DNA from: Bacteroidota bacterium
GTDB taxonomy: Bacteria; Bacteroidota; Bacteroidia; Bacteroidales; VadinHA17
Assembly (NCBI GenBank): GCA_029547705.1
Contig: JAKPOU010000041.1
Coordinates: 310,001-374,000, forward strand
Direction: 5' to 3'
Length of the DNA: 64,000 bases
Shown: one piece after another, positions 1 to 64,000 of the stretch
Numbering within the stretch: the first letter of the stretch is position 1
How the letters are laid out: the number at the start of each line of letters is the position of its first letter
Translations under genes and position numbers: made by a program
Notes under the pieces: generated by a model
What the model was told of the DNA's origin: nothing
The model's input: only the letters and a program-made list of their open reading frames with translations
Databases searched by the model: none

Positions 1-319
1 TTTTTAAGTTGAAATATTGCCGCATGAATTTTTCAAACTGTTCAAAAACTACAGGTTCAGGCAGATTACTTTCTAACTCTATTTGAATATATTTATTTAT
101 CCAATCAGTTGTTAAAGTGTTGAAATAGTTTTGTGCCCAAACATGACCGATCATTGTATCATGAGCAATTTCATGCTTTAATTCATGGATTCTATTTTTA
201 AAATATGCTTGTATTCCTTCAGGATATGATTGTGAAAGTGAATGATCAAGCTGTAATTTATGATTTACCAGGCTGTTTTTTTCAGCATTCCTGATAATGG
301 CTGTTATTTTATCTTTCAT
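1..319 (-). CDS. Partial hypothetical protein, cut by left edge
   Basis: An open frame starts with ATG at 319 and runs off the left edge, giving about 106 residues and no stop. I do not recognise a family. The visible part is hydrophilic and helical-looking, with two overlapping HExxH-like strings (HELKH and HEIAH, near residues 44-52). This could be chance rather than a zinc site. It starts 3 bases after the integrase stop codon on the same strand, so it is probably co-transcribed with the integrase and belongs to the integrated element. Confidence 0.5.
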   Translation of the reverse strand, partial: MKDKITAIIRNAEKNSLVNHKLQLDHSLSQSYPEGIQAYFKNRIHELKHEIAHDTMIGHVWAQNYFNTLTTDWINKYIQIELESNLPEPVVFEQFEKFMRQYFNLK

Positions 320-322
320 GGC

Positions 323-1612
323 TTAAAATGCAATTAAATTCTGGGCTGCTCTTGCTCTCTGTTCCTGTTCAAATCCTGCCAGGTAGTTCTCCGTTGTCTT
401 TGCGTCTGAATGCCCCAGGGCTTCAGAAATAAACGCAATGCTGGCCCCGGATCTTTTCAAGACAGTTGCGTATGAGTGCCGGGCTGTATAGGTTGAAATT
501 TTATCAATGCCCAGGGCCTCGCTGATCATTGCCATTTTTTTATTTGTAAGCCTGATAACATTCTGAATAATGCGTTTTTCATCCTTTGGCTTCAGGCCGG
601 GAGACAGGAACGGGAAGATATAACTCTCCGGCTTCCTTGATGGATTGCCCCAGCGTTTAATAATCTCTTCCATCTGGGGAAGCAATGTTGCTGCAATCTC
701 CTTTTGATTCCTGACTGTTCGTTTTGTTTTTTGCCGTATAAAATAGATTTCACCACCTGCAATATTTTTATACTTCAGCTTCAGCATATCATTAAAATTA
801 ATTCCATTACACAGATAGGAGAAATACCACAGGTCCCGGCTTCTTTTTTCAGTTTCGGTATGTAGTGGATAATCCAAAACAGCTTTAATCTGTTGAAGGG
901 TAAGGGCCATTTTCCGGCCGGTTGCTGTCTTTATTTCAAACTTGTCTCTGCCGAACGGATACTGCCCTGCATTGATAATGCCGTTCTTCCTGGCCTCGTT
1001 CATTATTGCCCTGATGCAGCCAATATAAAATTTGGCCGTTGTTATGGATCTTTGTCTTGTTTCTCCTTTTGTCGTGACTTCCTTCAATAGATCACTTTCA
1101 TATTTTTCAAGCCAGTGTACTGTCACGTCTGCAAACTTCAGATCTTTCCTTCCTGTATAATTCATAATGCTGTTTAAAGCACATTGATAGCTTGAGGCAG
1201 TTCCTATCTGTCCGGCTGCTGTTAATGCTTCAATCTTGTTTAAAAACGCTGTTATAACGCTGTTATCGTTGCCTCGGCTTAATCTGCGGTTGAAGGCATC
1301 AGGAGAAAATCCTTCACCTTTGGTCAGTTCCTTAATGAGTGCTTTGATCTTTTCAAAGCCTGACTGAATAAGGGCCCTGGTTTCAATTAACTCCCGCTTC
1401 CTGGTATTTGGCATTTCCTGCCATTCCTCCATTGTCAGGTCAATGCCTGAAGAGTGAAAGTAGTAACGGCCATTAAAAAAGATCCGATACTTAACCGGAT
1501 AACGCAATTCATGAAAAACAATGTCCTTTTCATCGGAAACGGGTATGTTTTTTGCTCTTCGGGTATCAAAATAAATTGATGCAATTACACCATCTAAAGA
1601 ATATTTTTCCAT
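323..1612 (-). CDS. Tyrosine recombinase/integrase (Bacteroidetes type)
   Basis: Site-specific recombinase of 429 residues that would insert and excise the element lying to its left. The order is an N-terminal arm-binding domain, a SAM-like core-binding domain and a C-terminal catalytic domain. Box II reads TARHSYAT, followed by EALGHSDAKTTENYL, where the Tyr in ENYL is the expected nucleophile. The usual box I Arg (GxR) is replaced: the sequence is NGINFNDMLKL. The frame is open 40 codons further upstream, but that extension is AT-rich and unlike the family, so ATG at 1612 (MEKYSLDG) is chosen. The gene sits about 170 bases from a tRNA-Pro fragment on the other strand, which is the usual arrangement for a tRNA-targeting integrase. 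The family is clear. Whether it is active is not known. Confidence 0.9.
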   Translation of the reverse strand: MEKYSLDGVIASIYFDTRRAKNIPVSDEKDIVFHELRYPVKYRIFFNGRYYFHSSGIDLTMEEWQEMPNTRKRELIETRALIQSGFEKIKALIKELTKGEGFSPDAFNRRLSRGNDNSVITAFLNKIEALTAAGQIGTASSYQCALNSIMNYTGRKDLKFADVTVHWLEKYESDLLKEVTTKGETRQRSITTAKFYIGCIRAIMNEARKNGIINAGQYPFGRDKFEIKTATGRKMALTLQQIKAVLDYPLHTETEKRSRDLWYFSYLCNGINFNDMLKLKYKNIAGGEIYFIRQKTKRTVRNQKEIAATLLPQMEEIIKRWGNPSRKPESYIFPFLSPGLKPKDEKRIIQNVIRLTNKKMAMISEALGIDKISTYTARHSYATVLKRSGASIAFISEALGHSDAKTTENYLAGFEQEQRARAAQNLIAF

Positions 1613-1760
1613 GTTTAGAACGTTTTTAGTGTGCAAAGAATTTGCAAACAACTTTCTCCAAAGATATAAAAAACATGAAACAATATGAAAATAAATATAA
1701 AGATAATTATTAACAATAATTCTGAATATCAATATTTAAACTAACAAAATGAATGATGCT

Positions 1761-1780
1761 GAAAAGTGGTGAAAAGTGGT
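1761..1780 (+). repeat. Tandem 10-bp direct repeat beside att site
   Basis: GAAAAGTGGT occurs twice in direct tandem, ending four bases before the tRNA-Pro fragment. Short direct repeats next to a recombination core can be integrase arm-binding sites, but this is inference. Only two copies are present. Confidence 0.5.
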
Positions 1781-1784
1781 TGTT

Positions 1785-1831
1785 TCTGGTTTGGGACCAG
1801 AGGGTCGTCAGTTCGAATCTGACCATCCCGA
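1785..1831 (+). other. Attachment site: 3' fragment of tRNA-Pro(UGG)
   Basis: The sequence folds as the 3' half of a tRNA. It has an anticodon stem TCTGG/CCAGA around loop TTTGGGA (anticodon TGG at 1792-1794), variable loop GGGTC, T stem GTCAG/CTGAC around TTCGAAT, the 3' acceptor strand CATCCCG and discriminator A at 1831. The matching 5' acceptor strand CGGGATG and the D arm are absent upstream; the integrase region lies there instead. This is the pattern left when an element integrates into the 3' end of a tRNA gene: one junction keeps the rebuilt tRNA, the other keeps the displaced fragment. The intact tRNA should be at the far, left end of the element, outside this window. Confidence 0.85.
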
Positions 1832-1871
1832 CACAGACCTTCAGATCCGGTTTTTTCTCCTGATTCCCGTT

Positions 1872-2510
1872 TTACATCTTTCTCCTGTCGAACAGGAGAA
1901 AATTTGCAATTTTCATATATTCCAGCAATACCTGCTGAATGCCTTCCTTGTCTTTCCACCATCCGGCAGGATTGAATTTCGTAAAACTGCTCGGACTGCA
2001 GAGAATAGTGACCGGAATACCCTTCTTCCTGAATGCCGATTCAAATATCATGGACGCCCGGCGGGTATGATAGGCAGAAGTTACAAGCAAAAGGGTGTCA
2101 ATATCCGCCCGACAGAAGCAATACTCCCTTACTTTAACGGCTTCCATCTGTGTGCTGACAGCATCACCGGGCAGGATTACAATATTGCCTGAGGAAATTC
2201 CAAGGGTTACCAGTGCATCACTTACCTGCTTTGTAGTGCTTATTAAGCTGACTCCTTTGCTCTCCAGTGCCTTATATGCACCCATGCCCTCTTTTACAAT
2301 TATTATTTTGTCAGCCAGTCCCTGCCTGTACACATGTTCAGCCTGAAGAACCCTGTCTGCAATTGATCCCATCAGTATCACAATGGCATCGCCGTGAATG
2401 TCTCCGTCGTGCCTTACGAGCCATTTTCCGGCCCTGACTACCAGAAAGGCCTCTGCTGCAAACAATATCAGAACAGACAGAAAAATCGTGCCGGTTGATT
2501 TACAGGACAT
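1872..2510 (-). CDS. YdcF/SanA-like DUF218 membrane-anchored protein
   Basis: Member of the ElyC/SanA/YdcF (DUF218) family, linked in other bacteria to envelope functions; the exact reaction is unknown. One N-terminal membrane segment (about residues 5-28) is followed by the domain core, with AIVILMGS, the DKIIIVKEG strand and a VTSAYHTRRA segment typical of the family. ATG at 2510 is chosen. A TTG at 2543 in the same frame would overlap the end of the DUF1080 gene. The gene lies 25 bases after that gene on the same strand, so it may be the last gene of a Gfo/Idh/MocA-DUF1080-YdcF operon. It is the first chromosomal gene beyond the element's attachment site. Confidence 0.8.
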   Translation of the reverse strand: MSCKSTGTIFLSVLILFAAEAFLVVRAGKWLVRHDGDIHGDAIVILMGSIADRVLQAEHVYRQGLADKIIIVKEGMGAYKALESKGVSLISTTKQVSDALVTLGISSGNIVILPGDAVSTQMEAVKVREYCFCRADIDTLLLVTSAYHTRRASMIFESAFRKKGIPVTILCSPSSFTKFNPAGWWKDKEGIQQVLLEYMKIANFLLFDRRKM

Positions 2511-2535
2511 ACTCCTATGACAGATATTTTTTCCG

Positions 2536-3462
2536 TTATTCAAGCATTCCCCTCAGCCACCGCAGATAATCCGAAGTGATTTCCGATGAGCAGCTATTTA
2601 TGCTTTTATCGATTTCGCGTATCAGCGTTCTTTTTTCCTTTTCACTTGTTCCCGGATCGGATGTCTTGGCAACAATATCAAAAAGTACCTGTTTTGCCTC
2701 GCTTCTTAGCATTGGATCACTACCTGACATCATAACTGCCATGGACTGAATCATTACAGCCCCGAGACTGGTTGCAGCCTGATTTGAAACATATCTTATT
2801 TCCCAGTTCGGATTGCTGAATCCCTCTGTTACATAATCCGGTTCAGCATCCAGATCCCTGATCCTGATTTTCCTGAACCTGGCAAACTGGTCCGGTTTTT
2901 CAGCATGGTTACCCTGTAAGCCGATATATCCTGTCAACGGTTTGCCGGCCAGGCTCTTTACAGTGTCAATATCCGCCATTGTGGTGATCTGGTCGTTTAC
3001 TGATACAGTGACCATGTTCCGGTCACATTTGATTTCCATTCTGTACCATTTCCCGGTTGTTTCGTCGGGCCGGTTCGTAACGGCTACATGTCCGTAAAGG
3101 GAGCCGGTACAATGAAGATCATCCCTCCACGGCGTCCAGGGCGCAAGAAGCTGAACTTCGAAACCGCTTCCGGGTTTCGAGGGATCACGCCTTATAAACA
3201 CTCCGCTGTTACCAGCTTCCGATAACATATATTCAAGCTGAAGAATAAAATTGGAATAGGCCTTTTCAGTATAGATATCGGTTCCGGATCCGGTACTCCT
3301 GGTGATCATTTCTCCGTCAATTACTTCAAAGGCGCCTTGTTTCTGAAGCGTCCAGTTGGTAAGGTCCTTGCCGTTGAACAGGCTGACAAAATCCTGTTGT
3401 TTTGATTCACATGAGAATAAAAATATGGAAATGACAAGGGTTAGCAGTATACTATTTTTCAT
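2536..3462 (-). CDS. DUF1080 lipoprotein (3-keto-disaccharide hydrolase family)
   Basis: Secreted lipoprotein. The signal peptide ends in IFLFSC, so Cys near residue 18 is the likely lipidation site. The mature N-terminus carries a DUF1080 domain (FVSLFNGKDLTNWTL, then GDGEM-like and NSGVFIRRD segments), a concanavalin-like fold assigned to hydrolysis of 3-keto glycosides. The C-terminal 90 or so residues look like an added helical region with Cys. ATG at 3462 is chosen because it starts directly before the signal peptide; the longer frame adds 41 residues without a signal. The upstream neighbour is a Tat-exported Gfo/Idh/MocA oxidoreductase. The pair fits an oxidise-then-cleave route for a glycoside, which is inference. 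Confidence 0.85.
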   Translation of the reverse strand: MKNSILLTLVISIFLFSCESKQQDFVSLFNGKDLTNWTLQKQGAFEVIDGEMITRSTGSGTDIYTEKAYSNFILQLEYMLSEAGNSGVFIRRDPSKPGSGFEVQLLAPWTPWRDDLHCTGSLYGHVAVTNRPDETTGKWYRMEIKCDRNMVTVSVNDQITTMADIDTVKSLAGKPLTGYIGLQGNHAEKPDQFARFRKIRIRDLDAEPDYVTEGFSNPNWEIRYVSNQAATSLGAVMIQSMAVMMSGSDPMLRSEAKQVLFDIVAKTSDPGTSEKEKRTLIREIDKSINSCSSEITSDYLRWLRGMLE

Positions 3463-3487
3463 TTTCTTATAATTCAGATATTTTACA

Positions 3488-4783
3488 TTATGAACTAAGT
3501 TTCCATGGTTTTCTGTATTCCCTTGAAAGAAGATAACTGGCTGCCCTGTCGCCGACAAAATCTTCCTTTTCACTGTCCCATACAAGTTTTCTCTTCAGCC
3601 TGAAAGATATCAGTGCCAGGTGCATCGGTATTGTCATTTCCCGAACATAGTGAAGATTACTTTCAGGTTCCTTTCCTGATTTAATTGCATCAATAAAATT
3701 CTGCTGATGACCGGGGGAGCGGGGCAGTGTTACCGGAACATCCGGCAGGTCAGTCAGGATCTCATTATTGATTTTGATAAAACGGGAAGTGTAATCGCAG
3801 GTCAGGGTTCCGCCGGTTCCTTCGAAATGGGCACCAATGTGCATTTTTTCCGCACCAGGTGCTTCCGGCGGAATGGTTGTCCAGAACACATCCAGGTCTT
3901 TGAACTTGAAGTCAACATCTATCCACCTTGGTGCATCGGCTATCCCGTCAAATGGTCTTTCGCCCCGGCTGTCTATACTGTACAGTCCCTTCGGATGAAG
4001 CGACATAAACATGATATCGGCAATATGGCACCAGAAATCGGCAAAAACCCCTCCGGAATAATCCAGGAAATGACGATAGGTTCCATGACATCTTACCGGA
4101 GTATATTCCTCATAGGGAGCCGGTCCCAGCCACATGTCCCAGTCGAGGGTTTCCGGCGGTTCCTGGGGCGGGGGAAAACCCAGTCCGGGGGAACCGCCTG
4201 TTTTCCATAAACGTACCGTATGTATTTTCCCCAGTCTGCCTGATTGAAGCAATTCGGTAACACGATGGTAATTATCTCCTGCATGTATCTGTGTCCCAAG
4301 CTGGAAAACTCTGTTATGCTTCTCGAGATTTTTAAGCATGGCCTGTCCTTCTGCCAGGGAATAGGTGAGAGGTTTTTCTCCGTAAACATCCTTTCCCGAC
4401 TGAAATGCCATGATTGCTATCGGTGCATGCCAGTGGTCAGGGGTTGCACAGGTGATGGCATCAATATCCTTCCTGTCAAGGATGCGGCGGAAATCCGAAA
4501 ATACCTCCGCCCTGGAATCCGGATTGATTTCCTGCAGCCGGGCACGGGCTTCCCCGAGCCTTATCTTGTCAAGATCGCATAATGCAGCAACTTCCACTTC
4601 AGGTAAATTATTAAACCAGGTCATATGGCTTCTGCCCTGACTGCCAAGTCCGATGACGGCTACTCTTACCCGGTCGCTCGGAGCCACGGCCCGCAGCCCT
4701 GAAGACAGCAGCGGCAGACCCATTAATCCGAGGGTACTCCTGGTAATGAATTTTCGTCTGTTGATTTTTGAATTGCTTCCCAT
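3488..4783 (-). CDS. Tat-exported Gfo/Idh/MocA oxidoreductase
   Basis: NAD(P)-dependent sugar or inositol dehydrogenase-like protein of 431 residues. The N-terminus has a twin-arginine motif (INRRKFITRS) and a hydrophobic stretch, so it is probably exported folded with its cofactor. The Rossmann motif is VIGLGSQGRSH (about residues 42-52). The segment GEKPLTYSLAEGQ carries the conserved EKP motif. The C-terminal half is the usual alpha/beta domain. Such secreted members act on glycans or 3-keto sugars; the substrate is not visible. It precedes the DUF1080 gene by 25 bases on the same strand, which suggests that both work on the same glycoside. Confidence 0.88.
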   Translation of the reverse strand: MGSNSKINRRKFITRSTLGLMGLPLLSSGLRAVAPSDRVRVAVIGLGSQGRSHMTWFNNLPEVEVAALCDLDKIRLGEARARLQEINPDSRAEVFSDFRRILDRKDIDAITCATPDHWHAPIAIMAFQSGKDVYGEKPLTYSLAEGQAMLKNLEKHNRVFQLGTQIHAGDNYHRVTELLQSGRLGKIHTVRLWKTGGSPGLGFPPPQEPPETLDWDMWLGPAPYEEYTPVRCHGTYRHFLDYSGGVFADFWCHIADIMFMSLHPKGLYSIDSRGERPFDGIADAPRWIDVDFKFKDLDVFWTTIPPEAPGAEKMHIGAHFEGTGGTLTCDYTSRFIKINNEILTDLPDVPVTLPRSPGHQQNFIDAIKSGKEPESNLHYVREMTIPMHLALISFRLKRKLVWDSEKEDFVGDRAASYLLSREYRKPWKLSS

Positions 4784-4867
4784 AAAATGTTAATTATTGG
4801 TTCTTCATGTTAATCCGTGGATTCAAAAATATATATTTGCTGTACCAGATTTAAGCTGAATATTATT

Positions 4868-5875
4868 ATGATACGGATGGCTGTAATTTACACAAATCTT
4901 TTCTTACTTGTCATCTTATTGTCCTGTAAAAACAACACTGAGCCGGATAACAGCAAGCCGGACAGGAATACTTTTATGAATCCTGTTTATCCTTCCAGCA
5001 TGCCAGATCCGAGTATTATCAGGGCTGATGACGGATATTTTTATCTGTATGCAACAGAAGATGTGAGAAATACACCGATACTGCGTTCATCTGACCTTGT
5101 CACCTGGAATCTGATCGGTACGGCCTTTACATCAGAAACAAGACCTTCCTTTGAACCGCGGGGAGGCATATGGGCACCCGATATTAATTATATAGCCGGG
5201 AAATATGTTCTTTATTACTCAATGTCGGTTTGGGGCGGGGAATGGACCTGCGGAATAGGAGTGGCCGTCAGTGACAGCCCGGAAGGCCCTTTTACGGACA
5301 GGGGAAAATTATTCCGCAGCAACGAAATTGATGTTCAGAATTCCATTGATCAGTATTTTTTTGAAGAGAACGGGAAAAAATATCTTTTCTGGGGGAGTTT
5401 CCATGGTATATATGCTGTGGAACTTACAGACGACGGACTGGCGGTAAGGGAAGGCACGGAAAAGAGATTTATTGCCGGAACTGCCTATGAAGGAGCCTGT
5501 ATATACAAAAAGGATGGCTTCTATTATCTGTTTGCATCAACCGGAACATGCTGTGAGGGTATTAAAAGCACGTACACCACGGTTGTGGGCCGGTCGGAAA
5601 ATCTTTTCGGACCCTATATGGATAAGTCGGGAAACAGTATGAGCAACAATCATCATGAAGTTCTGATCAGTGGTAATGATCGCTTTGCCGGAACCGGCCA
5701 TAATTCGGAGATAATCACTGACAAGAAAAATAAATCCTGGATTTTATACCATGCTGTTGATAAAATAAATCCAAGGGGAAGGGTGCTGATGCTGGATGAA
5801 GTTCAGTGGAAGGACGGATGGCCTTTTGTTGAGGGCAATACGGCAAGCCTTAAATGGACCAGGCCATATTTCTGA
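4868..5875 (+). CDS. Glycoside hydrolase family 43 lipoprotein
   Basis: Five-bladed beta-propeller glycosidase, probably an arabinosidase or xylosidase. The signal peptide ends in LLVILLSC, giving a lipoprotein. Family features are MPDPSIIRADDGYFYLYAT (base Asp), GGIWAPDINYI, VSDSPEGPF (Asp) and YEGACIYKKDGFYYLF (acid Glu), then GTGHNSE. Length of 335 residues is typical of a single GH43 domain without a binding module. ATG at 4868 (MIRMAVIY) is chosen because the signal peptide follows; a frame from 4817 adds 17 unlikely residues. It is divergent from the Gfo/Idh/MocA gene, with about 84 bases between them that should hold both promoters. Confidence 0.9.
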   Translation: MIRMAVIYTNLFLLVILLSCKNNTEPDNSKPDRNTFMNPVYPSSMPDPSIIRADDGYFYLYATEDVRNTPILRSSDLVTWNLIGTAFTSETRPSFEPRGGIWAPDINYIAGKYVLYYSMSVWGGEWTCGIGVAVSDSPEGPFTDRGKLFRSNEIDVQNSIDQYFFEENGKKYLFWGSFHGIYAVELTDDGLAVREGTEKRFIAGTAYEGACIYKKDGFYYLFASTGTCCEGIKSTYTTVVGRSENLFGPYMDKSGNSMSNNHHEVLISGNDRFAGTGHNSEIITDKKNKSWILYHAVDKINPRGRVLMLDEVQWKDGWPFVEGNTASLKWTRPYF

Positions 5876-5898
5876 TACAGGACCGGAACAGAAAGGTT

Positions 5899-6489
5899 AT
5901 GTCCCCGGAATTCCGAAATATTACGGCTATCATACTTGCAGGCGGGAAAAACTCCAGAATGGGCGGGATTGACAAAGGTATGCTCCCTGTTAAGAATGTT
6001 CCGATGATTGCCCATATCGCGAAACAGCTTGAACCCTTTTTCGGTGAGGTAATAATAGGAGGCAGGACTGACATATATGGTTTTCTGGGGTACAGGGTAA
6101 TTCCCGATATATCGGAAGGCATGGGGCCCCTGATGGGTATTTATTCATGCCTGCTTGCATCGGATACTGACTTGAATTTTATAACCGCCTGTGATATTCC
6201 TGATATCCGGATTGGCCTTGTAAGGGAAATGCTTCGGTTGTCTGCTGAATCAGATATAGTTATTCCCATGGGTGCCGGAAATAAATATGAACCTCTGCAC
6301 GGGGTTTACAGGAAATCCGTTATTCCTGCCGCTGCTGGACTCTTAGAGGATAAAAGACTCAGGACCTCAGATCTTTTCGAACAAGTGAAAACAATGTTTA
6401 TTCCTTTTGATGGCCGGGAATGGTATCACAACATCAATACTCCTGAGGATTACAGCAGTTACGCTAAAAAAGCAGATGATCCGGCCTGA
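5899..6489 (+). CDS. mobA: Molybdenum cofactor guanylyltransferase MobA
   Basis: Transfers GMP from GTP to molybdopterin to make the guanine dinucleotide form of Mo cofactor (cytoplasm). The nucleotide-binding signature is IILAGGKNSRMGGIDKG, followed by GMGPLMGIYSCL and TACDIPDI, where the Asp binds the metal. The C-terminal NINTPEDY is typical of the family. ATG at 5899 is preceded by GAAAGG. An earlier in-frame ATG at 5854 would overlap the GH43 gene. No other Mo-cofactor gene is in the window, so the enzyme it serves is elsewhere. Confidence 0.88.
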   Translation: MSPEFRNITAIILAGGKNSRMGGIDKGMLPVKNVPMIAHIAKQLEPFFGEVIIGGRTDIYGFLGYRVIPDISEGMGPLMGIYSCLLASDTDLNFITACDIPDIRIGLVREMLRLSAESDIVIPMGAGNKYEPLHGVYRKSVIPAAAGLLEDKRLRTSDLFEQVKTMFIPFDGREWYHNINTPEDYSSYAKKADDPA

Positions 6490-6610
6490 AAAACAGTAAA
6501 CTTTCCCGGGAAAAAACAGGTATTCAGATGGCCTTTTTCTGCATCAGGGGAATAAAACAGCCTGCCAGCACCAGGTCAGAGCATGTCAAATTAAAGTATA
6601 TTTGCCTAGT

Positions 6611-7978
6611 ATGGAACAAAGAGGATCTCCTTCCGAACTGGGAACAGGAAACATCAGAAAGCTTCTCCTGAAATATGCCATTCCGTCTGTAATTGCGATG
6701 ACGGCATCATCGCTCTACAATATTACCGACAGTATTTTTATTGGTCATGGAGTAGGTGCTCTGGCGATTTCCGGTCTTGCAATAACATTTCCGCTGATGA
6801 ACCTTTCTGCAGCTTTCGGTTCGCTTGTGGGAGTGGGAGCTGCGACTCTGATGTCGCTCCGGCTCGGGCAAAAGGATTATGGCACTGCAAACAATATACT
6901 CGGAAATGTATTTGTACTGAACATTATTCTTGGCCTGATATATACGGTCGTAGTGCTGCTGAACCTGGACAGGATACTCTATTTTTTCGGTGCCAGTGAT
7001 GAAACTCTTCCCTTTGCTCATGATTTCATGGTTATAATTTCACTGGCCAATATAATAACCCATCTTTATTTCGGGCTCAATGCCATGCTCAGAGCAACAG
7101 GGCATCCCAAAAAATCAATGTTCACCACCCTGTTTTCCGTTCTGATCAATATAATACTTGCACCGATTTTCATTTTCGTGTTCAGATGGGGGATCCGCGG
7201 AGCGGCACTGGCAACTGTTATTGCCCAGACATCAATGCTGCTCTGGCAGATACTTCACTTTTCAAACAGCCGGAATTTCATTCATCTGAAAAAAGGCAGC
7301 TTTCGCCTGAAGCGCAGGATAGTCACTGAATCCCTTTCGATAGGAATGGCACCCTTTATGATGAATTCCGTTGCCAGTATAATAGTGCTGGTAATAAATA
7401 CCAGCCTGATCAGGTACGGCGGGGACCTGGCTGTCGGAGCCTATGGGATAATAAACCGGATTGCCTTTCTTTTTATCATGGTAGTCCTTGGCTTCAACCA
7501 GGGTATGCAGCCCATTGCAGGGTACAACCACGGAGCCGGGCAGTTCATGAGGGTTAACAATGTTCTGAAGCATACAATAGTACTGGCAACTTCTGTTATG
7601 ATGGTCGGTTTTGCCATAGGTGAACTGTTTCCCCGTGCTGTCGCTTCCGCATTTACGACGGATCAGGACCTTATTGACATTGTTGTTCCGGGAATGAGGA
7701 TTGTGATGATGTCATTTCCCATAATCGGTTTTCAGATGGTAACGTCAAATTTTTTCCAGAGTATCGGGATGCCTGTAAAGTCTATTCTGATGTCACTTTC
7801 GAGACAGGTTTTTTTCCTGTTGCCATGTCTTCTTATATTCCCGCGTATTTTCGGACTGAAGGGAATCTGGTACAGCATGCCGACAGCGGATGTTATATCA
7901 GCAGTTGTCGCAGCTGTCCTTCTTGTCGGACAATACCGGAAGAACAGGTTAAATGAAATTACTCATCAGGAAATCTAA
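6611..7978 (+). CDS. MATE family efflux transporter
   Basis: Inner-membrane multidrug/toxin extrusion transporter, 455 residues, with about twelve hydrophobic helices. The first helix begins LLKYAIPSVIAMTASSLYN, and the typical GFNQGMQPIAGYNHGA loop links the two halves. Transport is coupled to Na+ or H+; the substrate is unknown. ATG at 6611 is chosen; a TTG nine bases upstream is possible. The gene is 10 bases before the cytidylate-kinase-like gene and is probably co-transcribed with it. Confidence 0.92.
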   Translation: MEQRGSPSELGTGNIRKLLLKYAIPSVIAMTASSLYNITDSIFIGHGVGALAISGLAITFPLMNLSAAFGSLVGVGAATLMSLRLGQKDYGTANNILGNVFVLNIILGLIYTVVVLLNLDRILYFFGASDETLPFAHDFMVIISLANIITHLYFGLNAMLRATGHPKKSMFTTLFSVLINIILAPIFIFVFRWGIRGAALATVIAQTSMLLWQILHFSNSRNFIHLKKGSFRLKRRIVTESLSIGMAPFMMNSVASIIVLVINTSLIRYGGDLAVGAYGIINRIAFLFIMVVLGFNQGMQPIAGYNHGAGQFMRVNNVLKHTIVLATSVMMVGFAIGELFPRAVASAFTTDQDLIDIVVPGMRIVMMSFPIIGFQMVTSNFFQSIGMPVKSILMSLSRQVFFLLPCLLIFPRIFGLKGIWYSMPTADVISAVVAAVLLVGQYRKNRLNEITHQEI

Positions 7979-7988
7979 CTGTTAATTC

Positions 7989-8621
7989 ATGAAGGAAAAT
8001 TATATAATTACAATCGGACGTCAGCTTGGAAGCGGAGGAAGGGAAATTGGCCTGAAGCTTGCCGAATCACTCGGGATTTCATTTTATGATAAAGAGCTGA
8101 TAAGACTGGCATCAGAGAAAAGCGGGCTCAATGAAAAAGTGTTTGAAAGTGCTGATGAGAAGAAACGCTTCAACATATTCTGGGGATTGTTCGGAGTGCA
8201 CAGCAGTACCCAGACCCCGGAAATCTATTCAGGCTACTATCTGAGCAATGAAACCCTGTTCAAGATACAAAGCGACGTGATAAGGAGTCTGGCAGAAAAA
8301 AAATCATGTCTTTTCGTCGGGCGCTGTGCTGACTATATCCTGAAGGATCATCCGAACCTGCTCAGTATTTTTCTGAATGCCGATCTGGATGACCGTATAG
8401 GAAGAGTGATGCATATCCACGGGATCAATGAAAAGCAGGCACGTGAACGTATAGATAAAACCGATAAACAACGCGAATCATACTACAACTATTTCAGCAG
8501 TAAATTATGGGGAGCTGCCGGATCATACCATCTTTGCATCAATACTTCAGTTCTTGGAATTGAAGAAACAACAGATTTCATAAAGTGTTTTGCAGAAAAA
8601 AGATTCAGACTCACGCACTGA
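7989..8621 (+). CDS. Cytidylate kinase-like protein
   Basis: P-loop protein of the cytidylate-kinase-like family (AAA_26 type). The N-terminus reads IITIGRQLGSGGREIGLKLAE, a variant nucleotide-binding loop without the usual GK(S/T), then FYDKELIRLASEKSG. A lid-like Arg-rich region (EKQARERIDKTDKQRESYY) and a C-terminal LCINTS strand match the family. The substrate of these proteins is not established; dCMP/CMP phosphorylation should not be assumed. It lies 10 bases downstream of the MATE transporter on the same strand. Confidence 0.85.
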   Translation: MKENYIITIGRQLGSGGREIGLKLAESLGISFYDKELIRLASEKSGLNEKVFESADEKKRFNIFWGLFGVHSSTQTPEIYSGYYLSNETLFKIQSDVIRSLAEKKSCLFVGRCADYILKDHPNLLSIFLNADLDDRIGRVMHIHGINEKQARERIDKTDKQRESYYNYFSSKLWGAAGSYHLCINTSVLGIEETTDFIKCFAEKRFRLTH

Positions 8622-8789
8622 AAAGGTAGTCTTGAATTGTTATTAATAATTTTCGTAACTTGAGCCTTGAAATTACCCTTATATACCTGAAACCATGATG
8701 TAAGCTCTCTGAATTTTAACCTGACAAGCATGCCAGGCAGGAACAGAATACTAACTGTACAGAAATTTAATTATTAACCAGTGTGTCTC

Positions 8790-9380
8790 ATGAAAAACCG
8801 AGTTTTAAAAACAGGAATTACAATACTCTTTCCATGTGTGATGTTGATACTTATGCCATTCACAATATTTTCCCAGACAAGTAATTTTTATAGTTTCAAG
8901 ATTAAAACACTTGAGGGGAATGATTTTAACCTGGATTCCCTTAAGGGCAAAAAGGTGATGGTTGTAAATACAGCATCCAAATGTGGTTATACGCCGCAAT
9001 ACAAAGATTTGCAGGAGCTGTATGAACAATACAGCCGGAAGCTGGTGATCATCGGATTTCCGGCAAATAATTTCGGAAACCAGGAACCGGGCACTGCTCT
9101 TGAAATCAGGCAATTCTGTACCGATAACTATAATGTTACCTTTCCCATGATGGAAAAGATATCGGTCAGGGGTGAGGATATTCATCCCTTGTATAAATGG
9201 CTTACATCAAAGGAAGAGAACGGGGTCATGGATTCGGAAGTAAAATGGAACTTTCAGAAATACCTGATAGATGAGGAAGGAAAGCTCGTGGATGTTCTCT
9301 ATTCAAAGGAAAAACCCGGTTCCGAGAAAGTGATATCCTGGCTGAATTCGCCCGGTGAGAAAAAATCGGTCAGTCCCTGA
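8790..9380 (+). CDS. Glutathione peroxidase family protein, exported
   Basis: Thiol peroxidase that reduces hydroperoxides, probably using thioredoxin in this group. The N-terminal hydrophobic segment (about residues 7-28, ending FSQ) suggests export to the periplasm. The catalytic region is NTASKCGYTPQY with Cys (TGT codon), not selenocysteine. The other conserved parts are FPANNFGNQEPG (Gln) and VKWNFQKYLID (Trp, Asn). ATG at 8790 is chosen; GTG at 8781 is an alternative. It is the only clear oxidative-defence gene in the window and points to some oxygen tolerance. Confidence 0.9.
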   Translation: MKNRVLKTGITILFPCVMLILMPFTIFSQTSNFYSFKIKTLEGNDFNLDSLKGKKVMVVNTASKCGYTPQYKDLQELYEQYSRKLVIIGFPANNFGNQEPGTALEIRQFCTDNYNVTFPMMEKISVRGEDIHPLYKWLTSKEENGVMDSEVKWNFQKYLIDEEGKLVDVLYSKEKPGSEKVISWLNSPGEKKSVSP

Positions 9381-9434
9381 TTTTTCATATTCATTCCCGG
9401 GGAAAAATAGCAGTACATCCATCCGGGAAACATT

Positions 9435-10550
9435 TCAGTCAAATGTAATTTTCTTGAAGTGAAGGAGGCTGATTCCCTTCTTCCGGAAGGCCTTTTTCCC
9501 CGCCTTGTCTCCTTCGTGGTCACATATCCTGCTCAGGCCCAGATAAGCATAACCGCAGTATTCATTGCCGTAATCACCGGTGAATGCGATTGCTGAGATT
9601 CCGCCCTCATATAATTGCCTGGCAAGCGCAAAGTTTTTATATTTTTTCTCCTGTATTATGCCTTTGATAATCATTAACTGGGCATCAAAATATGCATTCT
9701 TTTTATTATTCACTGTTGTTTTAATCATCTCTTCCACGAGTCCATATTCCTTCATTACCAGCAGATTTCTCATATGAAGGGCTTTGTAGTAAATGTTGGA
9801 AGGATATTTTTTTGTCAGCATCCCGCTGTAGAGAAGGGCTGTCCGGAAATCATTCTCAAATCCGGCATAAATGAATGACAGTACTGAATAGGATTCCGCT
9901 TTCAGGAATATTGATAATTCAGCTGCCCGGGAGAGTTCGGTCAGTCCCCTTTTCATATCACCCGGAGGAAACAGGGAGGCCAGGGGCTTGTACACAGGAT
10001 TCATCTGCGGATATGCCTCCCTGTAATAGTTGTACAGTCCGGTAGGATAATAGAAATCAGCAAAAGCGGTGACGTGGTCAAAGGATTTCATGATATACCT
10101 GTAAGTATTTGTTGCAAGAGTTATTACCTTGAAACTAAGGTTGTTTTCATTGTAGCAAAGAAGCAGTAATCCCCTTGAACACACATTTGTAAGAAGACTC
10201 TCTGACTCATACCTGGCTGAATACTGATTTTCAGAACAGAGGTCAATACTGGTTCTGAGGTTGTTTTCAAAAGCCTGCCAGTATTCTGATGTCGGCACCA
10301 TAGGATAATCCTTCCAGTATAGTGATATCCCTTTTAACAGGTAATTAACCGGATGTCCGGGATACAGTTTTTCCACCTCCGAAAACATGGATGAGGCCCT
10401 GGCAAATTCCATGTTGTACAAATAGTCGACTCCTGTTGTTATTTTCCTGACAGCTGCGCTGTCATGAAGCATCTGGGCATATGATGATGGCATTATACTG
10501 ATCAGGATGCCCGAAATTGCTGAAAGGAAAATTCCTGTCCGTTTTCTCAT
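9435..10550 (-). CDS. Exported TPR-like hypothetical protein
   Basis: Protein of 371 residues with a signal peptide (cleavage near SSYAQ). The body is rich in paired helices with aromatic and Ala spacing (for example YLYNMEFARASSMFSEVEKLYPGH-like units and ALARQLYEGG near the end), which looks like tetratricopeptide repeats. No catalytic motif is visible. It starts 12 bases after the PFK stop on the same strand, so it should be translated from the sixA-ppk1-methyltransferase-PFK operon. The function is unknown; a scaffold or envelope role is possible. Confidence 0.7.
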   Translation of the reverse strand: MRKRTGIFLSAISGILISIMPSSYAQMLHDSAAVRKITTGVDYLYNMEFARASSMFSEVEKLYPGHPVNYLLKGISLYWKDYPMVPTSEYWQAFENNLRTSIDLCSENQYSARYESESLLTNVCSRGLLLLCYNENNLSFKVITLATNTYRYIMKSFDHVTAFADFYYPTGLYNYYREAYPQMNPVYKPLASLFPPGDMKRGLTELSRAAELSIFLKAESYSVLSFIYAGFENDFRTALLYSGMLTKKYPSNIYYKALHMRNLLVMKEYGLVEEMIKTTVNNKKNAYFDAQLMIIKGIIQEKKYKNFALARQLYEGGISAIAFTGDYGNEYCGYAYLGLSRICDHEGDKAGKKAFRKKGISLLHFKKITFD

Positions 10551-10562
10551 TGAGGAATATGT

Positions 10563-11603
10563 TTATTCTCCAAAACTTGTCCCCATATTTTTAGTCAGCT
10601 GAACAAGGGAATTGCCGGGTTCAATCAGTTTCAGTTTTCCTGCAACGTCATCAAGGGGAATAGGCACAATATCATTTTTTCTCAGCGCCACCATTTTTCC
10701 AAAATCCCTGCGTGCTATCATGTCGGCCGCTTCCGTTCCATACCTGGTGGCAAGCACGCGGTCATAGTGGGAAGGGTTGCCGCCGCGCTGAACATAGCCC
10801 AGAACAGTTTCCCTCGTTTCAAGTCCGGTAAGTTCAGTGATCCTTCTGCTAAGGTACTGTGCAGCGGAAATGCCTTTTTCGGGATTTTTGACTCCTTCTG
10901 CCATAACCACTATTGAATACGCTTTGTTGTTTTCTGCTCTCTGAAGCAGGTATTCGGCAATTCTGTTTTCCTGGTATGGAATTTCCGGTATAAGGATCAC
11001 ATCGCCACCGCCGGCAATTCCTGAATAAAGAGCTATCCAGCCGGCATGATGGCCCATGACTTCAATGATCATTATCCTTTTGTGTGAATTGGCAGTCGAG
11101 TGGAGCCTGTCGATGGCTTCAGTAGCTATGTGGACAGCAGAATCGAATCCGAAAGTGATATCCGTGCCCCATACATCATTGTCAATGGTTTTGGGAATGC
11201 CCACGACGTTCAGACCTTCCCGTGCAAGGAGACTGGCTGTTTTCTGTGTTCCGTTCCCGCCAATGCAGACCAGGCAATCAAGACCCATCTGTTCATAATG
11301 TTCCTTTATCAGAGCCGGTTTTTTTAATTCCTTGTTGTTTTTATCGGCAGGCTTAAAGGGTTTTTCTCTGGAAGTGCCAAGAATGGTTCCTCCCAGGGTC
11401 AGTATTCCCGACAGGTCCTTTTCTGACAGTTCAGTATATTCCTTGGTTATCATTCCGGAAAAACCGTCGCTGATACCGTATAGTTTCATACCGTATTTGA
11501 AAATTGCGGTTTTTCCGACTCCGCGTATTGCGGCATTGATGCCGGGACAATCACCTCCGGCAGTCAGGATTCCGATCCTCATGCCATTGCTTTTTCTGCT
11601 CAT
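10563..11603 (-). CDS. 6-phosphofructokinase family protein
   Basis: Phosphorylates fructose-6-phosphate at C1 in glycolysis. The fold is clear: ILTAGGDCPGINAAIRG at the N-terminus, then GGNGTQKTA, the active-site GIPKTIDNDVWGTD, EVMGHHAGWIAL, and VLGYVQRGGNPS. Compared with ATP-dependent PfkA, the GGDGS loop is GGNGT (Asp to Asn), and Lys replaces Gly in P-K-TIDND, a change shared with PPi-dependent enzymes. The phosphoryl donor (ATP or PPi) therefore cannot be assigned from sequence. At 346 residues it is slightly longer than E. coli PfkA. It follows the methyltransferase gene by 53 bases and precedes the repeat-protein gene by 12. Confidence 0.9.
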   Translation of the reverse strand: MSRKSNGMRIGILTAGGDCPGINAAIRGVGKTAIFKYGMKLYGISDGFSGMITKEYTELSEKDLSGILTLGGTILGTSREKPFKPADKNNKELKKPALIKEHYEQMGLDCLVCIGGNGTQKTASLLAREGLNVVGIPKTIDNDVWGTDITFGFDSAVHIATEAIDRLHSTANSHKRIMIIEVMGHHAGWIALYSGIAGGGDVILIPEIPYQENRIAEYLLQRAENNKAYSIVVMAEGVKNPEKGISAAQYLSRRITELTGLETRETVLGYVQRGGNPSHYDRVLATRYGTEAADMIARRDFGKMVALRKNDIVPIPLDDVAGKLKLIEPGNSLVQLTKNMGTSFGE

Positions 11604-11656
11604 ATTGATAATAAATTAACCGACAAAACTAATTTTTTACTCTCAAACAGGTTTTA

Positions 11657-12181
11657 TCAGAATAAAAAAGGAATGAACATTTTTGTTTCTTTCATATATT
11701 CTGAATACTGATCCCCGAATCTGGATATCATTTCTTTTTCCTCAATTATAGCCGTTAAATAAAGTGAAAGGGCATTTGTAAGCCCGAGAATGATCTGAGG
11801 GATCCCGGGAAGCGTGAACATTATCCCTGTTCCGATCAGAAGCAGCGAACAATAAAGGGGATGCCTCACATACTTGTAAACACCAGACCTGACCAGCATT
11901 GTGGTGTTTTCAAAACTATCCTCCGACCTGCCTTTATTTTTAAGAGTCAGAAACCCTGCAATTCCGGGGTAAGCACTGGCGATCAGCAAAATCCATGATA
12001 ATATCTGATGCCAGCTGAAGACATTGCGGAACCATATTTTATAATTTAAGAGGAAAAGAACAAAAATACTCAGGAAAGAAAAGAACCTGGGAATACCGTG
12101 GTATCTCCTGTCCCTTACCGAATAAGTCCAGGAAAAAAATGCTATCACAAAGATTCCGGCAATGAGGATTATCAGGTTCAT
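11657..12181 (-). CDS. Isoprenylcysteine carboxyl methyltransferase-like membrane protein
   Basis: Integral membrane methyltransferase-like protein of 174 residues with about five membrane helices. The signature is GVYKYVRHPLYCSLLLIGTG, followed near the C-terminus by EEKEMISRFGDQYSEY, the pattern of the ICMT/PEMT-type family that binds S-adenosylmethionine. Bacterial members methylate varied small or lipid substrates, and this one cannot be specified. It starts 15 bases after ppk1. Confidence 0.82.
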   Translation of the reverse strand: MNLIILIAGIFVIAFFSWTYSVRDRRYHGIPRFFSFLSIFVLFLLNYKIWFRNVFSWHQILSWILLIASAYPGIAGFLTLKNKGRSEDSFENTTMLVRSGVYKYVRHPLYCSLLLIGTGIMFTLPGIPQIILGLTNALSLYLTAIIEEKEMISRFGDQYSEYMKETKMFIPFLF

Positions 12182-12196
12182 TTTATCCTTCTCCCG

Positions 12197-14245
12197 CTAT
12201 TTTGAATGGATTTCCTTAAGATAATTGTATATCTCGAGCTGGGACCGGAAGGCTTTCTTTCCTGTCTTTACAAATTTATTTGTAAATCCGTGGTCAATGA
12301 TTCTGGCTTTCACATTATCATTCCACTGGATCTGGAAAAGCTTCTTGAGTTCATTTACCAGGTTTTTATCAAAAACCGGACAGGTCACTTCAAAGCGGCG
12401 GTCAATATTCCGCGGCATCAGATCAGCTGAGCTTATATAGCATTCTTCCTTACCGTTATTATGGAATATCATAAATCTGCTGTGCTCCAGAAATCTGTCA
12501 ACAATACCCCTGGCCCTGACATTTTCACTTAAATCTTTCATTCCCGGCACCAGTGATATCATGCCCCGTACAATCAGTTTAATGCTTACTCCTGCGGCAC
12601 TTGCCTCATATAGATAATTAATTATCTCATTATCAGTAAGATTGTTCAATTTGAGATGGATATAGGCTTTCCTGCCGGCCCTCGCATTTTTTATCTCATT
12701 TTCAATCAGCAGGATTATTTTATTGCGGAGTGAGAAAGGCGACAGGACCAGATGATAGTAATTATCTTTCTTATAGTTGATGTTCAGGAAGTTGAATGCC
12801 TTGAACACTTCATTTGTGATTTTGAGATTTGAAGTGAGTAAGAGATGGTCACAGTAAATCCTGGCTGTATCCTCATTAAAATTACCTGTGCCTACCGCGG
12901 CATAACGTTTCACGACATCATCCCTGATTCTTGTGATCAGCAGCAGTTTTGCATGGACTTTAAGCCCGGGTATGCCATAGATCACTTTAACACCTTCATC
13001 CATTAGTTTTTTCCCCCAGAGGATATTTGCTTCCTCATCAAAGCGTGCCTGAAGCTCAACGACTGTGGTCACTTTCTTGCCATTTCTCACTGCATTCAGC
13101 AAAGCATTGATAACATTGGAGTTCCTGGCAAGCCGGTAGAGGGTTATATGTATTGAGGTAACATATGGATCAATGGATGCTTCCCTCAGCAGATCAATCA
13201 GGTAGCTGAACGGGTGATATGGAAAATACAGCATGATATCCTTTTTTTTCATTGCTGAAAGGATACTTTTACCCTGCGGAATATCTCGGTGCTGAACGGG
13301 AGCAAGGGCTTCGTTGTAGAATTTCTTTTTCCCGAGATTGGGGAAATTCATGAAATCCTTGAAATTATTATAGCGGTCCCCTGGTATTACAGCATCATCA
13401 GGACCCAGTTTGAGCTTTTTAATAAGGATTTTCAGAAGATCTTCCGGAATATTCCTGTCGTGAATAAACCGGACGGGTGTTCCCCATTTTCTCTGATGAA
13501 GGCTTCTGGAAACCTTCTCAATATAACTCTCCGATATATCGTCAGCTATCTCCAGCTCCGAATCCTTGGTCAGCTTAATTGTGTAAGCGGAGAATTCATC
13601 AAAATCGAAAATAAAGAATATATCCTTCAGACCGAATCTGATAATGTCATCCAGGTAAATAACATACTTATCTTCGCCATTTTCCGGCAGGACGATGAAT
13701 CTCGGAAGCACGTCCGTCGGTATTTCGAGAAGGGCAAATCTTTTTTTGGCAGTTTTTGTATTGCAAAGCTGAATGGCCAGATAAATTGCATCGTCGGTCA
13801 GGTTGGGCAGCTTGTAATCATTTTCAATAAGAAAGGGCATCAGTCTTGCCCTGACTTCTGTAAGAAAATAATTCCTTACGAATTCCGACTGTTCCTGGTT
13901 TAGTTCTTTCTCGTTGACTATATGAACATTGTGTCTGGCAAGTTCTTCTATAAGAGACGTATAGATTTTTTCAAACCGGCTGTTTTGCTCAAGAACAATT
14001 TCCTGAATCTTTTTAAGGGTTGCTTTCGGATTGTATCCGAGAATCTCCTTTGATTTTGCTCCCAGTCCTGACAACTTTTTGAGTGTCGCAACCCTTACCC
14101 TGAAATATTCATCCAGATTGTTGGAATATATGCCAAGGAATTTAAATCTTTCAAGGAGGGGTGTGCTGCTGTTCTCTGCTTCCTGCAGGACACGTTCATT
14201 GAATGACAGCCAGCTTATTTCCTTAGGGATGTAGGTTTTGCTCAT
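12197..14245 (-). CDS. ppk1: Polyphosphate kinase 1
   Basis: Makes inorganic polyphosphate from ATP, reversibly, through a phosphohistidine intermediate. The N-terminal domain begins YIPKEISWLSFNERVLQEA, then NNLDEYFRVRVA. The C-terminal phospholipase-D-like domains contain VHAKLLLITR (autophosphorylated His) and a second HSRFMIFHNN (His). Length of 682 residues matches the family. The start overlaps the sixA stop as ATGA (14242-14245), so the two are translationally coupled. The operon continues into a membrane methyltransferase and PFK. Confidence 0.95.
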   Translation of the reverse strand: MSKTYIPKEISWLSFNERVLQEAENSSTPLLERFKFLGIYSNNLDEYFRVRVATLKKLSGLGAKSKEILGYNPKATLKKIQEIVLEQNSRFEKIYTSLIEELARHNVHIVNEKELNQEQSEFVRNYFLTEVRARLMPFLIENDYKLPNLTDDAIYLAIQLCNTKTAKKRFALLEIPTDVLPRFIVLPENGEDKYVIYLDDIIRFGLKDIFFIFDFDEFSAYTIKLTKDSELEIADDISESYIEKVSRSLHQRKWGTPVRFIHDRNIPEDLLKILIKKLKLGPDDAVIPGDRYNNFKDFMNFPNLGKKKFYNEALAPVQHRDIPQGKSILSAMKKKDIMLYFPYHPFSYLIDLLREASIDPYVTSIHITLYRLARNSNVINALLNAVRNGKKVTTVVELQARFDEEANILWGKKLMDEGVKVIYGIPGLKVHAKLLLITRIRDDVVKRYAAVGTGNFNEDTARIYCDHLLLTSNLKITNEVFKAFNFLNINYKKDNYYHLVLSPFSLRNKIILLIENEIKNARAGRKAYIHLKLNNLTDNEIINYLYEASAAGVSIKLIVRGMISLVPGMKDLSENVRARGIVDRFLEHSRFMIFHNNGKEECYISSADLMPRNIDRRFEVTCPVFDKNLVNELKKLFQIQWNDNVKARIIDHGFTNKFVKTGKKAFRSQLEIYNYLKEIHSK

Positions 14246-14739
14246 ACTGTTTTAACAGGTTTCAGAAAATATTCCTGTCTGCCTGAGGCAACTTTCACCT
14301 CTGACCAGGATTTAACGGGAAATGAAATGCAGACAACACTGGTTTTCGTCAGGAATTCACAGCCGGCGCGGCTTAGCCTGTCAGCTATTTCAGTAAAAGA
14401 GGGGTTGTGTCCGAACAGTGTAATACTGTCTGTTTCTTCGGGAAGCGTTTTCAGAAAATCCAGGAAATGTCTCAGGTCAGTTTTAAAATAGAGATTACTG
14501 TCGATTTTTATGTCTTCCGGTCTGACCCCGGCTTCCCCTGCAAATATGAGGGCTGTTTCAAATGCCCTGAAGGCCGGACTGGTAATGAACAGGCCGGGGG
14601 CCTTCTCTTTTTCCATGAACCGCCGGGCCATTCCGTGTGATACCATTTTACCCCTGAGGGTGAGGGATCTTTCAAAATCTGTTATACCGGCAGCCTGTTC
14701 CTCTGCTTTGGCATGACGGATAAAAATCAGCTTCTTCAT
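14242..14739 (-). CDS. sixA: Phosphohistidine phosphatase SixA-like
   Basis: Histidine-phosphatase-superfamily protein of 165 residues. The catalytic motif is LIFIRHAKAE (RHG-type, here RHA) at the N-terminus, with SPAFRAFETA and the second His in LFGHNPSFTEIA. SixA in E. coli removes phosphate from phosphohistidine in signalling or PTS proteins. Here it is the first gene of a minus-strand operon and its stop overlaps the ppk1 start by four bases. Because PPK1 works through phosphohistidine, a functional tie is possible but unproven. Confidence 0.88.
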   Translation of the reverse strand: MKKLIFIRHAKAEEQAAGITDFERSLTLRGKMVSHGMARRFMEKEKAPGLFITSPAFRAFETALIFAGEAGVRPEDIKIDSNLYFKTDLRHFLDFLKTLPEETDSITLFGHNPSFTEIADRLSRAGCEFLTKTSVVCISFPVKSWSEVKVASGRQEYFLKPVKTV

Positions 14740-14922
14740 CAGTTCTCAGTATGTAGACATGCATTGATAATTCATACAAATGTAGTTCATTATGTGTTGA
14801 TTTCAACTGAAGTCACTGAAAAAAATGATTTAGGCGGATGAAATCCCTGTACGGAAGGATCTGATGACAGGCTTTTGTCCCCTTTACGGGCTGTTCAGAA
14901 TCAATACGTGCAAAAGGACTGA

Positions 14923-16428
14923 TCAGGCGAATTCAAACCAGTGAGAATATCCGGAGCTCTCCTTTTCACGGAAGTTCCGGTGGCAGAATTCATTTGTGTG
15001 GCTGTTGTACACATAATCCTTTTCCCATTCGGAAGCATTAATCATTGTTTCCTCAATGGCCTGTATTATAAAACTGAGCTCCTCATCCGTCATTGTCGGA
15101 TGAAGTGACAATCTGATCCATCCCGGCTTAAGAGACAGGTCTCCCGCTTCAATCCTCTCGGTAATTTCTTTTGAAAGGCTGAAGTTGACATCCAGGAGAA
15201 AATGTCCGTAAGTACCTGCACAGGAGCATCCGCCCCTGACCTGTATTCCGTAGCGGTCATTCAGAATCTTGGTGAACAGATTGTGGTGTATGCCGTCGGC
15301 ATAGAATGAAAAAACCCCCAGTCTGTCGGTTATGTTGTCTGCAAGTATATGTATTCCCTTTATTTCCCTTAATCTGCGAAAAGTTTCCTTTATCAGTTCC
15401 TGCTCCCGGTTATGGATGTTCTTTATCCCCATTCGTTCCTTGAGTCTTATTGCCATTGCAGTTTTCATAGCCTGGATGAATCCCGGTGTGCCCCCATCTT
15501 CCTTGACTTCAATATCACTGATATAGCTGTAGCCGCCCCATCTGTTTGTCCATTTAACCGTACCGCCACCGGGAGTGTCGGGTATCTGGTTTTTGTAGAG
15601 CTTTTTATTGAACACAAGAACTCCTGCACTGCCTGGCCCGCCAAGAAACTTATGCGGTGAGAAGAAAACAGCATCAAGTTCCTGCATTTTATCTTCCGGA
15701 TGCATGTTTATTTCAACATAGGGGGCTGATGCGGCGAAGTCAACAAAGCAGTATCCCCCGTGTTCATGCATTATCCTTGCAAGTTCCCGGTACGGGGGAA
15801 AATATCCTGTTACATTTGAACAACCTGAGAATGATCCTATCAGAAGAGGACGGTCAAGGTATTTGATTATTTCCTTTTTAAGCGCTTCAGGATTTACTTT
15901 AAGATCCGGACCGGGCTGAAGTACAACCACATCGGCAAGTGTTTCAAACCATGATGTGTGATTTGAATGATGTTCCGTATGTGTGAGAAATACCACAGGC
16001 CGGTTCCGGGACGGGACATCCTTGCATGACTGGTATTTTCCGGATGTGAAGGCACAATATTTCATTGCCTGTTCGGGGACCTTCAGTCCGAGTATTCTTT
16101 GAAGCTTGGCTATTGCTGAGGTCATTCCCGTGCCAGTAAACAGGATAACATCATCTTCTCCGGCTCCTACATGCTGTTTTACAATTTTCTGGGCATAGTG
16201 ATAGGCCGTAGTCATGGCAATACCGGTTGCGGATGATTCCGAATGGGTGTTCCCTACAAGAGGACCCACATCATTCATGATCCTTTTCTCTATGGGATCG
16301 TACAACCTGCCGCTTGCGATCCAGTCGGCATATACAAGCTTCTTTAACCCGTAAGGAGTTTCAATTTCCTTGTCAATACCCGTAATATGCCTGCGGAACT
16401 GCAGGAAATATTTTTCCAGATCTGTCAT
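14923..16428 (-). CDS. Class V aminotransferase / cysteine desulfurase-like protein
   Basis: PLP-dependent enzyme of 501 residues, fold-type I. The PLP Lys is in FFSPHKFLGGPGSAG, with VDFAASAPYVEIN upstream. Late in the chain RGGCSCAGTYGH carries Cys residues near the position of the desulfurase active-site loop. It is about 90 residues longer than SufS or IscS and has no SUF genes beside it, so a role in general Fe-S assembly is doubtful. It may act on another thiol or amino acid. It stands alone, with about 180 to 200 bases of non-coding DNA on each side. The family is secure, the substrate is not. Confidence 0.85.
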   Translation of the reverse strand: MTDLEKYFLQFRRHITGIDKEIETPYGLKKLVYADWIASGRLYDPIEKRIMNDVGPLVGNTHSESSATGIAMTTAYHYAQKIVKQHVGAGEDDVILFTGTGMTSAIAKLQRILGLKVPEQAMKYCAFTSGKYQSCKDVPSRNRPVVFLTHTEHHSNHTSWFETLADVVVLQPGPDLKVNPEALKKEIIKYLDRPLLIGSFSGCSNVTGYFPPYRELARIMHEHGGYCFVDFAASAPYVEINMHPEDKMQELDAVFFSPHKFLGGPGSAGVLVFNKKLYKNQIPDTPGGGTVKWTNRWGGYSYISDIEVKEDGGTPGFIQAMKTAMAIRLKERMGIKNIHNREQELIKETFRRLREIKGIHILADNITDRLGVFSFYADGIHHNLFTKILNDRYGIQVRGGCSCAGTYGHFLLDVNFSLSKEITERIEAGDLSLKPGWIRLSLHPTMTDEELSFIIQAIEETMINASEWEKDYVYNSHTNEFCHRNFREKESSGYSHWFEFA

Positions 16429-16626
16429 AAAAATCCCCTTAAATAGTTTATGTAAAAATAATTATTAATCCCTCATTATCAATATTTATACTTGTGTAAG
16501 AGATTGTTTCTGAAAAAAACTGCCCCGGAGTTGCAAATATATGATGAAGGGTAAGGTACTCATATTCAAAATTTGTTTATTTTGAGATAGCAGATTTTTA
16601 TCATAATTCAAATTAAATTTCAGGCT

Positions 16627-17007
16627 ATGAAACAACTCATTTCCTTAATTTTGCTGACATTACTCAGCTTTTCGGCAATCAATGCACAGACTTCGAAAGT
16701 AAGCAAGGACCCTGCAGGAGAATGGAAATATGAAGCTCCGTATGCTCCTTCAGAATATTCCGCCGGAGTGATAAAGATTTCATTTGCAGATAAAAAATAT
16801 TCTGCAGTAATTACTTTACCCTGGAGTGACTATAAAATAAACGGAGAGAATGTAAAATATGAAAATGACTCCCTGACTTTTTCTGTTTACATCGAGGGGG
16901 AGTCAATTTCCATTGTGATGAAGATGGATGATGCATCAAAGATGACAGGCAAAGCATTATATTCAATGGGAGAAATTCCGCTGACGGCAAAAAGGGTAGA
17001 GAAATAG
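16627..17007 (+). CDS. Small exported hypothetical protein
   Basis: Protein of 126 residues with a clear signal peptide (LISLILLTLLSFSAINAQ, cleavage near AQ). The mature part is beta-rich (GEWKYEAPYAPSEYSAG at its start, then alternating polar and aromatic strands) and could be a small lipocalin- or jelly-roll-like domain, but I recognise no family. It is transcribed toward the SSS transporter gene with about 100 bases between them. Confidence 0.7.
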   Translation: MKQLISLILLTLLSFSAINAQTSKVSKDPAGEWKYEAPYAPSEYSAGVIKISFADKKYSAVITLPWSDYKINGENVKYENDSLTFSVYIEGESISIVMKMDDASKMTGKALYSMGEIPLTAKRVEK

Positions 17008-17106
17008 GACCGCTTTCTGATATTTGCCGTTTCCGGCATCATCAGAACAGTGCGGAACTGATTTTAATGCTGACTGATACCCTGTCAGGATCAATAAACA
17101 TTATCG

Positions 17107-18720
17107 ATGAATCTCTCCTTAAAACTGATTGACTGGCTGGTGCTGGGGGTTGTTCTCGGCGGAAGTCTCGGTTTTGGAATGTATATGGCATACAGGAAAA
17201 AGTCGGGAAGCAGCAGTACAAATTTCTTTCTTGGAGGAAGGTCCATCAAATGGCCTGTGATCGGCGCATCCCTGTTTGCGACAAACATAGGAGCAGAGCA
17301 TCTTGTAGGACTTTCAGGCGATGCATACCGCTATGGCCTTTCTGCCGGCCTTGTGGAACTGACCACAGTGATCACACTGGGTTTCAGTTGTGCTTTTCTT
17401 TTCCCCTGTTACATGAAGAACAAGCTGTTCACTATTCCGGAGTTTCTTGAATTAAGATATAACAGACGGGCCAGGACGTTCTTTTCCGGGCTGATGCTTG
17501 TAATCAGCATAATGACAAAACTTGCTTTCACTCTTTTTGCAGGCGCCCTTGTTCTGAACAGCATTCTTGGCTGGAATATCATGCCGACCATTTTTTATCT
17601 TGGACTTACCGTTGCAGTGTTTACCATCATAGGCGGGTTCACAGCCGTTGCTTATACCGATTCCATTCAGGTTATAATCATGATATCCGGTGCGGCAATC
17701 ATGACAGTTATGGGATTAAACAGGGCTGGCGGCTTCGGAGGACTGATGGAAAAGGTACCGGAAATGATGTCGGTTGCCAGACCTTATGATGATGCTGTAT
17801 ATCCTTTCTGGGGGATACTGGCAACGGCATTTTATGCGGGTATTTTTTACTGGGGCATCGATCAGGTTAATGTACAGAGAGTACTTGCGGCACCGGATCT
17901 TAATAATGCCAGAAAAGGTGCAATGTTTGCCACCTTGCTTAAACTGTTTCCCATTTTCATATTTGCATTGCCGGGAGTTATAGCATTTGCTCTGTTCCCC
18001 GGTGAACTTCAGGGTGATGAAACAAAGCAGACCTTTGTTCTCCTTCTTGACAGACTGCTTCCGGCCGGTCTGAGGGGCCTGCTGATGGCTTCTCTCCTTG
18101 CCGCACTTATTACATCCCTGATCGGAGTGCTGAATTCAGTATCCACCCTGTTTGTCCGGGATTTTATTGTTGAATTCAGGCCTGCCTTTCCCGAAAAGAA
18201 GCAGGTTGCTCTGGGAAGGCTTGTCATACTCGTGGTAACCCTTCTTGGAATAGGTGCCGCTTATCTGGTGTATAAAAACGAGGAAGGTTTGTATAAATAT
18301 CTTCAGACAATCACTGCATATCTTGTCATACCCGTTTTCCCTGCAATTTTTTTCGGGATTACCAGTAAAAAAGTCACACTTAAGGGAGCTGCCGTTTCAG
18401 TGATTGCAGGCCTTGTACTTGCCACTCTTTTTGTGACTGATCAGCTTCTCGGCCCTGAGGCCGGCAGCAGATTGTTTCCTTTTCTGTATCATAAACTCAC
18501 CCTTAATTTCGGTTACCGTGGTTTATGGGCTGAATTGCTGATTACCGCAGTGTTATTTATCGTTTCGGCATTCACGGAAAAGACCGATCCCCTTAAGCTT
18601 AAGACAACAACTGTTGACTATTCCGGGGGAATTGCCCCGTTTGAAGGTCTGAAAGACTGGCGCCTTCACCTTTTTCTGCTGACGGTCATTACAATACTTA
18701 TCCTGTTATGGCTTAGATGA
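17107..18720 (+). CDS. Sodium:solute symporter (SSS/SGLT family)
   Basis: Inner-membrane Na+-driven solute transporter of 537 residues with about fourteen helices. The family signature region is FFLGGRSIKWPVIGASLFATNIGAEH, with GLSGDAYRYG and the sugar-transporter-like YWGIDQVNVQRVLAA. These resemble SGLT-type sugar carriers (glucose, galactose, inositol). The substrate cannot be fixed. The gene ends two bases before the convergent end of the DHS-like gene. Confidence 0.9.
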   Translation: MNLSLKLIDWLVLGVVLGGSLGFGMYMAYRKKSGSSSTNFFLGGRSIKWPVIGASLFATNIGAEHLVGLSGDAYRYGLSAGLVELTTVITLGFSCAFLFPCYMKNKLFTIPEFLELRYNRRARTFFSGLMLVISIMTKLAFTLFAGALVLNSILGWNIMPTIFYLGLTVAVFTIIGGFTAVAYTDSIQVIIMISGAAIMTVMGLNRAGGFGGLMEKVPEMMSVARPYDDAVYPFWGILATAFYAGIFYWGIDQVNVQRVLAAPDLNNARKGAMFATLLKLFPIFIFALPGVIAFALFPGELQGDETKQTFVLLLDRLLPAGLRGLLMASLLAALITSLIGVLNSVSTLFVRDFIVEFRPAFPEKKQVALGRLVILVVTLLGIGAAYLVYKNEEGLYKYLQTITAYLVIPVFPAIFFGITSKKVTLKGAAVSVIAGLVLATLFVTDQLLGPEAGSRLFPFLYHKLTLNFGYRGLWAELLITAVLFIVSAFTEKTDPLKLKTTTVDYSGGIAPFEGLKDWRLHLFLLTVITILILLWLR

Positions 18721-18722
18721 TC

Positions 18723-19829
18723 TCAGGTCCTGAGTTCATGATTCAGTTCCAGCAGGAAGTCTCTGTTGTCAGCTGTCATGTAATGCATCTCACCGCCCAT
18801 TCTGCTGAACGTCTTGCAGTAACGCAGATAGTAAGCGGGATTGTCATGAGGAGGTTCACCTTTCCGCGACCAGTCCCATTCAGCTTTTGCAAGATCCACC
18901 ACCAGCATGAAATGGTTATCTATATGGCTGTTATTCTGGATTTTCAGATTCTGTGCCATGGAAAGTGCCTTCTCAAAAATCATCGGGGACATTATGGCTG
19001 ACCCGACTGAGAGATACACCCCGTTCTCCAGATTATTTACGCTGCCGGCAAAATACAGGAAGTCGGTCAGTGCTGTGCGGCCTATGGCAGAACCGCTGTT
19101 CAGGGGATGGTTATAAATTATATCATGACCAATCATCGGATGTCCGGTAAAAGGCACCTTCAGATCAAATGCGGCACATTGTACCGAATACTTCCTGAAC
19201 GGATGAGGGATACCAAGAAATCCGGACCGGATCCCTGATTTTTCAATTAGATGATAAAAATCAAGGGCAGCTGCTGCCCTCGAGGGGTCAGTCCGGGAAT
19301 TTATCACGGCCTCATTCAGAAGCTGATCCGGATCAGGTATGTCAATACCGTCGCGTGATATCATTTTCCCGACAGATTCACCATAGCCATGGCCCTCGTA
19401 TGCACCGGCGACCAGCGCCAGGTTGATGTATTTGCCTGTTTCCTCCCAGATGCCGAACTGCCCGTTTTTTACATTTTCCCGGACATCCTCACTTGACATG
19501 CCCTGGAAGGCGAATTCCCAGTCGTGAATAATTCCGGCACCGTTTGTGGCAAGATGGGTAATCCATCCTTTTTCAATAAGGCTGATAAGTATGGGAGCCA
19601 GTCCGTTTTTAATGGTATGTGCACCGAAAGCAAGGATTACCGAACTGTTTTCTTCCCTGGCCTTTCTGATCCTGTCCGCCGTTTTCCGGATAAGCTCCCT
19701 GTTCTCACGGCTGAGCGACATGGGCAGAGCAGAAACAGGAACTGCTGCGCGTTCAATCATGATCAGATTCCTGCGTTCCGATAACTTCCTGATATGGAGC
19801 AGATCCCTGTCAAATTTTCTGAAGGTCAT
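18723..19829 (-). CDS. Deoxyhypusine-synthase-like protein, unknown function
   Basis: Protein of 368 residues. The segment GWITHLATNGAGIIHDWEFA followed by MSSEDV strongly recalls the deoxyhypusine synthase family, where NGA and HD(F/Y)E elements line the NAD site. The Lys-containing motif of true deoxyhypusine synthase (WGK) is not seen, and bacteria lack eIF5A, so hypusine synthesis is unlikely. The start overlaps the stop of the kinase/phosphatase fusion as ATGA (19826-19829), which argues for a shared pathway with that gene and the GmhA-like isomerase. It may use NAD and a polyamine-like or sugar substrate. The assignment to the family is from motif memory only. Confidence 0.6.
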   Translation of the reverse strand: MTFRKFDRDLLHIRKLSERRNLIMIERAAVPVSALPMSLSRENRELIRKTADRIRKAREENSSVILAFGAHTIKNGLAPILISLIEKGWITHLATNGAGIIHDWEFAFQGMSSEDVRENVKNGQFGIWEETGKYINLALVAGAYEGHGYGESVGKMISRDGIDIPDPDQLLNEAVINSRTDPSRAAAALDFYHLIEKSGIRSGFLGIPHPFRKYSVQCAAFDLKVPFTGHPMIGHDIIYNHPLNSGSAIGRTALTDFLYFAGSVNNLENGVYLSVGSAIMSPMIFEKALSMAQNLKIQNNSHIDNHFMLVVDLAKAEWDWSRKGEPPHDNPAYYLRYCKTFSRMGGEMHYMTADNRDFLLELNHELRT

Positions 19830-21730
19830 AACTTAATGTTTAACAACTCAAACAAGTATTCTGATTGGGAAAAGTCAGGCATTATGATATCAGCTCCTGC
19901 CTTTATCAGTCTTGTCCTTTTTGACAGATTGAGTCCGTATCGCCTTAATTCGTTACTGGCAATCCCTACCGTAAGGCCGCCTCGCTTTTGTGTTTCGCGT
20001 ATCTCAACGGGGCCGTCGCCAAAAGTGACAATGGACTCGGGATCTGATTTGTCAAGTGAATCAAGTATACGGTCGAGGACCATTTTTTTTGCCTCCTTGT
20101 TTATATCTCCGACAGCCCCGTAGATTCTGCCTTCAAAAAGATAATCATAGCCAAGGACCTCAGCTTCATGCCTGACATCCTCCGTATCTGTACCACTGGC
20201 CAGGTAAAGCTTGATTCCGCTGTCGTACAGAATTTTAAGAAAGGGTATTGCATTTTTGATTGTAAGATCTTCCACATTAAGCTCACCCGCCAACAGTTTA
20301 TCCTCACGCTTTTTAACCATGGCAAGAAGCTCCCTGTTATAGATCTCCTTATAGCCGTATTCATCGAGCATCTCTTTCTCACTGACAAAGCCGGATTCCC
20401 TGATAATTCCGAGAAGCATTTTCATCTGCATCAGGGTCTGAATTCCTGTTGTACTGTCAATAAACTGATAAACCCTTGCTTCTGTCTTTTTGAGCAGCGC
20501 TTCATCTGCACCGGAATATTTATTTCCGAGAATTGCCCTGATCATAACGGGTGCCATTAATTTTTCCCAGCCTTCACGAAGTGTGGATACTGTGCCGTCG
20601 TTATCGAATACTGCATGCCTGATCACAGGTTTTCCGGGCCATTTGTTAATAATTTCAACTTCTGTGTTCCCGTGGTATTTTGCCTGACGTATATCTCCGG
20701 CCAGATCAGGACGCCAGGTGAAGTCAGGATCAGTCCCTGCCTGAAGTATTTCCTCAGGAGATGCAGTGCCCGTCTGGAAAAGCTTTCTTACAGTCACGCC
20801 TGCAACCAGAGTTCCCAGTTCGGCGGCAATTTCTGCTGAATATCCGGCTGCCAGTGCGGACGCCGCACCTGCAAGATAACTGTCTCCCGCACCAACGGTG
20901 TCCACCCGGGACAGTATCATCAGCCCGGGAATCTCTTTTATACCATTCTCATCGGCAATCAGGGACCCTCTGCTTCCCCGTGTTACCAGAAGCGGTTTTC
21001 CGTATCTTTCAAAAAGCGTGGCAGCTGAATTCCTTGCTTCAGCCAGAGGTACAATTTCATCCGGATTCCTGTCTATACTGCACTGACGGGAAGCCTCCAC
21101 CTCATTCATTTTTCTCCAGGCTCCCCTGTAATCGCCGATATGGTTCCTGCTGTCGGCTATGAATATAGTCTGGGGAAACAAATTAATCAGTTCTGCCAGC
21201 TTTTTCCTGAAATATGCAGTATGGATCCCGGAAAGAACCTGTTCATTGATTATAATGAGATCTGTTTCAGCTACCTGATCCTTTAGACTGCTTAGCAGCA
21301 GGTCGGCTGTTTCAACCGACAGAACGTTAAAATTGCCGAAATCAATCCGGCTTTTTTCAATGTCGCCGGAATAGGGTTTTATATAAACATGTGTTGACCA
21401 GTTCTGATTCTGGATTAAAAGATTATCTGTAGAAATGCCTGCCTGTTTCATCAGTCTGACCATTTCCACTCCGAACGGATCATTGCCGATAACACCGAAA
21501 GCTCTTACATCCTTTACCTGCATCGCTGCAAGATTGCTGGCTACATTTCCCGCCCCGCCCAGCGAATATTTCTGCTCTTTTACAGGTATTGTCGGTTCTC
21601 CGGTTTCTATCGAGATTTCGCTTTTCGAATCATCAGTGAACCAGTAGGCATCAAGGCAGAAATCGCCTACAATTGCAATACTTGCATCCTTTATCCTGTT
21701 GATTACTTCTTCCAGTAGTTCCTTATCCAT
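19826..21730 (-). CDS. PfkB-type sugar kinase fused to HAD phosphatase
   Basis: Bifunctional protein of 634 residues. Residues about 1-330 are a ribokinase/PfkB domain close to the heptose kinase (HldE/RfaE-I) type: GDFCLDAYWF, SLGGAGNVASNLAAM and the catalytic VDTVGAGDSYLAG. Residues about 375-634 are a HAD phosphatase: HAVFDNDGTVSTL (nucleophile Asp), LYLASGTDTEDV and VTFGDGPVEI. Together they could phosphorylate one position and remove phosphate from another, as the separate HldE and GmhB steps do in heptose synthesis. The nucleotidyltransferase domain usual in HldE is absent. It lies 81 bases after the GmhA-like gene and overlaps the DHS-like gene by four bases. Confidence 0.85.
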   Translation of the reverse strand: MDKELLEEVINRIKDASIAIVGDFCLDAYWFTDDSKSEISIETGEPTIPVKEQKYSLGGAGNVASNLAAMQVKDVRAFGVIGNDPFGVEMVRLMKQAGISTDNLLIQNQNWSTHVYIKPYSGDIEKSRIDFGNFNVLSVETADLLLSSLKDQVAETDLIIINEQVLSGIHTAYFRKKLAELINLFPQTIFIADSRNHIGDYRGAWRKMNEVEASRQCSIDRNPDEIVPLAEARNSAATLFERYGKPLLVTRGSRGSLIADENGIKEIPGLMILSRVDTVGAGDSYLAGAASALAAGYSAEIAAELGTLVAGVTVRKLFQTGTASPEEILQAGTDPDFTWRPDLAGDIRQAKYHGNTEVEIINKWPGKPVIRHAVFDNDGTVSTLREGWEKLMAPVMIRAILGNKYSGADEALLKKTEARVYQFIDSTTGIQTLMQMKMLLGIIRESGFVSEKEMLDEYGYKEIYNRELLAMVKKREDKLLAGELNVEDLTIKNAIPFLKILYDSGIKLYLASGTDTEDVRHEAEVLGYDYLFEGRIYGAVGDINKEAKKMVLDRILDSLDKSDPESIVTFGDGPVEIRETQKRGGLTVGIASNELRRYGLNLSKRTRLIKAGADIIMPDFSQSEYLFELLNIKL

Positions 21731-21811
21731 ATCTGTTTGTTTTACCTGATTTCCTGTTTTCCAGACTTTTCCGGCTCCTCGCTTCCCCGGGTCTCCGGCA
21801 CCACGTCCCGG

Positions 21812-22480
21812 TCAGTCCTTGTCTTTCAAGTTGTTTGTTTCTTCCCCATAGAAATATTCCTCAACAATCCTGCATATAGCATGATAAACAGGGAGCTGCA
21901 GTTCCTGTACGGAAGCAGTCTGTTCCCGCGGAACATTGATAAGGATGTCACAATATTCCTTCATTTTGCCGCCTGATTTCCCTGTTATCCCAACAACCGT
22001 GATGTTCATGGCTCTGGCAGTTATGCAGGCATCTATTATATTTTCCGAATTTCCTGAAGTACTCAGGGCAAGGAGTACGTCTTTTCCCTCACCATAGCCA
22101 ATGATTTGCTGGGCAAAGATCAGTCGGGGACCGATATCGTTGCTGATTGCGGTAATGAGTGATGTATGAGCCGCTAATGAAATTGCCGGCAGTCCGTGTT
22201 CAAGTTTCTCAGCCAGGTATCTGCCCCGGTCCGGGGATATATCTGCAAGTCTTTTCTTGAAACTCACATCCAGGGGTCTCCGTTTTTCAAAACTTTTCAT
22301 CAGTTCACCCGCGATATGGCAGGCATCGGAACTGCTTCCCCCGTTTCCGCAAATCAGCAGCTTGCCGCCGGCAGTGTAACATTTGACAATGATTCCGGAG
22401 GCCTTGTCTATTGCATCCCTTAATTCCGATAATTCAGGATATTTTCCGATCAGATTATCCAGTAAGATTTTCCTTTTCAT
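21812..22480 (-). CDS. GmhA-like SIS-domain sugar isomerase
   Basis: SIS-domain protein of 222 residues, probably converting a ketose phosphate such as sedoheptulose-7-phosphate to an aldose phosphate. Motifs are LLICGNGGSSSDACHIAGEL, LALSTSGNSENI and a C-terminal VQELQLPVYHAIC region, matching the active-site Gln/His area of GmhA. It is about 30 residues longer than E. coli GmhA, with an insertion after the first motif. It is the first gene of the isomerase, kinase/phosphatase and DHS-like set, 98 bases after the TonB receptor gene. Confidence 0.82.
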   Translation of the reverse strand: MKRKILLDNLIGKYPELSELRDAIDKASGIIVKCYTAGGKLLICGNGGSSSDACHIAGELMKSFEKRRPLDVSFKKRLADISPDRGRYLAEKLEHGLPAISLAAHTSLITAISNDIGPRLIFAQQIIGYGEGKDVLLALSTSGNSENIIDACITARAMNITVVGITGKSGGKMKEYCDILINVPREQTASVQELQLPVYHAICRIVEEYFYGEETNNLKDKD

Positions 22481-22578
22481 TAAATCAGTTATACTGTCAT
22501 AAAAATAACATAATTCACGGAAATTCCCCTAAGGACAGCCGGGATATTACCCGGTTACCTGATACCGGTATTTTTTCT

Positions 22579-24597
22579 TCAGCTTTTTGACATGAATTTT
22601 ATCTGGATTCCGCCGAACAGCATTCTGCCAAAATCGGGATATCCGTTGACGGTGGAATATTTTCTGTCAGTCAGATTTTTTATTCTTGCATAGAACCTTA
22701 CCGGTGTATTCCATTTTGTGGTATAGCCCCCGTTGCAGTCAAGAACGAGAAAATCCCCCAGAGGCTGCGGGCCATCCGCAGGCCTGACAAAACGGTCATT
22801 TTCAAAAGGCGAAACATATTTACCCATGATGTTGAGATCAAAATTATTCCAGGCTGAATAAATTCCTGCATTTGAAATCCATACCGGATGTTCCTTGTTA
22901 ATAACCATTTTGTTGTTCTCTTCCATCTTTGACTGCATTATCGTGAAATTGAAGAACGGTTTGATGATTTCGAACAGCAGGGGTGCGGTTATTTCAAATT
23001 CAATTCCTTTCTGATACTGATTGCGGTTGTGATAGAGTTCCCTCCGGATATTTGTTTGCGGATCCAGGTATGTGGTTCCGCTCAGGACAATACCGTTACT
23101 CTGGTATACACCGAAGGCTGTCAGGGTCATTTTCCCGTCTTCTCCTATATTGTGCAGCAATCCTATATCAATCTTGTATCGGGTTTCATTCAGGGGCTCA
23201 TTAACAGGTTCTCCTCCATTGTTGTCCAGAAGTGTACCTGCCCTGGGCCTGATATTCCCGGCAGCGGAATTGAGAAAAAGCGAGAATTTTTCAGTGGTAT
23301 TGTAGGTAATTCCGAAACTTCCCTGGACTATTGCCGGTTCCCATTCATCCTTCACAGGTTCAACCTGCCTGAAAGGCCCTCCTCCGCCTTCAATGTTGAA
23401 TGCCCCGTAGTCGTTAAGGTAGGTGCGGGTGATCCTTATCCCGGCATCCAGGGTAACCGGCCCCAGCCGCTGTTCATCCGTTAACACGCCGGAAAAGGTT
23501 TCCGTATCGCACCTTTTGCCCATGTAAAACCTTTTCCCGTAGGGAGCAATCCAGTGATTATACAATCCTCCGAATCTTAATACGTTGTCGGGGAGTATTC
23601 TTACAGACTGGATGAAATTCAGCCCGAATTCGTAATCCTTTTCACTGGCAGTGGTTTCTTCAACCTTGTCATAAAAGGTCGGATCACGCCTGGTGTAAAA
23701 CAGCTGAAGTTCGGAAGACAATGCCGAAACCGGCCTGTATGTCAGTTTAACATTGGACAGGAAAGCCTTGTAGGGGTCAAAGCCCTGAATCATGTTCCGG
23801 ACTCTGTCTTCCGCCGGAGGCAGTGCAATGGCCATCTGCCTTTCGCCATTGAGATAAAAAAGACTTGCATTCAGTCCCAGTTTGTCCGTTATTTTCCAGT
23901 TCATTCTTGTGTACAGGTCAGTCATGGATTCCTTTGCGTGCCTGCCTTCCGGGCCGCTGGTCCTGTCGAATCCCAGACCTGCTGCATAACTGAAATTACC
24001 AATCCTGTTTCCCGTGGAAATATGGGAATGAAGTGAATTGAAAGTGCCGTATTCCAAATCGAGGGTTGTTTCAAATCTTTCGTATTCACGGGTTTTGATA
24101 TTGATAAATCCTGCCAGTCCTGACAAACCCGTCAGTAGTGCAGCACTCGATCTGATCACTTCAATTTCCTCTATGTCGGATGAGGACAGGAAATATGGCA
24201 GTTCTTCAAATTCCTTCTGCCATACTCCGTTAATCGCATAATCAGGATAGGGATATTTCTGACCTCTTACGGAAAAAAACTGTTTTACCTGCCTTCCCCT
24301 GGTTTCGGTGAAACCACCCGGAATAAAACTGACAGCGTCAATCAGGGTTCTTGCACCCTGGTTGCGTATGTCAGACCGGCGCACGGTACTGATTGTCGGG
24401 AAAAGGGATACAGTTTCAGTATAGGGTTTTGCCACGGGGTCAACAAGCCTTATCCTGGCCCGTATGGTAATGGTATCAATCTCATAGGTACCGGGCAGTA
24501 AAATAGTGCCTTGCGGATCCTGGGCAGTGATATGAACTGTTGAAAGAAAGAAGACAAAAAAACATAAGAGCCTTGAAAACTGTTTTGAAGTGAGCAT
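22579..24597 (-). CDS. TonB-dependent outer-membrane receptor
   Basis: Outer-membrane beta-barrel of 672 residues with a plug domain, importing a ligand with energy from TonB. The signal peptide ends near ITAQ. The plug shows TLIDAVSFIPGGFTETRG and SSSDIEEIEVIRSSAALL, and the barrel ends in Phe-Met-Ser-Lys-Ser after IKNLTDRKYSTVNGYP. No SusD partner follows and there is no N-terminal carboxypeptidase-like domain, so it resembles metal-chelate or small-ligand receptors more than a SusC glycan importer. Its ligand is unknown. It is upstream of the isomerase-kinase set on the same strand. Confidence 0.9.
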   Translation of the reverse strand: MLTSKQFSRLLCFFVFFLSTVHITAQDPQGTILLPGTYEIDTITIRARIRLVDPVAKPYTETVSLFPTISTVRRSDIRNQGARTLIDAVSFIPGGFTETRGRQVKQFFSVRGQKYPYPDYAINGVWQKEFEELPYFLSSSDIEEIEVIRSSAALLTGLSGLAGFINIKTREYERFETTLDLEYGTFNSLHSHISTGNRIGNFSYAAGLGFDRTSGPEGRHAKESMTDLYTRMNWKITDKLGLNASLFYLNGERQMAIALPPAEDRVRNMIQGFDPYKAFLSNVKLTYRPVSALSSELQLFYTRRDPTFYDKVEETTASEKDYEFGLNFIQSVRILPDNVLRFGGLYNHWIAPYGKRFYMGKRCDTETFSGVLTDEQRLGPVTLDAGIRITRTYLNDYGAFNIEGGGGPFRQVEPVKDEWEPAIVQGSFGITYNTTEKFSLFLNSAAGNIRPRAGTLLDNNGGEPVNEPLNETRYKIDIGLLHNIGEDGKMTLTAFGVYQSNGIVLSGTTYLDPQTNIRRELYHNRNQYQKGIEFEITAPLLFEIIKPFFNFTIMQSKMEENNKMVINKEHPVWISNAGIYSAWNNFDLNIMGKYVSPFENDRFVRPADGPQPLGDFLVLDCNGGYTTKWNTPVRFYARIKNLTDRKYSTVNGYPDFGRMLFGGIQIKFMSKS

Positions 24598-24805
24598 AAT
24601 TGTAATTTAAATTGATATTCTGATCAGTGGCGCAAATTAAAAAAATGAATCTTTTAACTTGGTTAAAATTAGTTAAATCATTTGTCTCTGATAATCATTT
24701 TCAGCACTATCAGTTCCTTATTGTAAAAAGGATGATTATTTTTACCTTATCTGAAATTTATTGTTTGAGTTGAAACAAATGATGTTTTAATACCGGAAAT
24801 TCAGC

Positions 24806-27800
24806 ATGAAACTGATTGCAATCTTTTTTTCCCTGTTTGTTACCTCGTTGTCAGGTTCAGGGCATTATGACTGGCCGATGTGGAGATTTGACCACGGCCG
24901 TTCTGCTTCCACTCCTGAACAGCTGGCCGATAAGCTGTTCCTTCAGTGGCAGGTAAACTATTCTCCCAGGGAACCCGTATGGGATGATCCGCTGAATCAG
25001 AATCTGATGCAGTATGACAGGATCTTTGAGCCGATTGTGGCAGAGAATAAACTGTTCATCGGTTTCAATGACCAGGACAAGGTATCGGCCCTGGATATCA
25101 GTTCAGGGATGGAGTTATGGCACTTTTTTACTGACGGCCCGGTCCGTCTGCCCCTGGCCTACAGCAAAGGGAAGATTTTTTTTACTTCAGATGACGGATA
25201 CCTTTATTGTCTGAGCGCAGAATCAGGTCAGCTCCTGTGGAAAAAAATGCTTGCACCGGCGTCAAACAAGCTTTTGGGCAATAAGCGCTTCATCTCAATG
25301 TGGCCTGCCAGAGGCGGCATTGTAATACAGGATGATGTGATTTATACAGCTTCAAGCATTTTTCCGCTGATGGGTACATTTATTTATGCAATAAATGCCG
25401 CTGATGGTGAAATAATCTGGAAAAATGAAGGAACAGGAAGCAACTATATTCTCCAGCCCCATAATTCACCGGCATTTGCTGATATTGCACCGCAGGGATG
25501 CTTTACCATCAGCGGTGACAGGCTTCTTGTTGCGGGCGGCAGATCAGTTCCGGCCGGCTTCGATAAAGCCACGGGTGAAAAACTGTTTTATCAGCTCGCT
25601 CCAAGCGGCAAGACGGGTGGTGCTTTTACCTGCGCAAATGACAGGGTGTTTTTCAATCATCACCGGGAAAGGCTTACCGGCATGTATGATTCCGAAAATG
25701 GGAAAAAACTGATTCCGGTGGCCGGAGAATACCCGGTTATTGAGGGAGATAAAATCTATTTTTCAGGGAAAGACATTACATGTGTATTTCTTGATGAGTC
25801 AAAAAAGCTGGATACTCTCTGGACTATTGACGTTCCCGCGGGAACAGACCTGATAAAGGCGGGTAACTGTCTTTATGCAGCAGACAGTTCAGGAATATAT
25901 GCCGTAAGAATTTCCGGCAGCGGAAAACCGGAACTGGTCTGGAAATATTCCCCGGAAAAAGTCATTGACCGGCTGGTGGCCTCGAACGGCAAACTTATCG
26001 CTGTTGCAAATGATGGCACTATAATGGCTTTTGGTGATAAAGCTGCTGACAGGGTCCTTGTACATGAAAAAGCAGTGGCCGGACCCCGGAAGGTATCAGG
26101 TAAAATTCAGCGTCTCATCAGTTCTGCCGGAATCAGTGAAGGATATGCACTGGTTTTTGGTTCCGACATGGGACTTTTATCAGGCCTGATGAAAGAAACA
26201 AGCCTCAGAACAGTGGTTTATGAAAAGGACCGGCAGAAGGTGGAGGCCCTGAGGGAACATTTTAACAAACTCGGAATACATGCAGACCGTCTTATGTTCC
26301 TGGAATTTGAAAAGCCAAATCCTGTTCTTCCCAAATATTTTTCCTCACTTACGGTTATCAATGAGAACTTCGGTTTTGACAATGAGTTCCTGGAAATGAT
26401 TTACGAATCAACACGTCCCTACGGGGGGAAAATTCTTATCAGGACCGGCAGGACGGAAAGGGAAGAACTTGAAAGAACATTCCTGAGCCTTAATCTGTAC
26501 GGGGCTGTAATGAAATCTGACAGACTTTATTCCATGATAACCAGGGAAGGATCCCTTGAAGGTTCCTCGGCCTGGACTCATAATTACGGCGATATTGCCA
26601 ATACTGTCAAGTCGGATGACAAGCGGGTCAGAGCCCCTCTGGGAATATTATGGTTCGGAGGGAATTCAAACATGGATGTTTTGCCCAGGCACGGGCACGG
26701 ACCCGGGGAGCAGGTGGTTGACGGACGTCTTATTATAGAAAGCCTTAACGGTATAAGTGCCCGTGACGTTTATACCGGCAGGGTTCTCTGGAAAAGGGAT
26801 TTCAGGAGCCTGAAGGATGATTTCTGGCTGGTATATTATGATGAATCGTATGATGAGGAGAATCCGCTTGATCCAAAATACAACCAGGTGCATCTGCCCG
26901 GATCAAACGCACGGGGAACGAATTTCATTGCCACCAGGGAATATGTTTATGTTATTGAAGGAGATACCTGCCATTTTGTGGATATTAAAACAGGAGATCT
27001 GATAAAATCATTCACCACGGGCGATGAAGAGACAAAGGAACTGGGCTATATAGGTGTATATGAAGACCTTCTGATTCTGGGCAAAAACTTTTCCGAATAC
27101 ACGGGTCTGGAAAATGATTCAATGAAGATTAAAAATCCGAAGTTCACTGATTATAATCTTACTGCCAGCAATGAGCTTATAGTCGTGAACCGGTTTACGG
27201 GAGAAAGGATCTGGAGCATGGAAAGCAATCACGGATTTATTCATAATTCAGTAATAGCCGGTGATGATATTCTTTTTTGTCTTGACAAACTTCCCCAATA
27301 TGTTGAGACGAAGCTGAAAAGGAGGGGAGAGTCGCCCCCGGAGGGATCCAGGCTGCTTTATGTTGATATCAGAAGCGGCCGGATACTGAATGAGGTCACT
27401 GAAGATGTCTTCGGAACATGGCTGGGGTATTCCTCTGAACACAGGCTCCTACTTCAGGCAACACGGCCTTCAAGGGATATGCTTCATGGTGAGGAGGGAA
27501 ACAGGATGATAACATACAATGTCCTTACAGGGGAGAAGATATGGGATAAAGCACTGAAATATGCCAATCCGCCGATAATACATAATGATAAAATCTATAC
27601 CAACGGCGAAGGTTTTCACCTTTTGACCGGTGAAATCCTTTTTGAGAAGGACCCGCTTACACAGGAGGATCTTAAATGGAATTTCAAGCGTGAGTACGGA
27701 TGCGGTATTGTGGCGGCAAGTGAACATCTTCTGACCTTCCGGTCAGCTTCCGCCGGTTTCGTGAATCTCGACGTATTCGAAGGAACCGGCAGCCTTGGAG

Positions 27801-28495
27801 GGTGGAAGGCAGGCTGCTCCACCAACCTGATTGCCGCTGACGGAGTTCTTAATTCACCCGATTATACCCGGACCTGCCAGTGTCCCTACCAGAATCAGAC
27901 ATCCCTGGCACTGGTATATATGCCCTGGATGACATACTGGACAAACAGCAACTATAAATGGGATGGTAAAAAAATCAGGCAGTTCGGACTGAATCTCAAT
28001 GCACCCGGGGACAGAACTTCCGAAAACAATACACTGTGGATGGAATATCCCTTCGTTTCAGGTTCCGATCCGGGAATACCCGTTAGGATGGATACGCTGA
28101 ATTATTACCGGATACGAAAGGAGCCTATATCCGTTGTATCACGCGGTACGCCCTGGGTAAGTGCGAGTGCTCTGTGCGGAGTCAGGTCCTTTGAGCTTAC
28201 CATTGCAGATGATGAGGATGTGACTGAAACCTGGTACACGGTTAAACTGTATTTTTCAGAACTTGAGAATAAAAAACCGGGAGAGCGCGTGCTGAATATC
28301 AGCCTGCAGGGTGAGGAAGTACTGCGGAATTTTGATATTGTTTCAGAAGCAGGGAAAACAGACAAGGAAGTAATAAAATCATTTACAGGGATCAGGGCCG
28401 GAAGAACCCTGCGGCTGGACCTGATACCTCTTGAAGGAAATACAATCATTTCGGGTGTGGAAATGATTGAGGAAAAAACAGCCTGTAAATACTGA
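24806..28495 (+). CDS. Large PQQ-type propeller mosaic with methyltransferase-like insert
   Basis: Exported protein of 1229 residues. After a signal peptide, residues about 20-425 form a PQQ-like propeller (WPMWRFDHGRSASTP, VSALDISSGMELWHF, LYCLSAESGQLLWKK). Residues about 430-585 are a Rossmann-like segment (YALVFGSDMGLLSGLM, then VVYEKDRQKVEALREHF) that resembles an S-adenosylmethionine methyltransferase core. A second propeller follows (about 590-1080; GISARDVYTGRVLWKRDF, ELIVVNRFTGERIWSM). The last 110 residues look malectin-like (FELTIADDEDVTETWYTVKLYFSE). Whether PQQ or SAM is bound is unknown. It heads an operon with a lipoprotein, a one-TM protein and an FtsX-type transporter; the next gene starts five bases after its stop. 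Confidence 0.85.
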   Translation: MKLIAIFFSLFVTSLSGSGHYDWPMWRFDHGRSASTPEQLADKLFLQWQVNYSPREPVWDDPLNQNLMQYDRIFEPIVAENKLFIGFNDQDKVSALDISSGMELWHFFTDGPVRLPLAYSKGKIFFTSDDGYLYCLSAESGQLLWKKMLAPASNKLLGNKRFISMWPARGGIVIQDDVIYTASSIFPLMGTFIYAINAADGEIIWKNEGTGSNYILQPHNSPAFADIAPQGCFTISGDRLLVAGGRSVPAGFDKATGEKLFYQLAPSGKTGGAFTCANDRVFFNHHRERLTGMYDSENGKKLIPVAGEYPVIEGDKIYFSGKDITCVFLDESKKLDTLWTIDVPAGTDLIKAGNCLYAADSSGIYAVRISGSGKPELVWKYSPEKVIDRLVASNGKLIAVANDGTIMAFGDKAADRVLVHEKAVAGPRKVSGKIQRLISSAGISEGYALVFGSDMGLLSGLMKETSLRTVVYEKDRQKVEALREHFNKLGIHADRLMFLEFEKPNPVLPKYFSSLTVINENFGFDNEFLEMIYESTRPYGGKILIRTGRTEREELERTFLSLNLYGAVMKSDRLYSMITREGSLEGSSAWTHNYGDIANTVKSDDKRVRAPLGILWFGGNSNMDVLPRHGHGPGEQVVDGRLIIESLNGISARDVYTGRVLWKRDFRSLKDDFWLVYYDESYDEENPLDPKYNQVHLPGSNARGTNFIATREYVYVIEGDTCHFVDIKTGDLIKSFTTGDEETKELGYIGVYEDLLILGKNFSEYTGLENDSMKIKNPKFTDYNLTASNELIVVNRFTGERIWSMESNHGFIHNSVIAGDDILFCLDKLPQYVETKLKRRGESPPEGSRLLYVDIRSGRILNEVTEDVFGTWLGYSSEHRLLLQATRPSRDMLHGEEGNRMITYNVLTGEKIWDKALKYANPPIIHNDKIYTNGEGFHLLTGEILFEKDPLTQEDLKWNFKREYGCGIVAASEHLLTFRSASAGFVNLDVFEGTGSLGGWKAGCSTNLIAADGVLNSPDYTRTCQCPYQNQTSLALVYMPWMTYWTNSNYKWDGKKIRQFGLNLNAPGDRTSENNTLWMEYPFVSGSDPGIPVRMDTLNYYRIRKEPISVVSRGTPWVSASALCGVRSFELTIADDEDVTETWYTVKLYFSELENKKPGERVLNISLQGEEVLRNFDIVSEAGKTDKEVIKSFTGIRAGRTLRLDLIPLEGNTIISGVEMIEEKTACKY

Positions 28496-28500
28496 ATAAG

Positions 28501-29289
28501 ATGAAACCTGTTTATCTCAGAATATTGGTTCTGTCCGGCATACTAAGCATGGCATGTACCACAAAAGTATCCGAATGGGTGCTGCTTAACAGCGAAGCCA
28601 ATAATTACTTGCTTGTTTATTATCATAAAGACCCTGTTACTGAGCCGGTTAAAAAACAAAATGAACAGATAGGCAGGGAGATAAATTCAGCTAATATTCA
28701 ATTCCGTAGCATACTGAGAAATGACATAGAAAAACCCTATTATGCTCTGATTTACGGGAACAGGCTGTTTTCAACATACAATAACCACGCGGAGCTTAAA
28801 AATCTTTCCGTTTCGCCATTGAGGGAAAAGATTGCTTCTGAACTGATGTCGGGAATGCTTTGCGTAATGCTTTATCTTAAAACCGGAAACCCGGAAAAGG
28901 ATGCTCCTGCCTCTGAGATAATAAAAAGAACAGTTGCAGCATCCCCGTTCAGAGAGGTGGTGTCCGTAAGGGAACTCGACAGAAGCAGTACGGAAGAGAA
29001 ACATTTTGTTTCAATGCTTCTGAATGTGGAAAACGACCTGAAAGAGATAAACGAACCGATGCTGTTCGGAATCTTTGCCAGGTTCAAGGCTCTCGAACCA
29101 CTTCTGGCAAGGGGGATTTCAACAGAAAACATAAACCTGATGATTGATTTCCTGACTGCTGACTGCAGTTGCCTTATTAAGGACAATCTTCCGGGCACGG
29201 ATATTCTGTTCACAAACAACTGGGAAAATCCTCTTCCGGCACTGGTTAACAGGATACTGGACGAGAACCCTGCCTTACTGCATCACTGA
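28501..29289 (+). CDS. Hypothetical lipoprotein in PQQ/ABC operon
   Basis: Lipoprotein of 262 residues: the signal peptide ends in ILSMAC, lipidated Cys near residue 19. The mature part is mostly helical with a CSC-like pair in LTADCSCLIK. I recognise no family. It begins five bases after the PQQ-mosaic gene and its TGA overlaps the ATG of the next small gene by one base, so the genes are translated together. It may be a periplasmic partner of the propeller protein or of the FtsX permease. Confidence 0.72.
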   Translation: MKPVYLRILVLSGILSMACTTKVSEWVLLNSEANNYLLVYYHKDPVTEPVKKQNEQIGREINSANIQFRSILRNDIEKPYYALIYGNRLFSTYNNHAELKNLSVSPLREKIASELMSGMLCVMLYLKTGNPEKDAPASEIIKRTVAASPFREVVSVRELDRSSTEEKHFVSMLLNVENDLKEINEPMLFGIFARFKALEPLLARGISTENINLMIDFLTADCSCLIKDNLPGTDILFTNNWENPLPALVNRILDENPALLHH

Positions 29290-29510
29290 TGAAGCAGGAT
29301 ACCCTTCAATACAGGTCTATTGATGACAGACCTCTGCCCAAATGGCTGACCGATCAGAGAGATGGTCTGAACCGGTATCAGCCGGAGAAACTCGAAATGA
29401 AGGAAGACAACTCCCTTACCCTGTCTTTCCTGCTGACAGGAGGGATAATAATACTTGTCATTGCTGTTTTAACAGTATATGTATTGAAGAAAAGGCCAAA
29501 CAGGTATTGA
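29289..29510 (+). CDS. Small single-TM protein
   Basis: Protein of 73 residues: a charged N-terminal half (PLPKWLTDQRDGLNRYQPEK) and one membrane helix near the C-terminus (residues about 46-67, LLTGGIIILVIAVLTVYVLK), ending in KKRPNRY. No family recognised. It overlaps the preceding lipoprotein gene by one base (TGATG). It may anchor or regulate the permease that follows 52 bases later. Confidence 0.65.
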   Translation: MKQDTLQYRSIDDRPLPKWLTDQRDGLNRYQPEKLEMKEDNSLTLSFLLTGGIIILVIAVLTVYVLKKRPNRY

Positions 29511-29562
29511 AAGGTCCGGGCAAATGAATTAAATATTTTAAGCTGAAAACTGAACAAGATAT

Positions 29563-30732
29563 ATGATGAATTCACTGAGACTGATTATCAAAGAGCTCCT
29601 GTACCGCAGGGGAAGTACCCTGGTTATCCTGCTGACAGTCATAATTGCCAGTACTGTTTCTGTGGCAATTTATACCCTCAGCAAGGCAAGCGAGAATGAA
29701 ACCCGTAAAATAATGAGGGAACAGGGTCTGAACCTTTACATATTTCCGAAGGGAACCAACCTGATTGATTTTTTTTCAGTAAACGATACTCCGGTCTTTC
29801 CCGAGGATTATGTGGAGGTTCTGGCCGGTTCAAGAACTTTCGATGCGGTCCGCCACCTTACCGGAATTCTCCAGGTGAAGTATAATGACTGGAAGGATCC
29901 GAACGGTTCAAGCCATCAGATCCTGCTTGTCGGATACAAGGATGAGGCAATGCAGCGGTTCCTTCCGAAACAGGAAATCATGGGAACCGATGTTGTGGAA
30001 GGAACAGTTCATGTCGGTTCTCTTCTTTCGCGGAATATACCGGACAATACACCCTTTACCATTACGGGCAGGGATGGCAGTCAGTACAGTTTCGAGGTGG
30101 CTAAAAGGTTTGAAGAAGGCAGGGGGATGCTGGATCAGGGTGTGGCTTTTAACCTTCATGATCTTCAGAATATTCTGGGTATGGAAGGCAAAATAAACAA
30201 GATCGAAGCCCTTGGATGCATTTGTCACGACGGCAGGATAAAAAATGCCCGGAAACAGGTACAGGAGATATTTTCAGATCTGGAAGTTGCAGAAATAAGC
30301 AATATTGCCGATGCAAGGGAGAATCAGCGACTGATGATGAATAAATACGGATCATTCATAATTCCCTTCATCATTCTGACATGCCTGTTAATAACCGCTC
30401 TTCTTTTTTACCAGAACGTAACCGTAAGGAACCGTGAAATAGGATTGCTTAAGGCTATGGGAAGAGGAAATGCAACTATATTGTTTCTGTTTCTTGCAAA
30501 GGCATTTATACTTGGACTGACAGGAGGGGTGGCCGGATTTTTCACAGGCACATGGATAGCCGGATATTTCGGGAAAGAGATTTTTCTTTTTACATACAGT
30601 GCCATTAAACCGGTCTGGAGCCTGTTCATCGTCACCCTGATCATTTTCCCCGTCCTCTGGATGCTGGCAAGCTGGATACCCGCACTGAGGGCTACCCAGA
30701 TTGATGCCGCAAAAACCCTGAGCGGGGAATGA
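29563..30732 (+). CDS. FtsX-like ABC transporter permease
   Basis: Inner-membrane permease of 389 residues of the MacB/FtsX/LolCE type. One N-terminal helix (TLVILLTVIIASTVSVAIY) is followed by a large periplasmic domain (about residues 45-260) and three C-terminal helices (IIPFIILTCLLITALLFYQ and two more). REIGLLKAMGRGNATI is the coupling segment conserved in the family. These systems usually move lipids, lipoproteins or peptides, or drive envelope enzymes, instead of importing nutrients. It pairs with the ATPase gene 68 bases downstream. ATG ATG at 29563/29566; either may be used. Confidence 0.87.
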   Translation: MMNSLRLIIKELLYRRGSTLVILLTVIIASTVSVAIYTLSKASENETRKIMREQGLNLYIFPKGTNLIDFFSVNDTPVFPEDYVEVLAGSRTFDAVRHLTGILQVKYNDWKDPNGSSHQILLVGYKDEAMQRFLPKQEIMGTDVVEGTVHVGSLLSRNIPDNTPFTITGRDGSQYSFEVAKRFEEGRGMLDQGVAFNLHDLQNILGMEGKINKIEALGCICHDGRIKNARKQVQEIFSDLEVAEISNIADARENQRLMMNKYGSFIIPFIILTCLLITALLFYQNVTVRNREIGLLKAMGRGNATILFLFLAKAFILGLTGGVAGFFTGTWIAGYFGKEIFLFTYSAIKPVWSLFIVTLIIFPVLWMLASWIPALRATQIDAAKTLSGE

Positions 30733-30800
30733 ATGTTTCTCTTTCCTTTTCCCCGTATCCGGCCCGGAAGCAGTTGTAAAACAATATAAATTTCATATTT

Positions 30801-31454
30801 ATGCTTGAACTTAAAAATATTACAAAAACATATCATAAAAGCTCTTCACTTTTTACTGCTCTTGATAATATCAGCCTCAAAGTTGACAGGGGGGATTATC
30901 TCCTGGTCAGCGGACCGAGTGGTGCGGGAAAATCAACCCTGTTGTATGTTGCGGGGGGTATGATACGACCGGATGCCGGAGAAGTGAAATATGAGGGAGA
31001 AGATATTTCCGGCATGAACAACAAGGCAAAAAATGAATACAGGAGGAAACATGTGGGCTTTGTGTTTCAGCAGTTTCATCTGATGCCCTTTCTGTCGGTG
31101 CTGGAAAATATAAAAATGGCATGCTATGAAAGGTCTCAGCTGGAGGCTGTTGACAGCTACATGGAAAAATGCTTTCTTACACCATTAAGGAATAAGAAGC
31201 CTTCAGAGCTCAGTGTCGGAGAAAAACAAAGAACCGCTTTCGTAAGGGCAATCATTACCCGGCCCGGTCTTTTGCTGGCGGATGAACCCACGGGCAATCT
31301 TGATCCGGCGAACAGTGAAATACTGATGTCACTGATAGATGATTTCCACAGGGAAGGAGGTACTGTCCTGCTTGTCTCACACAACCCCGTTGCTTCAAAA
31401 TATGCCGGGAAACAGATAGTCCTCAGTGAGGGGAAAATCGTTTCCGGAGAATGA
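30801..31454 (+). CDS. ABC transporter ATP-binding protein (MacB/LolD type)
   Basis: Cytoplasmic ATPase of 217 residues. Walker A is SGPSGAGKSTLL, the signature is ELSVGEKQRTAF, Walker B with the Glu is LLLADEPTGNLDP, and the switch His is in VLLVSHNP. Length and QQFHLMPFLSVLENI are typical of the LolD/MacB group that partners with FtsX permeases. It is the last gene of the PQQ-mosaic operon. Confidence 0.93.
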   Translation: MLELKNITKTYHKSSSLFTALDNISLKVDRGDYLLVSGPSGAGKSTLLYVAGGMIRPDAGEVKYEGEDISGMNNKAKNEYRRKHVGFVFQQFHLMPFLSVLENIKMACYERSQLEAVDSYMEKCFLTPLRNKKPSELSVGEKQRTAFVRAIITRPGLLLADEPTGNLDPANSEILMSLIDDFHREGGTVLLVSHNPVASKYAGKQIVLSEGKIVSGE

Positions 31455-31540
31455 TCCTTATATTTCTTTCCTCCTTCTTATACGTATAAATACCACTTAA
31501 AATAGGCTTTAATCTTCTTACCTTTTTACAGGCATAGCAA

Positions 31541-31548
31541 TACTTTTG
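31541..31548 (+). promoter_or_regulatory. Possible Bacteroidetes -7 promoter element before Hdr operon
   Basis: TACTTTTG matches the TAnnTTTG consensus of the Bacteroidetes primary sigma factor and lies 30 bases before the start of the first Hdr gene. A TTTG-type -33 element is not clear. A 7-bp inverted repeat (AATACTT at 31539-31545 and AAGTATT at 31553-31559) overlaps it and could serve an operator or simply be chance. Confidence 0.35.
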
Positions 31549-31577
31549 TTTTAAGTATTTCAACAAAGGAAACTGTG

Positions 31578-32291
31578 ATGGAAAACTACTGTGAAATGCT
31601 CATGGAGGATGTGAGGTTCAGAGAGGGACTCAACGCCTGTATCAATTGCGGAGTTTGTACGGCCATCTGTCCGGCTGCTGAATTCTATGACTATGATCCC
31701 AGAAAGATCGTCAGTCTGGTCCAGACGAAAAACAATGAAGAGATTGAAAAACTCATGAAGTCTGAAACCATCTGGTATTGCGGACAGTGCATGTCCTGCA
31801 AGACCAGGTGCCCCAGAGGCAATGTCCCGGCTTTTGTTGTAATGGCACTGAGGACATTGTCCATGAAGCTCGGGTTTTTTACCGAATCTGAAAAAGGCCG
31901 TCAGCAGTTTGCCATAAAAAGGACCGTTGGAGAAAATATCTTCAAGTATGGATACTGCGTGGCAAGCTATGCCGTCAGCCCGGAAATGCACCCCGAACAG
32001 GGACCAATCTGGGAATACCTGATTCAAAATGCTCCTGATGTTTACAAACGTCTGGGAGGGGGCCATTATGATGAGCTGGGAGCCGGGCCGCTGAGGAAAA
32101 TTCCCGAAGATGCAAAGGAGGAACTGATAAAAATTTTTGAAGTATCCGGAGGAACTGAGCTCTTTGATGACATTGAAAAGCATTCCAGGAAGAAAGCTGC
32201 TGACATGGGGCTTCAGTTTGATGACGAAGGTATTGATAATGAATATTTTATTGAGGTGTTTACCGCAAATAAAAAAGACCATCATGCTTAA
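31578..32291 (+). CDS. HdrC-like iron-sulfur protein
   Basis: Heterodisulfide reductase subunit C-like protein that passes electrons between an HdrA-type flavoprotein and an HdrB-type active-site subunit. Two [4Fe-4S] motifs are seen: CINCGVCTAICP (about residues 21-32) and CGQCMSCKTRCPRG (about residues 69-82). The C-terminal half (about residues 110-237) is an extension without Cys clusters that is longer than in methanogen HdrC. ATG at 31578 is preceded by AAAGGA; a GTG just upstream is possible. It is the first gene of the Hdr operon and sits 18 bases before hdrB. Confidence 0.88.
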   Translation: MENYCEMLMEDVRFREGLNACINCGVCTAICPAAEFYDYDPRKIVSLVQTKNNEEIEKLMKSETIWYCGQCMSCKTRCPRGNVPAFVVMALRTLSMKLGFFTESEKGRQQFAIKRTVGENIFKYGYCVASYAVSPEMHPEQGPIWEYLIQNAPDVYKRLGGGHYDELGAGPLRKIPEDAKEELIKIFEVSGGTELFDDIEKHSRKKAADMGLQFDDEGIDNEYFIEVFTANKKDHHA

Positions 32292-32309
32292 CCATATAAA
32301 CCCGGTAAA

Positions 32310-33371
32310 ATGAAATTAGAAGGTAAAAAAAGAATCTGGTCCGAATATCAGAAAGAGATAGCTGATGATCATTATTTTTATGTAAGATCATGTATAAGAC
32401 AAAGCTTTTTTCCGGGGTCAGAGCAGTTTTTCCTGCATTTCCTGGGGGATGTCCTCGGAAAGGATATATATGAGAATCCTTCCCACACCACATGTACCGG
32501 TATCGGATATCATTCCGATGTTGTTCCCCTTTCAACAATAATGACGGTCATTGCAAGGCATTATGCACTTATGAAGGAAGCAGGATACAAGCATATAGTA
32601 ATTTCCTGTGTTACATCCTTCGGTATTTACACCGAGATATTTGAAACCTGGAAGCATTTCCCCGAAGAACTGGAAAAGACCCGTGAATATCTTTATAAAG
32701 CAACGGGAAGAGAATTTGATCTTCCGGAAAGTATGACCCATACAAGTGATATAATTTATAAATTCCGCAATGAGATTGCCGACAGGGCAAAATACAGGCT
32801 TGTTAACCATGAAACTGGTGAACCTCTCAATGTTGTTGAACACATCGGCTGTCACTATTCAAAAATGTTTCCGAAGTATGGTGTAGGCGGGGCTGAATTT
32901 CCCAATGTGCTGGGAGGAATGATTGAAGCCTGGGGCGGAAATGTTGTTGATTATCCGGAAAGGAGACATTGCTGCGGATTTGGTTTCAGGCAGTACCTGG
33001 TTCAGGCCAACAGGGGTTATTCCCTTTCAAACACCGCCAAGAAATTCAGTTCCATGAAGCCCTATAAGCCCGACCTGGTTCTCACCAATTGTCCGGGATG
33101 CACGATGTTCATGGATAAATGGCAATATACCATCAGGGAAATGGAAGGCACTGTTTATGGGAACAACGGGGAATCAATACCGGTTCTGACCTATGAAGAA
33201 CTGGCCGGCCTGGTTATGGGCTACAATCCCTGGGATCTCGGTCTGCAGTATCACATGGTCCAGGCGGAGCCTTTGCTGAAAAAACTTGGAATTGAATATG
33301 ATCCCGCGGACAAGTTCAAAACGAAAGACGGCAGACAGATGCCGGTTCCTCAGAATCTGATCAATGCTTAA
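32310..33371 (+). CDS. HdrB-like subunit with degenerate N-terminal CCG motif
   Basis: HdrB family protein of 353 residues. In methanogens, HdrB carries two non-cubane [4Fe-4S] clusters, each held by C-x31-39-CC-x35-36-CxxC. Here the C-terminal motif is complete (Cys in HIGCHY, x39, CCGFG, x38, CPGC). In the N-terminal motif spacing is kept (C-x33-C-T-x36-C-x2-S), but two of five Cys are replaced: CC is CT and CxxC is CxxS. One cluster is therefore likely lost or altered. The final 80 residues add a tail (LGLQYHMVQAEPLLKKL). Its stop overlaps the hdrA start by eight bases. Confidence 0.85.
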   Translation: MKLEGKKRIWSEYQKEIADDHYFYVRSCIRQSFFPGSEQFFLHFLGDVLGKDIYENPSHTTCTGIGYHSDVVPLSTIMTVIARHYALMKEAGYKHIVISCVTSFGIYTEIFETWKHFPEELEKTREYLYKATGREFDLPESMTHTSDIIYKFRNEIADRAKYRLVNHETGEPLNVVEHIGCHYSKMFPKYGVGGAEFPNVLGGMIEAWGGNVVDYPERRHCCGFGFRQYLVQANRGYSLSNTAKKFSSMKPYKPDLVLTNCPGCTMFMDKWQYTIREMEGTVYGNNGESIPVLTYEELAGLVMGYNPWDLGLQYHMVQAEPLLKKLGIEYDPADKFKTKDGRQMPVPQNLINA

Positions 33372-34398
33372 GGCTGATAAAAGGGAAGTTGTTGTTATCG
33401 GAGGCGGGGCTGCCGGAATGGAGGCTGCGGGGCAACTTGCAAAAGCCGGTTGTATTGTCACGCTTCTTGAAAGGGAGTCCGTAACGGGCGGGCATGTAAA
33501 GAACTGGTATCATCTTTTTCCCGATTCCCGGAACAGTGATGAAGTTATTGAATACCTTGCCAGACAGGTAAATCACGATAATATTACTGTCCGTACAGGA
33601 GTAACTGCAGGTTCACTGGAAAAAAACGGAAAGTCAATCATCATAAATACATCCCGGGGAGAGAGAATCAGATCGGATGCGGTCATCGTGGCAACGGGCT
33701 TTGATCTTTTTGAAAGCCGGAGAAAGGAAGAATACGGGTATGGGATTTATGACAATGTGATAAGCTCGGCTGATCTGGAAATGATGTTCCGTAAGGATTC
33801 AATAAAAAGGCATGACGGTGAAACGCCGCGCAGAATAGGTTTTGTGCATTGTGTGGGATCACGCGATGCAAAGGTAAACAACCTGTATTGCTCCAAACTA
33901 TGCTGTGTGACGGCTGTAAAGCAGGCAATGGAAGTAAAAAAGCATATAGGGAATGCAAGTGTCTATTGCTTTTACATGGATATGAGAATGGGAGGGGCCT
34001 TGTACGAGGAACTTTACAAGGAATCACAGGAGAAATACGGAATAATATATATAAGGGGAAAAGTATCGGAAGTATCGGAGAACATAGATACCCGTCTTAT
34101 TGTAAAGGTTGAGGATACCCTTGCCGGACGGCCTCTGAGGATGGAACTGGACATGCTGGTTCTTATGGCAGGGATGGAAATGTCGGAAGGCGGAATGGGA
34201 CTTGCAGAATCTTCAGGTCTCAAAACCGGTGAAAACAGGTTTTTTGCACCTGCTGATCATCATTTCGGAACCAATAAGAGTACTGTAGCCGGGATTTTCT
34301 ATGCGGGAGCCTGTACTGCACCGATGAATATTACCGAAACAATATCTCATGCCCGGGCGGCTGTAGCTGATGTAATGGATTATTTCAGAAATATTTAA
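33364..34398 (+). CDS. Short HdrA-like flavoprotein
   Basis: FAD-binding subunit of 344 residues that corresponds to the thioredoxin-reductase-like core of HdrA (methanogen HdrA is about twice as long). The FAD motif is VVVIGGGAAGMEAAGQLAKAG, with VIVATGFD for the second half and a C-terminal IFYAGACTAPMNI. The HdrA-type cluster motif C-x12-C-x3-CC is present (HCVGSRD, then YCSKLCC). The extra ferredoxin domains of longer HdrA proteins are missing. It overlaps hdrB by eight bases and precedes the small ferredoxin-like gene by seven, which may supply the missing clusters. Confidence 0.87.
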   Translation: MLKADKREVVVIGGGAAGMEAAGQLAKAGCIVTLLERESVTGGHVKNWYHLFPDSRNSDEVIEYLARQVNHDNITVRTGVTAGSLEKNGKSIIINTSRGERIRSDAVIVATGFDLFESRRKEEYGYGIYDNVISSADLEMMFRKDSIKRHDGETPRRIGFVHCVGSRDAKVNNLYCSKLCCVTAVKQAMEVKKHIGNASVYCFYMDMRMGGALYEELYKESQEKYGIIYIRGKVSEVSENIDTRLIVKVEDTLAGRPLRMELDMLVLMAGMEMSEGGMGLAESSGLKTGENRFFAPADHHFGTNKSTVAGIFYAGACTAPMNITETISHARAAVADVMDYFRNI

Positions 34399-34405
34399 GT
34401 CTGAT

Positions 34406-34750
34406 ATGGGAGATTTTGGATTTACAGTACTGAAGGAACGACATATCAATTATGACGCCAATGACAAGAGCATTGCGGAATATATTGCTGAAAGGGAACC
34501 CAGTTTCAGAATATGCATTGAATGCGGGTGCTGCTCTGCAACCTGTACCACGGGAAATTTTATCAGGTTCAGTCTCAGGGAACTCCAGATATTGCTTAAA
34601 CGCGGTGAAAATGAGATTGTCAGGGAGCAGATTGACAGGTGTATGCTTTGCGGTAAATGCATACTTGTATGTCCGAGGGGAGTGAATACCAGGAATGTGA
34701 TCCTGCTTGCCAGGGAAGCATTCAGAAAATCGGTGGAAAATGAAATTTGA
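34406..34750 (+). CDS. Second HdrC-like ferredoxin
   Basis: Iron-sulfur protein of 114 residues with two [4Fe-4S] motifs, CIECGCCSATC (about residues 37-47) and CMLCGKCILVCP (about residues 75-86). The architecture and RELQILLKRGENEIV helix follow HdrC, without the C-terminal extension of the first HdrC in the operon. It starts seven bases after hdrA, and its end overlaps the membrane subunit start by 11 bases, so it probably links the flavoprotein to the membrane subunit. Confidence 0.85.
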   Translation: MGDFGFTVLKERHINYDANDKSIAEYIAEREPSFRICIECGCCSATCTTGNFIRFSLRELQILLKRGENEIVREQIDRCMLCGKCILVCPRGVNTRNVILLAREAFRKSVENEI

Positions 34751-36647
34751 TCCTTTTGTCATACCGTTTAACATTGGTCTCTTTTTCATACTGATCTATG
34801 CCGTTGTCCGGAGCATCATCTGGTTCAGGGCTCTTTCACGCCCGGACAAGCTGAGGCTGCAGCGGGGATTTTTCGGAAGGGCATTCGGACAAAGCCTGAA
34901 GGAGATATTCCTTGAAAGTCTTTTACACAGGAAAATCTTCAGGACAAACTTCTGGCTGGGTTATATGCATATGAGCCTGGCATTCGGGTGGTTCCTGCTC
35001 ATTTTATTCGGAACAATAGAAGCTGATATTTTCGGGGATTCACATCTGAATCCTCCCTATAAGGCCATATTTTTCAAATTCTTCAATCCGGTTCACGGAA
35101 TGAAGGGGATTGAAGCTGCCTATTCCTTCCTGATGGATCTTATTCTGGCTTTTATTCTTTCAGGACTGCTGCTTGCCATAATAAAAAGATTTTATTCCCG
35201 GGTTGTCGGAATGAGAAAAACAACAAAACTGAAGGTTCTTGACAAGATAGCCCTGGCCTCATTATGGATGATTTTTCCCAGCCGCCTTCTGGCAGAAAGC
35301 TTTACAAGCGGGGCCTATGGTAGCGGAAGCTTTCTTACCGGTTCCCTCGGATCATCACTGGCTTCATTTCTTCCGGCAATTGAAATGGCATATCCGTTCT
35401 GGTGGCTCTATTCGCTGTCTCTCGGTACTTTTTTCATCCTGCTTCCGCTTACAAGGTATATGCATATACCTACGGAATTATTCCTGATTTTTGCCAGGAA
35501 CTCCGGGATCAGAACCGGCGATCAGCCGGATGCATTTATGGAAATGCAGATCTATTCATGTTCCTCATGCGGAATATGCATTGATGCCTGCCAGCTTAAC
35601 TTCTCCACAGGAATTACCAATATCCAGGCGGCCTATCTGCTCAAGGGGCTAAGAAATGATGAGGACGTTCGTGATATAGCCTACAACTGCCTGATGTGCG
35701 GCCGTTGTGATGTAAAATGTCCGGTGGGAATTGAACTGACACCCGTAAGAATGATTGCCCGGCGGTCACAGGAAACTGAAACGAAGGAAAAAAACGGGAT
35801 CTGGAAAAAATACTTCCCTGACCGCCATCATCCTGCCTCCTCAAAACAAAGTAATGAGCCGTCGTACAGCTGGCTGCCGGAGGCAGAAGCGCCGAAAGCC
35901 GATATTGTTTATTATGCCGGCTGCATGACACATCTAACGCCGGCCATTAAAAATGCAATGGTTAAGATTCTGGATGCTTCCGGTCTGAAATATGATTTCA
36001 TCGACAGGGACGGAGGGGTTTGCTGCGGACGCCCTCTGATGCTTGCCGGCCAGGATAAGGAAGCCAGGGAGCTTATTAACTATAATTCACAGGCTATCCT
36101 GAAGTCGGGAGCAACAACCCTTGTCACTTCCTGCCCGATATGCTACAAGGTTTTCAGGGAAAGCTACTACCTTAACGTGGAGGTATTACATCACACCCAG
36201 TTTATCCGGAGACTGATACTGAAAGGAACGATCAGGCTTAATTTCCTGAGAAAAACGGTAACCTATCATACACCATGCGAACTGGGGAGAAGATCGGGTA
36301 TTTATGATGATCCCAGGCTTGTTCTCATGCATGTTGCACGTTTCCAGAAAACCGGTTTTGATGATGAAAACTCCCTGTGCTGTGGTGGCAGCCTTGGAAA
36401 TACGAGGATAAGTCAGGAACAGAAAAATAAAATAGCCAGTGATGCGGCATATGAATTGACAAAGACTGATCCGGATATTCTTGCAACTGCCTGCCCGCTC
36501 TGCAAGAAAACTTTTGCAGGAGTATCTGATACACCTGTCGCGGATATTGCCGAGATTGTTGCTGAAGCTCTTTCCCTGCCCGTTCCCCTGGCTGACAATG
36601 AGGAAAGAAAAACCTTGAAACAGAGGGAAACTGCAAATATCTTATGA
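34740..36647 (+). CDS. Membrane HdrE/HdrD-like fusion (NarI-type plus CCG domains)
   Basis: Protein of 635 residues joining a membrane electron-transfer module to an HdrD-like module. Residues about 1-260 hold five or so hydrophobic helices with His residues, as in NarI/HdrE cytochrome b proteins that contact quinone or methanophenazine. Two [4Fe-4S] motifs follow (CSSCGICIDAC and CLMCGRCDVKCPVG). The C-terminal half has two complete CCG motifs, ending in VCCGRP with CPICYK, and LCCGGS with CPLCKK. ATG at 34740 is chosen; the frame is open 11 codons earlier. It is the last gene of the Hdr operon and gives the complex a membrane anchor and a link to the quinone pool. Confidence 0.88.
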   Translation: MKFDPFVIPFNIGLFFILIYAVVRSIIWFRALSRPDKLRLQRGFFGRAFGQSLKEIFLESLLHRKIFRTNFWLGYMHMSLAFGWFLLILFGTIEADIFGDSHLNPPYKAIFFKFFNPVHGMKGIEAAYSFLMDLILAFILSGLLLAIIKRFYSRVVGMRKTTKLKVLDKIALASLWMIFPSRLLAESFTSGAYGSGSFLTGSLGSSLASFLPAIEMAYPFWWLYSLSLGTFFILLPLTRYMHIPTELFLIFARNSGIRTGDQPDAFMEMQIYSCSSCGICIDACQLNFSTGITNIQAAYLLKGLRNDEDVRDIAYNCLMCGRCDVKCPVGIELTPVRMIARRSQETETKEKNGIWKKYFPDRHHPASSKQSNEPSYSWLPEAEAPKADIVYYAGCMTHLTPAIKNAMVKILDASGLKYDFIDRDGGVCCGRPLMLAGQDKEARELINYNSQAILKSGATTLVTSCPICYKVFRESYYLNVEVLHHTQFIRRLILKGTIRLNFLRKTVTYHTPCELGRRSGIYDDPRLVLMHVARFQKTGFDDENSLCCGGSLGNTRISQEQKNKIASDAAYELTKTDPDILATACPLCKKTFAGVSDTPVADIAEIVAEALSLPVPLADNEERKTLKQRETANIL

Positions 36648-36791
36648 AAAGGTAATAGCCTGATCTTCATTTTCCATCACCTCAATTGAACATTTCTGAT
36701 CCGGAAAATGTTTTCAATTAAAATTATTTCCTGCACAATGGAATGATTTTTGTTACGTTTTACTTGCAAACTGATTTTTTCAACATTTAAC

Positions 36792-37346
36792 ATGAGAAGA
36801 GGATTTTTTTATTTACCGGCGATTGTATTTGTTTTTGCCATTATCGCTTCATGTACCGGTTCAGGCAAAAGACCAGATTCCACCAATGGTCTCAGCATAA
36901 ATAAAATATGGCAGCAGCCGGATGGAACCATATCATTGCATCTTGACAAGGCGGATTGTTACAGTGACGTGGCAAATCCATCAGAGAATACTGCCGAATG
37001 GGATGTGGTGGTTTCCAGATCCGGACGGTACAATGTCTGGCTGTCAAGTGCAACCCTGGACACCACCGACCTTAACTACAAAAACAAGGTTATGATAAGT
37101 GTTCAGGATACGCGTATTGAAGGACTGCCGGAATGTGACAGGATAGTCAGGAATGCGGAAGATGTTGCATATCCGTATTACAGGGCGGATTCATTTATCG
37201 GTTCAATGTATATAAAGGACACAGGAGAATTTCAGATACAGGTGATAAGCGAACAGATCCTGCCTAAGGAAAAATTTAATGGAGATGTTTCCGGCGAGGA
37301 CTTGTCAAAGCTCCTTTCGGTCTCATTCACACCTGTCAAAAGATAA
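36792..37346 (+). CDS. Hypothetical lipoprotein
   Basis: Lipoprotein of 184 residues; the signal peptide ends in FAIIASC. The mature part is beta-rich (GTISLHLDKADCYSD, GRYNVWLSSATLDTTD) and could be a carbohydrate-binding-like sandwich, but I recognise no family. It follows the Hdr operon by 144 bases and ends at a strong terminator. The in-frame start 14 codons upstream lacks a signal peptide, so ATG at 36792 is preferred. Confidence 0.65.
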   Translation: MRRGFFYLPAIVFVFAIIASCTGSGKRPDSTNGLSINKIWQQPDGTISLHLDKADCYSDVANPSENTAEWDVVVSRSGRYNVWLSSATLDTTDLNYKNKVMISVQDTRIEGLPECDRIVRNAEDVAYPYYRADSFIGSMYIKDTGEFQIQVISEQILPKEKFNGDVSGEDLSKLLSVSFTPVKR

Positions 37347-37365
37347 AAGGCATTCTTACTGATGA

Positions 37366-37391
37366 GGGCTGCGGTTTGCAGCCCTTTTTTT
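37366..37391 (+). terminator. Rho-independent terminator
   Basis: A 7-bp GC-rich stem GGGCTGC/GCAGCCC with a five-base loop is followed by seven T. It lies 19 bases after the lipoprotein stop and ends that transcript; the convergent purL transcript ends just beyond it. Confidence 0.9.
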
Positions 37392-37404
37392 AGCTTTCCC
37401 GGGG

Positions 37405-40400
37405 CTATTGCGATTCAATCCACTTTCTGGCATTTACAAACATCTTTATCCAGGGAGTGACCTTGTCGTCTTGTTTATCCGGGGGGTAATAAGCGCACTG
37501 CCAGGGAAATATGGAACGTTCGGGATGAAGCATCAAGCCAAGATGCCTGCCGTCAGCCGAACAAAGGGATGCAGCGTTATAATCCGATCCTCCGGGATTA
37601 CCGGGGTAGGATTCATAATAATACTTAACCGGAATTACATATTTCTCCTCGTCAAGAGGTAAGTCAAAACGCCCTTCACTGTGGGCCAGCCATATCCCGA
37701 GTTCCATTCCTGCCATATCGCCAAGCATAACGGAATTATTCGGGGTGATACGGACTGCAAGAAAGGCAGATTCAAATTTTCCGGATTTATTATGCAGCAG
37801 GCGGGGCCTGTTACCGTGCTCCGGATATATCAGTCCAAGTTCCACCATCAGCTGGCAGCCGTTGCACACACCGAGAGACAGTGTATCTTCTCTTTTATAG
37901 TAGTCTTCAAGGATTTGGGCAGCAACACGGTTATAACGGAAAGCAGCTGCCCAGCCCTTTGCTGCTCCGAATACATCCGAGTTTGTAGATCCGCCTGCAA
38001 AAACAAGCATGTTTATATCCTCCAGTGTTTCCCTTCCCTCTGTGAGATCTGTCATGTGGACATCCCTCACGTCAAAACCTGCAAGGAAAAGTGCATAAGC
38101 CATTTCCCTGTCACCGTTTGTGCCTTTCTCTCTTATGATAGCTGCCCTGATACCGCTTCTTTTCCTCCGTGAGGGTGAAATGCCGAGTGACCTGTAAGTT
38201 CCCCTGAATCCGTTCATATTATATTTCAGCACATGTCCGGAATAGTTAATGAATCTTTCATGTGCCAGGTCAGGAGGAGTCTGCCGCCTGTCAAGAAGAT
38301 AGGAAGTCCTGAACCATATGTCACGCAGTTCATTGATATCGAATATTTCAGAAAAGCTGCCGTTGGATATTGACAAGGTTCTGTCATTTACCGGATGACC
38401 AATTTCAAAGTATGAAATACCATTCTCTAGCAGTATGTCTGCCACGTCGTTTACATCCCGCACCTGAATGACAATACCGGGATTCTGGCTGAAAAGAAGC
38501 TTTACCGTATCCGGTTCACCTATTGCAGAAAGATCGACAACCAGTCCTCCTTCATTGTTGGAAAAACACATTTCAAGAAGAGTGATGATTATCCCGCCGG
38601 CAGAGATATCATGTCCCGAAATGATCAGATCATTCATTATCAGATCCTGAACCGTGTCAAACACAAGTGCAAAATATTCTGCATCTCTTACCGTGGGTGC
38701 TTCATCGCCCAGCATGTTCAGTACCTGTGCAAGACTGCTCCCTCCGGTTTTGAGTGAATCGCTGCTCATATCCAGATAGAGCAGGCTGGTATATGGATCG
38801 TTCATCACAACAGGCCCGGCAATCCTGTTTATGTTTTTTACCTCTCCCGTTGCCGAGATTATTACTGTTCCCGGTGAATATACCACCCGGTCAGTGTATT
38901 TCTGAGTCATCGACAGGCTGTCCTTGCCTGTGGGAATGTTAATGCCCAGCGATATCGCAAAGTCACTTGCAGCTTTTACTGCCTTGTAAAGCCTGGCGTC
39001 TTCACCTTTGTTTCTGGAAGGCCACATCCAGTTGGCAGAGAGGGAAATGCTTCTCAGTCCGTTGATAAGCGGTGCCCAGATTATATTGGTCAGTGCTTCG
39101 GCAACCGAAAGGACCGAACCTGCTTCCGGATCTATCAGTCCGGCTCCGGGCGCATGCCCTACCGAAACAGCCATCCCTGATTTTCCTGTGTAGTCAAGAG
39201 AAATGGCGCCGAGGTCGTTGAGCGGCAGCTGCAGGGGACCAGCACATTGCTGCCTTGCCACCAGGCCGGTAACCGACCTGTCAACCTTGTTTGTGAGCCA
39301 GTCCTTGCAGGCAACTTCTTCAATACTCAGTACCATGCCGAGATATTCCCTCAGATTTTCTGCCTTGTACCTGACTTTCTCAAAGGATTGGCTCTCTGAA
39401 TTGTCTTTCATTATAGTTTTCAGAGGGCTGCCCAGTAGCCAGTCAATTTTTAAATCCACAGGTTTTTCACCTGTAAGGGAATTGTAAAGAGTAAACTGTT
39501 TATCTCCTGTTACTTCACCTATAATATAAACCGGCGCTCTTTCTCTTTCAGCTATATTACGGAGTGTTTCAACCGATTTCCTTTTCAGTACAAGGGCCAT
39601 TCGTTCCTGTGATTCATTACCGATAATCTCTTTTTCCGAGAGTGTCGGATCGCCCACGGGCAGCTTTCCCGTGTCAATAATCCCTCCTGTGTCTTCCACC
39701 AGTTCGGACAGACAGTTAAGATGACCTCCGGCCCCGTGGTCATGTATGGAAATAACCGGATTGTTGTCAGTTTCAGCCAGTGCCCTTATTGCATTGTACA
39801 CTCTTTTCTGCATTTCAGGATTGGCACGCTGCACGGCATTCAGCTCTATAGAACTGTCATATTTGCCGGTATCCACTGAAGATACGGCACCTCCGCCCAT
39901 CCCTATCCTGTAGTTATCTCCTCCAAGAAGAATGATGAGATCACCTTTTGCAGGAGTGCCCTTGAGGCTGCCGGTTTTCTTGCCTGTTCCTATTCCGCCC
40001 GCCATCATGACAACCTTATCAAAGCCGTATTGCCTGTGATTTTCCGAGTGCTCGAAAGTTAGCACCGAACCGCAGATAAGAGGCTGACCGAATTTGTTAC
40101 CGAAATTGCCGGCTCCGTCGGATGCCTTTATCAGTATATCTGCGGGTGTCTGATACAACCAGGGACGTTCCTTTATTTTTTCTTCCCAGGGACGGCTTTT
40201 ATCATCAATCCTGGGATATGATGTCATATAGACAGCGGTTCCGGCTATCGGAAAGGCACCCCTTCCCCCGGCCATACGGTCGCGGATCTCGCCGCCCGTG
40301 CCTGTTGAGCCTCCGTTCCAGGGCTCAACCGTTGTAGGGAAATTATGTGTTTCAGCTTTTAACGACAATACTGATTTGTAGCTCCTGATGCCGTAATAAT

Positions 40401-41088
40401 CGGGCCTGTCATGTGTCCGGGGAGCAAACTGTTCAACAAGAGGTCCTTCTAGGAAGGCACAATTGTCCCTGTAGGCAGATACAACCCGGTTGGGATTTGT
40501 TTTTGTTGTCAGTTTGATAAGCTCAAAGAGGGTTTTTTCCATTTTCCCGCCATCAATAATAAAGGTGCCGTTAAAAATTTTGTGCCGGCAATGTTCTGAA
40601 TTGATCTGAGAAAATGCAAAAATCTCGCTGTCAGTCAGTAATCTTCCGATTTTAAGGCTAAGATCCCCGAGGTATCCGGTTTCGTCATCACTTAAGGCCA
40701 GACCTTCAGTTTTATTGTAATCAGCGATATTGTCGATATATCTGACAGGATCGGGGCTTTTGCCAACAGTAAAAATACGCTGATCCGGATCTTCATAGAC
40801 TGACTGAAGCATAGGATCCCATTTCTGCAGGTCGTTTAAAGGCTCCAGTTCCTCTATTCTCCTTATCCCCTCAATGCCTATTAACCTGGTGATTTCCACG
40901 GCATTGGTGCTCCAGGGAGAGACCAGGTCCTTCCTGGGTCCCCTGAACCGTCCCTTAACACTCTTCTTCCCGGTAAATTCGGCATTCCCGAAAAGCCATT
41001 CCAGTTTTGAGAGATCATCTTCCGACAGTTTTTCCGTTGTCTCAGTTGCAATTATCCTGCCCGTATTTGTTTTGAAAAAAAGGATCAT
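37405..41088 (-). CDS. purL: Phosphoribosylformylglycinamidine synthase PurL (single chain)
   Basis: Converts FGAR, ATP and glutamine to FGAM in purine synthesis. It is a 1227-residue chain with all domains fused, as in E. coli and most Bacteroidetes, so no separate PurS or PurQ is needed. Visible features are HSEHCRHKIF-like NSEHCRHKIFNG in the N-terminal part, GGEIRDRMAGGRGAFP and DHGAGGHLNCLSELVE in the synthase core, HDISAGGIIITLLEM in the second half, and a C-terminal glutaminase (about 975-1227) with nucleophile Cys in LGVCNGCQLM and HPERSIFPW. It is convergent with the lipoprotein gene. Confidence 0.96.
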   Translation of the reverse strand: MILFFKTNTGRIIATETTEKLSEDDLSKLEWLFGNAEFTGKKSVKGRFRGPRKDLVSPWSTNAVEITRLIGIEGIRRIEELEPLNDLQKWDPMLQSVYEDPDQRIFTVGKSPDPVRYIDNIADYNKTEGLALSDDETGYLGDLSLKIGRLLTDSEIFAFSQINSEHCRHKIFNGTFIIDGGKMEKTLFELIKLTTKTNPNRVVSAYRDNCAFLEGPLVEQFAPRTHDRPDYYGIRSYKSVLSLKAETHNFPTTVEPWNGGSTGTGGEIRDRMAGGRGAFPIAGTAVYMTSYPRIDDKSRPWEEKIKERPWLYQTPADILIKASDGAGNFGNKFGQPLICGSVLTFEHSENHRQYGFDKVVMMAGGIGTGKKTGSLKGTPAKGDLIILLGGDNYRIGMGGGAVSSVDTGKYDSSIELNAVQRANPEMQKRVYNAIRALAETDNNPVISIHDHGAGGHLNCLSELVEDTGGIIDTGKLPVGDPTLSEKEIIGNESQERMALVLKRKSVETLRNIAERERAPVYIIGEVTGDKQFTLYNSLTGEKPVDLKIDWLLGSPLKTIMKDNSESQSFEKVRYKAENLREYLGMVLSIEEVACKDWLTNKVDRSVTGLVARQQCAGPLQLPLNDLGAISLDYTGKSGMAVSVGHAPGAGLIDPEAGSVLSVAEALTNIIWAPLINGLRSISLSANWMWPSRNKGEDARLYKAVKAASDFAISLGINIPTGKDSLSMTQKYTDRVVYSPGTVIISATGEVKNINRIAGPVVMNDPYTSLLYLDMSSDSLKTGGSSLAQVLNMLGDEAPTVRDAEYFALVFDTVQDLIMNDLIISGHDISAGGIIITLLEMCFSNNEGGLVVDLSAIGEPDTVKLLFSQNPGIVIQVRDVNDVADILLENGISYFEIGHPVNDRTLSISNGSFSEIFDINELRDIWFRTSYLLDRRQTPPDLAHERFINYSGHVLKYNMNGFRGTYRSLGISPSRRKRSGIRAAIIREKGTNGDREMAYALFLAGFDVRDVHMTDLTEGRETLEDINMLVFAGGSTNSDVFGAAKGWAAAFRYNRVAAQILEDYYKREDTLSLGVCNGCQLMVELGLIYPEHGNRPRLLHNKSGKFESAFLAVRITPNNSVMLGDMAGMELGIWLAHSEGRFDLPLDEEKYVIPVKYYYESYPGNPGGSDYNAASLCSADGRHLGLMLHPERSIFPWQCAYYPPDKQDDKVTPWIKMFVNARKWIESQ

Positions 41089-41160
41089 GTTTTAATTATT
41101 AATAATTCAATATTTCCGGAAAGAACGACATTGTGACAGGGTTTGCTTTTCCGGTACCGT

Positions 41161-43812
41161 TTAATCATCGTCTTCATCTGCCTCTCCAACTGCTCCTGCA
41201 TACTTTGCCGGATAGGGAGTGCTGCCCCTTGCATCGTGCCATAGTATTCTGTTCAGGAGGTCATCATGTCCCGTATCCACATTGTCAAATACGGGAAGCA
41301 TGCTCTTTTTTGCATAGTGCAATGCCCTTCCCGATAATTCTGACAAAGGCTTGTTCATTTCGTCGAGTGGTATGTTGCTAGGAAGAGCGGTATAGGGTGT
41401 AAGATCTGCCTTGTCTGTGAAACAGTCGGCCATGGGATTGGCTATTGCATCCTGGATATTCATCGGGGGCAATCCAAGGATCTGTTCAATTGTCCTTATC
41501 ATGGAAGGTTGTGTATAATATGTGCTGATGGTTTTCCTAAGCCTTGAATAGGGACTTATTACCATGGCAACTGTCCGGTAGGCTGATACATGGTCCCAGC
41601 CCCCCTGTGAATCATCTTCCACTACAAGGATTGCTGTGTTTGCCCAGAATTTACTTTTGCTTACGGCTTCAACAATTCTTCCCAGCGCAAGGTCATTATC
41701 CGCAACCATTGCCCTGGGAGTGGGGTATCCGGGTCTGGTACCGGCGGTATGATCGTTGGGCAGAGCCATTATCATCAGTTCCGGAAGCTGGTCTCCTTCC
41801 ATGGCTTCAAATTCCCTGAGTTCTCTGATGAACACATCTGCCCTCATGATATCCGTGAACACATGCGGACCGTATGAGGGATAATCAGGACACAGAATAT
41901 CCTTAACCGGTTCCAGGGTTGTATGATTTGTAAAATCAACTTTTTCACCGTTTATATACTTCTGGTAAATATCTGTCCAGCTTACATCCGGGTCATTGAA
42001 AACAGGTGAAGAGGCTTCGCCGTATATTCTTACCTTTTTTCCGTGTTTCATTCCGTTGTCCCAGATAAAGCCTGAAGGTGCGTAGACAAGAGCATCAGCC
42101 TGCACATGCGGATAGCTCCTGAACCAGGCATTCATATTCTTTTCAATATAATCGGTTACTATTGATGCGTCGGTCCACTGATGTCCTTCTGCAGAACATT
42201 TGCCAGATACATGAAAATTGTCGAGCAGCAGGAATTCCCTGCACAGCTTATGGGTATTCGGAGTTACATTTTCTCCGTAGGTACACAGGGTAGGATCTCC
42301 TCTGCCTTCCTTCATGTCACCAAGGATCTGGTCGTATGTTCTGTTTTCCTTGATGATGTAAAGAACATGCCTGATTACGGATGGTTCTCCAATCCTGTCG
42401 GGTACAGGCTTCGCGCCGGCTCCGGGCCTGGGTTTTTCCCTTGCAAGTATTGCTCTAGAAAGATCGTTTACTGCAATTACAGTATCTGTATATGCCTTAA
42501 GCTCATTCTTGCCCGGAACCGGTATAACTGATATTGATGCAAGCATGCGGTGGGAATTGTAAATCAGATTCTCTCCCTCCGGATTCTTCACTCCCAGATG
42601 GACTCCGCTCCCTTCGATATTTCCGACATAAATCTGTCCTGATTCCGAAATGCTTATTGCAGAAGGATATGCGCCTGTGGGTATGAATCCTTTAACCACA
42701 CTTTGTTTCAGTCTGCTTCTCCTGGCAGATTTTTTTCCGAGCTCAATTACAGCAAGTGCATTGTCCATCCCATTGGCGACATAGAGAACGGACTGGGCGG
42801 GTGACAGGCATAATCCGTTCGGGGAATCTCCAAAATAAGGATTTATCTCCGGCTGAAGCCTTACACTGATAGTTTCCGTTACTCTGTCTGTTAAAGTATT
42901 GATAACCGAAACATTGTCGCTGTTTGCATTTGTAACATAAACAAACCTTTCTTTTTTATCGGTGATGATCTCATTCGGGTGAAGTCCGACAATTATATCC
43001 TTGAAGACCAGCCCTGTTTCAGGATCGATTACAGCCACACTTCCTTCCCTTGTTGATCCTCCGGCTTGATTGTCAACTCTTGCCGCACCCCAGGGTACAC
43101 CTGCAACATCCGGATCATTCTCATCCGGATGCCTTCCTGCCCAGTTGCTGACATATATTTTATTGGCGGCCTTGACAAGCCCGTAGGGAGCCACTCCGGG
43201 GTAACTGATCCAGATAGTGTCTCCTGTTGCAATATCCTGTTTGATAAGTTTATTGTTCCCGTTAAGGACAACATAGAGATATTTTCTGTTGAATTCCCGG
43301 GAAATCAGAATATTGTTCGGCAGTGCCATTTCAGAAAAAGGATCGGGTCTGTACTTAAAAATACGGTCAAACGCGGCCTTTTCGCCATCCCATATTGCTG
43401 AAACGACACATGATCTCTGGTTACTTCCCGCGGCACTCCAGTACACTTTATGGATACCGCCTTCCACATCCCACACTATTCCGGAATAGGTGTTGAGCAT
43501 TCCCCTGAGATCGGCATGCAGATTGTTGGGCAGCGTATATTTTACTTCGTTGTCTCTGGTGCTTATAAAAAATATGGCGGCTCTTTCTTCCACGGCCAGC
43601 CATTTTCCATCGGGGGAAAGTGCTATATCCATTACATGGTTCTCTCTCGATTCATCACCAAAGATGATCTGGTGGCCCGCTGGCTGAACCAGTCTGTTAA
43701 ACGGCAGCTGAAAGCTGCGTTCATCTATAGCTATGGCTTCAGTAACAGCGGTTTGTGCATTTGCTTTTACAGATAAAAGCAACAGGAAACAGGTAATTAT
43801 GTGTTTTATCAT
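41161..43812 (-). CDS. YVTN-propeller plus phosphoesterase, exported
   Basis: Exported protein of 883 residues (signal peptide ending VKANAQ). The first 460 or so residues form a propeller with YVTN-type repeats (VYVTNANSDNVSVINTLTD, LYVANGMDNALAVIELG). The C-terminal part (about 480-850) is a phosphoesterase domain of the acid-phosphatase/phospholipase-C group: VLYIIKENRTYDQILGDM, NDHTAGTRPGYPTPRAM and VVEDDSQGGWDHVSAYR with metal-binding residues. It probably hydrolyses a phosphoester outside the cytoplasm. The tail ends in an acidic run. It stands alone between purL and the DUF3127 gene. Confidence 0.85.
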   Translation of the reverse strand: MIKHIITCFLLLLSVKANAQTAVTEAIAIDERSFQLPFNRLVQPAGHQIIFGDESRENHVMDIALSPDGKWLAVEERAAIFFISTRDNEVKYTLPNNLHADLRGMLNTYSGIVWDVEGGIHKVYWSAAGSNQRSCVVSAIWDGEKAAFDRIFKYRPDPFSEMALPNNILISREFNRKYLYVVLNGNNKLIKQDIATGDTIWISYPGVAPYGLVKAANKIYVSNWAGRHPDENDPDVAGVPWGAARVDNQAGGSTREGSVAVIDPETGLVFKDIIVGLHPNEIITDKKERFVYVTNANSDNVSVINTLTDRVTETISVRLQPEINPYFGDSPNGLCLSPAQSVLYVANGMDNALAVIELGKKSARRSRLKQSVVKGFIPTGAYPSAISISESGQIYVGNIEGSGVHLGVKNPEGENLIYNSHRMLASISVIPVPGKNELKAYTDTVIAVNDLSRAILAREKPRPGAGAKPVPDRIGEPSVIRHVLYIIKENRTYDQILGDMKEGRGDPTLCTYGENVTPNTHKLCREFLLLDNFHVSGKCSAEGHQWTDASIVTDYIEKNMNAWFRSYPHVQADALVYAPSGFIWDNGMKHGKKVRIYGEASSPVFNDPDVSWTDIYQKYINGEKVDFTNHTTLEPVKDILCPDYPSYGPHVFTDIMRADVFIRELREFEAMEGDQLPELMIMALPNDHTAGTRPGYPTPRAMVADNDLALGRIVEAVSKSKFWANTAILVVEDDSQGGWDHVSAYRTVAMVISPYSRLRKTISTYYTQPSMIRTIEQILGLPPMNIQDAIANPMADCFTDKADLTPYTALPSNIPLDEMNKPLSELSGRALHYAKKSMLPVFDNVDTGHDDLLNRILWHDARGSTPYPAKYAGAVGEADEDDD

Positions 43813-43892
43813 AGCAGGATATTATATTGAATTATGTTTTTCAGGATTCAAGATACGGGTGTTAAGGTCACATCACAGCATGTAAATATATC

Positions 43893-43925
43893 AAAAAAAA
43901 AGACTGAAATAATGCTTCAGTCTTT
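43893..43925 (-). terminator. Rho-independent terminator after DUF3127 gene
   Basis: Read on the minus strand, a 10-bp stem AAAGACTGAA/TTCAGTCTTT with a seven-base loop is followed by a run of T, eight bases after the DUF3127 stop codon. Confidence 0.85.
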
Positions 43926-43933
43926 CGGGTTTT

Positions 43934-44314
43934 TTAAAACGGCAGATCACTCAGATCATCAATTTCCGGCGGCATATCTTCCGGTTGTGGTAGATCCTCC
44001 GGTTCCGGTTCCGGGCCTTGTGATGAGATCCTTTCTATTTTCCAGGCATCGAGATTGGTAAAGTAGTTCACTCTTCCATCCCGTTCCCATCTGTTTCCCC
44101 TGATATTGAACAGGATCCTGACTTCCTCATTCATAAATGATTCATTGATAAGATCGCATTTGTCCTGTATAAGCTGGAACTTTATATAGTCGATAAAGAG
44201 AGTCGAACCGCCTGTTTCCTTTCTTTCGATAACAAATTCCCGTTTCCGGAACTTGTCGCTTATCTGATTTACGGGCGATATGTCGATTATTTTCCCGGTA
44301 ATTTCAAATGCCAT
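43934..44314 (-). CDS. DUF3127 protein (OB-fold-like)
   Basis: Protein of 126 residues of the DUF3127 family common in Bacteroidetes, resembling single-strand-binding-like OB folds. The N-terminus MAFEITGKIIDISP is followed by FRKREFVIERK and IKFQLIQDKCDLI, and the tail is acidic and Pro-rich (PEPEPEDLPQPEDMPPE), as in SSB proteins that bind partners through an acidic tip. DNA binding is inferred from the fold. It ends at a strong terminator. Confidence 0.85.
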   Translation of the reverse strand: MAFEITGKIIDISPVNQISDKFRKREFVIERKETGGSTLFIDYIKFQLIQDKCDLINESFMNEEVRILFNIRGNRWERDGRVNYFTNLDAWKIERISSQGPEPEPEDLPQPEDMPPEIDDLSDLPF

Positions 44315-44457
44315 GTCCTGTTACTTTTTTCCTGATTGTAAGTGAAGGTATCAGAGCCGGTCCCGTAACAGAATCCCGTTCCGTTCCGGACGGGCTGATC
44401 CGTTCTGAACTGCTCGTTAAGTTCTTATTGAACCTCTCTTTTCTTATATGAAATTAT

Positions 44458-45174
44458 CTACCTTACTATGTCAAGAAGTTCCACGTCAAATATAAGGGTT
44501 GAGAACGGCTGGATAATGTCGCCTGCTCCATTTGCTCCATAAGCGATATTTTCCGGAAGGTAGAGCCTGAATTTTGACCCCACCGGCATCAGCTGAAGTG
44601 CCTCGGTCCATCCCGGAATAACTCCCGATACCATGAACTGGGCGGGCTGACCTCTTTTATGTGATGAGTCGAATTCGGTTCCGTCGATCAGTGTTCCCGT
44701 GTAATGGACTTTGACTTCGCTATCCGCAGTGGGCTTGGGTCCTGTACCCATTTTGACAACTTCATACTGTAGACCGCTGGGAGTGACAATGACTCCTGTC
44801 CTTTCCTTGTTTTTTGCAAGGAAAGCTTCATTTTCGGCAATGTATACCTTGTAAGTTTCCCTGTTCTGTTCTGCTCGTTTTGCCATAGTTTCTGTTTCTC
44901 TCTGATTTAAAAACATCATTATAAATCCTCTTGCTGATTCATCTGTCATAGCCGGTTTGCCCTTCTCTCCGTCAAGCATGGCTTTTGCCACTATCATAGG
45001 ATTCAGTCTCAGGCTGTCATAAAGGAGTGCATTGTAATTTACTATGCCAAAAGCATATGAAAGAGAATCTTCCTTTGTTTTGATCTTTGAGCTGCTGACA
45101 GAACTTTTACCACATGATACAATCAATATGGGAATTAATAATGCCGGGATAAGAAATCCTCTGAGTTTCATCAT
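44458..45174 (-). CDS. FKBP-type peptidyl-prolyl isomerase lipoprotein
   Basis: Envelope prolyl isomerase of 238 residues. The signal peptide ends in PILIVSC, so it is a lipoprotein. An N-terminal helical dimerisation domain (DSLSYAFGIVNYNALLYDS onward) is followed by an FKBP domain (TPSGLQYEVVKMGTGPKP, VKVHYTGTLIDGTEFDSSH, GVIPGWTEALQLMPVGSK, YLPENIAYG). This is the FkpA/Mip arrangement. The start is ATGATG; either may be used. Confidence 0.93.
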   Translation of the reverse strand: MMKLRGFLIPALLIPILIVSCGKSSVSSSKIKTKEDSLSYAFGIVNYNALLYDSLRLNPMIVAKAMLDGEKGKPAMTDESARGFIMMFLNQRETETMAKRAEQNRETYKVYIAENEAFLAKNKERTGVIVTPSGLQYEVVKMGTGPKPTADSEVKVHYTGTLIDGTEFDSSHKRGQPAQFMVSGVIPGWTEALQLMPVGSKFRLYLPENIAYGANGAGDIIQPFSTLIFDVELLDIVR

Positions 45175-45364
45175 AGTATAATTTTAATGGAATGGATTAA
45201 CCGCATATTTTTTATTTCGTCAGTTCCGCAAACCCGTCCGGAGCTTACCTGATCAGTGTGTTTGCGTTTGAAATCAGTCATGCGGATTTCATCTTAAATG
45301 GTTTAATTAAATTGTGGCAAAGATAATACTTTGAGTATTGTAAAAAAGGGCTGGAATTTTTTTT

Positions 45365-46021
45365 TCAGTTTTTTATTGCCCTAATTATATGTCTCTTTCC
45401 CGGAGGTCCCGGAACCAGTGTCACATAAAATCCGGATTCAGTCAGCATTCTTCTGATTTCACCTTTGGATGAATAGGTTACGAACATGCCTCCTGGCTTT
45501 GTTGCTCCTGATACTTTTTCCATAATGTTTCTTGTCCACATTTCCGGTTGTTTGTCCGGACCAAAGGCATCAAAATAAACCAGATCATACTCACCCTGAA
45601 TCCCGTCAGTAATAAGGTCTCCTTTGATTTTTAAAAGACTGAAGCAGGGCAGGAGACTGTTTTTCTTTCCCCATTCACACGAATGGATTTTTTCAAAGAG
45701 CTCTTTTCCGTGCGTGCCGGCAAAAGTATAATGATTCAGTTTTTGAATTATTTCCGTATCAAGGGGATATTTTTCAAGTGAGGTATAGTGCACATTTTTT
45801 GTCAGCGACAGACTTCTTACAGCTGTAAGTAACGCATTCAGTCCTGTTCCGAAACCTATTTCGAGTATTCTGAGAGGATCTGAATTGCATAAATCATAGC
45901 CGTTCTGAAGGAATATGTATTCCGATTCCTGCACAGCCCCGTTCACCGAATGGTAGTGTTCATTCAAACCGGGGACGAAGATAGTGTGTGATCCGTCGGA
46001 TGTAATAACAATCTGGTTCAT
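45365..46021 (-). CDS. mnmD: tRNA 5-methylaminomethyl-2-thiouridine methyltransferase MnmD
   Basis: Last-step methyltransferase that makes mnm5s2U at the tRNA wobble base (the methyltransferase half of MnmC). The SAM motif is ILEIGFGTGLNALL, then YTSLEKYPLD and LVYFDAFGPDKQPEMWT, which is diagnostic of the DUF752 family; GKRHIIRAIKN ends it. It has no C-terminal oxidase domain (MnmC1), as in other free-standing MnmD proteins. ATG at 46021 (MNQIVITSDG) is chosen over a start 22 codons upstream because the family begins here. Confidence 0.9.
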   Translation of the reverse strand: MNQIVITSDGSHTIFVPGLNEHYHSVNGAVQESEYIFLQNGYDLCNSDPLRILEIGFGTGLNALLTAVRSLSLTKNVHYTSLEKYPLDTEIIQKLNHYTFAGTHGKELFEKIHSCEWGKKNSLLPCFSLLKIKGDLITDGIQGEYDLVYFDAFGPDKQPEMWTRNIMEKVSGATKPGGMFVTYSSKGEIRRMLTESGFYVTLVPGPPGKRHIIRAIKN

Positions 46022-46195
46022 ATTCCGGCTTTTTGTTCCGGCTTTTATTTCCCTTTTCAATCCGGGAACTGGTTGCCGCCGGGTCAAATTATTAAAAATT
46101 TAGCGCCCTTTCAAAATTATTTGACAGTAATATGTTATTTTTATTACCTGATTGGATATTGACACTATAATTCATATCAATAAATATTTTAAATC

Positions 46196-47101
46196 ATGGG
46201 AAATTTACATTCTAGAAGAGATTTCATGAAACTGGCTGCGGCAGGAACTCTTGGTGCAGTTGTGTTTTCGAACTATTCATGCAAAAAGCAGCCTCTTCCG
46301 GGGATAGGTCTTCAGCTTTATACGATCCGCGATGCCATGATGGCAGATCCGGCAGGATCACTGAAGAGAGTTGCGGATACGGGTTACAAATATCTTGAAC
46401 TTGCCGGATATGCCGATGGCAGGTTTTATGGCTATGAACCTGCCGAATTTAAAAAGCTGGTCAATGACCTCGGAATGGAAATATTAAGCAGCCATACCCA
46501 GGTTGAAGCAGAGGGCATTACCCTTGAGAATGCAACAAAGATGGCAGAAGATCATGCCAGGCTCGGAGTCAGTTACTGTATCCAGCCATGGGTGGTGGAA
46601 GAGGCCCGTACTACCATAGCGAGTTATCAGAAAATGGCATCTGACTGGAACAAGGTTGGTCAGATAATGAAGGATTTCGGCATCAAATTCGGATATCATA
46701 ATCATAATTTTGAATTCGATACTGTAGAGGGCAAGATACCCTATTTCGATGTTTTTATGACCGAACTGGACAAAGACCTGGTTACCATGGAGATTGATCT
46801 GTTCTGGACGACCAAGGCGGGGCAGGATCCGGTAGAGATCATCAACAGGTATCCGGGCAGGTTTGAATTATTTCACATGAAGGACATGTTCACCAATGAA
46901 CCGCCCTTTTTCACGACCGACGGAGTACGGGACTTTGCCCCGGTAGGTGCCGGTGTCATCGATTTCAAAAGAATTCTGGCCGCAGGTGAAACCGCCGGAA
47001 TGAAATATATGATCGTTGAACAGGATCTGAGCCGTGACAATGATCCCTTCAGGGATATCAAGACCAGTATCACCAATCTTCAGACAAAGATTCTGGTTTA
47101 A
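46196..47101 (+). CDS. Exported sugar phosphate isomerase/epimerase-like TIM barrel
   Basis: Protein of 301 residues of the xylose-isomerase-like TIM-barrel superfamily. The N-terminus has a twin-arginine motif (SRRDFMKLAAAG) and a lipobox-like FSNYSC, so it is exported and possibly lipidated. Barrel features are IGLQLYTIRDAM, KFGYHNHNFEF (metal-binding His) and LVTMEIDLFWTTKAG (Glu, Asp), with ELFHMKD further on. Related exported enzymes take part in 3-keto-sugar and inositol catabolism; the substrate is unknown. Transcribed alone and away from mnmD. Confidence 0.85.
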   Translation: MGNLHSRRDFMKLAAAGTLGAVVFSNYSCKKQPLPGIGLQLYTIRDAMMADPAGSLKRVADTGYKYLELAGYADGRFYGYEPAEFKKLVNDLGMEILSSHTQVEAEGITLENATKMAEDHARLGVSYCIQPWVVEEARTTIASYQKMASDWNKVGQIMKDFGIKFGYHNHNFEFDTVEGKIPYFDVFMTELDKDLVTMEIDLFWTTKAGQDPVEIINRYPGRFELFHMKDMFTNEPPFFTTDGVRDFAPVGAGVIDFKRILAAGETAGMKYMIVEQDLSRDNDPFRDIKTSITNLQTKILV

Positions 47102-47136
47102 ATAAAGCCAGACGGACCGTTATATTGTTGATTCTA

Positions 47137-47178
47137 AAGCCCGGAAGACGGCTTTGATTTAAAATTTCTTCCGGGCTT
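47137..47178 (+). terminator. Inverted repeat after TIM-barrel gene
   Basis: A perfect 12-bp inverted repeat AAGCCCGGAAGA/TCTTCCGGGCTT with an 18-base loop lies 36 bases after the stop. No T run follows, so it may end or stabilise the message but is not a classic terminator. Confidence 0.55.
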
Positions 47179-47263
47179 GCAATGGAAAATTCCAATAAGC
47201 CTTAAGCAATTATTTTGTAATACCGGGCACTTGTTGAAGCAACCGTACCGGTACTTTTTTCTT

Positions 47264-48382
47264 TTATATTTTAATAAAAATCCTGTTCCTGTACATCCAG
47301 TAGCACAGATACCAGCAGGTTATCCAGGTAGCTGTACCGTTCAGCATGCTAACCAGTTTTTCACCACCCCATGAAAAGAAGGTATTGAATATCGGATTAA
47401 AGGTTCTTATCAGTATGCTGTCACCTCCCAGCTGGCAGAAAAGGTAAATAAATATACAGTTTGCGCCCACGTAAATAAAAAACATGGAACCTTTTCTGAA
47501 CTTCTTCTTCACATCAATAAGCCAGTAACTGAAGCAAAGTGCAAGGACAGCCCAGCCGCCGCTGGCAAAAACAAAAGACATTGTGGCAATTTTTTTGATA
47601 ATCGGTGTTATACCGAGCCAATCCAGGGAATAGCCAATTACCAATCCGCTCACTCCTGCTATGACCATAATTTTTATTTTTTCTCCGTGTGTTTTATCAC
47701 TCATTAGTAATTTGCCACACAGGACCCCCCATATTGTATGTGCTGTTGTCGGGAGTGCATTCAGACTTGCCCAGATACTTGATTTATCGACACCTTCTAT
47801 TTTATTATTAACCCATGCTCCAAGATTTTCATAGGCAACCCATGGGTGATTAAACCCTTCAACAGGGAAAAAACGATAGGCTAAATCTACAATTATCAGG
47901 AGCAAGATTGAGAAAATCAGTTGAAAAGAATAGCTTTTTTTCATTAGAAAATACGCTATTATATAGGTAACTGATAACTGTGCAAGAACATTCTGGAATC
48001 TGAAGACTATTTTTCCGGGGCCTATCCATGCTAACCAGGTTCCGAACAATAATAACAGCAATGATCTTTTTATTGCATGGCCGGTAATTGATTTTTGTGA
48101 ATGTCCTCTTTTCAGTCTGTTGCTGACTGCCAGAGGAATGGCAACCCCGACAATGAACATGAAAAATGGTTGTATAAGATCCCAGAAGTGCAGGCCATTC
48201 CACCTGTGATGACTGAACTGGGTGCCGATAAACTGAAAAACAGCTGAATCAGATGTTCTTAAGCTATTGTAAATACGCGTTCCTTCACCAATTAGCAGGA
48301 ACATGGTAAATCCGCGGAAGAAATCAACAGAAGCAACCCTTTGCGAAAGGGTTGCTTGTTGACTTGTTTCTATTTTATTCAT
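47264..48382 (-). CDS. DUF5009/HGSNAT-like membrane acyltransferase
   Basis: Membrane protein of 372 residues with about ten helices. The N-terminal RVASVDFFRGFTMFLLIGEG and HWRNGLHFWDLIQPFFMF-like HHRWNGLHFWDLIQPFFM (conserved His) are hallmarks of the heparan-alpha-glucosaminide N-acetyltransferase-like family (DUF5009). Such proteins transfer acetyl groups across membranes to amino sugars. It is 34 bases downstream of the GH109 gene on the same strand; together they suggest handling of N-acetylated amino sugars, by inference. Confidence 0.85.
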   Translation of the reverse strand: MNKIETSQQATLSQRVASVDFFRGFTMFLLIGEGTRIYNSLRTSDSAVFQFIGTQFSHHRWNGLHFWDLIQPFFMFIVGVAIPLAVSNRLKRGHSQKSITGHAIKRSLLLLLFGTWLAWIGPGKIVFRFQNVLAQLSVTYIIAYFLMKKSYSFQLIFSILLLIIVDLAYRFFPVEGFNHPWVAYENLGAWVNNKIEGVDKSSIWASLNALPTTAHTIWGVLCGKLLMSDKTHGEKIKIMVIAGVSGLVIGYSLDWLGITPIIKKIATMSFVFASGGWAVLALCFSYWLIDVKKKFRKGSMFFIYVGANCIFIYLFCQLGGDSILIRTFNPIFNTFFSWGGEKLVSMLNGTATWITCWYLCYWMYRNRIFIKI

Positions 48383-48416
48383 AGTAGCCTAAGAATTTCT
48401 ATGGTTCCTGAAAGCA

Positions 48417-49904
48417 TTATTCAACTCCTTCAGCTACCGGCTGCGGCCTGCGTCTCGGGGGAGCATTAGACCTTATCACCCTGGTATTACCGCCTTGTTC
48501 CAGAAGCAGGTCCACGGGTCTGTTGGTCTTCCATGCGCCGTTGGTAAAATCGGGAACATCAATGGAGTTGGATCTGTTGGCTGCGGACCACTCGCTTAAA
48601 GGTCCCACGGCACTCCACAGTGCAGCATCATATACATCCTGGTCGAAGGGCAGTCCGTTGCGCAGACAGTCGATCAGCCTCCAGTTCATCAGAAAATCCA
48701 TTCCTCCGTGGCCTCCTACCTGTTTGGCCATTTCTCCTATCCTTTTGATTATTTCAGGAGTGTATTTTTCTTCCACTTCCTTAAATTCTTCTTCATTGAG
48801 CCAGCGCTGATGGCCGACGGAAATTTTTGGGGGCAAGGGATATTTCAGTGCTGCTGCTATAGTTCCGCTGACCTTATGTATCCGGGAATATACGTTTGGT
48901 GAAGTGACATCATGCTGTAGCATGATTGTCCTGCCCTTGTTTGTTTTTATTGTACAGGTTGTCATATTGCCACGGTAGGGCCGGTCCACAAATTCACTGT
49001 AAAAATCATCTGCGGCGGCAAGTTTTCTGGCAGTTTCATTCATTTGGAAATCATTGCTCATGGCAGCTGTAAGATATTCCATCTTATCACCCCTGTTAAT
49101 GTCCATTATCTGGCATATAGGACCCAGACCATGAGTTGGATAGAGATTCCCCTGACGGCTGCTGTTTTCCCTCAGGCGCCACATATCCCAGTAACCTGTT
49201 TTGGAGAAATTGGAATCCAGCAGAGTGTGTATATAGGCACCTTCACCATGAACAATTTCACCAAAGAATCCCTGTCTTGCCATGTTAAGCGTCAGTATTT
49301 CAAAAAAATCATAACAGCAGTTTTCGAGCATCATACAATGCTTCTGCGTTGATTCCGATACTTCCACCAGTTGCCAGCATTCGTCCATGGTAACTGCTGC
49401 CGGAACTTCAATGCATACATGTTTGCCATGCTCCATTGCGTAAACGGCCATCGGGGTGTGCATATCCCATGGAGTGGCAATATAAACAAGATCTATATCA
49501 TCCCGTTCACACATTTTTTTCCAGGCTTCCGGATTGCCGGTATATGTATCCGGTTTGAATCCTGTGTGTTCAATTCTTCTCATTGCATTGTCAACCACTC
49601 CCGGAACAAGGTCGCACAATGCTTTTATTTCAACACCTTCCAGAAGGCTGACACTGGTCAGATGAGTGCTGCCTCTTCTCAGTCCTATGAATGCTGTTCT
49701 AACCACATCAAGTGCGGGCGCGGCATATCCGCACATATTGAATTTCTGTGGATGTTTTGCAAGTGACTGCTCTTTTATCAAATCCAGTGCACTGACTGCT
49801 TTTCCCCCGCTGCCGGGTTTGCATGACTGCAAAATACCGGAACCTACAATACCTGTTCCGGCAATACTGCTCAGTTTTAAGAAATGCCTGCGATCGAGTT
49901 TCAT
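48417..49904 (-). CDS. GH109 family alpha-N-acetylgalactosaminidase-like protein
   Basis: Tat-exported (DRRHFLKLSSIAG) member of the GH109 family, which uses NAD to cleave alpha-GalNAc. It has 495 residues. Family hallmarks are VEIKALCDLVPG, YIATPWDMHTPMAVYAMEHG, HCMMLENCCYDFFEI, EIVHGEGAYIHTLL, DMWRLRENSSRQGNLYPTHG and GGHGGMDFLM. The nucleotide-binding loop reads FIGLRRGSTHLT, lacking one of the usual glycines, so NAD binding may be altered. A lipobox-like LQSC follows the Tat motif. The C-terminal 60 residues are an unstructured extension. Probably co-transcribed with the DUF5009-type gene. Confidence 0.88.
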   Translation of the reverse strand: MKLDRRHFLKLSSIAGTGIVGSGILQSCKPGSGGKAVSALDLIKEQSLAKHPQKFNMCGYAAPALDVVRTAFIGLRRGSTHLTSVSLLEGVEIKALCDLVPGVVDNAMRRIEHTGFKPDTYTGNPEAWKKMCERDDIDLVYIATPWDMHTPMAVYAMEHGKHVCIEVPAAVTMDECWQLVEVSESTQKHCMMLENCCYDFFEILTLNMARQGFFGEIVHGEGAYIHTLLDSNFSKTGYWDMWRLRENSSRQGNLYPTHGLGPICQIMDINRGDKMEYLTAAMSNDFQMNETARKLAAADDFYSEFVDRPYRGNMTTCTIKTNKGRTIMLQHDVTSPNVYSRIHKVSGTIAAALKYPLPPKISVGHQRWLNEEEFKEVEEKYTPEIIKRIGEMAKQVGGHGGMDFLMNWRLIDCLRNGLPFDQDVYDAALWSAVGPLSEWSAANRSNSIDVPDFTNGAWKTNRPVDLLLEQGGNTRVIRSNAPPRRRPQPVAEGVE

Positions 49905-50211
49905 AAGAATAGTTTTTTAGAATTAGTAATTATCATAGTCCCTCTACTGATTATGATTTCATAAACAGTATTCAAAGCAACCAGCAATGATGGTTTTTAC
50001 AACTCAGAAAAAGGGGAATATGTTTATTTTTCTAAAATAGAAAAAGGATTTGAATTTTCCGTATGAAAAAGATGTTTTAACACAATAGGGATTAATATTC
50101 TGATTCCTTCATCACAACCGGCTTTTCCGGCATTCAGGCATTAATCAGAAAGAAGAGCTGAACTCCGGCAGATTAAAGGATAGCCATGTCAGGCCGGATA
50201 CAGGTGTGGAA
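49905..50211. other. Intergenic region, no gene seen
   Basis: About 307 bases of AT-rich DNA between the GH109 gene and the HAD gene, both minus strand. It should carry the GH109 promoter. I found no clear TAnnTTTG element, hairpin, RNA gene or short conserved reading frame. Confidence 0.5.
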
Positions 50212-50811
50212 TTACCAGTCAGAATTGTACCAGGACCGTACGTCAGTCACTTTCATGCCTGCACTGATTGCTGCACGGATCCCAAGCTCCGCATCCTCAA
50301 ACACCTCAATGTCACGTGGTTCGACATTCATTAGTTCAGCACATTTCAGAAATGTTTCAGGATCGGGCTTAAAAGCATTCACATCATTGGCAGTTACTAC
50401 TATGTCAAAATATTCTCTCAGGCCGGTTATTTCCAGTGTGCGTTCAACTGCTTCCCTGTGCCCGCCTGTTCCAACGGCCATGGGCAGTTTCCCGTAATAT
50501 TTTTTTACGATTTCAGTTACCGGTGTGATCGGTTTTACAAGATGCTGAAGCCTGAAGAATTCCCTGTGTTTTTCATTCATTATTTCTTCAATGGTCACAC
50601 TGTTGTTAAGGCCGCAATGCTTCAGTACCTCTCCGGCAACTATCCAGCTGGGGCTTCCTGTATATTTTCTGAGAAAATGATTATCAATCCTGGCGCCATA
50701 TTTTTCACAGGCCTTTTTCCAGCCCTGGAAATGGTAGGGCATAGTGTCGGCAAGTGTGCCGTCAAGATCAAAAACAAGACCTTTTATTCCTTGTTGAATA
50801 TCGTATTGCAT
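50212..50811 (-). CDS. HAD hydrolase, beta-phosphoglucomutase-like
   Basis: Phosphatase or mutase of the HAD superfamily, 200 residues. Motif I is GLVFDLDGTLADTM, with the cap domain between it and MAVGTGGHREAVER (motif II), then NAFKPDPETFLKCA (Lys) and VEVFEDAELGIRAA (motif IV). The order and cap size fit the beta-phosphoglucomutase/YqaB group acting on sugar phosphates. ATG at 50811 is chosen; a start five codons earlier is possible. Confidence 0.88.
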   Translation of the reverse strand: MQYDIQQGIKGLVFDLDGTLADTMPYHFQGWKKACEKYGARIDNHFLRKYTGSPSWIVAGEVLKHCGLNNSVTIEEIMNEKHREFFRLQHLVKPITPVTEIVKKYYGKLPMAVGTGGHREAVERTLEITGLREYFDIVVTANDVNAFKPDPETFLKCAELMNVEPRDIEVFEDAELGIRAAISAGMKVTDVRSWYNSDW

Positions 50812-50893
50812 GATAAATAAAAACAAGGTGCAAACTTAATCAAAAAAGGACAAATACAGCTTCAGAATGTGTGCTGCCGGAAGTTATTGTCCT

Positions 50894-51499
50894 TCAGTCA
50901 GCTATCTTGTCTGCATAAAAAGCTTCAAGTTCAATGCTGCCCTTGTTTACATCAATTTTTCTGACGGAGATTTTTACAATTTCCTGACCTGTCTGGGCTG
51001 ATAATTCCTCAAGTAATTGTTTCCTGCGTTCCGGCCTGAGAAGTTCCGGCTTGCTGAAGTTTACAATCATCGTCGACAATGCCCGTTTTTTGAGGAATAA
51101 TTCCAGTATTACTGCTGATACAAGAATTGTTGTATTTACGATAAGCGCACCAATGACCGGAGGCGGAATATTTGCCTGTGAATTGATGATGGAGACTCCG
51201 ATTACCGTAAATACATAGGTCATGTCTTTTGCCGTGTAATTGACTGTTCTGAACCGGAGTATTGCAAAAATGGCAAAAAGGCCGAGAGCCATTCCCAGTT
51301 GTATGTTGACTGTTCCAAGCAATGAAATCAGAAGAAAAATTATTATACCCATCATGAAAAGCGAGAATACATACTCTTCCTTCCTGGTAAAGCGGTAATA
51401 GATAAATCTTATGAGAATAAAAAGGACCAGCAGGTTAACGGCAAACCTGATCATGATATTCAAAAGGGTCGTTTCGGTTGCGATGGATTCAAATGACAT
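50894..51499 (-). CDS. DUF4956 membrane protein
   Basis: Membrane protein of about 201 residues with four N-terminal helices (FAVNLLVLFILIRFIYYR, GIIIFLLISLLGTVNI and two more) and a cytoplasmic beta-rich tail. GLFAIFAILRFRTVNYT is typical of the DUF4956 family, which is often found beside CotH-like and VTC-type polyphosphate polymerase genes. Here the CotH-like partner is present and the VTC gene is not. ATG at 51499 is chosen; a TTG at 51523 overlaps the CotH-like stop by four bases and is also possible. Confidence 0.82.
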   Translation of the reverse strand: MSFESIATETTLLNIMIRFAVNLLVLFILIRFIYYRFTRKEEYVFSLFMMGIIIFLLISLLGTVNIQLGMALGLFAIFAILRFRTVNYTAKDMTYVFTVIGVSIINSQANIPPPVIGALIVNTTILVSAVILELFLKKRALSTMIVNFSKPELLRPERRKQLLEELSAQTGQEIVKISVRKIDVNKGSIELEAFYADKIAD

Positions 51500-51519
51500 G
51501 GACGGCAGGATCTGATAAT

Positions 51520-52590
51520 TCAAATTATAATACAGTCTCTTCTCAGGGAGTTTATAATGCTGTTGCGCTTGTCAAGGCTCCTGTAAAATCCTTCAAGATA
51601 GTTAATCATATCTTTTTTGGATTTTCCGCTAAGATATGGAAAATCATTGATCACTCTGTATATTTCTTCCTTCTTTTCCATGAATTCAACCAGTGCCTCG
51701 CTGAATTCCTGTTCTGTCCTGCAGACACCAAGATATCTGCGCTGACGGACGGATTCCAGGCCCAGTCCCTCAAAAGGAACAGCATAATGTGTATTTACCA
51801 CACCGGCATAGTCGAAATCATAGGGGACTATTATAGCTGATCCCAGGCCGCCGTAGCTGCCTTCCGTCATGGTAAGCGTATTGTGCCTGGTTGGAACCGA
51901 CCAGTCGGTGTTTCCTATCATGTAATTGAAAATGGCCATTCTGTCCATGATTTCTCTTTTAATATGCAGCTGGGTAACATGAGCTGTTTCAACTTCCACT
52001 GAATTTGTCCGCTTGCCCAGAGACTTGACGGGTTCAATGAGGAAGGCAAATTCCCTTACCTGTTTTTTGTCAGGCTTTTCACTGTTAACATAATTGACTC
52101 TCAGCAATCTTACTCTGAAACTGTAATCAGTGAGCACATTATACATTTTGTATACCAGGAATTCCCTGAGCAGATTATCTTCGCCGCCGGCACTGCAGTG
52201 AGTTACCATTTTTATTTTATCAACCCTGTTGAATTCTCCCGGCACAGCGTCATTCTTTTTAAAGTTAAGCAGGAGGGGAGGGAAATCACATATTGTAAGA
52301 CGCGAAATACCGCGCGGCCTGATTTTAAGATATTTGATGATTGAATCATCCTGACTGACATGGTATGTAAGGGTTGCATCGAGATATTCACTCTTGTCCC
52401 TTTTCCTTCTGTATTGTGTTATGTTGAATCTGAGTTCTATATCCAGCAATTCATCACTGTCGAACAGAATGATATCTTCGCTGATTGTATCCCTGACGGC
52501 ATATTCCTTTCTGATTGAATCGTTCTGGCTGAAGGAGGAATTGATGCCCATGGCAAGCATCAGGGCTGAAATGAACAGGATCCTTTTCAT
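51520..52590 (-). CDS. CotH-like kinase family protein, exported
   Basis: Exported protein of 356 residues (signal ending SFSQ). It resembles the CotH/spore-coat kinase fold: LKIRPRGISRLTICDFPP (the R-x-RG motif), REFLVYKMYNVLTDYSFR, MIGNTDWSVPTRHN and IVPYDFDYAGVV, where the Asn and Asp residues correspond to the kinase catalytic loop and metal site. CotH proteins phosphorylate secreted protein targets in Bacillus; activity here is unknown. The stop is at or next to the DUF4956 start, so the two are coupled. Confidence 0.72.
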   Translation of the reverse strand: MKRILFISALMLAMGINSSFSQNDSIRKEYAVRDTISEDIILFDSDELLDIELRFNITQYRRKRDKSEYLDATLTYHVSQDDSIIKYLKIRPRGISRLTICDFPPLLLNFKKNDAVPGEFNRVDKIKMVTHCSAGGEDNLLREFLVYKMYNVLTDYSFRVRLLRVNYVNSEKPDKKQVREFAFLIEPVKSLGKRTNSVEVETAHVTQLHIKREIMDRMAIFNYMIGNTDWSVPTRHNTLTMTEGSYGGLGSAIIVPYDFDYAGVVNTHYAVPFEGLGLESVRQRRYLGVCRTEQEFSEALVEFMEKKEEIYRVINDFPYLSGKSKKDMINYLEGFYRSLDKRNSIINSLRRDCIII

Positions 52591-52683
52591 ATTGCAAAAT
52601 TATGGTTGACGTTGCTGACTTGAAATTCACGATCGAATTTAATACAAAATCAGCAGATTACAAAAGTAATCTGCATAAATGAT

Positions 52684-52711
52684 AAAGGCCGCTGATGAGG
52701 CGGCCTTTTTA
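52684..52711 (-). terminator. Rho-independent terminator after transketolase
   Basis: A 9-bp stem AAAGGCCGC/GCGGCCTTT with a seven-base loop lies 17 bases past the transketolase stop and before the CotH-like gene. T-rich ends exist on both strands, so it can work in either direction. Confidence 0.85.
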
Positions 52712-52727
52712 CGAATGATCATAATGT

Positions 52728-54770
52728 TTACTTTTTATAATGTAGCAGGTAATCCTTTACCTGGCGGTAAACATTCCCGGCAGTAAACCCCAGTTTTTCA
52801 TCAAGAACCTTGTAGGGGGCGGAATAACCGAAGGAATTTACGCCCCAGACTTTTCCTCGCGGACCGGCAAGGCCCTGTAATGTGACGGGCAGGCCTGCGG
52901 TAAGTCCGAACACAGGCACATCGTCAGGAATGACCGATTCCCTGTAGCTTTGATCCTGATTTCTGAACAAACCTTCCGAGGGTGCTGAAACAATCCTCAC
53001 CCTGAGCCCGTCCTTTTTCAGAAGTTCTGCTCCCTCAACCAGGGTTGCCACTTCCGAACCGCTGGCCACAAGAATGATATCCGGCCTGCCCTTGCAGTCC
53101 GATACTGTATAGGCTCCCCTGCTCATCATGAGAGCATCCCTGTATCTGCTGCCAGTTGAAGAGGGGAGATCCCTGATGTTCTGCCTTGACAGGATGAGAG
53201 CCGTTGGCGTTTTTTTATTCTCGAGAGCCAGTTTCCAGGCAACATTTGTTTCAAGTGCATCGGCAGGTCTGAGTACAAGCATGCTGTTCTCACCCTTATG
53301 GTTTTTAAGATGTTCCATAAGCCGTATCTGGGCTTCCTGTTCTACAGGCTGATGGGTTGGACCGTCTTCCCCCACTCTGAATGCATCGTGTGTCCAGATG
53401 AAGCGTACCGGTAATCCCATCAGGCAGGCAAGCCTTACTGCCGGTTTCATATAATCGGAAAATACAAAGAATGTCCCGCAGGCAGGTATAATACCTCCAT
53501 GGAGAGCCATTCCGGCCATAACTGCTGCCATTGTCAGCTCCGATACTCCGGTCTGAAGAAATGCACCGCTGAAATCTCCTTTAACAAGAGGTTTTGTATT
53601 TTTCAGAAAACCATCGGTTTTATCTGAGTTTGAAAGATCAGCTGATGCGACCACCATGTTTTCAATGGTATTTGCAAGAACTCCGAGAACAGCGGCCGAG
53701 GCTGCCCTCGTTGCTATTCCCTCTTTCTGGGAGATGGACTCAAAATTGATGGCAGGTATGTCGCCAGAATAAAACAGGTTGAGTTTACGTTCGGAATCGC
53801 TGTTTTCTGCTGCCCATTCTTTTTTCTGCCTTTTCCAGTCGGTGGCATATCTGCGCTTTTCTTCAATCACAGCTGCATAATATTCTTTTACAGCAGGAAA
53901 TATTGTGAAGGGATCCGACAGGTTGCCCCCGAGGCCTGCAAGGGATTTCTCAAAGGAAGCACCGGCATCACTTACCGGCATTCCATGCGTGGATATTTTT
54001 CTTTCAAAACTTATTCCTTCATTGTCAATGAGCCCTTTACCCATAATGGTCCTTCCGATGATCAGGAAAGGCTTGTCTTTTGATTCCCGGGCCTGTGAGA
54101 GTGCTTTTCTTATCTGATCGTGATCATTCCCGTCAATGGTAACAACTTCCCAGCCCCAGGCCATGTATTTGGCAGCTGTATCTTCCGTTGATACGGCACT
54201 GGTTTCGGTTGAAAGCTGTATGTCGTTGGAATCGTAAAACATGATAAGGTTATTCAGGCCCAGATGGCCGGCCAGCCGTCCGGCTCCCTGGGATATCTCC
54301 TCCTGAATTCCCCCGTCGGAGATGAAAGCATAGGTTTTATGGGCGAACAGTTCTCCGAATCTTGCAGCCAGAAACCTTTCCGCAATGGCGGCTCCCACAG
54401 CCATTGTGTGTCCCTGCCCGAGAGGTCCGGAAGTATTCTCCACACCCCTGGCAACATCCAGTTCCGGATGTCCCGGTGTCGGACTGCCCCATTGGCGGAA
54501 CTGTTTGAGGTCGTCAATACTGAAAAGACCTGTAAGGGTCAGTACCGAATACAGCATCGGTGACATGTGGCCGGGATCAAGAAAAAACCTGTCGCGGTTT
54601 ATCCACGAAGAATCATCAGGGTCGAACCTGAGAAATTCGGAAAACAGAATATGAATGAAATCAGCACCACCCATGGCACCTCCCGGATGACCTGATTTTG
54701 CCTTTTCCACCATTGCCATTGACAGTATCCTGATATTGTCGGCTGCCAGTTTGTTTACATCAGTGTTCAT
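52728..54770 (-). CDS. tkt: Transketolase
   Basis: Thiamine-diphosphate enzyme of 680 residues that moves two-carbon units between sugar phosphates in the pentose phosphate pathway. Features: AKSGHPGGAMGGADFIHIL at the N-terminus, GPLGQGHTMAVGAAIAE, the ThDP motif ISDGGIQEEISQGAG (GDG replaced by DGG-type spacing), and WTHDAFRVGEDGPTHQPVE in the pyrimidine-binding domain, with a C-terminal transketolase domain (RVRIVSAPSEGLFRNQ). It is the full-length single-chain type, not the split archaeal type. Confidence 0.95.
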   Translation of the reverse strand: MNTDVNKLAADNIRILSMAMVEKAKSGHPGGAMGGADFIHILFSEFLRFDPDDSSWINRDRFFLDPGHMSPMLYSVLTLTGLFSIDDLKQFRQWGSPTPGHPELDVARGVENTSGPLGQGHTMAVGAAIAERFLAARFGELFAHKTYAFISDGGIQEEISQGAGRLAGHLGLNNLIMFYDSNDIQLSTETSAVSTEDTAAKYMAWGWEVVTIDGNDHDQIRKALSQARESKDKPFLIIGRTIMGKGLIDNEGISFERKISTHGMPVSDAGASFEKSLAGLGGNLSDPFTIFPAVKEYYAAVIEEKRRYATDWKRQKKEWAAENSDSERKLNLFYSGDIPAINFESISQKEGIATRAASAAVLGVLANTIENMVVASADLSNSDKTDGFLKNTKPLVKGDFSGAFLQTGVSELTMAAVMAGMALHGGIIPACGTFFVFSDYMKPAVRLACLMGLPVRFIWTHDAFRVGEDGPTHQPVEQEAQIRLMEHLKNHKGENSMLVLRPADALETNVAWKLALENKKTPTALILSRQNIRDLPSSTGSRYRDALMMSRGAYTVSDCKGRPDIILVASGSEVATLVEGAELLKKDGLRVRIVSAPSEGLFRNQDQSYRESVIPDDVPVFGLTAGLPVTLQGLAGPRGKVWGVNSFGYSAPYKVLDEKLGFTAGNVYRQVKDYLLHYKK

Positions 54771-54850
54771 AGTATAGCCTTTTCCATTAATTATTTAATG
54801 GCAACAAAAATAGAATTAATTGTTAACAGAAAAATAAAAATTACCGGAGA

Positions 54851-55270
54851 TCACAGGTATTTCCTGTCTTCTTCAGGGACATCAAAGTATTTGTTGTAAA
54901 TTTTTACATCAGGACCGGTACTTGCTTCCACTTTGTCATCCCGGATCTTGTAGGTACACTTTTCTCCTCCGATTCCCGAGAAATAAATGCTGGATTCATT
55001 GCCTCCCTCATCTATCATCAGGATTCTGACGAGATGCAGATATTTCATGCTGTTCAGCTGCGCATTGCAGATCGGACATGTAAAAATGTATTCCTCACCT
55101 TTCCTGATCTGAAATGACGAATGGGTAGTATGTGTATAGTTTCCGATTTCGGGATTAAGAAATACCAGACCCTTTTCCGTACGGTTTTTAAGGTTGGTAG
55201 CGGTCAGAATTATTGATGTCTTCGGTTTCAGGTGACCCCGGCACACCTTGCAGAGAAATTCTACAGCCAT
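54851..55270 (-). CDS. Zinc-ribbon-like hypothetical protein
   Basis: Protein of 139 residues with two CxxC pairs, FLCKVCRGHL at the N-terminus and FTCPICNAQLNS in the middle, which probably bind one zinc as a ribbon. The rest is beta-rich (SSFQIRKGEEYIF) with a C-terminal helix. I do not know its function; a role as a small adaptor or stress protein is possible. It is divergent from the hydrogenase operon. Confidence 0.7.
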   Translation of the reverse strand: MAVEFLCKVCRGHLKPKTSIILTATNLKNRTEKGLVFLNPEIGNYTHTTHSSFQIRKGEEYIFTCPICNAQLNSMKYLHLVRILMIDEGGNESSIYFSGIGGEKCTYKIRDDKVEASTGPDVKIYNKYFDVPEEDRKYL

Positions 55271-55655
55271 ATTATACCTCCTGTAAGTTAGTTCTTTTAA
55301 ATTTTTCTGTAATATCTCTCACAATATAGGAAATATATTTCCCATAATAAATATTTTCAGGCTGAATTACCAGAATATGTTCAGCCTTATTTCTGTATAG
55401 TGGATTTTTTAACAAAAAACAGAAATAACAGATTATTGCAGGATTTTTTTAACATTGCCCGGAATGACACAAATGGGGATAATTTTCGTATAATCAGCAA
55501 TTTAATAACCTTAATTCTTTTTTATACTTGTTATAAATTATTAACTATGACAATAATTTTGTTTTTATATGAGTATTGTTATTAAATTCACAGCACCTTT
55601 AAAACAGGTAAGTGTTACTGTAAAAGATATAAATTTTTAATAAAAACGATTGGAA
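55271..55655. other. Intergenic region upstream of hydrogenase operon
   Basis: About 385 AT-rich bases between the divergent zinc-ribbon gene and hydC. It should hold promoters for both. An imperfect palindrome GTTATAAATTATTAAC at 55530-55545 resembles a redox-regulator site but its spacing does not match the Rex consensus. No conserved small gene or RNA was recognised. Confidence 0.5.
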
Positions 55656-56123
55656 ATGTATCAATTGGGAAATCTTGTGAAGGAATTAACCGAAAAGCAC
55701 GGCAGGTCAAGGGAAAGTCTTATGCCCATTTTGCAGGGTGTGGTTGAAAGACATAGTTATTTGACTGACGAGGCGATGGTTGAAATTGCAAATCAGCTGG
55801 ATATTTCAGCTGCTGAAGTTTATGGTACAGCTTCATTTTATACTTTCCTTGACACAAAGGAAAGGGGCAAGTATGTGATCAGAGTATGCAAGACTATTAC
55901 ATGTGCGATGAAGGGAAAGAATGAAATACTTGAGACTCTTGAAGATATGCTTAAGGTAAAAGTGGGGGAGACAACTGCCGACAAACAGTTCAGTTTGCTT
56001 GAAACCAACTGCATAGGCTGGTGTCACAAGGCTCCCGCGATGCTTATCAATGAAATGCCCTATACCGAGCTTACGCCGGAAAAGGTTGTTGAGATAATCA
56101 AGAGTTATATGCAAAAAAAATAA
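55656..56123 (+). CDS. hydC: HydC: NuoE-like [2Fe-2S] hydrogenase subunit
   Basis: Thioredoxin-fold [2Fe-2S] protein of 155 residues, equivalent to NuoE and HydC. Ligands are in RVCKTITCAM (C-x4-C) and NCIGWCHKAPAM (C-x3-C). It sits at the end of the electron path between the FMN of HydB and the hydrogenase subunit. The start is ATG at 55656 after a TTG-Glu; the longer form is unlikely. It starts the hydrogenase operon and is 12 bases before hydB. Confidence 0.92.
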   Translation: MYQLGNLVKELTEKHGRSRESLMPILQGVVERHSYLTDEAMVEIANQLDISAAEVYGTASFYTFLDTKERGKYVIRVCKTITCAMKGKNEILETLEDMLKVKVGETTADKQFSLLETNCIGWCHKAPAMLINEMPYTELTPEKVVEIIKSYMQKK

Positions 56124-56135
56124 TATCCCGAAACT

Positions 56136-57296
56136 ATGAAAAAAAGAGGATTAAATAAGGTTGATCTCATTTTTGAGAAAGTAGATCTGAGAGAAGTACT
56201 GACAGTTGCCTATAACATGCCCCAGGCTGAGATTATTCAGAAAGTGCTTGATTCGGGGCTTAAGGGGCGGGGAGGTGCCGGTTTCCCCACAGGGTTAAAA
56301 TGGAAATACACTGCTGCCGAGAAGGATCCCGATAAATATATAGTTTGCAATGCAGATGAAGGTGAGCCAGGAACCTTCAAGGACCGTGAGATACTTGACA
56401 GGGTTGCCTATAAGGTTTATGGAGGAATGGTTATTGCAGGAAAGGCTGTCGGGGCAAAAACCGGTATTGTATATCTCAGGGGGGAATATAAATTCCTGCT
56501 TCCCCAGCTTCTGGCAGAGCTTGATGAATTCCACAGGCTTATCAAAGAGATCGGTTTTGATTTCAGTATCAGTTACCGCATGGGCAGCGGAGCCTATATC
56601 TGCGGAGAGGAAAGTGCACTTTTTGAGTCGATTGAAGGTTTTCGCGGAGAGCCCAGGAACAAACCTCCGTATCCCACGGTGTCGGGAGTTTTCGGTAAGC
56701 CGACATCAATCAATAATGTCGAGACACTAGTTACTGCACTGATGGTGATCAAACATGGTCCGGAATCATACAGTCAGCTGGGAACAAAGGATTCCAGAGG
56801 ATCGAAAGTATTTTCAATTTCAGGAGATACACCGACCCCCGGGATTTTTGAGCTTGAACTGGGTATGACAGTCCAGGCATTTGTGAATGAATTCGGTGAT
56901 GGGGATACCAAGGCAGTGCAGGTTGGCGGAGCCTCCGGCTTCTGTGTGCCAAGAAAACGCTTTGAAGATACAATAATAGGATTTGAGGGTGTTCCCACAG
57001 GAGGATCAATGAAACTTTTCAACAGTTCCAGGTCGATGTACAATGTTCTTCATAATTATCTTGACTTTTTTGCTGAAGAATCCTGCGGACAATGTACTCC
57101 CTGCAGAGTGGGTTGCCAGCAATTGTTAAAAGGAGTTCAGAAAGTTAAAAAGGGAGAAGTAAAGTCAACCTATCTGACTGAACTGATAAAACTTGCCGAT
57201 ACCATGAAGGTTGCATCAAAATGCGGACTGGGACAATCAGTCGGAAATGCCTTCAAAACAATTGTGGAGAATTTCAGGGAAGAGATTATCTATTAA
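56136..57296 (+). CDS. hydB: HydB: NuoF-like FMN subunit, short form
   Basis: NADH-binding FMN subunit of 386 residues. The glycine-rich FMN/NADH region is LKGRGGAGFPTGLKWK and NADEGEPGTFKDR, followed by ICGEESAL and the [4Fe-4S] motif SCGQCTPCRVGC with the last Cys in ASKCGLG. Electron-bifurcating HydB proteins are around 550-600 residues with an N-terminal thioredoxin-like domain and a C-terminal two-cluster ferredoxin domain; neither is present here, so this is a core-only version like NuoF. It is 21 bases before hydA. Confidence 0.92.
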   Translation: MKKRGLNKVDLIFEKVDLREVLTVAYNMPQAEIIQKVLDSGLKGRGGAGFPTGLKWKYTAAEKDPDKYIVCNADEGEPGTFKDREILDRVAYKVYGGMVIAGKAVGAKTGIVYLRGEYKFLLPQLLAELDEFHRLIKEIGFDFSISYRMGSGAYICGEESALFESIEGFRGEPRNKPPYPTVSGVFGKPTSINNVETLVTALMVIKHGPESYSQLGTKDSRGSKVFSISGDTPTPGIFELELGMTVQAFVNEFGDGDTKAVQVGGASGFCVPRKRFEDTIIGFEGVPTGGSMKLFNSSRSMYNVLHNYLDFFAEESCGQCTPCRVGCQQLLKGVQKVKKGEVKSTYLTELIKLADTMKVASKCGLGQSVGNAFKTIVENFREEIIY

Positions 57297-57317
57297 TAAC
57301 CAAACATTTCGAAAAAA

Positions 57318-59099
57318 ATGATAAATCTGAGTATAAATAATCAAAAGATATCTGTTGAGGAGGGAACCACTATTCTCGATGCTGCCCGGAAGTTGAATAT
57401 AAACATACCCACTTTGTGTAATCATCCGGATCTTTGTGTTGCCGGAAACTGCCGGGTATGTGTGGTGGAACAGACGGGTGCCCGTACGCTTATAGCCGCA
57501 TGTGCCATGCCTGTAGCCGAAGGAATGGACATACATACCAACACGCTCAAGGTGAGAAATGCAAGAAAGCATATTGTGGAACTGCTTCTTTCCGAACACA
57601 GGTCTGACTGTACAAAGTGTTACAGAAACCAGAATTGTGAACTTCAGTCCCTTGCCAATGAATTCGCATTCGGGGATACAATATTTCTCGATCTGGTGGA
57701 GGATCATCCTTATGTCATTGACAGATCATCCCCTTCATTCATCAAGGATGACAGCAAATGCATCAGATGCCAGAGATGTGTGCGGACCTGTACGGAATTA
57801 CAGCATATCTCGGCAATTGCCGTTGCAAATAAGGGAATGCACCAGAAAATTTCATCCTTCCATGACAAGCCAATGAGTCATGTTGTATGCACAAATTGCG
57901 GCCAGTGTGTTAACCGCTGTCCTACAGGTGCCCTGGTTGAAAAAACATATATCGACCAGGTATGGGATGCCATTTATGATCCCGGCAAGCATGTAATAGT
58001 GCAGACAGCTCCCGCGGTAAGGGTTGCCCTGGGGGAAGACCTGGGATATGATCCCGGTGAAAGGGTGACGGGGAAAATGGTTACAGCCCTGAGACAGCTC
58101 GGCTTTGATTCTGTCCTGGATACTGATTTCAGTGCCGACCTTACAATAATGGAGGAAGGTACAGAATTTCTTACCAGACTTAAGAAAGTTCTTGTTGATG
58201 GGGATAAAAACACCGCCCTGCCAATGTTCACATCCTGCTCACCGGGTTGGATCAAATTTATTGAGCACAAGTATCCGGAGCTTCTGAATAACCTTTCTAC
58301 CTGCAAATCACCCCAGCAGATGTTCGGGGCACTTGCAAAAACCTATTATGCACAGAAGAAGAACCTGGATCCTTCTACCATAGTGTCAGTTTCAATCATG
58401 CCGTGTACTGCAAAGAAATATGAGGCTGACAGACCGGAAATGAGGTCAAGCGGTTACAAGGATATCGATTATGTGCTTACAACGCGGGAACTGGTCATAA
58501 TGGTAAAACAGGCGGGTATTGATTTCAGAAATCTTGAACCCTCAGGCTTTGATTCAGTAATGGGTGAATCGACCGGTGCCGCCGTAATATTCGGAGCAAC
58601 GGGGGGAGTTATGGAAGCTGCGCTGAGAACAGCTTATGAAATTGTAACAGGAAGAGAAGTTCCGTTCAAAAATCTCAATATTACTCCTGTCCGGGGAATG
58701 GAAGGTATAAAGGAAGCATCGATAAAAATCGAGGATTGCGTGGATGACTGGAAATTCCTTGAGGGAGCCGAACTTAAGGTTGCAATAGCACACGGACTGA
58801 CTAATGCGAACAAGCTGATGAGACTCGTCAGGAGCGGCGAGGCCTCATATCATTTCATTGAAATAATGGCATGCCCGGGCGGATGCCTTGGCGGCGGAGG
58901 CCAGCCCATACCTACAAATGCGGAAGTAAGAAAAAGACGTATGAATGCTATTTATTCGGAGGATGAACATATGGAATTCCGTAAATCACATGATAACCCT
59001 GATGTGATTGCCATATACGAGGAATTCCTTGGTCAGCCCAACAGTGAACGGGCTCATGAATTGCTTCATACACATTACACTGAACGCGAGGCTTACTAA
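57318..59099 (+). CDS. hydA: HydA: [FeFe]-hydrogenase catalytic subunit
   Basis: Catalytic subunit of 593 residues that makes or consumes H2. N-terminal ligands: [2Fe-2S] (CNHPDLCVAGNCRVC), a His/Cys cluster (HRSDCTKCYRNQNC) and two [4Fe-4S] (CIRCQRCVRTC, CTNCGQCVNRCP). H-cluster motifs are FTSCSPGWIKF (L1), IMPCTAKKYEADRPE (L2) and EIMACPGGCLGGGGQP (L3). In L1 the second Cys of monomeric enzymes is Ser. The order hydC-hydB-hydA and NuoG-like N-terminus put it in the multimeric group. The HydEFG maturases are not in this window. Confidence 0.95.
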   Translation: MINLSINNQKISVEEGTTILDAARKLNINIPTLCNHPDLCVAGNCRVCVVEQTGARTLIAACAMPVAEGMDIHTNTLKVRNARKHIVELLLSEHRSDCTKCYRNQNCELQSLANEFAFGDTIFLDLVEDHPYVIDRSSPSFIKDDSKCIRCQRCVRTCTELQHISAIAVANKGMHQKISSFHDKPMSHVVCTNCGQCVNRCPTGALVEKTYIDQVWDAIYDPGKHVIVQTAPAVRVALGEDLGYDPGERVTGKMVTALRQLGFDSVLDTDFSADLTIMEEGTEFLTRLKKVLVDGDKNTALPMFTSCSPGWIKFIEHKYPELLNNLSTCKSPQQMFGALAKTYYAQKKNLDPSTIVSVSIMPCTAKKYEADRPEMRSSGYKDIDYVLTTRELVIMVKQAGIDFRNLEPSGFDSVMGESTGAAVIFGATGGVMEAALRTAYEIVTGREVPFKNLNITPVRGMEGIKEASIKIEDCVDDWKFLEGAELKVAIAHGLTNANKLMRLVRSGEASYHFIEIMACPGGCLGGGGQPIPTNAEVRKRRMNAIYSEDEHMEFRKSHDNPDVIAIYEEFLGQPNSERAHELLHTHYTEREAY

Positions 59100-59117
59100 T
59101 CGGGCTTCAATTGTGAT

Positions 59118-62060
59118 TCATTCGATTATGTCCAGGATTTCATGCATATCCATGTCCCTCAGGGGATTTGTCGTTGCTATAAATGTTCCGGCGAGTTTTG
59201 ATTTTCTTTCCTGAAGCTTGGTTATTTTTTCCTCAAGGGTACCGGAGGAAATATATCTGTAAATAAAGACATTTTTATCCTGGCCTATCCTGTGAGCCCT
59301 GCTGACAGCCTGCTGTTCGGCAGCCGGATTCCACCAGGGATCAAGTATGAATACATAATCCGCGGATGTGAGGTTTAGTCCAACACCTCCGGTTTTGAGA
59401 GAAATCAGAAAAACCCTGGATGAAGGATCGTTTTGGAAACTGCCTATTAACTTTTCCCGGTCTTTGCTCGCACCGGTCATAATTGTATACTTTATCTGTT
59501 TTTTGCCAAGAGCTTCTTCAAATAGTTTAAGATGCATAACAAAAGAAGAAAAGACCAGAATTTTATGTCCTTCGTTTACAACATTCTCAATATCATTCAT
59601 CACAGCCTCGAATTTGCCTGAACTGTATGAATAATCTTCGTCAGTCAAAACAGGATGATTCGATATCTGGCGGAGTTTCATGAGTCCCTGAAGAATTATG
59701 ATGGCAGTCTTTCCCTTCTTCCCGGCGGCCTGACCCTCCAGAATAACGTTTCTTACTGCTGATTTTTCTGATTCATAGATCTTTTGCTGTTCTACGGTCA
59801 TTTCGCAAAAAATCAGCTGCTGAGATACAGGAGGCAGATCGGCAGCCACCATTTCCTTTGTACGGCGTAATATGAAAGGTTTTATATGCTTTTTTAGCCT
59901 GTTTTCCGTGAGATCATCCCTGTCTTTTTCAATGGGGCGTGCATATGTATTCCTGAACCAGGTCAGACTTCCAAGCATGCCCCGGTTCACAAAATTCAGC
60001 TGAGCCCACAGGTCGGTTACAGAATTCTCTATCGGGGTTCCCGTCAGAACGAGCCTGTAATCCGATTTAAGCCTGATCATACACTTGTATGCAAGAGATG
60101 CCGGATTTTTGATGTATTGGCTCTCATCAAGGATAATATAATGGAAATGGAATGAAGACAATAAGTCTATATCTTGTTTTACAGTATGATAGCTTGAAAG
60201 AATGATGTCGTGCTTAATGAAATCGGAACAGCTGCGGAGCCTCCGGTAACCTCTGTGTATATAAATATTCATCTGAGGGACAAATTTCCTTATTTCATTT
60301 TCCCAGTTATGCATTATTGTGGGAGGCACTACAATAAGCGAGGTAAGATTTACTGGCGGGTCGTCGAAAAGTGTTGGTTCATGAACCGTAGCTGATTTTC
60401 CCGGTTTATCAGAGGTTTCCTTGTTCATCTGCAGCATGGCCAGGGCCTGTATCGTTTTTCCGAGTCCCATATCGTCGGCCAGACAACCTCCCAGACGGGA
60501 AGACTGCAGCCACTGAAGCCATGCCAGTCCTTCAAGCTGATAATCCCTCAGCCGGCAGTTTAATCCCGCAGGTACTTCAGGAACAGGCAGTTTTTCCGGC
60601 AGGAGCAGTTTTTCCAGATTCCTGAATGATTCATCCTCTCTGTTTTGCAATACCTCCGTGAGCAGCGGAAAGTGTTGTTTGTGAATTCTGATGGAATCTC
60701 CATGATCCTTGCCAAATTCAAAAATGTTTTTGTATCTGACCAGCCATTCTTCAGGGAGAATGGCTGTGGTTCCGTCAGGAAGCTCAAATTCCCTGTTGCC
60801 GTTCAATATATGATTTCTGAACCTTATAAACGAAAAATCCCATTCTCCGATCTTTATTACAGCATCCAGGTCAAACCAGTCACCTTCAGACTTGTTGAAG
60901 ATTTCAATGCTGATGTTTCTGAGGTTGTAATTTTTATCCAGATGCTTCGAAGATATCAGGAAACCTTGTGAGACAAGGTGATTATAATTTCTGTTGACAG
61001 CTTCAATAACCTTGTTTATCTGAGATACAGGTTTCAGATTTTCATCCTGAAGAGAAAAATTAATCTTATCCTCAGAATTGAAGCCGATCTCGGATAGAAT
61101 TTCCCGGCATTGCAATTCCCAACGGAAATCCCTTTTATATTTCCGGTAAATGAATTCACCGTTTTCATGCGCGAACACTGTGAAATATTCATTATTATCA
61201 CCGGGTGAAATGGTTATGCCTGAATAATTGTAACTCAGAATGAGTACCGGGTATCCCATGATGCTGTTTTCCAGGCTTAACCCCGGCCATTTTTCAGATT
61301 CCGGGTAAATGATTTTAAATCCTTTACCTTCGGCAGTGCAATTATTTACGACATTCAGTACAAATCCTGAATAATACTTCAGTTCTGAATTTTTCGGAAT
61401 GATTACCGATTCCTTTTCAAGGAACGGGCGTAATTTCTGCCCGTCTATACCGCTTATCTGAAAGATTTTATTTCCATGCCTGATAATGCAAGGATTATTG
61501 CATAAAATATCAACCGCTTTGCGGCATAATTCAATTTTCTCTCCCTCTGATTCAACGGTGAGCTGATAGGTAGTGAATTCCTTTCCTCTGTCAAATCTGA
61601 ATACCGGAATTGCAGAATCAGGAATTATTTCGAGAACATCCTCCGGATAAAGAATGTTAGATTGTTCTCTTCTCTGAAAGCAGAGGGTTCCCTCGTCTCT
61701 TATTATGAAGAAGCACCTGCTGATTCTTCTCTCTATATACGGCCTTATGTATTTTCCTGTTATTTCAGGTTTTACATTTTCCAGAAAATCCTTTACATTC
61801 TTTTCTCTTGAATAAATCCTGAATATTTGTTTATCGGAGTAATCATTGGTGATTCTGACAAGTTCTATTTCTTCATTTTCGAGTATTTTCAAAGTGTCAT
61901 CCGAAGGATATGGAAGAAGGGATTCTGACAATGTGAAATATTTCTTTCCAGGAACTTCTGACACAATAAATGGCAGGAACAATTTTCCCCAGAGCCTGTG
62001 TGATGTAAGGATAAGGGCAAATCTTTGCCTGATGTTGAGGGCTGGATATTGCAAGAGCAA
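59118..62060 (-). CDS. SNF2-family DNA-dependent ATPase
   Basis: Swi2/Snf2 helicase-like ATPase of 980 residues that remodels protein-DNA or nucleic-acid complexes. Walker A is CLADDMGLGKTIQALAM (about 525-540), the DExx box is IILDESQYIKN, motif III LTGTPIENSVTDLWAQLNF, and the second helicase domain ends SLKTGGVGLNLTSADYV and QQAVSRAHRIGQ. The first 500 residues are a family-specific, beta-rich N-terminal region; no zinc finger is obvious. No ATG precedes the conserved start, so TTG at 62060 or 62054 is likely used. It is convergent with hydA, 18 bases apart. Confidence 0.9.
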   Translation of the reverse strand: MLLQYPALNIRQRFALILTSHRLWGKLFLPFIVSEVPGKKYFTLSESLLPYPSDDTLKILENEEIELVRITNDYSDKQIFRIYSREKNVKDFLENVKPEITGKYIRPYIERRISRCFFIIRDEGTLCFQRREQSNILYPEDVLEIIPDSAIPVFRFDRGKEFTTYQLTVESEGEKIELCRKAVDILCNNPCIIRHGNKIFQISGIDGQKLRPFLEKESVIIPKNSELKYYSGFVLNVVNNCTAEGKGFKIIYPESEKWPGLSLENSIMGYPVLILSYNYSGITISPGDNNEYFTVFAHENGEFIYRKYKRDFRWELQCREILSEIGFNSEDKINFSLQDENLKPVSQINKVIEAVNRNYNHLVSQGFLISSKHLDKNYNLRNISIEIFNKSEGDWFDLDAVIKIGEWDFSFIRFRNHILNGNREFELPDGTTAILPEEWLVRYKNIFEFGKDHGDSIRIHKQHFPLLTEVLQNREDESFRNLEKLLLPEKLPVPEVPAGLNCRLRDYQLEGLAWLQWLQSSRLGGCLADDMGLGKTIQALAMLQMNKETSDKPGKSATVHEPTLFDDPPVNLTSLIVVPPTIMHNWENEIRKFVPQMNIYIHRGYRRLRSCSDFIKHDIILSSYHTVKQDIDLLSSFHFHYIILDESQYIKNPASLAYKCMIRLKSDYRLVLTGTPIENSVTDLWAQLNFVNRGMLGSLTWFRNTYARPIEKDRDDLTENRLKKHIKPFILRRTKEMVAADLPPVSQQLIFCEMTVEQQKIYESEKSAVRNVILEGQAAGKKGKTAIIILQGLMKLRQISNHPVLTDEDYSYSSGKFEAVMNDIENVVNEGHKILVFSSFVMHLKLFEEALGKKQIKYTIMTGASKDREKLIGSFQNDPSSRVFLISLKTGGVGLNLTSADYVFILDPWWNPAAEQQAVSRAHRIGQDKNVFIYRYISSGTLEEKITKLQERKSKLAGTFIATTNPLRDMDMHEILDIIE

Positions 62061-62143
62061 AAAATAAATCGTTAAATTTAAAGAGAGCCAAAGATATTTA
62101 CAAAACGGAAATGAAACTAATTTCTTCTTAGTTTTGGGATGAA

Positions 62144-63220
62144 TTGAGGAAGATCATACATATTGACATGGATGCTTTTTTTGCATCCGTAGAACAGCTT
62201 GATAATCCTGAGCTGCGGGGAAAGCCTGTTGCAGTGGGCGGAAGCGGGGAGAGGCATGTTGTTGCTGCAGCTAGCTATGAAGCCAGGAAATTCGGTGTAC
62301 GGTCTGCAATGCCCTCCATTACTGCCAGAAGGCTGTGTCCGGAACTGATTTTTGTCAGGCACAGGTTTGACCGGTATAATGAAGTTTCGGGACAGGTTTT
62401 CAGTATATTCAGCGACTATACTGATCTGGTTGAACCCCTTTCAATAGACGAAGCATTTCTTGACGTTACAAGGGACAGGAAAAATATAGGTTCCGCCACA
62501 ATTATTGCAGGAGAAATAAAGAAGGAAATTAGGCAAAAGACAGGACTCACTGCTTCGGCAGGAGTTTCTTTCAATAAATTTCTTGCCAAAATGGCTTCTG
62601 ATATAAAAAAACCGGATGGGCTTTTTCTGATCAGCCCGCAGGAAGCAGAAAAATTCATTGAGAAACTCCCTGTCGAAAAATTTTACGGCATAGGAAAGGT
62701 TACTGCCGAAAAGATGCATAAACTGGGAATACACAACGGAGCTGACCTGAAGAAACCGGACCTTGCCTTCCTGGTCAGGAATTTCGGAAAGGCCGGGAAA
62801 TTCTACTATGATATCGCAAGAGGGATTGACGACCGCCCGGTACTGGCTGAATCCGAGAGAAAATCCATTGGTACCGAGATTACTTATGAGAAGGATCTGA
62901 CAACACAGTTTGAAATAATAACGGAACTCTACAAGGTTGAAATGGAACTTATGCAGCGTGTGGAAAAAGCCGGAACAACAGGAAGGACAGTCACCCTGAA
63001 AATTAAATTCTCTGATTTCAGACAGATCACCAGGTCGAAAACCTTTCCTCATTTCATACGTGATTTCCCTGCACTGCACCGGGCGGTTACCGAAATAAGA
63101 AAATCACTCAGCCTCGACAATGTCAGAATCAGATTGCTTGGAGTCACCATCTCTAATCTCGAGTCAGAAGACTGTGAGGATCAACAGCTTATGTTATTTA
63201 ATGAAGAAGATTGCTGCTGA
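62144..63220 (+). CDS. dinB: DNA polymerase IV (DinB)
   Basis: Y-family error-prone polymerase of 358 residues for translesion synthesis. Palm motifs are IIHIDMDAFFASVEQLDN and PLSIDEAFLDVTRD (catalytic Asp, Glu); SASAGVSFNKFLAKMAS and KFYGIGKVTAEKMHKLGI are the family's later motifs, followed by a little-finger domain. The conserved start lies at TTG 62144; the nearby ATG at 62139 is in another frame and hits TGA at once. It is divergent from the SNF2 gene, 83 bases apart. The C-terminus lacks an obvious beta-clamp motif beyond QQLMLF, which may be that peptide. Confidence 0.94.
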   Translation: MRKIIHIDMDAFFASVEQLDNPELRGKPVAVGGSGERHVVAAASYEARKFGVRSAMPSITARRLCPELIFVRHRFDRYNEVSGQVFSIFSDYTDLVEPLSIDEAFLDVTRDRKNIGSATIIAGEIKKEIRQKTGLTASAGVSFNKFLAKMASDIKKPDGLFLISPQEAEKFIEKLPVEKFYGIGKVTAEKMHKLGIHNGADLKKPDLAFLVRNFGKAGKFYYDIARGIDDRPVLAESERKSIGTEITYEKDLTTQFEIITELYKVEMELMQRVEKAGTTGRTVTLKIKFSDFRQITRSKTFPHFIRDFPALHRAVTEIRKSLSLDNVRIRLLGVTISNLESEDCEDQQLMLFNEEDCC

Positions 63221-63294
63221 AGCTGATTTTTTTTGCCCGCAATAATCACTGCTGATCTGCATTTGAACAAATGTTGGCAATTCAGACTTCTGCC

Positions 63295-63954
63295 TCATTT
63301 ATCCCCGGCTTCAGCCATACTCTGGTTATAATTCCCGAAATGCCGTTTGAGTACATTGTAACGCTCCCTGTGCTTCTGAAACAGCAGGGGCTTGTCTGAA
63401 GAAAATGCTTTAAAATTCTCAAAACGCGAGGCAGCATTTTCAAGAATCCTGGATCCGATAATTTCTTCCGGAATGCCCCGGGCCCTGTATATTTCCATAT
63501 ACCGCCATATGCCGGTTGTGCCGAATGCATCAAGATCATCCGCCACGGATAATATTTTCAGTACCGGATTATTGCCTGAATCATTGTCATAATTCTTGTT
63601 GTCGTGAAACTCTATTGCGTTGAGAGCTTCTTCATAATCCTTCCGCTTCAGCCGGTTCGCCGATATATATTCTTCAGCTGCCTTCTTTCCGTGAAATCCG
63701 TGGCGGACTCCCTGTTCCCGTGCCATTCCGATATCGTGCAGATAAGCTGCCATTAAAAGATTGCTTATCCGTGCCCGGTCAATATCGGGATCATTGCAAT
63801 GATTCAGGATTTCCTTTATATTGGTCCATACTCTCCGGTGATGCTGAAGATCGTGGGAAGGAAGATTCGTACCGCCCCACTTCAAAACAAAAAAGCCCTC
63901 AAGTGCTGTAAGACTCTTTTCTTCTTCCTGTGATATTATAGCTGACAAGTTCAT
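63295..63954 (-). CDS. HD-domain hydrolase
   Basis: Protein of 219 residues with an HD-type metal site: HDLQHHRRVW (His), MAAYLHDIGMA (HD) and a later NAIEFHDNKNYDND and VADDLDAFG (Asp). These fit a phosphohydrolase acting on a nucleotide or cyclic nucleotide; the substrate is unknown. ATG at 63954 is preferred; an in-frame ATG at 63972 adds six residues. It lies 74 bases from the end of dinB on the opposite strand. Confidence 0.85.
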   Translation of the reverse strand: MNLSAIISQEEEKSLTALEGFFVLKWGGTNLPSHDLQHHRRVWTNIKEILNHCNDPDIDRARISNLLMAAYLHDIGMAREQGVRHGFHGKKAAEEYISANRLKRKDYEEALNAIEFHDNKNYDNDSGNNPVLKILSVADDLDAFGTTGIWRYMEIYRARGIPEEIIGSRILENAASRFENFKAFSSDKPLLFQKHRERYNVLKRHFGNYNQSMAEAGDK

Positions 63955-64000
63955 TGGGAAATGCAGGTACATTAATCAATTCAACGGCTTTCCGGATAAA

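Follow-up and report, generated by a model that had tools for sequence, protein, structure and literature searches.

A five-gene Hdr-type operon conserved in Bacteroidales, with a membrane subunit carrying Hdr-type cysteines on an EtfD-like fold

Does a cluster of heterodisulfide reductase-like (Hdr-type) genes in a Bacteroidota genome belong to one of the described Hdr systems, and between which partners would its products pass electrons? The cluster, situated in a stretch of 64,000 nucleotides that was analysed as a whole (the window), comprises five intact reading frames at 31578-36647 in the order HdrC1-HdrB1-HdrA-HdrC2-M, where M is a membrane protein (Table 1). They are joined, in this order, by a gap of 18, an overlap of 8, a gap of 7 and an overlap of 11 bases, and hence both the gene order and the tight packing given in the preliminary description of the locus are correct. 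The top NCBIfam models are HdrC for HdrC1 (E 5e-26), HdrB for HdrB1 (E 2e-40), HdrA2 for HdrA (E 6e-72) and HdrC for HdrC2 (E 7e-8), all four with scores well below the curated cut-offs, and Pfam CCG and 4Fe-4S domains exceed their cut-offs in the operon proteins, with two CCG stretches in M (E 1e-24). Thus, the Hdr-type assignment was also right, but it had not been named that the core of C1, B1 and A, with its short HdrA, is reminiscent of the sHdr systems.

Table 1. Features of the operon and of its 3' flank, in window coordinates.
Feature	Position	Strand	Description
HdrC1	31578..32291	+	237 aa; soluble electron carrier, two [4Fe-4S] sites
HdrB1	32310..33371	+	353 aa; CCG protein
HdrA	33364..34398	+	344 aa; short flavoprotein (FAD, [4Fe-4S]) lacking ferredoxin domains
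HdrC2	34406..34750	+	114 aa; small di-[4Fe-4S] carrier
M	34740..36647	+	635 aa from ATG (listed ORF begins at an upstream TTG); five long predicted membrane helices, di-[4Fe-4S] domain, two complete Hdr-type CCG sites
Small ORF	36750..37346	+	198 aa; lipoprotein-like by eye, no Pfam match
Terminator-like hairpin	37364..37386	+	10 pairs, T tail; separates the 198-aa ORF from the convergent long ORF

Only in nearer relatives is the operon followed by the 198-aa ORF, which is probably outside the complex, and by the long convergent ORF (purL-like by eye). The hairpin is a consensus match only, eight such sites being observed in the stretch versus 6.0 expected.

In a sample of 198 genomes of the order Bacteroidales, a short HdrA is present in 65, spread over 45 family codes; HdrA matches were initially seen in 71 genomes, and six of them, matching long frames only, were dropped. 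The exact five-gene order is observed in 57 of the 65 genomes, a count independent of the collection scan. Three further operons are cut by a contig end, two genomes (G410, G512) have all five genes in a different order, and a contig end does not account for the presence of B-A only in G036 and G448 and of A-C2-M only in G419. HdrB matches were found in 44 genomes, those in G016 and G019 being weak only. The collection scan yielded the exact order in 68 of the best 80 matching loci; the remaining 12 end at a contig edge before a gene (n = 6), contain a split frame (n = 4) or have no called C2 (n = 2). The conservation of the gene order is far beyond chance, and the operon is also carried by Odoribacter laneus YIT 12061 and a Butyricimonas isolate, Butyricimonas sp. 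Marseille-P3923. No other gene constantly adjoins the operon among the 31 loci compared, no linked substrate enzyme is conserved in the deep lineages, and PLP enzymes lie directly 3' of M in two loci only (PALP in L125, Cys_Met_Meta_PP in L028). A scan of viral contigs gave 25 pattern stretches and no HdrA relatives.

We infer that the five proteins assemble into one membrane-bound complex, which would exchange electrons between a cytoplasmic thiol/disulfide or sulfane-sulfur substrate and the quinone pool, and give this reading an even chance of being right. The FAD-containing HdrA would form the core joining two arms, HdrC1-HdrB1 and HdrC2-M, with M combining a cytochrome b and a double noncubane Fe-S unit of the HdrD type in one chain (fused HdrED). 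The electrons may pass along the path HdrB1 - HdrC1 - HdrA(FAD) - HdrC2 - M - quinone and, inside M, from the CCG clusters via two cubanes to haem b. Redox potentials favour the direction towards quinone. In the carrier subunits, the eight Cys for two [4Fe-4S] sites of HdrC1 and its Cys127 are invariant (78 rows), and the eight Cys of HdrC2 are conserved in at least 99% of 78 rows; all residue counts exclude ORFs shorter than 85% of the reference length (for M, below 560 aa).

The operon HdrA matches chain 6tjr (sHdr) over nearly its full length, aligns to parts only of HdrA chains of 643-671 aa, and does not contain the ferredoxin domains typical of the methanogen-type HdrA (about 650 aa), in agreement with its earlier description as a short flavoprotein. 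Besides references, the trees contain the window and 19 of the 80 loci, and the groups for the AU tests were defined after the tree had been inspected. Grouping of the operon HdrA with the methanogen HdrA was rejected (AU p 8e-5), as was grouping with QmoA, QmoB or both (p 0.0007, 0.0006 and 0.015, respectively) of L144, a genuine sat-aprBA-qmoABC cluster where Sat, AprB, AprA and QmoC all score over the cut-off, and QmoA and QmoB are named from the layout of the cluster. In the free tree, neither 6tjr nor the type II-like rows branch with the operon HdrA; a clade of the Bacteroidales, cyanobacterial and sHdr rows was not rejected (p 0.415), nor was such a clade without the cyanobacterial row (p 0.145). 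A group joining the operon HdrA to the second of the HdrA-like proteins encoded in FlpD/QmoC-like clusters was not rejected either (p 0.224). The latter clusters (L031 and L043) are considered only FlpD/QmoC-like and not Qmo, since HdrA2 is the best model for their HdrA-like rows and the QmoC-like neighbour, at 137-142 bits, is under the cut-off of 300. Of the HdrA and HdrB trees, proposed earlier as a check, the HdrA tree upholds the claimed distinction from methanogen HdrABC and from Qmo, but allows a joint clade with sHdr; the HdrB tree is flagged with long-branch warnings.

The composition of the operon was compared with the same systems. Similarly to QmoABC, it combines an Hdr-derived flavoprotein and a membrane subunit that would face quinone, but it has one short HdrA in place of QmoA and QmoB, and the QmoC model gives only 47 bits on HdrC1 versus its cut-off of 300. 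AprA (TIGR02061) has no match in the host genome, which is 92.9% complete, in accord with the reported absence of AprAB nearby; this model is over the cut-off in none of the 14 control genomes and scores 950 bits on L144. FlpD is indeed absent from the locus, as had been claimed, but is found elsewhere in the genome, adjoining two HdrA-like genes and a QmoC-like gene; it occurs in 27/65 short-HdrA genomes versus 42/133 others (p 0.20). Methanogen HdrDE, compared here by domain make-up, has a membrane cytochrome b and an HdrD-type double CCG unit like the fused HdrED proposed above, whereas M is a single polypeptide whose gene stands with those for HdrA, HdrB1 and two HdrC. CoM and CoB are not known in these bacteria.

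The flow could also be reversed and be driven by quinol and the proton gradient, or by bifurcation at the HdrA flavin, so that HdrB1 would reduce a disulfide or a low-potential acceptor. The presence of two arms on a single FAD subunit, the complete HdrD-type sites in M and the relatedness to the bifurcating methanogen HdrA would suit this direction. However, the ferredoxin domains of the bifurcating HdrA are missing, no ferredoxin partner is conserved beside the operon (31 loci), and electron transfer from menaquinol to a disulfide is uphill by redox potentials; thus, we consider this alternative unlikely.

The best match of M, both by sequence in PDB and by fold, is EtfD 9ojn (fold match E 7e-18, TMq 0.65, rmsd 10.6 over 765 columns). 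The host also has its own EMO, which is 25% identical to M and adjoins EtfBA and an acyl-CoA dehydrogenase on C11. M shares with EtfD/EMO the fold class, five membrane helices, the di-cluster domain, two CCG domains and aligned His, but has the complete Hdr-type Cys set and no EtfAB linkage. According to PMC13083937, His583 of EtfD renders cluster D2 non-catalytic, and Thr539 leaves D1 a linear [3Fe-4S] cluster. M does not have these CCG ligands: in 73/73 rows (the window and 72 loci), it has Cys at 429 and Ile at 467, versus Thr and His in EtfD and in the host's own EMO. C395, C428, C429, C465, C468, C547 and C548 are invariant in these rows, C513 is retained in 72/73 (one Ser), and C585 and C588 in 72/73 (one gap). 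Thus, M retains all ten Hdr-type cysteines on an EtfD-like fold class, in line with the claimed membrane fusion with HdrD-type sites. The only invariant His of the membrane part are H63, H77 and H242; H77 and H242 are putative haem b ligands by analogy in fold and position with EtfD His78 and His241, which lie outside the alignment, the EtfD fragment aligned with M covering 407-737.

M could also be an EMO/EtfD-like wire, and HdrA-HdrB1 an ETF substitute serving a dehydrogenase, with no sulfur chemistry involved. The EtfD matches, as well as the di-cluster domain and aligned His common to M and the host's EMO, argue for this possibility; on the other hand, the Thr and His of EtfD are missing from M in every row but present in the EtfBA-linked EMO, and neither EtfAB nor a dehydrogenase gene is conserved beside the operon (31 loci), making it rather unlikely. 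As for the quinone exchange proposed earlier, the EtfD-like fold of M fits it, but MenA (TIGR00751) was not found in the 92.9% complete host genome; in the control, this model matched in 9 of 14 genomes, Bacteroides ihuae among them. The quinone pool of this host is therefore putative.

In HdrB1, the C-terminal noncubane site is complete (C181, C221, C222, C261, C264) and kept across 77 rows, one of which has gaps at two of its positions. The N-terminal site is half lost (C28, T61, C62, C100, S103). Thr/Ser at 61 and Ser at 103 are observed in 77/77 rows, versus Cys at both positions in 5odc and 9sfi, which excludes a methanogen-type HdrB with two complete noncubane sites. A half-lost first site is common to the type II-like B1 rows. 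The sHdr clusters are shdrC1B1AHC2B2 (type I) and shdrC1B1AHB3 with etfAB (type II), as given in PMC11582611. The operon resembles them in the C1-B1-A order, the short HdrA and the half-lost site of HdrB1; it differs in that C2-M follow HdrA with nothing between HdrA and C2, where sHdrH would sit, in the absence of HdrB2/B3 and EtfAB, in its own membrane HdrED-like subunit, and in Cys at position 261 of HdrB1 in the Bacteroidales group versus Asp in type II-like B1 and in an Acidithiobacillus plasmid HdrB.

The closest homologues found outside Bacteroidota are encoded on a plasmid of Picosynechococcus sp. PCC 7003 (HdrC1 48%, HdrB1 42%, HdrA 43%), in an operon C1-B1-A-C2-B2 followed by a homologue of sulfide:quinone reductase (SQR; 3hyv, E 2e-98). 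Both clusters are followed by or end with a quinone-linked type of protein, but there it is a separate SQR-like protein beside a soluble HdrB2, and here the fused membrane M. The comparison involves this one plasmid, and the HdrA join has support 95/76 and is not starred.

The GCV_H family (lipoyl carrier/LbpA) has no match in at least five operon genomes (this one, G039, G053, G377, G451), and operon genomes without it may exceed five, as this comparison covers 20 of the 23 GCV_H-negative genomes. A gene of the PF03099 family adjoins the operon in L132 (by Pfam) and in L125, L128 and L130 (by BLAST clustering); the possible link to lipoate was dropped, because this family, many members of which are probably biotin ligases, occurs in 191/198 genomes and GCV_H was not found in the host. 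DsrC has no match in the host genome and is found in 27/65 short-HdrA genomes versus 32/133 others (Fisher p 0.014, uncorrected for relatedness); as it was not found in 38/65, the host included, it is not required. The GCV_H and DsrC searches thus yielded no known protein substrate of Hdr enzymes in the host; PF01507 has no match in this genome either.

The operon hosts are largely fermenting anaerobes. This, together with the HdrA-C2 junction without an extra gene, the missing EtfAB, Cys at 261, and the genomes without GCV_H/LbpA, a lipoate protein being termed indispensable for sHdr in a review (PMC9774590), makes very improbable a true sulfur-oxidizing sHdr that would convert carrier-bound sulfur to sulfite, with M replacing HdrB2/B3 and EMO, in spite of the shared gene order, the match to 6tjr, the half-lost site and the allowed HdrA clade, and of a reading of the Hdr system of Black Sea Bacteroidota as sulfur oxidation (PMC11129491, available part). 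The latter source reports a complete heterodisulfide reductase system in isolates from sulfidic water, including Lentimicrobiales S6 and L6, Ancylomarina euxinus and Labilibaculum euxinus, and suggests that it may relieve sulfide toxicity; the parts covered do not give the gene order or a membrane subunit. Apart from it, no description of the operon was found among open-licence PMC texts.

Thus, in this operon an EtfD-like membrane scaffold carries intact Hdr-type sites, and the five genes form a compact, testable system in cultured gut genera. Quite speculatively, the proposed complex might be respiratory and energy-conserving, and be widespread among anaerobic Bacteroidales, including gut commensals; in it, one flavin would serve two Hdr-type arms, HdrB1 and the quinone-linked HdrED. 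The electrons of an unrecognised thiol or persulfide carrier would thereby reach the quinone pool, and the two arms might be coupled by flavin-based confurcation or bifurcation.

The five-gene Hdr operon claimed in the preliminary description is present, and all its reading frames are intact; the host genome comprises 3.78 Mb in 70 contigs and is 92.9% complete. HdrA matches at E 1e-45 were observed in 71 of 198 genomes of the order, 65 of which have the short form (identity 39-100%, 45 family codes), and the exact order HdrC1-HdrB1-HdrA-HdrC2-M, where M is the fused HdrED-like membrane protein, is retained in 57 of the 65, including the window's genome (56 of the 64 others, whose HdrA surroundings were inspected). 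One such genome, G059, has extra HdrA-like and HdrC-like matches upstream. The operon is broken off by a contig end in G047, G392 and G468, two members of one family (G410, locus L185; G512, locus L222) have all five genes as C1-C2-M-B-A, and around the short HdrA only A-C2-M was seen in G419 and only B-A in G036 and G448. In the phylum sample (n = 296, few of the order), further short HdrA came, among the matches listed, only from G064 and G146 (38-39%). A collection scan with a profile built from eight HdrA rows yielded at least 559 relatives, of which the best 80, biased to near relatives, were kept: their titles are Bacteroidota in all cases, Odoribacter laneus YIT 12061 and Butyricimonas sp. 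Marseille-P3923 among them, and 68 of the 80 loci have the exact order. No gene besides the five is kept throughout the 16 deeper, four further and ten nearer loci and the window. PLP enzymes lie close behind M in two distant lineages (see the table).

Positions of the operon and of other features mentioned in the text
Feature	Location	Remarks
HdrC1-HdrB1-HdrA-HdrC2-M operon	window, 31578-36647 (+)	
1229-aa protein	window, 24806-28495	PQQ-propeller and malectin domain matches; ABC transporter pair (named by eye) downstream
PLP enzyme, PALP	L125:10179-11087	starts 12 bases after M end
PLP enzyme, Cys_Met_Meta_PP	L028:11974-13155	starts 11 bases after M end
FlpD/QmoC-like cluster (L043)	G000:C6:126000-142000	own genome
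Picosynechococcus plasmid operon (L137)	NZ_CP016476.1, 185219-190959	C1-B1-A-C2-B2, then a sulfide-quinone reductase homologue

The operon had also been described as distinct from methanogen HdrABC and Qmo, and the HdrA tree (234 columns of the HdrA core) bears this out, as clades with the methanogen rows (p 8e-5) and with QmoA or QmoB of the sat-aprBA-qmoABC cluster L144 (p 0.0007 and 0.0006) were rejected, and HdrA is not placed squarely within Qmo or a described group. A clade with the 431-433 aa HdrA-like rows of L043 and L031 was likewise rejected (p 0.0004), and one with their 641-650 aa rows was not (p 0.224). The Bacteroidales rows group with that of Picosynechococcus (support 95/76, not starred); chain 6tjr, which we take to be sHdrA of Hyphomicrobium denitrificans, and the type II-like sHdr loci L138 and L139 form a separate branch (100/98). 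A clade with the sHdr rows was not rejected, either with the cyanobacterial row (p 0.415) or without it (p 0.145), and the HdrA tree is compatible with a kinship to sHdr. HdrA aligns with 6tjr over almost its full length (E 4e-53); its matches to portions of methanogen HdrA are at least as good (E 2e-58 to 5e-52).

Both sHdr types, shdrC1B1AHC2B2 (I) and shdrC1B1AHB3 with etfAB (II) (PMC11582611), share C1-B1-A with the present operon, which then continues with C2-M. Locus L139, from G146 of the same phylum, reads C1-B1-A-B3-EtfBA-EMO and is type II sHdr-like, the likeness being set without sHdrH. The lipoate protein has been termed indispensable (PMC9774590); GCV_H has no match in the window's 92.9% complete genome. 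For Bacteroidota isolated from sulfidic waters of the Black Sea an Hdr system is reported, with no gene order given in the text available (PMC11129491); hdrA2, hdrB2 and hdrC2 are reported for a cyanobacterium sustaining photosynthesis in sulfide (PMC8002359). An A. ferrooxidans plasmid (L161, NZ_CP040512.1) has an HdrB1-like gene near GcvH and thioredoxin genes, with no HdrA annotated in that stretch.

In HdrB1 the second noncubane site is complete, and two cysteines of the first are replaced in 77 of 77 rows (T/S at 61, S at 103). The same two are lost from the cyanobacterial B1, from B1 in L138 and L139 and from an Acidithiobacillus plasmid HdrB, whereas methanogen HdrB and cyanobacterial B2 keep all ten cysteines. 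Position 261 is Cys in the Bacteroidales group and cyanobacterial B1, but Asp in L138, L139 and the Acidithiobacillus protein. HdrC1 and HdrC2 each have eight conserved cysteines, predicted to bind two [4Fe-4S] clusters.

Related genes occur in other contexts. L043 comprises FlpD, two HdrA-like genes (431 and 650 aa), a small ORF, a QmoC-like gene (136-137 bits with the QmoC model, under the cut-off of 300) and two adjoining DsrE-family genes. In L031 and L040, from other genus members, a further HdrC1-HdrB1 pair (identity to the window's: about 52% and 61-62%) follows FlpD, two genes resembling HdrA and one resembling QmoC, accompanied by DUF134, FeMo-Co-type and OsmC-type genes (by Pfam for L031, by clustering for L040). 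L038 is a third context, the pair being followed by pyridine-nucleotide oxidoreductase, CGGC, ParA/ferredoxin-type ATPase (a second one by clustering), DUF1573 and MauE genes. The HdrB rows of L031, L038 and L040 cluster with those of the Bacteroidales, in a tree flagged for long branches.

The AlphaFold2 model of M (26 rows, mean pLDDT 85.4) shows five long helices for its membrane part, and its top Foldseek match is EtfD (9ojn), ahead of LutA and methanogen HdrB; the superposition on EtfD is loose (rmsd 10.6). EtfD has one haem b with ligands His78 and His241, a cluster D2 capped by His583 and termed non-catalytic, and Thr539 in place of an Hdr cysteine, resulting in a linear [3Fe-4S] cluster (PMC13083937). 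By fold and position, H77 and H242 of M, present in 73 of 73 rows and aligned with His of the host EMO, may correspond to these ligands. Three His are invariant in M's membrane part; the Syntrophus EMO has been reported to be diheme (PMC8805022). At Cys429 and Ile467 of M, both EtfD and the host EMO (contig C11, cluster EtfB-EtfA-EMO-acyl-CoA dehydrogenase) have Thr and His. Thus, the host carries both forms, M being the Hdr-like one.

In the favoured quinone-linked oxidoreductase, the substrate would react at HdrB1, and electrons would pass via HdrC1, the FAD of HdrA, HdrC2 and M to quinone, or else the substrate would react at the double site of M. The menaquinone potential is about -75 mV, and those of small disulfides are lower; hence quinone reduction would be downhill, and disulfide reduction by quinol would not. 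Sulfane sulfur is a reasonable guess for the substrate, given the sulfide:quinone reductase homologue behind the cyanobacterial operon and the sulfidic habitat of the Black Sea isolates. Two results count against this mechanism: the menaquinone search, which covered MenA only, gave no TIGR00751 match in the 92.9% complete genome, and no substrate enzyme is kept beside the operon in the loci compared. PF01507 also has no match in this genome.

The wider operon count speaks for the favoured reading; the prior printed mention and the unrejected grouping speak against it. The operon is a real, widely kept variant in which every building block was already known, and what is new is the gene arrangement and an EtfD-like membrane scaffold that carries intact Hdr-type sites.
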